Virus record (IMG/VR): IMGVR_UViG_3300044993_000171
Span: 1 to 26,386 of that record
Strand: one strand, 5' to 3'
Length of the DNA stretch: 26,386 bases
From: a virus
Made by a program: the position numbers and the translations under genes
Notes under the pieces: generated by a model
What the model was told of the DNA's origin: nothing
Seen by the model: only the letters and a program-made list of their open reading frames with translations
Database searches by the model: none
Part shown: piece by piece, positions 1 to 26,386 of the stretch
Layout: each line of letters starts with the position of its first letter
How positions within the stretch are numbered: the first letter of the stretch is position 1

Positions 1-39
1 CGCCCCGCGTCGGATGCCGCAGTCCTGATGGGGGCCTGA
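1..39 (+). CDS. C-terminal end of an upstream gene (partial)
   Basis: The first frame reads through the window edge as a short open stretch ending RPASDAAVLMGA and a TGA at 37-39, one base before the ATG of the next gene. Third codon positions are mostly G or C, as in the surrounding genes, and the close spacing to the next start fits an operon. Only about 12 residues are visible, so no function can be given. It could equally be chance open sequence. Confidence 0.4.
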   Translation, partial: RPASDAAVLMGA

Positions 40-40
40 C

Positions 41-691
41 ATGATGGACGCCGCTCGCGCCCAGCGCCCGCGCGGCGGGCCGGCCGTCATGTCCCGCCGC
101 CGCGAACCGGCAGGGGGACTGGACGACTTTCCGACCCCGCCATGGGCGGTGCGGGCGCTCTGCGAATGGCTTCGCCGGCAGGGCCATCGGATCGACGGAT
201 GCGCGGTGCGCGAACCGGCGGCCGGTCGTGGCCACATGGCGCGCGCGCTGGGCGAATATTTCGCGGCGGTGCACGAAAGCGATGTTCACGACTACGGGCG
301 GGACGACCTGCGCATCGCGGACTACCTTGCGGGTGGGTGGCCGTGCACGGCGTGGTCCATCACCAACCCGCCCTTCCGCCTCGCGGAGGATTTCTGCCGG
401 CAGGCGCTGGCCTCCTCACACAACGGCGTGGCGATGCTGGTCCGGACGCAGTTCCTGGAAGGCATCGGGCGGTTCGACCGCCTGTTCCGGGTCGAGCCGC
501 CCAGCGCGGTGCTGCAGTTCGCCGAGCGGGTGCCGATGCTGCGCGGGCGGCTCGATCCGTCAGGGTCCACCGCCACGTCCTACTGCTGGCTGGTCTGGGA
601 GCTGCAGCGCGTGCGCTTGGCGCGCGACACGGCGCTCGTGTGGCTGCCGCCGTGCCGCCGGCGCCTTGAGCGGGAGGAGGATTACGCATGA
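41..691 (+). CDS. Phage DNA N6-adenine methyltransferase-like protein
   Basis: This is a 216-residue protein with the signature of a class I SAM-dependent DNA methyltransferase. DDFPTPPWAVRAL at residues 28-40 resembles the N-terminal DxxPTP element of phage adenine methyltransferases. EPAAGRG at 58-64 is the SAM-binding motif I, ESD at 79-81 fits motif II, and NPPF at 109-112 is the catalytic motif IV of N6-adenine enzymes. It would methylate adenine in phage or host DNA, perhaps for protection from restriction or for regulation; the target sequence cannot be read from the gene. No target-recognition domain is obvious and the protein is short, as is usual for orphan phage methylases. The start at 41 is one base past an upstream stop; an in-frame ATG at 89 (MSRRREPAG) is a real alternative because the first 16 residues are low complexity. 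The end overlaps the next gene by ATGA. Confidence 0.78.
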   Translation: MMDAARAQRPRGGPAVMSRRREPAGGLDDFPTPPWAVRALCEWLRRQGHRIDGCAVREPAAGRGHMARALGEYFAAVHESDVHDYGRDDLRIADYLAGGWPCTAWSITNPPFRLAEDFCRQALASSHNGVAMLVRTQFLEGIGRFDRLFRVEPPSAVLQFAERVPMLRGRLDPSGSTATSYCWLVWELQRVRLARDTALVWLPPCRRRLEREEDYA

Positions 692-1641
692 GCCATGCCG
701 CGACGAACTGGGCGATTCAGCAGCGCGGACTGCCGCCGGCCACGAAACTGCTGCTGTGGTATCTCGCCGACTGTCACAACCCGCATTTCGGCTGCTTCCC
801 GTCGCAGGCGCAGCTGGCGCGCGATGCCGAGATGTCGCGAGGCTCGGTGAACCGGCATCTCGACGAGCTCGAGAGGCGCGGCCTGATCCGCCGCGAGCGG
901 CGTGTGGATCCGCGGACGCGGCGGCAGCTGCCGACCCGGTATCTTCTCGCCTTCGAGCCCGGCTTCGCGCTGGCCGAGGCCGCGGAAGCCGAGCCGGAGC
1001 CATATCCGGATCTTGGGTTCGGCCAAGGAACGGATGAGGAACATGAAGCCGAGCCGTGTCTCAAATCTGAACACGGCTCCGAGGCGAGCCGTGTCTCAAA
1101 TCCGGCGATTTCCGTGTCTCACAGCTGTGAGACACTAACCAGTAAGAGAACCGGTAATATTGGTGGTGGTGGTGGTGCGCGCGCACGCACGCACGCGCGC
1201 GAGGGCGAGCCTCCCGTCGCGCCACCTGATCCGCCTCCTCCAGCACCACACGATCCGCCTCCACCAGCAGCACAGGATCCGCCGTCCGCGGCACCCGATC
1301 GGACCTTGCGGGAGAAGCTCCTCGAGGCCATGGGCTGCGATCCCGTCTCCGGCCTGACCGGACCCGGCAGGCGGCGGATCGGAACACCGGCGGACATGGC
1401 CCATGTGCGCCGGTGGCTCGATCTGCCTGGGCTCGACGAGGCCACCGTGCTGGCGGAGGTGGCGCGGATCATGGCCGGGAAGCCGGACGGGCCGCCGTCG
1501 AGCTTCCGGTACTTCGACCGGGCGATGGAGCGGCTTTCCGGCGCGCTTTCCGCGCCACCGCTGTCGCCGCAGGCGCCGCCCCTCCGCGGCGCGCCGCAGC
1601 CGCCGCAACCCGACATCGCCGCGATTCTGGCCAGACTGTGA
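688..1641 (+). CDS. Winged-helix phage replication initiator (O-like)
   Basis: This 317-residue protein has an N-terminal helix-turn-helix domain of the phage replication/HTH_36 type. Residues 8-70 run from NWAIQQRGLPPATKLLLWYL through PSQAQLARDAEMSRGSVNRH, with a recognition helix followed by the LERRGLIRRERR wing. The middle (about 105-200) is low complexity: a Gly5 run, ARARTHARE and a Pro/Asp/Ala linker with imperfect DPPPPA repeats. A C-terminal helical domain of about 100 residues follows. Lambda O has a comparable layout, with a DNA-binding N-terminus, the origin encoded in the linker and a C-terminus that contacts the helicase loader. Repeats and a long palindrome in its own coding sequence (1051-1201) support an origin-binding role. 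The start is the ATG that overlaps the methylase stop (ATGA). A purely regulatory HTH protein cannot be excluded. Confidence 0.72.
   Translation: MSHAATNWAIQQRGLPPATKLLLWYLADCHNPHFGCFPSQAQLARDAEMSRGSVNRHLDELERRGLIRRERRVDPRTRRQLPTRYLLAFEPGFALAEAAEAEPEPYPDLGFGQGTDEEHEAEPCLKSEHGSEASRVSNPAISVSHSCETLTSKRTGNIGGGGGARARTHAREGEPPVAPPDPPPPAPHDPPPPAAQDPPSAAPDRTLREKLLEAMGCDPVSGLTGPGRRRIGTPADMAHVRRWLDLPGLDEATVLAEVARIMAGKPDGPPSSFRYFDRAMERLSGALSAPPLSPQAPPLRGAPQPPQPDIAAILARL
1051..1135 (+). repeat. Iteron-like repeats and palindrome, candidate phage replication origin
   Basis: GTGTCTCAAATC occurs at 1056-1067 and again at 1091-1102, each preceded by GAGCC. A third GTGTCTCA begins at 1114 and forms the left arm of a perfect 22-bp palindrome at 1114-1135 (arms GTGTCTCACAG and CTGTGAGACAC), which gives a fourth, inverted copy. 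In addition GAGCCGTGT at 1051-1059 pairs perfectly with ACACGGCTC at 1071-1079. The cluster lies in the linker-coding part of the initiator gene, where lambdoid phages keep their O-binding iterons, and is followed by a less GC-rich stretch (about 1132-1161). Confidence 0.6.
1162..1201 (+). repeat. GGT trinucleotide run and alternating purine/pyrimidine tract
   Basis: Five GGT units at 1162-1176 encode a Gly5 run. They lead into a 27-base strictly alternating purine/pyrimidine tract at 1175-1201 made of GC and AC steps, which contains the palindrome GTGCGCGCGCAC. Such tracts can adopt Z-DNA or cruciform structure. It sits 40 bases downstream of the iteron-like cluster in the same gene. Confidence 0.6.
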
Positions 1642-1650
1642 GGGCCACCC

Positions 1651-2256
1651 ATGAGCCTCCATGACATCGACCTGAAGAACCGCCTGAGCCGGTTTCTCGG
1701 CCGCAAGGCCGCGCCGCGGCACCTTACCGCTGCCGACGCGCAGGCCGACGAAATCGCCGCACTCCTGCGGGCGGTGCGGCGGGTGGCACCGCGCGACCCG
1801 GACGCGCTGCCCGGCTGGTGGGAGCGGTTCGAGGATGGCCTCGAGGAGCGCTGCGGTCGCAACTGGCCGACCGTGCGGGATGTGTGTGAGGCCGCGGCAC
1901 CTGCGGCATCCGCGTCCGGCAATCGGCCGGCGGAGCCGGGGGACATCGACACGGCGGTTCTTGTCGCCCGCCGTATGCGGGCGCGTGAACCCGTGGGCCA
2001 GGACTGGCTGTTCGGGCTTGGCGCCTGCGAGTTGATCGCACGGGGGCTTGTGGATGGCGACCTGATGAAGGCCTACCGCAGCGGCGCCTTCCATGCGAGG
2101 GCGCGGCTTTATGGACAGGACGCGGCGCAGCGCTGGGAGGCCGAGGCGCAGGCGCGTCTGGACGCCGCGTGGCCTGTGTGGCGGGCGCGCGACGGTCGGC
2201 TGCAGAAGCGTGACGTGGAGCACCATGCGCGCACAGAGCCCGTGGCGCCCGCATGA
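1651..2256 (+). CDS. Unknown phage replication-region protein (helicase-loader position)
   Basis: This 201-residue protein is not one I can assign to a characterised family. It begins MSLHDIDLKNRLSRFLGRK, has a conserved-looking block GWWERFEDGLEER...NWPTVRDV at about residues 51-75, and a helical, charged C-terminal half with EAEAQARLDAAWPVW. There is no Walker A motif, signal peptide or membrane segment. It starts 9 bases after the stop of the O-like initiator and ends in an ATGA overlap with the nuclease gene. In lambdoid genomes the gene after the initiator often encodes a helicase loader (gpP or DnaC type), and that is a reasonable guess from position only. Codon use matches its neighbours, so the gene itself is secure. 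Confidence 0.7.
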   Translation: MSLHDIDLKNRLSRFLGRKAAPRHLTAADAQADEIAALLRAVRRVAPRDPDALPGWWERFEDGLEERCGRNWPTVRDVCEAAAPAASASGNRPAEPGDIDTAVLVARRMRAREPVGQDWLFGLGACELIARGLVDGDLMKAYRSGAFHARARLYGQDAAQRWEAEAQARLDAAWPVWRARDGRLQKRDVEHHARTEPVAPA

Positions 2257-2687
2257 CAGCCCACGATCGCTCGTCATACGCTGCAGCAGGCGCGAAGAGG
2301 CGTGTCTTGACCAGAGGCACACCGGAGGCCGCCATCCAGCGCGCCATCGTGCAGGCGCTACGGCTGGCCCTGCCGCCGGGCACCATCGTGCATGCCTCGT
2401 GCCACGAGGTGCGCGGCTCGTCCGACCGGGCGCGGCGCATGCAGGAGATCCACAAGGGCATGGGCGCCATGCCCGGCTTCCCCGATCTGATCGTCCTGGC
2501 CTCGGGCAGGGTGCTGTTTCTCGAGGTCAAGACCCCGCGCGGGCATTCGTCCGAGGCGCAGAGGCGCTTTGCCATGGCGGCCGAAGGCCAGGGGCACGGC
2601 TACGCCGTGGTGCGCTCGGTGGCAGACGCGCTCGCCGCGCTGGCCGCGCATGGCATCGAGCATCGTCGGATGCGGGTGCAGCCATGA
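2253..2687 (+). CDS. VRR-NUC domain nuclease (PD-(D/E)XK superfamily)
   Basis: This 144-residue protein consists almost entirely of a VRR-NUC fold. Visible active-site elements are E25 in the first helix (TPEAAIQRAIVQAL), D78 in GFPDL (75-79), E91 and K93 in LFLEVK, and the trailing SSEAQRRF with Q103. This is the metal-dependent PD-(D/E)XK nuclease arrangement. Stand-alone VRR-NUC proteins from phages and bacteria are known to act on branched DNA such as Holliday junctions, so a role in resolving replication or recombination intermediates before packaging is likely; the substrate here is inferred. The ATG overlaps the previous stop (ATGA). The reading frame stays open and coding-like after its stop at 2685-2687, which may indicate a disturbed gene boundary. 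Confidence 0.85.
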   Translation: MTAHDRSSYAAAGAKRRVLTRGTPEAAIQRAIVQALRLALPPGTIVHASCHEVRGSSDRARRMQEIHKGMGAMPGFPDLIVLASGRVLFLEVKTPRGHSSEAQRRFAMAAEGQGHGYAVVRSVADALAALAAHGIEHRRMRVQP

Positions 2688-2870
2688 CCCGCCAGCGCCT
2701 GCGCCTCCGTCAGCGCCCTCCCGACCCTCAGCCACGGACCGTGCCCGTTCCCCACCGTCGAAGTTTTCCGCGTCCCCGCCGCCGCCCACGCCTCCGCCAT
2801 CGCCGCTGCCGACGCCTTCGCCGCCGCGCTCGCCATCGCCTTCGTTCCCTTCCGCCGCGACCCGATCGTC

Positions 2871-3047
2871 ATGACCAGCCCGCAGGAACCCAATCCACCC
2901 GCAGACGTCGCAGCCGTCGCCGATGCGAGGGCCTTCGTGCGCTCGGGCGGCCATGCGCGGGCCGCCCTTGCGCGCGCGGGGCTGACGATGCGCGTCCGGC
3001 ATGCGGGGTCGGCATCGGATGGAACTTGTGTCGTGGAGGATTTCTGA
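2871..3047 (+). CDS. Small unknown protein, possibly 5'-disrupted gene
   Basis: A 58-residue reading frame starts MTSPQEPNPPADVAAVADAR and ends CVVEDF, with its TGA overlapping the ATG of the next gene (TGATG at 3045-3049). No good ribosome-binding site precedes the ATG. The same frame is open from 2688 and reads a protein-like sequence (ALPTLSHGPCPFPTVEVF, then ADAFAAALAIAFVPFRRDP) with strongly G/C third positions, but it has no ATG, GTG or TTG start there. One extra base in the ACCC run after the ATG at 2684 would create a 120-residue gene overlapping the VRR-NUC stop. I therefore read it as a gene whose 5' part is frame-disrupted, by mutation or sequence error, or which uses an unusual start. 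Function unknown. Confidence 0.45.
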   Translation: MTSPQEPNPPADVAAVADARAFVRSGGHARAALARAGLTMRVRHAGSASDGTCVVEDF

Positions 3048-3622
3048 TGGGCCGGACGACGCATGCCACCGCGCACCAGCGCATCGCCACGCGCGCGCGC
3101 CGCGACCGCATCTGGCGCTGGGCCACTTCCGAGGAGGTGTCGCTGGCTGCGCGCTACGCGCATGGGAACGCGCGCGTAAAGGACGATGCCGCCGTGATGT
3201 GGGGAATGCTCTGCCACGCGGTCCGGGTGTCCGCGACAGCCGATCCGGCGCCGCCGCGGGCGGGGTATCCTGCGGCATCGCCGGGGGCATGGCTCGCGCC
3301 GGACGAGGTGAGCTGGTGGTCGCGGGTGGCTGCTGCGCTTCGCGGAGAGACGGAGGGCGTGGTCGAGGGCGACAACCACCCGCCCGCGCCGGGCACCGTG
3401 GAGATCCTGCTGCGCGACGAGGTCCTGCAGATCTGGCACCACCACGCGCTGCGCGGTCTCAGCGACTGGCGGCGGTTGCGCAAGGCGGTCTACGCGCTGG
3501 CCCGCGGCATTCCGCCCGGGAGGGTGCAGGCGGAGACGGGCCTGTCGCGCGACCGGCTGCGGCATGCGCGGGACAGGGCTGTAGGTGACATGCTGCTGGT
3601 CTGGTCGAGGGAGAGTTCATGA
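3047..3622 (+). CDS. Unknown phage protein with C-terminal helix-turn-helix
   Basis: This 191-residue protein starts MGRTTHATAHQRIATRARRD. The ATG at 3047 is chosen because GGAGGA lies 6 bases upstream at 3035-3040 and it overlaps the preceding stop. The same frame stays open upstream, but that part is arginine-rich nonsense. The C-terminal 50 residues (LRKAVYALARGIPPGRVQAETGLSRDRLRHARDRA) look like a DNA-binding helix-turn-helix of the sigma-region-4 or terminase-small type. The middle carries Trp-rich blocks (WLAPDEVSWWSRVAAAL, IWHHHALRGLSDWRR). Its place just before the late genes would suit a late-gene activator or antiterminator, but this is position-based inference. It ends with an ATGA overlap at 3619-3622. 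Confidence 0.65.
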   Translation: MGRTTHATAHQRIATRARRDRIWRWATSEEVSLAARYAHGNARVKDDAAVMWGMLCHAVRVSATADPAPPRAGYPAASPGAWLAPDEVSWWSRVAAALRGETEGVVEGDNHPPAPGTVEILLRDEVLQIWHHHALRGLSDWRRLRKAVYALARGIPPGRVQAETGLSRDRLRHARDRAVGDMLLVWSRESS

Positions 3623-3969
3623 AGCTGGACGGGGTACTGGTCGGACGGGCCCGCTGCAGCGGCTGGCCGGGAGACGGCCCGCGCGTGCTCCCGATCTCCG
3701 GTGGGCGACCCGCGACGATGTCCGACGGGCGGCCGGCGCCCCGGGGGGTGGCTCGGGTCCTTCCGGGAGGCATAGCGTATGCGGGGAGCGGGAGCGCGCA
3801 AGTCCTTCAGCGGCAGGCAAAAAATCGGGGTGCGCAGGTTGGGGTGCGCACATGGGGTGCGCAGGTGCGCAGGTGCGCGACCCGCGAACATCGGAAAGCA
3901 GGATGGACGGAATGCGGATGCTGGCGCCGGCGGAGATCCTCGCGCGGGCGGGCGGCTTTCCGGCGGTGA
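3619..3969 (+). CDS. Doubtful ORF between early genes and terminase
   Basis: A 116-codon frame begins with an ATG overlapping the previous stop (ATGA). Its first 50 codons (MKLDGVLVGRARCSGWPGDG and on) have G/C-rich third positions and could be a short coupled protein. The second half is low-complexity Arg/Gly/Cys sequence that merely translates the GGTGCGCA repeats (GAQVGVRTWGAQVRRC). No domain, signal or membrane segment is visible. It may be a decayed gene running into a non-coding packaging region. Confidence 0.28.
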   Translation: MKLDGVLVGRARCSGWPGDGPRVLPISGGRPATMSDGRPAPRGVARVLPGGIAYAGSGSAQVLQRQAKNRGAQVGVRTWGAQVRRCATREHRKAGWTECGCWRRRRSSRGRAAFRR

Positions 3970-4000
3970 TCGAGGCGGCCGCGTGACGGCCGGGTGCGCA
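3827..4000 (+). repeat. GGTGCGCA repeat cluster upstream of terminase: candidate cos/pac recognition region
   Basis: GGGGTGCGCA occurs at 3827-3836, 3841-3850 and 3854-3863, immediately followed by two tandem 8-mers at 3864-3871 (GGTGCGCA) and 3872-3879 (GGTGCGCG). A further GGGTGCGCA lies at 3992-4000. A run of six A residues precedes the cluster. No convincing gene covers it, and it ends 58 bases before the Nu1-like small terminase gene. In lambda the gpNu1-binding R sites of cosB occupy the equivalent position. Confidence 0.45.
3903..3986 (+). CDS. Tiny ORF, doubtful
   Basis: A 27-residue frame reads MDGMRMLAPAEILARAGG and ends in EAAA. Its third positions are G/C rich and its sequence is more protein-like than the overlapping frames, and GGAAAGCAGG precedes the ATG. 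It may be the remnant of a small gene or chance. No function can be suggested. Confidence 0.22.
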   Translation: MDGMRMLAPAEILARAGGFPAVIEAAA

Positions 4001-4053
4001 AGGGGGACGTCACGATGACGCTCGCGGACCTGAACGCGCTGATCGGGGACTGA
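3994..4053 (+). CDS. Tiny leader-like ORF before terminase, doubtful
   Basis: A GTG-started frame of 19 codons (ATG alternative at 4015, reading MTLADLNALIGD) ends 4 bases before the small terminase start. It could be a translated leader that couples to the terminase or simply chance. Only its position supports it. Confidence 0.18.
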   Translation: MRKGDVTMTLADLNALIGD

Positions 4054-4057
4054 GGCC

Positions 4058-4690
4058 ATGGGGGTGTCGCGCCGCGAATACGCCCGTCTGCGGGGCGTGT
4101 CGGAGTCGGCGGTGCGCAAGGCGATCGCCGCGGGTCGCATCACGGTCGAGCCGGACGGGACCATCGACCCGGAAACGGCCGATCGGCAGTGGGACGAGCG
4201 CACGGACCCGGCGCGCCAGCGCGGCGAACACGCGCGGCGTCTGGCAGCGGAGACGGCGGCGGGAACGGCGCGCGCCAGGACAGCCATGGGCGCACCGCCG
4301 CCGGGCACGAAGGCGGTTCCGCAGGCCGCGCTCGATGCGGTGCGGGACACCCTGCACGAGGAAGGGGCCGACCCGGAGCCCGGCGAAGCGCCGGGTGGCG
4401 AGGTTTCCTTCATGCGCGCGCGGCTTGCGAACGAGATCCTCAAGGCACAGCTGCAGAAGGTGAAGCTCGGAAAGGCGAAGGGCCAGCTCGTGGATCGTGC
4501 GAGGGCGGCACAGATGGTTTTTGATCTTGCGCGCCGCGAACGCGACGCCTGGATCGGCTGGCCGGCCCGCGTCGCCTCGAACATGGCAGCGGAGCTCGGG
4601 ACAGACCCGCACCGGATGGAGGAGGTGCTGGATCGCTACCTGCGCGAGCATCTGTCTGAGCTGGCCGAGATTCGCGTGGATCTGCGATGA
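4058..4690 (+). CDS. Terminase small subunit (Nu1-like DNA packaging protein)
   Basis: This 210-residue protein would recognise the packaging site and deliver DNA to the large terminase. The N-terminus carries a winged-helix DNA-binding domain of the gpNu1 type: REYARLRGVSESAVRKAIAA at residues 5-24, followed by the wing GRITVEPDGTIDPETADRQW. The centre is a flexible Ala/Pro/Glu-rich stretch, and the C-terminal half (EVSFMRARLANEILKAQLQKVKLGKAKGQLVDR) is a helical oligomerisation and terminase-binding segment typical of small terminases in these phages. It is followed by the GpA-type large subunit with an ATGA overlap, the expected pair. The upstream GGTGCGCA cluster is the natural candidate for its binding site. 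Confidence 0.85.
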   Translation: MGVSRREYARLRGVSESAVRKAIAAGRITVEPDGTIDPETADRQWDERTDPARQRGEHARRLAAETAAGTARARTAMGAPPPGTKAVPQAALDAVRDTLHEEGADPEPGEAPGGEVSFMRARLANEILKAQLQKVKLGKAKGQLVDRARAAQMVFDLARRERDAWIGWPARVASNMAAELGTDPHRMEEVLDRYLREHLSELAEIRVDLR

Positions 4691-6699
4691 CGGCGGTGGA
4701 CTTCGACGGGGCGCAGGAGTTGCGGGCGGCCTGGCTGGCCGGTCTGGCACCCGACCCGAGGCAGACGGTGTCGGAATGGGCTGACCGGCATCGCATCCTG
4801 TCGTCGCGTGCGGCCTCGGAGGCGGGGCCGTATCGCACGTCGCGCACGCCCTACCTGCGTGAGATCATGGATGCCCTGTCCCCGTCGTCGCCGCTGCAAC
4901 GGATTGTTTTCATGAAGGCCGCGCAGGTGGGCGCCACGGAGGCGGGCAACAACTGGATCGGCTATGTCATGCACCGCGCGCCCGGTCCCTTTCTTGCCGT
5001 GCAGCCGACGACGGAGCTTGCCAAGCGCCTGAGCCAGCAGCGGATCGAACCGCTGATCGAGGAAAGCCCGGTCCTGCGGGCGCTGGTCGCCCCGGCGCGG
5101 TCGCGGGATTCTGGGAACACCGTGCTGGCGAAACGCTTCCCCGGCGGGCAGTTCGTGCTGACCGGCGCCAATTCGGCGGTCGGGTTGCGATCGATGCCGG
5201 CGCGCTGGGTCTTCCTCGACGAGATCGACGCTTACCCCGGGGACGTGGACGGCGAGGGCGATCCGATCTCTCTGGCGGAGGCACGGACGGTCTCCTTCGG
5301 GCACCGCGCGAAGATGTTCCTCGTTTCGACCCCGACCATCAGGGGGCTGAGCCGCATCGAGCGCGAGTTCGCCCTGTCGGACCAGCGGCGCTACCACGTC
5401 CCCTGTCCGCACTGCGGCACCCTGCAATGGCTCAAGTTTGAACGCCTGCGCTGGCCGAAGGGTCTGCCTGACCGCGTCCGCTATTTCTGCGAGGCCTGCG
5501 AGGAGCCGATCGAGGAGCGGCACAAGACCGCCTTCATGGATCCCGCGAACGGCGCGCGGTGGCTACCGACGGCACCGCCGGAGCAGCAGGAGGCTGCGCG
5601 GGCGGCGGGCATCGCGGGCTTCCACATCTCCGCGCTCTATTCGCCGCTCGGCTGGCAGACCTGGGAGGAGATCGCCCGCCTCTGGGAGGCGGCCCAGGGC
5701 AACGATGCGGCGCTGAAGACGGTGAAGAACACGGTTCTCGGCGAGACCTGGGCCGAGCGCGGCGAGGCGCCGGACTGGGAGCGCCTCTACGAGCGCCGCG
5801 GGCCGCACCGGCTGGGCGAGGTGGCCGAGGGGGTGATGGTGCTCACCGCGGGTGCCGACGTGCAGCGGGACCGGGTGGAGATCGACGTCTGGGGCTGGGG
5901 CCGCGGCCTGCGGTCCTGGCTTGTGGACCACATTGTCGTCGAGGGCGAGATCGGCACCGACGCTGTCCGGCAGGCGCTGTCGGACCTGCTGCTGCGCACG
6001 TGGCGCCATCCGTCTGGGAGCGAGCTTCCCATCTCGCGGCTGGCGATCGACACCGGCGACGGGGCCACTACCGACGCGGTCTATGCCTGGGTGCGGGCGC
6101 AATCACGGGACCGTGTCATGGCGATCAAGGGGATGCGGGACGGGATCGTGACGAGCCCGGTCGACGGTCCCACATGGGTCGAGGTGACCGAGCGCGGACG
6201 CAAGGTCCGACGCGGCGTGCAGCTCTGGTCGGTGAAGGTGGGATATTTCAAGGCGGAGACCTACCGGTTCCTGCGGCTCGCGGCGCCCACGGACGAGGAC
6301 CTCGAGGCCGGGCGCGGCTGGCCGTCTGGCTTCATCCACATCCCGCGGGGTGTTACGGCGGAATGGGTACGGCAGCTGACGGCCGAGCAGCTTGTCACGG
6401 TGAAGACCCGGACCGGCTTTCCGAAGACCGAGTGGCAGAAGCTGCGCGAGCGCAACGAGGGGCTGGACTGCCGGGTCTACGCGCGTGCGGCGGCCTGGCT
6501 TCTGGGCCTCGACCGCTGGGACGAGCCGCGCTGGGAGCAGCGGGCGCTGGCGTTGGAGCCGGTGCCTGCGCGGCCCGGCGAGGAGGCCTCGCTCGCGCCC
6601 CGGCAGCTGCCGCCGGACTTCAGGGGGGAGGATGCCTTTGCGGCGGTCCCGAAGCGCGAGCAGACCTGGCTCGGCCCGCGGCGGCGGAAGTGGCTGTGA
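4687..6699 (+). CDS. Terminase large subunit, GpA family
   Basis: This is the 670-residue packaging motor and nuclease that pumps DNA into the prohead and cuts it. The N-terminal ATPase carries a deviant Walker A, KAAQVGATE at 77-85, which lacks the usual GK[ST] but aligns with the KSARVGYSK element of lambda gpA where the lysine comes first. It also has a Walker B, WVFLDEID at 174-181. A Cys4 element (C240, C243, C268, C271; CPHC and CEAC) gives a probable zinc finger, found in many GpA-family proteins. The C-terminal half (from about 390: MVLTAGADVQRDRVEIDVWGWG, then SRLAIDTGDGATTDAVYAWV) is the RNase H-like nuclease domain with its conserved acidic residues. Length is close to lambda gpA (641). 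The GpA type suggests cos packaging, although some relatives use headful packaging. Confidence 0.95.
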   Translation: MTAVDFDGAQELRAAWLAGLAPDPRQTVSEWADRHRILSSRAASEAGPYRTSRTPYLREIMDALSPSSPLQRIVFMKAAQVGATEAGNNWIGYVMHRAPGPFLAVQPTTELAKRLSQQRIEPLIEESPVLRALVAPARSRDSGNTVLAKRFPGGQFVLTGANSAVGLRSMPARWVFLDEIDAYPGDVDGEGDPISLAEARTVSFGHRAKMFLVSTPTIRGLSRIEREFALSDQRRYHVPCPHCGTLQWLKFERLRWPKGLPDRVRYFCEACEEPIEERHKTAFMDPANGARWLPTAPPEQQEAARAAGIAGFHISALYSPLGWQTWEEIARLWEAAQGNDAALKTVKNTVLGETWAERGEAPDWERLYERRGPHRLGEVAEGVMVLTAGADVQRDRVEIDVWGWGRGLRSWLVDHIVVEGEIGTDAVRQALSDLLLRTWRHPSGSELPISRLAIDTGDGATTDAVYAWVRAQSRDRVMAIKGMRDGIVTSPVDGPTWVEVTERGRKVRRGVQLWSVKVGYFKAETYRFLRLAAPTDEDLEAGRGWPSGFIHIPRGVTAEWVRQLTAEQLVTVKTRTGFPKTEWQKLRERNEGLDCRVYARAAAWLLGLDRWDEPRWEQRALALEPVPARPGEEASLAPRQLPPDFRGEDAFAAVPKREQTWLGPRRRKWL

Positions 6700-6705
6700 G
6701 CGTGG

Positions 6706-6730
6706 GTGCGACTCCCTTCTGGAGTCGCAC
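6706..6730 (+). terminator. Strong stem-loop after the large terminase gene
   Basis: Seven bases after the terminase stop, GTGCGACTCC (6706-6715) pairs perfectly with GGAGTCGCAC (6721-6730) around a 5-base CTTCT loop. A weakly T-rich stretch (ATCATTTCT) follows, so it could be an intrinsic terminator or an mRNA-stabilising 3' hairpin. A canonical U-tract is missing. Confidence 0.55.
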
Positions 6731-6775
6731 TGCGATCATTTCTGTTAGCCAGCGCAATGGGTTAGAGGCTGTGTC

Positions 6776-6805
6776 TGTCCAACCGCGAGCGTGGTTTGTC
6801 CAACC
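6776..6805 (+). repeat. Direct repeat TGTCCAACC with 21-bp period
   Basis: TGTCCAACC occurs at 6776-6784 and again at 6797-6805, exactly 21 bases apart, which is two helical turns. Both are in the gap between terminase and the gpW-like gene and could be paired protein-binding sites on one DNA face. No function is known. Confidence 0.35.
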
Positions 6806-6851
6806 CTGCGTGCGCTCAAACGCCGGGCGGGCACCACAGGTAGAAATTTGC

Positions 6852-6867
6852 TTGCGCAAATGCGCAA
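6852..6867 (+). promoter_or_regulatory. Operator-like palindrome before the head operon
   Basis: TTGCGCAAATGCGCAA is a perfect inverted repeat of two 7-base half-sites (TTGCGCA and TGCGCAA) around AA. It lies in an AT-richer patch (6841-6870) of an otherwise very GC-rich gap, about 80 bases before the gpW-like start. This fits a dimeric repressor or activator site near a promoter for the head genes. I cannot assign clear -35/-10 boxes. The rest of 6700-6945 holds the hairpin and direct repeat listed separately and no convincing gene. Confidence 0.45.
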
Positions 6868-6945
6868 AATCTGGCAGGTTTCGCGGCAAGATCGGAGAGG
6901 CGCGTGCGGGAGACCGGCGCGCCTCCTGTCGTTTCCGGGGGGCTC

Positions 6946-7143
6946 ATGACGGATTTCACGATTGAGGAGCTCTCGGCGCTGCGCCGGGCGCTCGCTTCGG
7001 GCACGCTGGTGGTGCGGACAGGCGACCAGGAGGTGCGCTACGGCTCCTTCGAGGATCTGCGGGCGCGCCTCGCCTACATCGAGGCGCGCATGTCGATCAC
7101 GAATGCGCCGGTGACGCGCGGCGCTGCGTTCCGCCGGGTCTGA
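6946..7143 (+). CDS. gpW-like head-tail joining protein
   Basis: This 65-residue protein starts MTDFTIEELSALRRALASG and has the form of the gpW family, whose lambda member is 68 residues. These proteins have a short first helix, a two-stranded hairpin (LVVRTGDQEVRYGS at about 20-33) and a second helix (FEDLRARLAYIEARM). In lambda, gpW enters the portal after packaging and is needed for attachment of gpFII and the tail. The ATG at 6946 is preferred over an upstream in-frame start at 6904, because the extra residues are not family-like and GGGGGG precedes it. It lies directly before the lambda-type portal gene, the classical A-W-B order. Confidence 0.8.
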   Translation: MTDFTIEELSALRRALASGTLVVRTGDQEVRYGSFEDLRARLAYIEARMSITNAPVTRGAAFRRV

Positions 7144-7145
7144 TC

Positions 7146-8663
7146 GTGGCACCCCGTCGCGCGGCTGGACCGGTCCCGGGTCTTTGGGACCGGCTGGTGG
7201 CGGTCTTTGCTCCTCGGCGGTCCGGGCGGCGCCTGGCCGGCGCGGCTGCGCAGCGCGGCTATGATGCGGCGTCCCGCGGTCGCGGGACGGAGGGCTGGCG
7301 CGCGATCGGCGGCGGGAGCGCGGACGCGGAGATTGCGGCCGCAGGCGCCACGCTGCGCGAGCGGATGCGCGATCTGGTGCGCAACGATCCCCTGGCCGCA
7401 AAGGCGGTGCAGGTTCTGGTGTCGAACATCGTCGGCACCGGCATCCGGCCGCGGGCGGCGGGGCCTGACCCGGCGGCGAACCGCGCGGCCGACGCGGTGT
7501 GGCACGAATGGTCGCGCGTCGCGGATGCCGACGGGCACACGGACTTCCACGGGCTGACCCAGCTCGCGGTGCGCGAGATGATCGAGGGGGGCGAAGTCTT
7601 GGCGCGCCGCTTCCGGCGTTCGCTGACCGACCGTCTGCCGGTGCCGCTGCAGATCCAGCTTCTTGAGGCCGATCACCTCGACAGTGGGCGTTTCGACCAG
7701 CGGCCGGACGGCTCGCGGATCGTGCAGGGGATTGAATACGACAGCCTCGGGCGGCGGCGGGCCTACTGGCTGTTTCCGGACCATCCGGGCGACCCCTCGC
7801 CCATCTTCGGCCGCAGGTTCGAGTCGGTGCGGGTGGACGCCGCGTCTGTGGCGCATCTCTTCGAGCGGCAGCGGGTGCAGAACCGCGGCGTGCCCTGGGG
7901 CGTGCCGGCCATGCGGGCGCTGCGCGATCTCGGGGACTGGCACACCTCGGAGCTCACGCGCAAGAAGATCGAGGCGTCCATGGTGGCCTTCGTCTTCGGG
8001 GCGGACGACGAGCAACAGTCACTGGCGCCGGTGGTACTGGATGCTGAAGGCAAGAAGGTCGAGCAGTTCGAGCCTGGCCTGATCGGCTATGTCCGGCACG
8101 GGAAGGACGTCAAGTTCAACGCGCCGAACTCCACCTCGGGGATCTACGAGTGGAACCGGGTGCAGCAGCACATCATCGCGGCCGGGTTCCGCGTGCCCTA
8201 TGAGCTTCTGACCGGCGATCTTTCCCAGGTCAACTTCTCGTCCTCGCGGGTCGGTCTGTCGGAGTTCCGCCGGATGGTCGAGGCGGTGCAGTGGCACACG
8301 GTGATCCCGCAGTTCTGCGAGCCCATCTGGCGGTGGGTGATGGAGGTGGCGGCCACCATGGGCCGCATCCCTGACCCGAATATCCCCGCGGAGTGGGGAC
8401 CGCCCAGGTTCGAGAGCGTCAATCCGCTGCAGGACGTGCAGGCGGACATCCTGGAGGTGCGCGCCGGATTCGCCACGGTGCAGCAGATGATCGCCAAGCG
8501 CGGCTACGACCCGGAGGCCATTCTGCAGGAATGGTCGGCCTTCGCTGCGCTGTGGGATGCCGCGGGCCTTGTCTTCGACACCGACCCGCGGCGCGTGACC
8601 AAGGGCGGCCAGACGCAGCCGCTGCAATCCGGTGTCGACGAAGCCCCATCGCAGGACGGATGA
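7146..8663 (+). CDS. Phage portal protein, lambda gpB family
   Basis: This 505-residue protein forms the dodecameric ring through which DNA enters and leaves the capsid. Family features include ERMRDLVRNDPLAAKAVQVL followed by VSNIVGTGIRPRA near residues 75-105, the wing and stem region with VPLQIQLLEADHLDS, the block RRAYWLFPDHPGD, and the C-terminal crown with PYELLTGDLSQVNFSSSRVG and FRRMVEAVQW. The start is a GTG at 7146, 2 bases after the gpW stop. The protein is close in length to lambda gpB (533). Lambda gpB is trimmed during maturation, and the protease in the next gene could do the same here, but no cleavage site is evident. The stop is followed 4 bases later by the capsid gene. Confidence 0.94.
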   Translation: MAPRRAAGPVPGLWDRLVAVFAPRRSGRRLAGAAAQRGYDAASRGRGTEGWRAIGGGSADAEIAAAGATLRERMRDLVRNDPLAAKAVQVLVSNIVGTGIRPRAAGPDPAANRAADAVWHEWSRVADADGHTDFHGLTQLAVREMIEGGEVLARRFRRSLTDRLPVPLQIQLLEADHLDSGRFDQRPDGSRIVQGIEYDSLGRRRAYWLFPDHPGDPSPIFGRRFESVRVDAASVAHLFERQRVQNRGVPWGVPAMRALRDLGDWHTSELTRKKIEASMVAFVFGADDEQQSLAPVVLDAEGKKVEQFEPGLIGYVRHGKDVKFNAPNSTSGIYEWNRVQQHIIAAGFRVPYELLTGDLSQVNFSSSRVGLSEFRRMVEAVQWHTVIPQFCEPIWRWVMEVAATMGRIPDPNIPAEWGPPRFESVNPLQDVQADILEVRAGFATVQQMIAKRGYDPEAILQEWSAFAALWDAAGLVFDTDPRRVTKGGQTQPLQSGVDEAPSQDG

Positions 8664-8667
8664 AGTC

Positions 8668-10653
8668 ATGGACGAGACCACCCTTCTGATCCCGCCGCTT
8701 GTGCGGGCTGCCACCGCGTCGCTGCTCGATCGCGACGGCGAGCGCATTGTCGAGGTCGTCTGGACGACCGGCGCCACGGTGCAGAGGCGTCGGCGCGCCG
8801 GCTGGGACGAGGCCGAGGAATACGACGAGGAGCTTGTCGTCGCGCCGGGGTCCGTGCGCCTTGAGCGGATGCAGGCCGGGGTGCCGTTTCTTGACGGTCA
8901 TCGCGGCTGGTCGGTGGCTTCGGTGCTGGGCTCGGTCGAGCCGGGGTCTGTGCGGATCGAGGGTGGGCGCGGGATCGCCCGCGTGCGGCTGACGGATGCG
9001 CCGGACGCGCAGCCTGCGATCCAGCGCGTGCTGGAGAAACACGTCGCGATCTCGGTCGGCTACCGGGTGCATCGCTACGAGATCATCCGCCGCGAAGGGC
9101 AGCGGGAGCTCTGGCGTGCGGTCGACTGGGAGCCGCTCGAAATCTCGGCCGTGCCGATTCCGGCCGACGCTGGCGCGCACATCCGGGCGGACGAGATCCG
9201 AGATGCCGCGCCTAACAACTGCATCATCATCCGGGCCGAGGCGCCCGCCATCATTCAGGAAAGGAGTCCATCCATGTCTGACGACATCGTCGCCTCGGCT
9301 GCGGAGGCCGAGACCCGCGCCGTGCCGGTCACGGCGTCGCCGCCTGTGGCGGAAATCGACGCCGCGCGTGCGGAGGCCAATCGCACCGCTGCGGAGATTC
9401 TGCGCATCTGCGAGCGGCACGGGCTGCCGCATGGCTTCGCTTCTGAGTTGATCGAGCGCGGGGCGACGCTTGATCAGGCGCGCGCCGCGGTTCTCGACCG
9501 TCTGGCGCAGGACGACATGGTCGGGGCGCGGCGCGCGGAGCCGGCGCCGGCCGCGCCGCGTTCGACCGGAGCGTCGGATGCGGCCTATCGCGACGCCATG
9601 TCGGAAGCGCTGCTGCACCGCCATGCGCCCTCGGAATTTGCGCTGACGGATCGCGGGCGGGAGTTCCGCGGGCTGACGCTGATCGAGCTGGCGCGGCACA
9701 CGCTCGAACGGCGCGGCGTCTCGACCCGTGGCATGTCGAAGATGGAGGTGGCGACCGAGGCGCTCCTGGGCCGCGCCGGGCTGCACTCCACCAGCGATTT
9801 CCCCTTCATCCTCGCGAACGTGGCGAACAAGACGCTGCGGCGGGCCTACGAGTCGACGCCGCGGACCTTCACCGCCTGGGCGCGGCAGCGGACCATCGTC
9901 GACTTCAAGCCGGTGTCGGTCACGCAGCTCGGCGGCGCTCCCTCGCTGCTGGCGGTGCCGGAGTCGGGGGAATTCACCTACGGCACGATCGGCGAGGGTC
10001 GCGAGGTCTATGCGCTGCTCACCTACGGGCGGATCGTTGGCATCACGCGGCAGGTGCTGGTAAACGACGATCTCGACGCATTCACCCGCGTGCCGGCGGC
10101 CTACGGCGCGGCGGCTGCGGACCTCGAGTCGGATATTGTTTACTCGATCCTCACCGGAAACCCGCTCATGGCGGACGGGCAGCCGCTGTTCCACAGCTCG
10201 CACGGCAACCTCGGGACCGCCGCGGCGATCACCGAGGCGTCGCTGGCCGAGGCCTACCGGCTCTTCGGCGCCCAGCGCGGGCTGGACGGGCGGCAGATCA
10301 GCGTCCTGCCGCGCTTCATCATCACGCCGCCCGGCGCGCGGTCGGTGGAGGCGCGGAAGAACGTCACGGCGACCACGCCGGAGGCGGTGAGCGGCGTGAA
10401 CCCGTTCGCGAACCGTCTCGAGCCGATCGAGGAGGCGCGCCTGATCGCGGCCAGTGGTCCTGATCCGTGGTTCCTCGCGGCGGACCCGGCGCGGATCGAC
10501 ACGATCGAGTATGCCTATCTCGAAGGCCAGCAGGGCGTCTACACCGAGGTCCGCCAAGGCTTCGAGGTGGACGGGATCGAGATCAAGGCGCGGCATGACT
10601 TCGCCGCGAAGGCGATCGACTGGCGCGGCCTCTTCCGCAACGCCGGCGTGTGA
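8668..10653 (+). CDS. Fused prohead protease / major capsid protein
   Basis: A single 661-residue frame combines capsid maturation protease and major capsid protein. Residues 1 to about 195 are a prohead protease of the S78/HK97-like type, with the probable catalytic His78 in FLDGHRGW and Ser129 in VAISVGYRVH, followed by VDWEPLEISAVPIPAD. Residues from about 203 hold a charged helical stretch (AARAEANRTAAEILRICE) that resembles a scaffolding or delta domain, then an HK97-fold capsid protein (about 310-661: FPFILANVANKTLRRAYE, VYALLTYGRIVGITRQ, GNPLMADGQPLFHSSHGN). Protease-capsid fusions are known in Mu-like and related phages. The ATG at 8668 is preferred, 4 bases after the portal stop; an in-frame GTG at 8632 overlaps the portal. 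A strong internal start at 9274 would yield the capsid part alone. Confidence 0.92.
   Translation: MDETTLLIPPLVRAATASLLDRDGERIVEVVWTTGATVQRRRRAGWDEAEEYDEELVVAPGSVRLERMQAGVPFLDGHRGWSVASVLGSVEPGSVRIEGGRGIARVRLTDAPDAQPAIQRVLEKHVAISVGYRVHRYEIIRREGQRELWRAVDWEPLEISAVPIPADAGAHIRADEIRDAAPNNCIIIRAEAPAIIQERSPSMSDDIVASAAEAETRAVPVTASPPVAEIDAARAEANRTAAEILRICERHGLPHGFASELIERGATLDQARAAVLDRLAQDDMVGARRAEPAPAAPRSTGASDAAYRDAMSEALLHRHAPSEFALTDRGREFRGLTLIELARHTLERRGVSTRGMSKMEVATEALLGRAGLHSTSDFPFILANVANKTLRRAYESTPRTFTAWARQRTIVDFKPVSVTQLGGAPSLLAVPESGEFTYGTIGEGREVYALLTYGRIVGITRQVLVNDDLDAFTRVPAAYGAAAADLESDIVYSILTGNPLMADGQPLFHSSHGNLGTAAAITEASLAEAYRLFGAQRGLDGRQISVLPRFIITPPGARSVEARKNVTATTPEAVSGVNPFANRLEPIEEARLIAASGPDPWFLAADPARIDTIEYAYLEGQQGVYTEVRQGFEVDGIEIKARHDFAAKAIDWRGLFRNAGV
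9257..9276 (+). promoter_or_regulatory. Internal ribosome-binding site and start for stand-alone capsid protein
   Basis: AGGAAAGGAG at 9257-9266 lies 7 bases before an in-frame ATG at 9274-9276, giving a near-ideal Shine-Dalgarno arrangement inside the protease/capsid gene. Translation from here gives a 459-residue protein beginning MSDDIVASAAEAE, exactly the scaffold plus capsid part. It is one of the best ribosome-binding sites in the window. Confidence 0.75.
9274..10653 (+). CDS. Major capsid protein from internal in-frame start (nested)
   Basis: This is the nested product of the protease/capsid gene, 459 residues. It starts at the junction between the protease domain and the helical scaffold-like segment and contains the entire HK97-fold shell protein. 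Capsids need hundreds of shell subunits but few protease copies, so an internal start with a stronger ribosome-binding site would supply the excess. Lambda uses the same trick for the Nu3 scaffold inside the C protease gene. The product is inferred from the sequence signal. The alternative is that all capsid protein comes from proteolysis of the fusion. Confidence 0.65.
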   Translation: MSDDIVASAAEAETRAVPVTASPPVAEIDAARAEANRTAAEILRICERHGLPHGFASELIERGATLDQARAAVLDRLAQDDMVGARRAEPAPAAPRSTGASDAAYRDAMSEALLHRHAPSEFALTDRGREFRGLTLIELARHTLERRGVSTRGMSKMEVATEALLGRAGLHSTSDFPFILANVANKTLRRAYESTPRTFTAWARQRTIVDFKPVSVTQLGGAPSLLAVPESGEFTYGTIGEGREVYALLTYGRIVGITRQVLVNDDLDAFTRVPAAYGAAAADLESDIVYSILTGNPLMADGQPLFHSSHGNLGTAAAITEASLAEAYRLFGAQRGLDGRQISVLPRFIITPPGARSVEARKNVTATTPEAVSGVNPFANRLEPIEEARLIAASGPDPWFLAADPARIDTIEYAYLEGQQGVYTEVRQGFEVDGIEIKARHDFAAKAIDWRGLFRNAGV

Positions 10654-10700
10654 TCCTGAGCCTGCCATTGCTCGTCGCGCTGGTGTCGGCGCGGACGAGC

Positions 10701-10737
10701 GGCGGCCCGGTTGCTTTCCTCCCTCGGCCGGGCCGCC
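10701..10737 (+). terminator. Stem-loop after the capsid gene
   Basis: GGCGGCCCGG at 10701-10710 pairs perfectly with CCGGGCCGCC at 10728-10737 around a 17-base pyrimidine-rich loop, followed by TTGTCCTCC. It lies 47 bases after the capsid stop in the 117-base gap before the DUF2190 gene. It may act as a partial terminator or as a 3' stabiliser of capsid mRNA; there is no real U-tract. Confidence 0.45.
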
Positions 10738-10770
10738 TTGTCCTCCATCCTGCGATTTCGGAGACCCACA

Positions 10771-11112
10771 ATGAAAAACTTCGTCGCGCGCGGCGAGCGC
10801 ATCACCATCACCGCAACTTCTGCCATCACCTCGGGCTCTGGCGTGCTTGTCGGCAGCCTGTTCGGCGTCGCGGAAGGCGACATCGCGACTGGCGCGCAAG
10901 GTGTCATCGTCCTTGAAGGCATTTTCGATCTGCCGAAGGCGCCTTCGCAGGCCTGGACGGTCGGCCAGCTCATCTACTGGGACGCCGGCAACAGCCGTGC
11001 CACCAACGTGGCCGGGTCTAACAAGCTGATCGGCGTGGCGGCTGCCCCTGTCGGCGGCGGCGCGGGCGAGACCATCGGCCGGGTCCGGCTGAACGGGGCG
11101 GGCGTCAACTGA
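10771..11112 (+). CDS. DUF2190 family capsid accessory/decoration protein
   Basis: This 113-residue protein starts MKNFVARGERITITA and has the family's beta-rich layout. SAITSGSGVLVGSLFGVAE is followed by an alternation of short strands, with the conserved-looking blocks GVIVLEGIFDLPKA and VGQLIYWDAGNSRAT, ending in a VRLNG strand. DUF2190 proteins lie just after the capsid gene in many phages and are thought to be capsid cement or decoration proteins; older automatic names such as RecA-like are misleading. GGAG at 10760-10763 is 7 bases before the ATG. The gene ends with a TGATG overlap with the next start. Confidence 0.85.
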   Translation: MKNFVARGERITITATSAITSGSGVLVGSLFGVAEGDIATGAQGVIVLEGIFDLPKAPSQAWTVGQLIYWDAGNSRATNVAGSNKLIGVAAAPVGGGAGETIGRVRLNGAGVN

Positions 11113-11423
11113 TGACCGCCTTCGCCGGGGCGATTGCTGCGATCTTCTCGGATCGCAACATTGCGCGGGATGCGGTCTATATCGCCGACGGCGGCACGCC
11201 GGTGCCGGTGCGCGTGGTCGCCCGGCGTGCCGATGCCATCACCGACTTCGGCGAGGCCCGGCTCTGGTCCGACACGACCCGGATCGACTTGCGCGTCGCC
11301 GAGGTGCCTTCTCCGCGTCCCGGCGACCGGATTGAAATCGGGGGAGACGCCTTCCTGATCCAGGGCGAGCCGGTCCGTGACGTCCAGCGGCTTGTGTGGA
11401 CCGTGGACCTGCGCCCGGCGTGA
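11112..11423 (+). CDS. Head-tail connector, gpFII-like
   Basis: This 103-residue protein starts MTAFAGAIAAIFSDRNIARD. It resembles the phage attachment family of lambda gpFII (117 residues), with a short N-terminal helix, a beta-barrel with VPVRVVARRADA, and the loop block PRPGDRIEIGGDAFLIQGEPVRD, the form seen in head-completion proteins of lambdoid and Gifsy-type phages. gpFII docks on the gpW-bound portal and makes the tail-attachment surface. The order capsid, decoration, connector, tail completion supports this. Start and stop overlap both neighbours by a few bases. Confidence 0.72.
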   Translation: MTAFAGAIAAIFSDRNIARDAVYIADGGTPVPVRVVARRADAITDFGEARLWSDTTRIDLRVAEVPSPRPGDRIEIGGDAFLIQGEPVRDVQRLVWTVDLRPA

Positions 11424-11428
11424 TCAGG

Positions 11429-12049
11429 ATGAAGCTCAAGCTCGACATTCAGCCCGACATCGTCGCGATGATGGCGGCCGAAGTCGCGGCGGGCGAACGT
11501 GCGGTGACAACTGCCATGCGCGAGGCGGGCGCAGGCCTCAAATCCGCCTGGCGCGGTCAGATCACCGGCGCGGGTCTGGGTCAGCGGTTGGCCAACACGA
11601 TCCGCAGCCAGACTTTCCCGAGGTCGGGCGAGAGCCTCAACGCCGCGGCGCTGGTCTGGTCGAACGCCCCGGTCATTGTGGGCGCTCACGATGCCGGGCC
11701 GCTGATCCGGTCGCAGAACGGGTTCTGGCTGGCGATCCCGCTGCCAGCGGCGGGCAAATCGACCCGCGGCGGACGCATCACCCCCGGCGAATGGGAACGC
11801 CGCAGCGGCTTGCGGCTGCGGTTCGTCTACCGTCGTTCGGGGCCGAGCCTGCTGGTGGCGGAGGGGCGGCTGAGCAGCCGTGGTCTGGCCGTGGCGTCGC
11901 GGTCGAAGACCGGGCGCGGGCTGACCACCGTGCCGGTCTTCCTGCTCGTGCCGCAGGTCAGGCTGCGCAAGCGGCTGGACCTCGCGCGGGATGCGGACCG
12001 GGCGCTCGACAGCGTGCCGGGGCTGATCGTTGCGAACTGGAAGGACTGA
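11429..12049 (+). CDS. DUF6441 family tail-completion protein
   Basis: This protein has 206 residues from MKLKLDIQPDIVAMMAAE. I recognise it as the DUF6441-type protein found between connector and tail terminator in alphaproteobacterial phages. The visible pattern is an N-terminal helix with AAGERAVTTAMREAGAGLK and SAWRGQITGAGLG, then APVIVGAHDAGPLI, then the signature GFWLAIPLPAAG with ITPGEWERRSG, and near the end TVPVFLLVPQVRLRKRLD. By position it may do the work of lambda gpZ or HK97 gp10 in tail completion; this is inference. A GTG at 11420 overlaps the previous stop and could also start it; the ATG at 11429 is chosen because only AGG is available upstream of either and the N-terminus then looks cleaner. 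Confidence 0.7.
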   Translation: MKLKLDIQPDIVAMMAAEVAAGERAVTTAMREAGAGLKSAWRGQITGAGLGQRLANTIRSQTFPRSGESLNAAALVWSNAPVIVGAHDAGPLIRSQNGFWLAIPLPAAGKSTRGGRITPGEWERRSGLRLRFVYRRSGPSLLVAEGRLSSRGLAVASRSKTGRGLTTVPVFLLVPQVRLRKRLDLARDADRALDSVPGLIVANWKD

Positions 12050-12053
12050 CGCC

Positions 12054-12389
12054 GTGCCCCGCGAGCGACTGCCGGACCGCCGTCCCTCGGTCACCATCAC
12101 CCTCGACTGGAACGGCCACACCTTTGCGATCACGGCGGGCTACGCGCCGAACGGCCGGGTGCGCGAGGTTTTTGCGTCCGGACTTCGGGGTGGTTCCGAC
12201 ATGCAGCGGCTGGTGGAGGATGCCTGTGTGGTGATCTCGGTTGCGCTTCAGTTCGGCGCGCGTCCGGGTGATCTGCGGCGGTCGCTGGGCACTGTGCCGG
12301 ACCCACGGGATGAAAATGCGGTGTTTCCGGCCAGTGTGCTCGGGGTGATCCTTGCTGCCGTTGAACGGCTCGATGCGGACCCGTGGTGA
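12054..12389 (+). CDS. TSCPD-like protein (ribonucleotide reductase C-terminal family) in tail region
   Basis: This 111-residue protein with a GTG start begins RERLPDRRPSVTITLDW and continues with strands around GHTFAITAGYAPNG, REVFASGLRGGSDM and the helix LVEDACVVISVALQFGA. The form matches TSCPD domains, otherwise found at the C-terminus of B12-dependent ribonucleotide reductases and as short stand-alone phage proteins. The catalytic reductase domain is absent, and the Cys of the TSCPD motif is not in its usual place (the corresponding stretch reads GLRGGSD). Reductase activity is therefore not expected. It sits between the DUF6441 gene and the tail terminator, 3 bases from the latter, which suggests reuse in tail assembly. 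Assignment is from motif memory and needs a profile search. Confidence 0.6.
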   Translation: MPRERLPDRRPSVTITLDWNGHTFAITAGYAPNGRVREVFASGLRGGSDMQRLVEDACVVISVALQFGARPGDLRRSLGTVPDPRDENAVFPASVLGVILAAVERLDADPW

Positions 12390-12392
12390 GCG

Positions 12393-12812
12393 ATGCCGAC
12401 AACACGTGAAACCGCCCTTGCCGCCTTGCACGCGCTGCTCGGGACGCTGACCGCCACTGCCCTGCGCGGCGAGGTGCTGCCTGAGCGCGTCCCAAGCGCA
12501 GGCCTGCTGATCCTGCGCGATGGCGAGCCTGGCGAGCCGGAGGTGACGCTGTCGCCCTTGCGCTACCACTACCGGCACCGGGCGGAGATCGAGGCGGTGG
12601 TGCAGGGCACGGGGCGCGACGCAGCGTTCGACACCCTCTGCGCCGGCATCGCCGCGGCGCTTGCCGCCGACCGCACGCTGGGCGGCCGTTGCGACTGGAT
12701 CGAGGCGGAAGCGCCGCGCGCGGTCGATCTGGCCGTGGAGGGTGCCGCCAGCCTGAAGGCGGCCGTCATCCCTGTCATTCTGCACTACACGACAGCCGAC
12801 CCGCTTGGCTGA
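12393..12812 (+). CDS. Tail terminator-like protein
   Basis: This 139-residue protein is of the size and form of lambda gpU-type tail terminators, which cap the growing tail tube and later bind the head. It has an N-terminal helix (TTRETALAALHALLGTL), a beta region with LLILRDGEPGEPEVTLSPL and YHYRHRAEIEAVVQG, a helix RDAAFDTLCAGIAAAL, a further stretch RCDWIEAEAPRAVD, and a last strand AAVIPVILHYTT. The pattern of short helix, hairpin, long helix and final strand is typical. It lies directly before the tail tube gene as in most siphoviruses. Automatic pipelines sometimes call these acyl-CoA transferases, for which nothing is seen here. Confidence 0.75.
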   Translation: MPTTRETALAALHALLGTLTATALRGEVLPERVPSAGLLILRDGEPGEPEVTLSPLRYHYRHRAEIEAVVQGTGRDAAFDTLCAGIAAALAADRTLGGRCDWIEAEAPRAVDLAVEGAASLKAAVIPVILHYTTADPLG

Positions 12813-12836
12813 CGCACCTCACCAAAGGAGACCACT

Positions 12837-13775
12837 ATGGCACGAGCTCATGGGGCGCGAGCGCAGATGGCGCTTGCGTTCGAGACCGTCTACGGCACCG
12901 CGCCCGTCTCGGGCTATCGGCTGGTGCCCTTCGCCAGCACCACGCTGGGCGCGGAGCAGCCGCTCATCAACAGCGAGCTTCTGGGCTACGGGCGCGATCC
13001 GCTGGCCCCGATCAAGGACGCGGTCACCGCTGACGGCGATGTCGTGGTGCCGATCGACGTCGAGAACTTCGGCCTCTGGCTGAAGGCGGCCTTCGGCAAT
13101 CCCATCACAACGGGATCCGGGCCCTACACGCACGATTTCCGCTCCGGCGGCTGGGTGCTGCCCAGCATGGCCATCGAGACGGCGATGCCGGAGGTGCCGC
13201 GCTATGCGATGTACACGGGCTGCGTCTGCGACCAGCTGTCTTGGCAGATGCAGCGCTCGGGGCTCCTGACCGCGACGGCGCGGCTGGTGGCCCAGGGCGA
13301 GACCGTCGCCGGGACATCGGCTGCGGGCACGCCGACTTCGCTCGCGCTGCAGCGGTTCGGGCATTTCAATGGGGCGATCACGCGGAACGGCACGGCGCTG
13401 GGCAATGTCGTCTCGGCGGAGGTCACCTACTCGAACGGCATCGACCGGATCGAGACCATCCGCGCGGACGGCAGGATCGACGGTGCGGACCCCGGCATGG
13501 CCGCGCTGACCGGAAGGATCGAGGTGCGCTTCGCGGACACCACGCTCGTGACGCAGGCCATCAATGGCGATCCCTGCGAGCTCGAGTTCTCGTGGAGTCT
13601 CGGGACGGATGCGAGCCTCACCTTCACCGCGCATGCGGTCTATCTGCCGCGGCCGCGGATCGAGATTTCGGGGCCGCAAGGCATCCAGGCCACCTTCGAC
13701 TGGCAGGCTGCGAAGGCGGTGAGCCCCGCCCGCATGTGCACCGCTGTTCTCGTCAACGGTGTTGCGAGCTACTGA
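12837..13775 (+). CDS. Major tail tube protein
   Basis: This 312-residue protein forms the tube of the non-contractile tail. It starts MARAHGARAQMALAFETVYG with the family block YRLVPFASTTLGAEQPL and ELLGYGRDPLAPIKD at about 25-60, and continues with beta-rich sequence including VVVPIDVENFGLWLKAAFGN and WSLGTDASLTFTAHAVYLP. The C-terminus PRPRIEISGPQGIQATFDW is typical of alphaproteobacterial phage tail tube proteins. A strong ribosome-binding site, AAAGGAG at 12824-12830, lies 6 bases before the ATG, consistent with a highly expressed structural gene. It is followed by the tail chaperone pair. Confidence 0.88.
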   Translation: MARAHGARAQMALAFETVYGTAPVSGYRLVPFASTTLGAEQPLINSELLGYGRDPLAPIKDAVTADGDVVVPIDVENFGLWLKAAFGNPITTGSGPYTHDFRSGGWVLPSMAIETAMPEVPRYAMYTGCVCDQLSWQMQRSGLLTATARLVAQGETVAGTSAAGTPTSLALQRFGHFNGAITRNGTALGNVVSAEVTYSNGIDRIETIRADGRIDGADPGMAALTGRIEVRFADTTLVTQAINGDPCELEFSWSLGTDASLTFTAHAVYLPRPRIEISGPQGIQATFDWQAAKAVSPARMCTAVLVNGVASY

Positions 13776-13782
13776 GGACGGC

Positions 13783-14220
13783 ATGCTGACCCTCGACCTC
13801 ACGAACGCGCCGCAGTGGTGCGACCTCATCCCCGGCGTGCGTGTGAAGCTGCGGCCGCTCACCACCGCTTTGATGGTGGCGGCGCGTGGCGACCCGGCGG
13901 TTGCCGACCTGTCCGAGGGGGCGGCGACCGAGGAAGTCGCGCTCGCCATGGCCAAGGCGTTGGCGCGACGTGCGATCCTCGAATGGGAGGGGATCGGCGA
14001 CGCGGACGGCAACCCGATCGCGCCGAGCCCCGAGGCCATCGATGCGCTGCTCGACCTCTGGCCTGTCTTCGAGGCGTTCCAGACCCTCTACGTCGCCAAG
14101 GGGCTGCTGCTGGACGCGGAAAAAAACGCCTCCGCGCCCTTGCCGACTGGTCCTTCGGCGGGGGCGACAGCTACTGCGCAGCCTGCGGCAGAACCTGTCC
14201 CGACTGCCCCGCAAATCTGA
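13783..14220 (+). CDS. Tail assembly chaperone, gpG-like
   Basis: This 145-residue protein starts MLTLDLTNAPQWCDLIPGV. Its helical body (EEVALAMAKALARRAILEW, SPEAIDALLDLWPVFEAFQ) and its place between tail tube and tape measure match the gpG class of tail assembly chaperones, which keep the tape measure soluble and recruit tube subunits. Near its end the frame crosses the heptamer A AAA AAC at 14121-14127, where ribosomes can slip back one base and make a longer GT product. The last 30 residues after the slip site are Pro/Ala/Thr low complexity, as expected of a poorly constrained zero-frame tail. The ATG at 13783 lies 7 bases after the tube stop; an in-frame upstream start would overlap the tube gene. 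Confidence 0.8.
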   Translation: MLTLDLTNAPQWCDLIPGVRVKLRPLTTALMVAARGDPAVADLSEGAATEEVALAMAKALARRAILEWEGIGDADGNPIAPSPEAIDALLDLWPVFEAFQTLYVAKGLLLDAEKNASAPLPTGPSAGATATAQPAAEPVPTAPQI

Positions 14221-14447
14221 ACCAGCCGCAGACGCTTGAGGGCTGGCAGGTGTGGGACCTGGCGCAGCGCCTCGGCGGGCAGTTGCGCGTAATCCCCGGC
14301 GCGGTCATCGGCTGGGACATGGGCGCGGCGCTGGCGCTGGGCGCGGCCCTTGGCATCTCGCCGACCGCCATCGCCGAACTTCTGCCCGCCCTCGAGGCGG
14401 TGATGGTGCGGAAGATCAACGAACAGATCGCGGTTGGCCGCGACTGA
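13783..14447 (+). CDS. Tail assembly chaperone GT by -1 frameshift
   Basis: Slippage on A AAA AAC (14121-14127) continues translation in the -1 frame to a stop at 14445-14447, giving about 221 residues. The T extension reads RLRALADWSFGGGDSYCAAC, then GRTCPDCPANLN, then GWQVWDLAQRLGGQLRV and a helical end. It has no plausible start codon of its own near the junction, its third positions are G/C rich, and it covers the space up to the tape measure. That is the standard G/GT arrangement of siphoviruses. The extension holds four Cys in a C-X2-C-X3-C-X2-C pattern, a possible zinc knuckle. A weak stem (GCCGA 14142-14146 with TCGGC 14155-14159) lies downstream of the slip site. In lambda the T part binds the tape measure. 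Confidence 0.8.
14121..14127 (+). promoter_or_regulatory. Programmed -1 ribosomal frameshift site
   Basis: A run of seven A residues (14120-14126) is followed by C. In the gpG frame the codons are GAA AAA AAC, so the last seven bases form the canonical X XXY YYZ slippery heptamer A AAA AAC. Both tRNAs can re-pair in the -1 frame. The downstream -1 frame encodes the T extension. Confidence 0.8.
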
Positions 14448-14469
14448 CCCTATCCGGAGTCAAGATCCG

Positions 14470-17439
14470 ATGGCCGAGAAACGCGTTTCGGTCCGGCTTT
14501 CCGCCGTGGGCGGTCGCCAGGTGCGCGCCGAGATCGAAGGCGTCGGCGAGGCGGGCGCGCGCGGGTTCGGTCGGCTGTCGCGCGAGATGGATCTGGCCAA
14601 TGCCCGGCTTGCGGCCTTCGCGCAGCGCGCGCGGATTGCTGCTGCTGCGGCTGCTGCGGCGCTGGCGGCAGCGGCCACGGCGGCGATCCGCTCGGCGCTT
14701 TCGACGGTCGACGCGCAGGCGAAGCTCGCGGCCTCGCTCGGCACGACGGTCGAGAGCATCCAGGTGCTCGCGCGCGCGGGCGATCTGGCCGGCGTCTCGA
14801 TGGGCGAGATCGAGCAGGCGACCAAGCAGCTGACGCGACGGCTCAGCGAGGCCGCAGGCGGCGCTGGCCCTGCGATCGAGGCTCTGCGCCGCTTGGGGCT
14901 GACGGCGCAAGAGCTTCAGGCGCTGCCGCTCGACCGGCGGATCGCGCTCATTCAGGACCGGCTGGCGGAGCTGGTGCCCGAGGCCGAGCGCGCGGCAGTG
15001 GCCTCGCAGCTCTTCGGCGACCGCACGGCGCTCGCGTTCGGCCGGATCAACACGGCCACGCTCCGCCAAGCGACGCAGGACGTTCGGGACTTCGGTGTGG
15101 TGGTCTCGGACCAGGATGCGCGCCAGATCGAACGGACGAACGACGCGATTTCGCGGCTGGGCCTGATCTGGCGCGGGCTGTCGAACCAGCTCGCGGTCGC
15201 TGCGGCGCCGGCGCTGGAGGCTGTCGCCGATGCCATGGCGGCCGTGGCGCGCACGACCGGGCCGCTCGGCACCGCGATCCGGACGCTCTTCGACAACATC
15301 GGTCGGCTGGCCAGCTATGCCGCGACGTTTGCCGCCTTCATGGCCGGGCGCTGGGTTGCGGCGATGGCCGCGGCGGCGTTCTCGGTGAGCAGCGTGGCAA
15401 CGGCGCTGGTGGTCCTGCGCGGTGCGCTGATCCGCACCGGCATCGGCGCGCTGATCGTCGGCGTGGGTGAGCTGATCTATCAGTTCTCGCAACTGGTCGC
15501 GCGGGTCGGAAGCGTGGGTGAGGCGTTCCGGCTGCTCGGTGATCTTGCCCGCGAGGTCTGGTCGCGGATGGGCGAGGTGGGAGAGGCATTTTTCCTGCTC
15601 ATGAAGTCGTCATGGGCCACCTTGGCAGAGAGCAGTTTCAATGCGCTGGACGACATTGTTTCGGCCGTCGTCACCTTCGGGGACCGGACGGTAGCGGTCT
15701 TTCAGGGCGCCTATGACGCGGCGGTGGCGATCTGGGGCCTCCTGCCCGGCGCGATCGGCGACTTCGCCTTCCAGGCCGCGAATGGTCTGATCGCGGGCGT
15801 CGAGGCGATGCTGAATGGCGTCGTCAGCCGCATCAACAACTTCATCGAGGCGCTGAACGCGGCGCTGGCGCTGCTGCCCGAATGGGCCACCGGCGAAGGC
15901 GGGGTGCGGATCGGCACGTTGGCTCAGGTGGAACTGGGCCGCATCGGCAACCCCTTTGAGGGGGCGGCAATGGCCGCGGGGACCGCGGCGGCGGATACCT
16001 TCTCGGCCGCGCTGTCGCGGACTTACCTCGAGCCACCCGACTTCGGGCTCGGGGCCGCGGCAGACGAGGCCCGCGAGCGGGCAAGGCGTCTTGGCAGAGA
16101 GGCAATACTGAGGGCGGCAGATGCCGCTCGGCCGCTCGCCAGCTGGCAGGCGCTGAATGATGCGGTGACCGGCACGGGGACCGAGGCGGAGGCCGCGCTG
16201 GCGGCTGCAGCGCGTGCAGCCGGGGCATTGGACGAAGAACTTGACGAGACTGGCGGGGCGGCAGGCCGCGCCGGCGGGGCGGGGCGACAGGCGGGCGAGG
16301 ACATGGCCGCCGGAGCCGAGCAGGCGCTTACCGGCTGGCAGGCTGTCACGGCCGCACTTGCCGACTACGCCGAGAAGGCGCGCGAGATCGGCGGGGAGAT
16401 CGGCAGCGCGCTCGTGGGCGCGTTTCAGAGTGCAGAAAACGCCATCGGCGATTTCGTGAAGAAGGGCAAGCTCGACTTCCGCGATCTGGTCACCTCGATG
16501 ATCGCCGATCTGGCGAAGCTCGCCGCGCGGCGCTTCATCCTCGGCCCGATTGCGAATGCTCTTTCCGGTGCGCTGGGCGGCGCGGGGCGGATTTTCGCGA
16601 ACGTGCTGCACGCGGGCGGGGTGGTCGGCGCCCCCGGTCCCGGCCGGATGGTCTCGGCCTTGGCCTTCGCGGGCGCCCCCCGCCTGCATTCCGGCGGCTG
16701 GGCCGGGCTCAGTCCCGACGAGGTGCCTGCCATCCTGCAGCGCGGGGAACGGGTGCTCTCCCGGCGCGAGGCGCTGGGCGGCGCGCTGGGCGGGGCGGGG
16801 CGGATTTTCGCGAACGTGCTGCACGCGGGCGGGGTGGTCGGCGCCCCCGGTCCCGGCCGGATGGTCTCGGCCTTGGCCTTCGCGGGCGCCCCCCGCCCGC
16901 ATTCCGGCGGCTGGGCCGGGCTCAGTCCCGACGAGGTGCCTGCCATCCTGCGAAGGGGCGAGCGGGTCCTGTCGCGCAAGGAAGTGGCGCGCTACGGCCA
17001 AAACCTCCGCGATCTGGACACCTTGATGATCGTCGATCTGGCCCGTCTTGCCGCCCGACGCTTCATCCTCGGTCCTATCGCCAATGCCTTGGCTGGCGCG
17101 CTGGGCGGCGCAGGCGGCCTGTTCGCCTCGGTCCTGCACGCAGGCGGCATGGTCCGTGCTCCTGGTCCCGGCCGGATGATCCCGGCGCTGGCCTTTGCCA
17201 ATGCCCCGCGCATGCACGCGGGCGGCTGGGCCGGGCTCAGTCCCGACGAGGTGCCGGCGATCCTGCAGCGCGGCGAGCGGGTGCTCTCGCGCAAAGAGGC
17301 CGCGCGCTACGGCCAGCCGGACGCGCAGACCGTCAACATCACGATCAACGCCCGCGACGCCGAGAGCTTCCGCCAGTCGCGGACGCAGATTGCCGCTGAC
17401 ATCGCCCGTGCTGTGGCGCTGGGCAGGAGAGGCATGTGA
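14470..17439 (+). CDS. Tail tape measure protein
   Basis: This 989-residue protein sets tail length and is ejected with the DNA. It starts MAEKRVSVRLSAVGGRQVRA (GGAG at 14456-14459 upstream), followed by long Ala-rich helices, hydrophobic segments (FSVSSVATALVVLRGALIRT, IGALIVGVGELIYQF) that may insert into the host membrane, and a C-terminal region rich in Gly. At about 1.5 angstrom per residue the tail would be near 150 nm, a little longer than lambda's. The unusual feature is a threefold C-terminal module (16483-17319) built on LHAGGVVGAPGPGRMVSALA and GWAGLSPDEVPAILQRGERV; most relatives carry one copy. The stop overlaps the next start. Confidence 0.92.
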   Translation: MAEKRVSVRLSAVGGRQVRAEIEGVGEAGARGFGRLSREMDLANARLAAFAQRARIAAAAAAAALAAAATAAIRSALSTVDAQAKLAASLGTTVESIQVLARAGDLAGVSMGEIEQATKQLTRRLSEAAGGAGPAIEALRRLGLTAQELQALPLDRRIALIQDRLAELVPEAERAAVASQLFGDRTALAFGRINTATLRQATQDVRDFGVVVSDQDARQIERTNDAISRLGLIWRGLSNQLAVAAAPALEAVADAMAAVARTTGPLGTAIRTLFDNIGRLASYAATFAAFMAGRWVAAMAAAAFSVSSVATALVVLRGALIRTGIGALIVGVGELIYQFSQLVARVGSVGEAFRLLGDLAREVWSRMGEVGEAFFLLMKSSWATLAESSFNALDDIVSAVVTFGDRTVAVFQGAYDAAVAIWGLLPGAIGDFAFQAANGLIAGVEAMLNGVVSRINNFIEALNAALALLPEWATGEGGVRIGTLAQVELGRIGNPFEGAAMAAGTAAADTFSAALSRTYLEPPDFGLGAAADEARERARRLGREAILRAADAARPLASWQALNDAVTGTGTEAEAALAAAARAAGALDEELDETGGAAGRAGGAGRQAGEDMAAGAEQALTGWQAVTAALADYAEKAREIGGEIGSALVGAFQSAENAIGDFVKKGKLDFRDLVTSMIADLAKLAARRFILGPIANALSGALGGAGRIFANVLHAGGVVGAPGPGRMVSALAFAGAPRLHSGGWAGLSPDEVPAILQRGERVLSRREALGGALGGAGRIFANVLHAGGVVGAPGPGRMVSALAFAGAPRPHSGGWAGLSPDEVPAILRRGERVLSRKEVARYGQNLRDLDTLMIVDLARLAARRFILGPIANALAGALGGAGGLFASVLHAGGMVRAPGPGRMIPALAFANAPRMHAGGWAGLSPDEVPAILQRGERVLSRKEAARYGQPDAQTVNITINARDAESFRQSRTQIAADIARAVALGRRGM
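16483..17319 (+). repeat. Triplicated module in the tape measure C-terminus
   Basis: Copy 1 (16483-16770) and copy 3 (17011-17319) share the full unit: D-L-x-T-x-M-I-x-D-L-A, then AARRFILGPIANAL, then LHAGG and GWAGLSPDEVPAILQRGERV. Copy 2 (16771-17001) lacks the first part. Copies 1 and 2 are nearly identical in DNA: 16588-16738 and 16801-16951 differ at one base (T16685 versus C16898, Leu to Pro), an offset of 213 bases or 71 codons. Copy 3 is diverged. This implies an old duplication plus a recent tandem one or gene conversion. Confidence 0.9.
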
Positions 17440-18065
17440 TGGCCTTCCACGAGGTGCGGTTTCCGGACAACATCAGCCGGGGCGCGCGCGGCGGGCCGGA
17501 GCGGCGCACGCAGATCGTCGAACTGGCCTCGGGTGCGGAGGAGCGCAACGCCAGCTGGGCCAATTCGCGTCGCCGCTATGACGTCGCCTATGGCATCCGC
17601 CGCGCCGACGATCTGGCGGCGGTCGTGGCTTTCTTCGAGGCCCGCAATGGTCGCCTGCACGGCTTCCGCTTCAAGGACTGGGCCGACTTCAAGTCCTGCC
17701 TGCTGTCGCAGTCGCCCGCGCCGACCGACCAGCCCATCGGCACCGGCAACGGGGCGCTCACGCAATTCCAGCTGGTCAAGCGCTACACGTCTGGCAGCCA
17801 GACATGGGTGCGGACCATTACGAAGCCCGTTGTCGGGAGCGTCACTATCGCGCTGAACGGCACGCCGCAGGGCTCCGGCTGGTCGGTGAACACCACGACC
17901 GGGGTTGTGACCTTCACCACGGCCCCGGGCCCGGGCGTCGCGATCACCGCGGGCTTCGAGTTCGACGTCCCCGTGCGCTTCGACACCGACGCGCTCGACG
18001 TCACTCTCGATCTGGAGCGGCTCGGTTCGATCACGTCCATACCTCTCGTGGAGATCCGCACATGA
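17439..18065 (+). CDS. DUF2460 distal tail protein (GTA gp12-like)
   Basis: This 208-residue protein starts MAFHEVRFPDNISRGARGGP, the characteristic opening of DUF2460 proteins, followed by RRTQIVELASGAEERNASWA, a DDLAAVVAFFEARNGRLHGF helix, RFKDWADFKS, and a C-terminal beta domain ending in SITSIPLVEIRT. The family member in the Rhodobacter capsulatus gene transfer agent (gp12) is the distal tail protein, forming the ring between tube and hub. AGGAGAGG just upstream and overlap with the tape measure stop support the ATG at 17439, with a GTG one codon earlier. In the GTA it is followed directly by the hub gene, but here lysis genes intervene. Confidence 0.92.
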   Translation: MAFHEVRFPDNISRGARGGPERRTQIVELASGAEERNASWANSRRRYDVAYGIRRADDLAAVVAFFEARNGRLHGFRFKDWADFKSCLLSQSPAPTDQPIGTGNGALTQFQLVKRYTSGSQTWVRTITKPVVGSVTIALNGTPQGSGWSVNTTTGVVTFTTAPGPGVAITAGFEFDVPVRFDTDALDVTLDLERLGSITSIPLVEIRT

Positions 18066-18412
18066 GCAGCGACAAGGGCTTCTGGCATCTTGTGATGGTC
18101 GAAGTTGCGGCGACGCAGGCGCTGATCCTCGCCGCCTGGGGCGCGCTGGGCGGGGCGACCAATGCCTTGACGACGAAGATGCGCCTGCGGGATGCAGTGC
18201 GGCACATCCTGCTTGGCGGTCTGATCGCGGTGGGCATGGGAAGCCTGTCGATGGTGCTCGTCACCTCCTGGCTTGGTCTGCCGCTGCAGGCGATCCCTGC
18301 CGGCGGGGCGGCGGGCTCGGCCGCCTATCTGGTGGGTGTCTTCGGCCCGGCCTTCATCGAGCTCGTCCTTGCCCGGCTGCGCGGTGGGAAAGGAGGGCCG
18401 GAGAATGAATGA
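18062..18412 (+). CDS. Holin-like membrane protein
   Basis: This 116-residue protein has three likely membrane segments: MVEVAATQALILAAWGALGG at about 12-33, LLGGLIAVGMGSLSMVLVTS at about 49-70, and AGSAAYLVGVFGPAFIELVL at about 84-104. A charged loop lies between the first two and the tail is Arg/Lys/Gly rich. The size and the position before a lysozyme with no signal peptide fit a phage holin that releases the endolysin through the inner membrane. I cannot place it in a named holin family with certainty. Its ATG overlaps the stop of the DUF2460 gene and its end overlaps the next small gene, so it is part of the tail operon. Confidence 0.7.
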   Translation: MSSDKGFWHLVMVEVAATQALILAAWGALGGATNALTTKMRLRDAVRHILLGGLIAVGMGSLSMVLVTSWLGLPLQAIPAGGAAGSAAYLVGVFGPAFIELVLARLRGGKGGPENE

Positions 18413-18536
18413 CCTTCTCCGGCTGGCGCGCGCGCTTCGCCGCGATGCAAGCGATCCCGGTCAGGCGTTCAGCCACCGCCTCCGCATCGGCCTCACCATC
18501 GCCGCGCTGATCCTCGTCCTTTCGCTTCTCTGGTGA
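18405..18536 (+). CDS. 43-residue single-pass membrane protein in lysis cassette
   Basis: A short frame reads MNDLLRLARALRRDASDPGQ, then RLRIGLTIAALILVLSLLW at the very C-terminus, giving an Arg-rich amphipathic N-terminus and one membrane helix. The ribosome-binding site AAAGGAGGG at 18389-18397 is 7 bases before the ATG and is among the strongest in the window. The gene overlaps the holin-like gene's stop and ends 4 bases before the lysozyme. It could be an antiholin or second holin component. No lipobox or periplasmic domain is present, so it is not a spanin. Confidence 0.65.
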   Translation: MNDLLRLARALRRDASDPGQAFSHRLRIGLTIAALILVLSLLW

Positions 18537-18540
18537 ACCC

Positions 18541-19110
18541 ATGCACACGACAGACCGCGGCCTGCTGGCCATCGTGCGGCACGAAGGTGTCGTGCCCGGA
18601 CCCTATCTTGATGTGAAGGACGTCTGGACCTTCGGCATCGGCCACACTGCCGCGGCCGGGCCGCCCGATCCGGCGCGGATGCCGCGCGGCATGCCCCCCG
18701 ATCTGGATGCCGGGATCCGCGAGGCCTTCCGGATCTTCCGCATGGACCTCGCTGTCTACGAGGCAGACGTGCGCCGCGCGGTCAAGGTGACGCTCGCCCC
18801 GCACGAGTTCGATGCGCTGGTCTCCTTCCATTACAACACCGGCGCCATCGCCCGGGCGACGCTGACGAAACTGCTCAACGCCGGCAATCGCGCTGCAGCC
18901 GCCGACGCGTTCCTGAACTGGCGGCGGCCGGCCGCGATCATCTCGCGCCGCGAGGCGGAACGCGACCTGTTCCGCCATGGCCGCTATCCGGGCGGCACGA
19001 TCCCCGTCTGGGCCGTGGACCGCGGCGGCCGCGTGAACTTCTCGCGTCCGATGCGGCGGCTGACCGAGGCGGAGGCGCTCGACCTGCTGCGCTCGCAGCC
19101 CGTGCCATGA
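18541..19110 (+). CDS. Phage lysozyme (endolysin), glycoside hydrolase family 24
   Basis: This 189-residue muramidase would cleave the MurNAc-GlcNAc bond of peptidoglycan at the end of infection. The T4-lysozyme catalytic triad is exactly spaced: E15 (VRHEGV), D24 (YLDVKD), T30 (WTFGIGHT), that is E-X8-D-X5-T. Further family marks are APHEFDALVSFHYNTGA at about 95-110 and the FLNWRRPAAIISRREAERDL block, where related enzymes have GLxxRRxxE. There is no signal peptide or signal-anchor segment, so export depends on the holin encoded just upstream. The C-terminal 40 residues exceed the minimal fold. The stop overlaps a tiny downstream ORF. Confidence 0.94.
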   Translation: MHTTDRGLLAIVRHEGVVPGPYLDVKDVWTFGIGHTAAAGPPDPARMPRGMPPDLDAGIREAFRIFRMDLAVYEADVRRAVKVTLAPHEFDALVSFHYNTGAIARATLTKLLNAGNRAAAADAFLNWRRPAAIISRREAERDLFRHGRYPGGTIPVWAVDRGGRVNFSRPMRRLTEAEALDLLRSQPVP

Positions 19111-19199
19111 CGCCTGCTGCCCCGCAACAACCCGTCCCCGCGTCGGGTCGGTTGGCGCGGTTGAGGAATGCTTTCTCCACCCTGATCCGGAGGGTCTGA
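19107..19199 (+). CDS. Tiny coupled ORF after lysozyme
   Basis: A 30-codon frame starts with an ATG overlapping the lysozyme stop (ATGA), reads MTPAAPQQPVPASGRLARLR and ends in FSTLIRRV, 4 bases before the next ATG. It fills the gap exactly and is Pro-rich then basic and amphipathic. A role is not evident; it could be a short lysis regulator or a device that couples translation to the next gene. Confidence 0.35.
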   Translation: MTPAAPQQPVPASGRLARLRNAFSTLIRRV

Positions 19200-19203
19200 T
19201 CCC

Positions 19204-19434
19204 ATGCGCTACATTCTGCCGACGTCGCTCACCTGGTGGGCGGGTGTGTTTGCCATCGTGACGGGAGCGGCTTCACTCGTGCTTCCCGACACCGGAATGC
19301 TCGGCGATCTCAGGCATGTGATCGCCAGCCTGACCGGGTCGAGCGACACATCGCCGGCCGGACTGATCGCGCTCGGCCTCGGCCTGATCGGGCTGCGCGA
19401 TCGGCTTGAGCGTGGGTTCCGCGGCGATGATTGA
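19204..19434 (+). CDS. Small phage membrane protein
   Basis: This 76-residue protein starts MRYILPTSLTWWAGVFAIVT and has two probable membrane segments, SLTWWAGVFAIVTGAASLVL (8-27) and AGLIALGLGLIGLRDRLERG (about 52-71), separated by a Thr/Ser/Asp-rich loop. GGAGGG at 19189-19194 lies 9 bases before the ATG. Similar short two-helix proteins accompany lysozyme genes in alphaproteobacterial phages and may be accessory holins, but I do not recognise a characterised family. Confidence 0.6.
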   Translation: MRYILPTSLTWWAGVFAIVTGAASLVLPDTGMLGDLRHVIASLTGSSDTSPAGLIALGLGLIGLRDRLERGFRGDD

Positions 19435-19522
19435 GTTTCTTGCTGGGATGTTCCTGGGCGCCGCCATCGGCGCGTTTGCGATGGCGTTCTTCGCAGGCGC
19501 CGGGAGCGATGATCGGCCATGA
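19427..19522 (+). CDS. 31-residue single-pass membrane peptide
   Basis: A short frame overlaps the end of the previous gene by 8 bases and reads MIEFLAGMFLGAAIGAFAMA then FFAGAGSDDRP, a single membrane helix with a short acidic tail. The pattern resembles DUF3789-like mini-membrane proteins of phages. It would be the fourth membrane protein in this lysis region. Its short length keeps confidence modest, although the hydrophobic design is unlikely to be chance. Confidence 0.5.
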   Translation: MIEFLAGMFLGAAIGAFAMAFFAGAGSDDRP

Positions 19523-19795
19523 AAGCCTTTGCGCAACGAGTCATTTGGCAATTGAACGCAAGATGCCTTGGTGGCAGCTTTGCCACTGGGAGTGGTGGAC
19601 AAAACCCTGCGAAGGTGGCGGCCTGGCCGCTGCGTCTGCCACGACCGGGAACCGAGGGCGGCGTAAGCCGCGCCCGGTGGTCTCGTCAGAGGCCCGACAG
19701 GTTGTGCTTCGACCTGTCTGGACCAGCTCCGCCATCTCAGATCGCGTTCTACGGCACCGGTTTGAGATGGCGGGCATTCTGACAGGAACCTGCCG
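19523..19795 (+). other. Non-coding, inverted-repeat-rich segment; candidate structured RNA
   Basis: None of the six frames looks coding; the open frames here have erratic third positions. Five inverted repeats follow one another. GTGGCA/TGCCAC lies at 19571-19586 with a GCTT loop, and GCGGCC-T-GGCCGC at 19618-19630. A nested hairpin spans 19643-19682: GACC/GGTC, ACCG/CGGT, GG/CC and GCGGC/GCCGC capped by GTAA, a GNRA-type tetraloop. GACAGG/CCTGTC follows at 19696-19718, and an 11-base perfect pair CCGCCATCTCA/TGAGATGGCGG at 19729-19773. The segment separates the lysis cassette from the hub gene. The alternative is a decayed insertion that has lost coding capacity. Confidence 0.4.
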
Positions 19796-20680
19796 ATGAA
19801 AGCCCTCCCGCCCGCGCTGCAGGCCCATCTCGACGAGGGGACGACGACGCTCGCCTGGTGCTGGCGCATCACCCGCGCCGATGGCGTGACCTTAGGCTTC
19901 ACCGATCATGACCGCACGCTGTCGTTCGACGGCACCGCGTTCGAGCCCGAAAGCGGGCTGACCGCCTCGGAGGTGCGATCCGGCTCCGACCTCTCCGTCG
20001 ATGCACAGGACGCGCAAGGCGTGCTGTCGTCGGACCGGATCACCGAGACCGACATTCTCGATGGTCGCTGGGACAACGCGGCGGTCGAGGTCTGGCGGGT
20101 GAACTGGACCGACACGAGCCAGCGCGTTCTCCTGCGCTGCGGGGCCATCGGCCAGATCAGGCGCGGGCGCGTGGCCTTCGTGGCCGAGGTGCGCAGCCTC
20201 GCCCATGTGCTCGGCCAGACCGTCGGGCGGACGTTCCAGGCCACCTGCGACGCCGCGCTGGGCGATGCGCGCTGCGGTGTGAACCTCGAAGCCCCGGCGT
20301 TCAAGGGGACCGGCGTCGTGATCGACGTGCTGCGCGACCGGACGTTCACCGCCTCGGGCCTCGGTTCCTTTGACGCGGGCTGGTTCGCGTTCGGGTTCGT
20401 CGCGTGGACCAGCGGCGCGAACGCCGGGCGGCGGGCCGAGGTGCTGTCGCACGACCTCGCAGGCGGGGTCGCAATCCTGACCCTGCTCGAGGCTCCGCTG
20501 CGGCCGATCGCGGCGACGGATGCGTTCGTGGTCCGGGCGGGCTGCGACAAGCGGATCGCGACCTGCAGCGCGAAGTTCGCCAATGTCGCCAACTTCCGCG
20601 GCTTTCCGCACATCCCCGGTCAGGACGCGGTCCTGCGCTACGCCACCGGGGACGGCGGCCATGAGGGTGCGGTGCTGTGA
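19796..20680 (+). CDS. DUF2163 tail hub protein (GTA gp13-like)
   Basis: This 294-residue protein forms the hub at the tail tip. The N-terminal part is the DUF2163 domain (LARTD-like opening ALQAHLDEGTTTLAWCWRIT, then GVTLGFTDHDRTLSFDG and DNAAVEVWRVNW). The C-terminal part matches the BR0599-type domain, with RTFQATCDAALGDARCGVNL and AGCDKRIATCSAKFANVANF, then RGFPHIPG. Four cysteines (C151, C160, C250, C257) are placed like the ligands of the iron-sulfur cluster reported for hub proteins of this class, including lambda gpL and the Rhodobacter GTA hub. It overlaps the peptidase start by GTGA, preserving the GTA order from gp13 onward. The start is the ATG at 19796. Confidence 0.92.
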   Translation: MKALPPALQAHLDEGTTTLAWCWRITRADGVTLGFTDHDRTLSFDGTAFEPESGLTASEVRSGSDLSVDAQDAQGVLSSDRITETDILDGRWDNAAVEVWRVNWTDTSQRVLLRCGAIGQIRRGRVAFVAEVRSLAHVLGQTVGRTFQATCDAALGDARCGVNLEAPAFKGTGVVIDVLRDRTFTASGLGSFDAGWFAFGFVAWTSGANAGRRAEVLSHDLAGGVAILTLLEAPLRPIAATDAFVVRAGCDKRIATCSAKFANVANFRGFPHIPGQDAVLRYATGDGGHEGAVL

Positions 20681-21111
20681 AGACGGCCGATCCCGACCGC
20701 GTCATCGCCGTCGCGCGGTCCTGGCTGGGCACGCCCTATCACGACCAGGCCAGCGTGCGCGGGGTCGGCTGCGACTGCCTCGGGCTTGCGCGCGGCGTCT
20801 GGCGCGAGGTGGTCGGGCCGGAGCCCTTCCCGATCCCGCCCTACAGCCGCGACTGGGGTGAGACCGGGCCGCGCGAGGTGCTGGCGGAAGGCGCACGGCG
20901 TGTGATGGTCGAGATCGCGCCAGCTGACGCCGGGCCCGGCGCGCTGATCCTGTTCCGGATGATGCCTCGCGCCATCGCCAAGCATGTCGGCATCCTCTCC
21001 GGACCGGACATCTTCCTGCACGCCTATGAACGCCTCGGCGTGATCGAGGAACCGCTGACGCCCGCATGGCGACGCCGCATCGCCTTTGCCTTCCTCTTTC
21101 CAGCACGCTGA
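20677..21111 (+). CDS. NlpC/P60 tail-tip cell wall peptidase (GTA gp14-like)
   Basis: This 144-residue cysteine peptidase would cut peptide cross-links of peptidoglycan during DNA entry. The catalytic Cys34 is in GCDCLGLARGVW, His103 in AKHVGIL and a third polar residue His115 in IFLHAYE, the NlpC/P60 C-H-H pattern. The N-terminal RVIAVARSWLGTPYHDQAS is the usual lead-in. The start is a GTG overlapping the hub gene's stop. In the GTA the homologous peptidase sits at the tail tip next to hub and megatron, and the gene order here is the same. It is separate from the GH24 endolysin, which serves host lysis instead. Confidence 0.94.
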   Translation: MKTADPDRVIAVARSWLGTPYHDQASVRGVGCDCLGLARGVWREVVGPEPFPIPPYSRDWGETGPREVLAEGARRVMVEIAPADAGPGALILFRMMPRAIAKHVGILSGPDIFLHAYERLGVIEEPLTPAWRRRIAFAFLFPAR

Positions 21112-21120
21112 GAAGTCCGC

Positions 21121-24100
21121 ATGGCCACGCTTGTCCTCGGTGCTGTTGGTTCCGCCATCGGCGGCGCAGTCGGCGGCTCGATTCTGGGCGTGAGTGCCGC
21201 GACCATCGGCGGCGTCATCGGTTCCACCATCGGCACGGTGGTGGACAGCTGGATCGTGTCGTCGCTCACGCCGCCGCAGCGGATCGAAGGCCAGCGGCTC
21301 GACAGCCTGCGGATCACCTCGTCGACTGAGGGTGCCGTGATCCCGCGCCTCTACGGGCGCATGCGCATCGGCGGCAACGTCATCTGGGCGACCGATTTTC
21401 GCGAGGAGATCAGCACCACCAGGCAGGGTGGCAAGGGCGGCGGCCGACGAGTGGAGACCAGTGAATATCTCTACACGGCCAGCTTTGCCGTGGCACTCTG
21501 CGAGGGCCCGATCACCGGCATCGGCCGCATCTGGGCGGACGGCAAGCCCATGGACATGACCGGCGTCACCTGGCGCTGGTATCCGGGCAATGAGAGCCAG
21601 ACGGCCGATCCCTTCATCGCGGCGAAGATGGGGGCTGCCAACACGCCGGCCTATCGCGGCACGGCCTATGTGGTCTTCGAGGAACTCCCGCTTTCGACCT
21701 TCGGCAACCGCCTGCCGCAGCTGTCGTTCGAGGTCTTCCGGCCGCTGGCCGACGCCGACACCGCCGAAGGGCTGGTCAAGGCGGTGACGATGATCCCGGC
21801 GTCTGGCGAATTCGTCTATGCCACGGAGACGATCCGCAAGGGCACGGGCGGGACGACTGCAGCCGAGAACCAGAACGCAGTGCCGGACAAGGCCGACATG
21901 GTCGTGGCCCTTGATCGGCTGCAGGCCATGGCCCCGGCCGTGGAGAGCGTCAGCCTGGTCGTGAGCTGGTTCGGCGACGACCTGCGCGCGGGCAACTGCC
22001 AGATCAGGCCGGGCGTGGAGGCGGCAGCCAAGACCACCAGCCCGAAGGTCTGGTCCGTGAATGGCGTGACGCGGGCGCAAGCCGTTTTGCTCGACAGCGA
22101 TGACGAGGGGCGTCCTGTCTATGGCGGCACGCCGGCGGACTTCGCGGTGGTGCAGGCGATCCAGGAGATGAAGGCGCGCGGGCTGCGCGTCACCTTCTAT
22201 CCCTTCGTCATGATGAACGTGCCGCCCGGCAACACGCTGCCCAATCCCTACAGCGACAACGCGGCCGGGGTGGGGCAGCCGGTCTTTCCTTGGCGCGGGC
22301 GGATCACCTGCTCGCCGGCGGCGGGCTTTGCCGGGAGCGTGGACAAGACGGTGGCTGCCGCGGCGCAGGTCGACGCCTTCTTCGGCACCGCCACCCCGGC
22401 GGATTTCGCGGTGTCGGGCGACACTGTGACATGGACCGGCCCCGACGATGACTGGGGCCTGCGCCGGATGATCCTGCACTATGCCCATCTCTGTGCGGTG
22501 GCAGGCGGGGTCGATGCCTTCCTGATCGGCACCGAGATGCGCGGGCTGACCACGATCCGCTTGAGCGCCAGCGTCTATCCCGCCGTCACTGCCTTCAAGG
22601 CGCTGGCGGCGGATGTGCGGACGATCCTCGGGCCGGACACCAAGGTCGGCTATGCGGCGGACTGGTCGGAATACTTCGGCCATCATCCGCAGGATGGCAG
22701 CGGAGACGTGTTCTTCCACCTCGACCCGCTCTGGTCGGATGCCAACATCGATTTCGTGGGCATCGACAACTACATGCCGCTATCGGACTGGCGCGACGGG
22801 TTCGAGCACCTCGATGCGCAGGCAGGCTGGCCGGCAATCTACGACCGCGCCTATCTGCAATCGAACATCGCGGGCGGCGAGGGCTTCGACTGGTTCTACG
22901 CCAGCGCTGCCGACCGGGCGGCGCAGACGCGCACGCCCATCACCGACGGCGCCTATGGCAAGCCCTGGGTCTTCCGCTACAAGGACCTGCGCGCCTGGTG
23001 GTCGAACCCACACTACGACCGGCCGGGCGGGGTGGAGAGCGGCACGCCGACCGCATGGGTGCCGGAGTCGAAGCCCATTCGGTTCACCGAGCTCGGCTGC
23101 CCGGCGGTGGATCGCGGCACGAACCAGCCGAACGTCTTCTTCGACCCGAAGTCGTCGGAGAGCTTCATTCCGTATTTCTCCCGCGGCTGGCGCGACGATG
23201 CCATCCAGCGCGCCTATCTCGAGGCGAGCTATCTCTGGTGGGGCGAGGCGGCCAACAACCCGACCTCCTCGGTCTACGGCGGCCCGATGGTGCATGTGCC
23301 AGAATGCGCGGCCTGGACCTGGGATGCGCGGCCCTATCCCTTCTTTCCGGAGCGGGCGGACATCTGGGGCGATGGGCCGAACTGGCGCCTCGGCCACTGG
23401 CTGACGGGACGGCTCGGCGCGGTGTCGCTGGCGGCCCTCGTTCGGCACCTCTGCCTGCGCGCGGGCCTGTCCGAGTCGCGCATCGATGTCTCCGGCCTCT
23501 GGGGTGCGGTCGAGGGCTATGTGATCGGCGCGCTGGAAAGCCCGCGCGCGTCCATCACCACGCTGGCGCGCCACTTCGGTTTCGACGCTGTCGAGACCGA
23601 GGGCGTGATCCGTTTCGTGATGCGCGGGCGCGCCTCGGTCGCGACGCTGGCCCTCGACGATCTGGTCGCCAGCCGCGAGGGCGAGGATTTCGAGCTGACC
23701 CGCGGTCAGGAGACGGAACTGCCGCAAGCGCTGAAGTGGCAGGTCGCGCGGTCCGATGAGGACTATGACGCGGCTCTCGTCGAAGCCCGCCGCATCACCG
23801 TGGACACCACCCGCATCTCCTCTGAGAGCTTCCCCATGGCGATCCCGCCCGAGGAGGCGGAACGCCGCTGCCGCCGCGCGCTGATGGAAGCCTGGATCGG
23901 CCGGGAAACCGCGACCTTCCGTCTGCCGCCCTCGCGCCTTGCCCTTGACCCGGCCGACGTGATCCGGCTCACGAATGACGGCCGGGAGGTGGAATTCCGC
24001 CTTGTGTCGGTCGCCGACGCTGAGGCGCGCGGCATCGAGGCCGTCCACCAGGACCGCGCCGTCTACGATCTGCCGCCCGGCGATCCGCGCCCGACCTCGC

Positions 24101-25080
24101 TTGCCAGTCCCGTGGTCTTCGGCACGCCGGAGGTGGCGATGCTGGACCTGCCGCAGATCAGCGAGGACCAGCCCGCCCATCGCCCGCTGATCGCCGCCCA
24201 TGCCAGCCCATGGCCCGGCGAGATCGCGGTCTTCCGCAGCCCATCCACGGATGGGTTCACGTTGCTGACCACCTTCGGCAGCCGCGCGCGGATCGGCACG
24301 CTGGCCTTCGACGTCTTTCCGGGGCCGACCTCGCGCTTCGATCTGGGAAACGCGCTGGTGGTCGATCTGCTGTCCGGGACGCTCGAAAGCGTGACCGACG
24401 TCGCGCTGTTCGGCGGTGCCAATGCGCTGGCAGTGGAGGCCGCGCCGGGAGTCTGGGAGATCGTCCAGGCTGGCCAAGCTGAACTGATCGCCCCGCGCCG
24501 CTACCGCCTGACCCGCCTGCTGCGGGGCCAGCGCGGGACGGAGCATGCCATGGGCAACCCGGCCCCGGCCGGGGCGCGGGTGGTGGTGCTGGATCGGCAG
24601 CTGGCGGTGCTGCCTGTGGCCGAGGCCGACCTCGGTCTGCCGTGGAACTGGCGCGTGGGTCCGGCTTCACGGGCGGTCAGCGACGCGAGCTACACCGCGC
24701 TGGGCTTCACCCCGACCGGACGGGGCCTCGTCCCCTTCGCGCCGGTCCATGTCGAGCAGCCCTGGCGGACGGCCCGCAGCCCGGGCGACTTGACGATCCG
24801 CTGGACGCGACGATCCCGGGCACTGACGGCCGATGCCTGGGAGCAGGTCGAGGTGCCGCTGGCCGAAGACATCGAGGGGTATGACGTTCAGATCCTTGAT
24901 GGCCAGGCCGTCAAGCGCACGCTGACCAGCGGCACGACCTCCGTGGTCTACTCGGCCGCGCAGCAGACCGCCGACTGGGGCGCGCCGCTCGGACCCGGCC
25001 AGACGCTGGCGATCCGCATCTACCAGCTCTCGAACCGCCTCGGCCGCGGCACGCCCGCTTCGGTGACCCTGCAGTTCTGA
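21121..25080 (+). CDS. Tail-tip megatron protein with TIM-barrel domain (GTA gp15-like)
   Basis: This 1319-residue baseplate protein corresponds to the GTA megatron, formerly called host specificity protein. The N-terminus has Gly-rich hydrophobic stretches (GAVGSAIGGAVGGSILGVSA and ATIGGVIGSTIGTVVDSWIV) that may line or plug the channel. A first domain with GAVIPRLYGRMRIGGNVIWA follows. The glycoside-hydrolase-like TIM barrel covers about residues 430-730 (FLIGTEMRGLTTIR, GYAADWSEYFGHHPQDGSGD, DFVGIDNYMPLSDW, RFTELGCPAVDRGTNQPNVF). A tail-protein domain (about 740-960) and a beta-rich C-terminal part (RYRLTRLLRGQRGTEHAMG) complete it. It may bind or degrade surface glycans. The ATG is 10 bases after the peptidase stop. 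Confidence 0.94.
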   Translation: MATLVLGAVGSAIGGAVGGSILGVSAATIGGVIGSTIGTVVDSWIVSSLTPPQRIEGQRLDSLRITSSTEGAVIPRLYGRMRIGGNVIWATDFREEISTTRQGGKGGGRRVETSEYLYTASFAVALCEGPITGIGRIWADGKPMDMTGVTWRWYPGNESQTADPFIAAKMGAANTPAYRGTAYVVFEELPLSTFGNRLPQLSFEVFRPLADADTAEGLVKAVTMIPASGEFVYATETIRKGTGGTTAAENQNAVPDKADMVVALDRLQAMAPAVESVSLVVSWFGDDLRAGNCQIRPGVEAAAKTTSPKVWSVNGVTRAQAVLLDSDDEGRPVYGGTPADFAVVQAIQEMKARGLRVTFYPFVMMNVPPGNTLPNPYSDNAAGVGQPVFPWRGRITCSPAAGFAGSVDKTVAAAAQVDAFFGTATPADFAVSGDTVTWTGPDDDWGLRRMILHYAHLCAVAGGVDAFLIGTEMRGLTTIRLSASVYPAVTAFKALAADVRTILGPDTKVGYAADWSEYFGHHPQDGSGDVFFHLDPLWSDANIDFVGIDNYMPLSDWRDGFEHLDAQAGWPAIYDRAYLQSNIAGGEGFDWFYASAADRAAQTRTPITDGAYGKPWVFRYKDLRAWWSNPHYDRPGGVESGTPTAWVPESKPIRFTELGCPAVDRGTNQPNVFFDPKSSESFIPYFSRGWRDDAIQRAYLEASYLWWGEAANNPTSSVYGGPMVHVPECAAWTWDARPYPFFPERADIWGDGPNWRLGHWLTGRLGAVSLAALVRHLCLRAGLSESRIDVSGLWGAVEGYVIGALESPRASITTLARHFGFDAVETEGVIRFVMRGRASVATLALDDLVASREGEDFELTRGQETELPQALKWQVARSDEDYDAALVEARRITVDTTRISSESFPMAIPPEEAERRCRRALMEAWIGRETATFRLPPSRLALDPADVIRLTNDGREVEFRLVSVADAEARGIEAVHQDRAVYDLPPGDPRPTSLASPVVFGTPEVAMLDLPQISEDQPAHRPLIAAHASPWPGEIAVFRSPSTDGFTLLTTFGSRARIGTLAFDVFPGPTSRFDLGNALVVDLLSGTLESVTDVALFGGANALAVEAAPGVWEIVQAGQAELIAPRRYRLTRLLRGQRGTEHAMGNPAPAGARVVVLDRQLAVLPVAEADLGLPWNWRVGPASRAVSDASYTALGFTPTGRGLVPFAPVHVEQPWRTARSPGDLTIRWTRRSRALTADAWEQVEVPLAEDIEGYDVQILDGQAVKRTLTSGTTSVVYSAAQQTADWGAPLGPGQTLAIRIYQLSNRLGRGTPASVTLQF

Positions 25081-25091
25081 CAGGAATTCCC

Positions 25092-26386
25092 ATGTCCGAC
25101 ACCACGACCCATCTTGGCCTGCCCTATCTGCTGGCCGCCCAGGCCCAGAAGCACGTCACCCATAACGAGGCGCTGCGGCTGCTCGATGCCATTGTCCAGC
25201 TCTCGGTCCTTGATCGCACGCGCACCGCGCCGCCGGCGAGCCCGGCCGATGGCGACCGCCATCTGGTGGCCTCGGGCGCCAGCGGCCTTTGGGCAGGGTG
25301 GGATCTGAACATCGCCTTCTGGGTTGATGGCGCGTGGATCCGGCTGGTGCCGCGCGTGGGCTGGCAGGTCTGGGTGGCGGATGAGGCGGTACCGCTGGTC
25401 TGGACTGGCAGCGCGTGGCAGGATGTGGCTGATCGCCCGCTGCAGGTGCCCCGGATCGGCGTCAACGCGTCGTCCGACAACACCAACCGGCTGTCGGTGA
25501 ACAGCCCGGGCGTGCTTCTGAACCATGCCGGCGCGGGGATCGAGGCGACGGTCAACAAGGCCGCCGCCGGGAACGATGCCTCCTTCGCCTTCAAGACCGG
25601 CTTCTCCGCCCGCGCCCTGATCGGCCTTCTGGGCAGCGACGACTTCAGCTTCAAGGTCAGCCCGGACGGCTCGGCCTTCCACGATGCGATCAGGATCGAC
25701 CGCAACAACGGACGGGTCGAGATGCCCGAACCCGTGCTGCTCCCGGCGGTGAGCGCCGCACCGTCCCCGCCGCCGACCGGCAAGCTGGCGGTCTATGCGC
25801 GGGACCGGGCCGGGCAACCGTGGCTGGAGGTGTCGCGCCCTTCGGGCCGGGACTTTCCGCTGCAACCGCACACTGGCGTCAACCGGATCGGCAGCTGGGC
25901 ACCTGTCGCTGGTGGAACCATCTCCCAGATCGGGATGTCCCACAGTTCTGCCGGGACGATCAGCCACCCGACCCTCGAGTCCACGAACCTCAAGACCGCG
26001 ATGCGCCGGTGGACGGTCACCAGCGCGGCGGCTGCCGACAGCGTGGCGGAGCAGAGATGCGGGGCGCGCGTGTGCTGGCGCGGCAATGCGGCGGGCCTCG
26101 GAGGGTGGAGCTACATCAACCGCCTCTCCCTGACCACGCTCCAGCCGACGGGCATGGGCTTTTTCGGCCTGACAGCCTCGCTTGGCGCTTTTCCCGCAAC
26201 GCAGGTGCTGAACACCCTCGTCAACATGATCGGCATCGGCTTCCAGCGCGGCACCCATGGCAACTGGCAACTGGCGCATAACGATGGCAGCGGGGCGCCG
26301 ACGACCGTGGACCTGGGGGTGGCCTTCCCGCTCAACACGACCGACGTGCTGACGCTCTACATCAGCGCGGCGCCGAACGCCTCTGC
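25092..26386 (+). CDS. DUF2793 tail fibre / receptor-binding protein (partial, runs off the end)
   Basis: The frame is open from an ATG at 25092 to the window end, at least 431 codons. The N-terminus MSDTTTHLGLPYLLAAQAQK then HVTHNEALRLLDAIVQL is the DUF2793 domain, followed by SPADGDRHLVASGASGLWAG and a Trp-rich repeat-like region (IRLVPRVGWQVWVADEAVPL) that attaches the protein to the tail tip. From about residue 135 the sequence turns to beta-rich fibre-like sequence (LQVPRIGVNASSDNTNRLSV), with a later domain that includes RRWTVTSAAAADSV and the strand-rich end. Proteins of this type follow the megatron gene in alphaproteobacterial phages and GTA-like clusters and carry host-range determinants. 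AGGA lies 5-8 bases upstream. Its C-terminus and any chaperone gene lie outside. Confidence 0.88.
   Translation, partial: MSDTTTHLGLPYLLAAQAQKHVTHNEALRLLDAIVQLSVLDRTRTAPPASPADGDRHLVASGASGLWAGWDLNIAFWVDGAWIRLVPRVGWQVWVADEAVPLVWTGSAWQDVADRPLQVPRIGVNASSDNTNRLSVNSPGVLLNHAGAGIEATVNKAAAGNDASFAFKTGFSARALIGLLGSDDFSFKVSPDGSAFHDAIRIDRNNGRVEMPEPVLLPAVSAAPSPPPTGKLAVYARDRAGQPWLEVSRPSGRDFPLQPHTGVNRIGSWAPVAGGTISQIGMSHSSAGTISHPTLESTNLKTAMRRWTVTSAAAADSVAEQRCGARVCWRGNAAGLGGWSYINRLSLTTLQPTGMGFFGLTASLGAFPATQVLNTLVNMIGIGFQRGTHGNWQLAHNDGSGAPTTVDLGVAFPLNTTDVLTLYISAAPNAS

Follow-up and report, generated by a model that had tools for sequence, protein, structure and literature searches.

A conserved internal translation start in a fused phage protease-capsid gene suggests two nested, in-frame products

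The fused protease-capsid gene

The window analyzed here is the whole of a 26,386-base IMG/VR virus record, on the plus strand of which an uninterrupted frame at positions 8668-10653 (ATG at 8668, stop codon at 10651-10653) combines a protease and a capsid protein in a single polypeptide of 661 amino acids. The gene follows those for the terminase, the head-tail adaptor and the portal, and is itself followed by decoration and head-tail genes, which is the usual location of a capsid gene. In profile searches, the protein matched the NCBIfam family NF045541, “prohead protease/major capsid protein fusion”, with 766.8 bits (cut-off 525) and over nearly the full length (residues 25-660 aligned with positions 5-633 of the 634 in the profile), and it was also assigned to phrog_4523. 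Among Pfam families, Peptidase_S78 was detected at residues 59-174 (23.1 bits, cut-off 21) and Phage_capsid_4 (PF25209) at residues 365-658, with no match of the 661-residue protein to CLP_protease; the score for NF045540 was below its cut-off (329.8 vs 475 bits), with an alignment that started only at residue 193. Foldseek searches retrieved encapsulins and HK97-fold phage shells with E-values of about 1e-8. The fusion of an S78-like protease to an HK97-fold capsid protein, as proposed in the initial annotation of this locus, is thus borne out by NF045541, Pfam and Foldseek. The features of the gene and its 3' flank are as follows.

8668..10653, + strand: fused S78-type prohead protease, linker, scaffold-like region and HK97-fold major capsid protein (NF045541, Pfam, phrog_4523)
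8668..8670, + strand: upstream ATG, start of the long product, 4 nt past the portal stop codon
8707..9159, + strand: protease domain, beta-rich, about residues 14-164 (model)
9160..9345, + strand: linker, residues 165-226, pLDDT mostly below 50, containing the internal start (model)
9260..9266, + strand: putative internal Shine-Dalgarno (SD) sequence AAAGGAG (sequence; conserved site, synonymous constraint at the SD codon)
9274..9276, + strand: internal ATG, Met203, predicted start of a 459-residue short scaffold-capsid product (invariant column)
9349..9534, + strand: scaffold-like helices, residues 228-289 (model)
9565..10650, + strand: HK97-fold major capsid domain, residues 300-661 (Foldseek, PF25209, model)
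10670..10737, + strand: two strong hairpins between the capsid stop codon and the decoration gene (-56 kcal/mol, z -2.9)

Domain architecture

The AlphaFold2 model, built from an alignment of 43 sequences (mean pLDDT 77.8, pTM 0.53), delineates the domains listed above, with a second low-confidence break at residues 286-299. In the protease domain, His78, Ser129 and Glu158 are invariant across the homologue alignment and presumably fit the catalytic residues of S78 peptidases, an assignment that draws on knowledge of this family. The modelled helices of residues 228-289 appear comparable to the delta domain of HK97 and would probably function as a scaffold.

Met203 is one of only 27 invariant residues of the protein and sits in the low-confidence linker, which is predicted to be disordered. 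According to the model, a product initiated at Met203 would be a scaffold-capsid precursor of 459 residues, resembling gp5 of HK97, and not the stand-alone capsid protein that had been suggested previously, given that the short frame retains the scaffold helices. The start is indeed located at a domain boundary, namely at the end of the protease, but this boundary separates the protease from the scaffold rather than from the capsid.

Conservation of the internal start in fused homologues

The AAGGAG sequence, initially described as near-perfect and located 7 bases ahead of an in-frame ATG at 9274, was found at these coordinates: the 7-nt spacer is TCCATCC, and the protein initiated there would begin with MSDDIVAS. 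A GTG codon in the same frame, 16 codons past Met203, is preceded by a site with a comparable SD energy in the window; it is not conserved.

We fetched 158 related loci, of which 136 fused frames, including the window, were kept; at less than 90% identity, these amount to 57 non-redundant homologues, mostly from alphaproteobacterial prophages and phages. The survey of fused genes for a conserved internal ribosome-binding site, which the initial annotation had recommended, was positive in this set: the junction contains an ATG in frame, preceded by an SD match of 4 nt or longer, in 57/57 non-redundant homologues (136/136 fused loci in the full set), counts that do not represent independent trials because the homologues share ancestry. 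Among the 588 other in-frame ATGs in the same genes, 17% have an SD match, and when the whole gene was scanned with one rule applied everywhere, the frequency was 100% at the junction and at most 17.5% elsewhere, with the junction and the gene start set aside. The junction sequences include AAGGAG, AAGGAGG, ACGAGG, AAAGGA, GGAGG and other variants; in one homologue (L058), there is only a weak match (GTGA/GAGAG).

Relative to the reading frame, the SD sequence is found in each of the three codon phases, and its translations comprise 57 different pentapeptides in the 57 homologues. When mapped onto the tree, the phase changes about 13 times, and at least 6 of these changes are forced by well-supported branches; they constitute the part of the evidence that is least open to the objection of shared ancestry. 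Taken together, the three phases, the diversity of the encoded peptides and the forced phase changes indicate that selection acts on the RNA rather than on the peptide. Furthermore, among pairs of sequences that share the residue, the synonymous difference at codon -3 is 0.08 compared to 0.43 gene-wide. Comparison of the homologues shows that the internal ATG and its putative SD sequence are not a chance occurrence and that the predicted internal start is subject to selection at the nucleotide level.

Structure of the mRNA and relative strength of the two starts

Across the homologues, 44-nt stretches fold with a mean energy of -6.0 kcal/mol at the internal ATG vs about -12 to -15 kcal/mol further out, and the G+C content upstream of the internal ATG is 0.55 compared to 0.66 gene-wide, so that, in this family, the internal site is the least structured mRNA of its surroundings. 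In the window itself, the site is more open than most of the gene (percentile 0.85), although shuffled versions of its 61 nt are no more structured (z 0.29). No Rfam family matched in the window.

The upstream start of the homologues is an ATG with an SD-like site, located about 30 residues ahead of the protease domain. In SD energy, the two starts hardly differ (family medians of -6.3 for the first and -5.9 for the internal start), and a stronger internal SD sequence was therefore rejected as proof of a high ratio of short to long product; SD energy by itself lends no support to the earlier notion of a minor fusion and a major short form. Judging from the sequences, the short form would benefit from the openness of the mRNA around its start, and we infer that this form is more abundant than the long one.

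Fusions to ClpP-type proteases and distant relatives

In relatives of F10 and mEp460, a ClpP-type protease (Pfam CLP_protease) is joined to a capsid protein of the same family as that of the window gene. In these sets, an SD sequence and an ATG are found at the protease/scaffold junction in 29/29 non-redundant genes, with AGGA kept 9-11 nt ahead of the ATG. The synonymous difference at the SD codon is 0.000 vs 0.49, and the first SD codon is xAG in 31/31 representatives, although xAA is synonymous and xAG accounts for 58% of such codons. The SD codons of these genes also encode a conserved [EKQ][ED][FY] motif and, because the protein sequence at the SD site is itself conserved, the ClpP-type family provides somewhat weaker evidence. 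In the fused capsid gene of Gifsy-2, annotated as a Clp protease, AGGAG is located 9 nt before Met221, and in Rhodobacter phage RcDormio, AAGGA precedes an internal ATG (Met214) by 6 nt.

More distant S78 genes present a mixed picture. In the Firmicutes-side set from Paenibacillus phages, the SD-ATG combination is present in only 62%, and in Shewanella phage 1/44, Vibrio phage 1.049 and Bordetella phage PBb002, there is a methionine at the junction, with a weak SD sequence or none. Two capsid genes of Planctomycete prophages (L151 and L157) have an SD sequence and an ATG at the equivalent place (M213 and M229, respectively), downstream of a long N-terminal region without a Pfam protease match.

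Split and stand-alone relatives

Six relatives, mostly from Rhizobiales, encode the protease and the capsid protein in separate genes. In the capsid tree, these split relatives appear in more than one place among the fused genes, requiring at least 3 label changes, and a fused gene from Camelimonas (L128) nests inside a split group. Stand-alone capsid genes are present in the capsid family as well. The existence of the split relatives and stand-alone genes implies that the capsid cistron is functional with a start of its own, and it appears likely that such a cistron can gain or lose an in-frame protease while capsid translation is kept.

In the split relatives (L135, L137, L138, L139, L140 and L143), the separate capsid protein starts with a hydrophobic segment that resembles a signal peptide and ends in AxA (MKFSKSILMLVVGAAIAASMFLLSADAFAAP..., e.g. 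L138:3712-3830), an unusual N-terminus for a phage shell protein, and the upstream protease ends in a conserved RMRMR motif.

Two products from one gene

The reading that we favor, to which we assign a probability of roughly 0.87 on comparative grounds, is that the locus is a nested in-frame gene with two products, a protease-scaffold-capsid polypeptide and a scaffold-capsid precursor, which would co-assemble such that the long form delivers the protease. Initiation at 8668 would yield the long polypeptide, and initiation at 9274 would yield a precursor comparable to HK97 gp5. The two forms would assemble together through their common scaffold and capsid parts, the long form carrying the protease into the prohead, where the protease would remove the scaffold segments and itself prior to DNA packaging. 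We infer initiation at 9274 and the cleavage; co-assembly of the fusion is a plausible extrapolation from HK97, lambda and Gifsy-2. The original proposal of one gene with two products via an internal start accordingly gains comparative support from conservation, phase changes, synonymous constraint, open mRNA and the ClpP-type fusions, with initiation itself being a prediction.

The strongest competing explanation also involves two products and holds that the internal start mainly keeps capsid translation independent of the protease, so that the fusion is a tolerated read-through and not a delivery device. The interconversion of split and fused genes and the existence of stand-alone capsid genes fit this explanation, which we nevertheless view as rather unlikely because the fusion is kept over deep divergence and involves two unrelated proteases, suggesting that the linkage is useful.

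Much less probable is the production of the full-length fusion only, with the protease releasing itself by cleavage of the linker in cis and the SD sequence being a leftover from formerly separate genes. The phage records examined list the fusion as one protein, and a fossil start is conceivable given that split relatives exist; a fossil SD, however, would decay, whereas this site persists in all the diverged homologues, with the SD-ATG spacing kept across the phase shifts, and synonymous constraint and open mRNA also oppose this possibility. A vestigial ribosome-binding site following a recent fusion was likewise rejected on the basis of deep conservation and the phase shifts.

That the methionine and the purine-rich stretch are a protein feature, such as a protease cleavage site, would account for the invariance of Met203, the Pro, Ser or Thr that often follows it and the motif encoded by the ClpP-type SD codons, but this is highly improbable considering the diversity of pentapeptides ahead of the methionine in the S78 family, for which conservation at the peptide level was rejected, the exclusive use of xAG in the ClpP-type codon, and the fact that Pro, Ser or Thr after an initiator methionine is also typical of N-terminal methionine removal. 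A functional start, as opposed to a fossil or a peptide motif, would predict the conservation, the phase shifts, the synonymous constraint and the open mRNA that were observed.

Beyond the gene in the window, the tailed-phage “fusions” of NF045541 and NF045540 are probably nested two-start genes in general; the evolutionary unit would then be a scaffold-capsid cistron equipped with a ribosome-binding site, to which unrelated proteases (S78 or ClpP) have been joined in frame upstream, and the choice of start would set the number of protease-bearing subunits.

Relationship to known systems

The closest precedent for the nested arrangement is the C/Nu3 gene pair of lambda, in which the long product contains the protease and the short product, made from an internal in-frame start, lacks it, while the shared C-terminal part permits co-assembly. 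Comparative evidence points to a similar arrangement in the window gene, with a conserved internal start in frame where the protease domain ends. In lambda, however, only the scaffold is shared and the shell protein E has a gene of its own, whereas the shared part of the window gene includes the shell protein, and its protease is of the S78 type. The idea of a C/Nu3-like device applied to the shell protein itself is thus upheld with respect to the conserved nested start and a short frame that includes the HK97-fold capsid, and stays provisional with respect to initiation. The window gene shares with Gifsy-2 and the NF045540 family the protease-scaffold-capsid order in one gene, a homologous capsid, and a similar internal ATG with AGGAG, but their ClpP-type protease is unrelated in sequence to the S78 protease of the window. 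With HK97 gp4 and gp5, it shares an S78-type protease with conserved His and Ser and a scaffold N-terminal to the capsid in the short product; in HK97, however, each of the two proteins has its own gene, and the protease enters through binding, not by fusion. Fused scaffolds give a 1:1 ratio of scaffold to capsid, as pointed out for HK97 (PMC10275583), and a two-start design would decouple the protease dose from this ratio.

The fusion itself is already on record under its own name in databases, and lambda C/Nu3 is an established example of nested protease/scaffold starts. Passages of a paper on RcC phages (PMC8601537) report the protease-capsid fusion in Rhodobacter phage RcDormio (cluster RcC), which belongs to the same family as the window gene (NF045541/phrog_4523); they treat it as a single product and do not mention an internal start. 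A search of the full-text literature, the coverage of which leaves out most subscription journals so that it is weak evidence for novelty, returned no account of protease-capsid fusions having an internal start, and papers on P1 and on a Pseudoalteromonas phage likewise contained nothing of relevance. If the two-product reading is correct, a common class of annotations misses one product, with the shell subunit starting about 200 residues later than annotated, and the lambda C/Nu3 principle applies not just to the scaffold but also to the shell protein. It would also explain how fused and split genes interconvert without loss of capsid production, and would offer a genetically simple route to asking how many protease copies are needed per prohead.

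Additional features of the locus

The region of the two hairpins that follow the capsid stop codon has z < -2 in 43% of the homologues, and in mEp460, a terminator is annotated at the equivalent place. These hairpins could attenuate the expression of the downstream genes or protect the capsid mRNA. A further hairpin, near-perfect in its pairing, GTGCGACTCC-CTTCT-GGAGTCGCAC (positions 6706-6730, z -4.7), lies between the terminase and head-tail adaptor genes, which are about 200 nt apart. The tail module at 21121-25080 includes the “megatron” baseplate protein of the GTA type (NF048004, 1870 bits) and a tape measure protein with a weak RcGTA match; this tail module is joined to a lambda-type head module.
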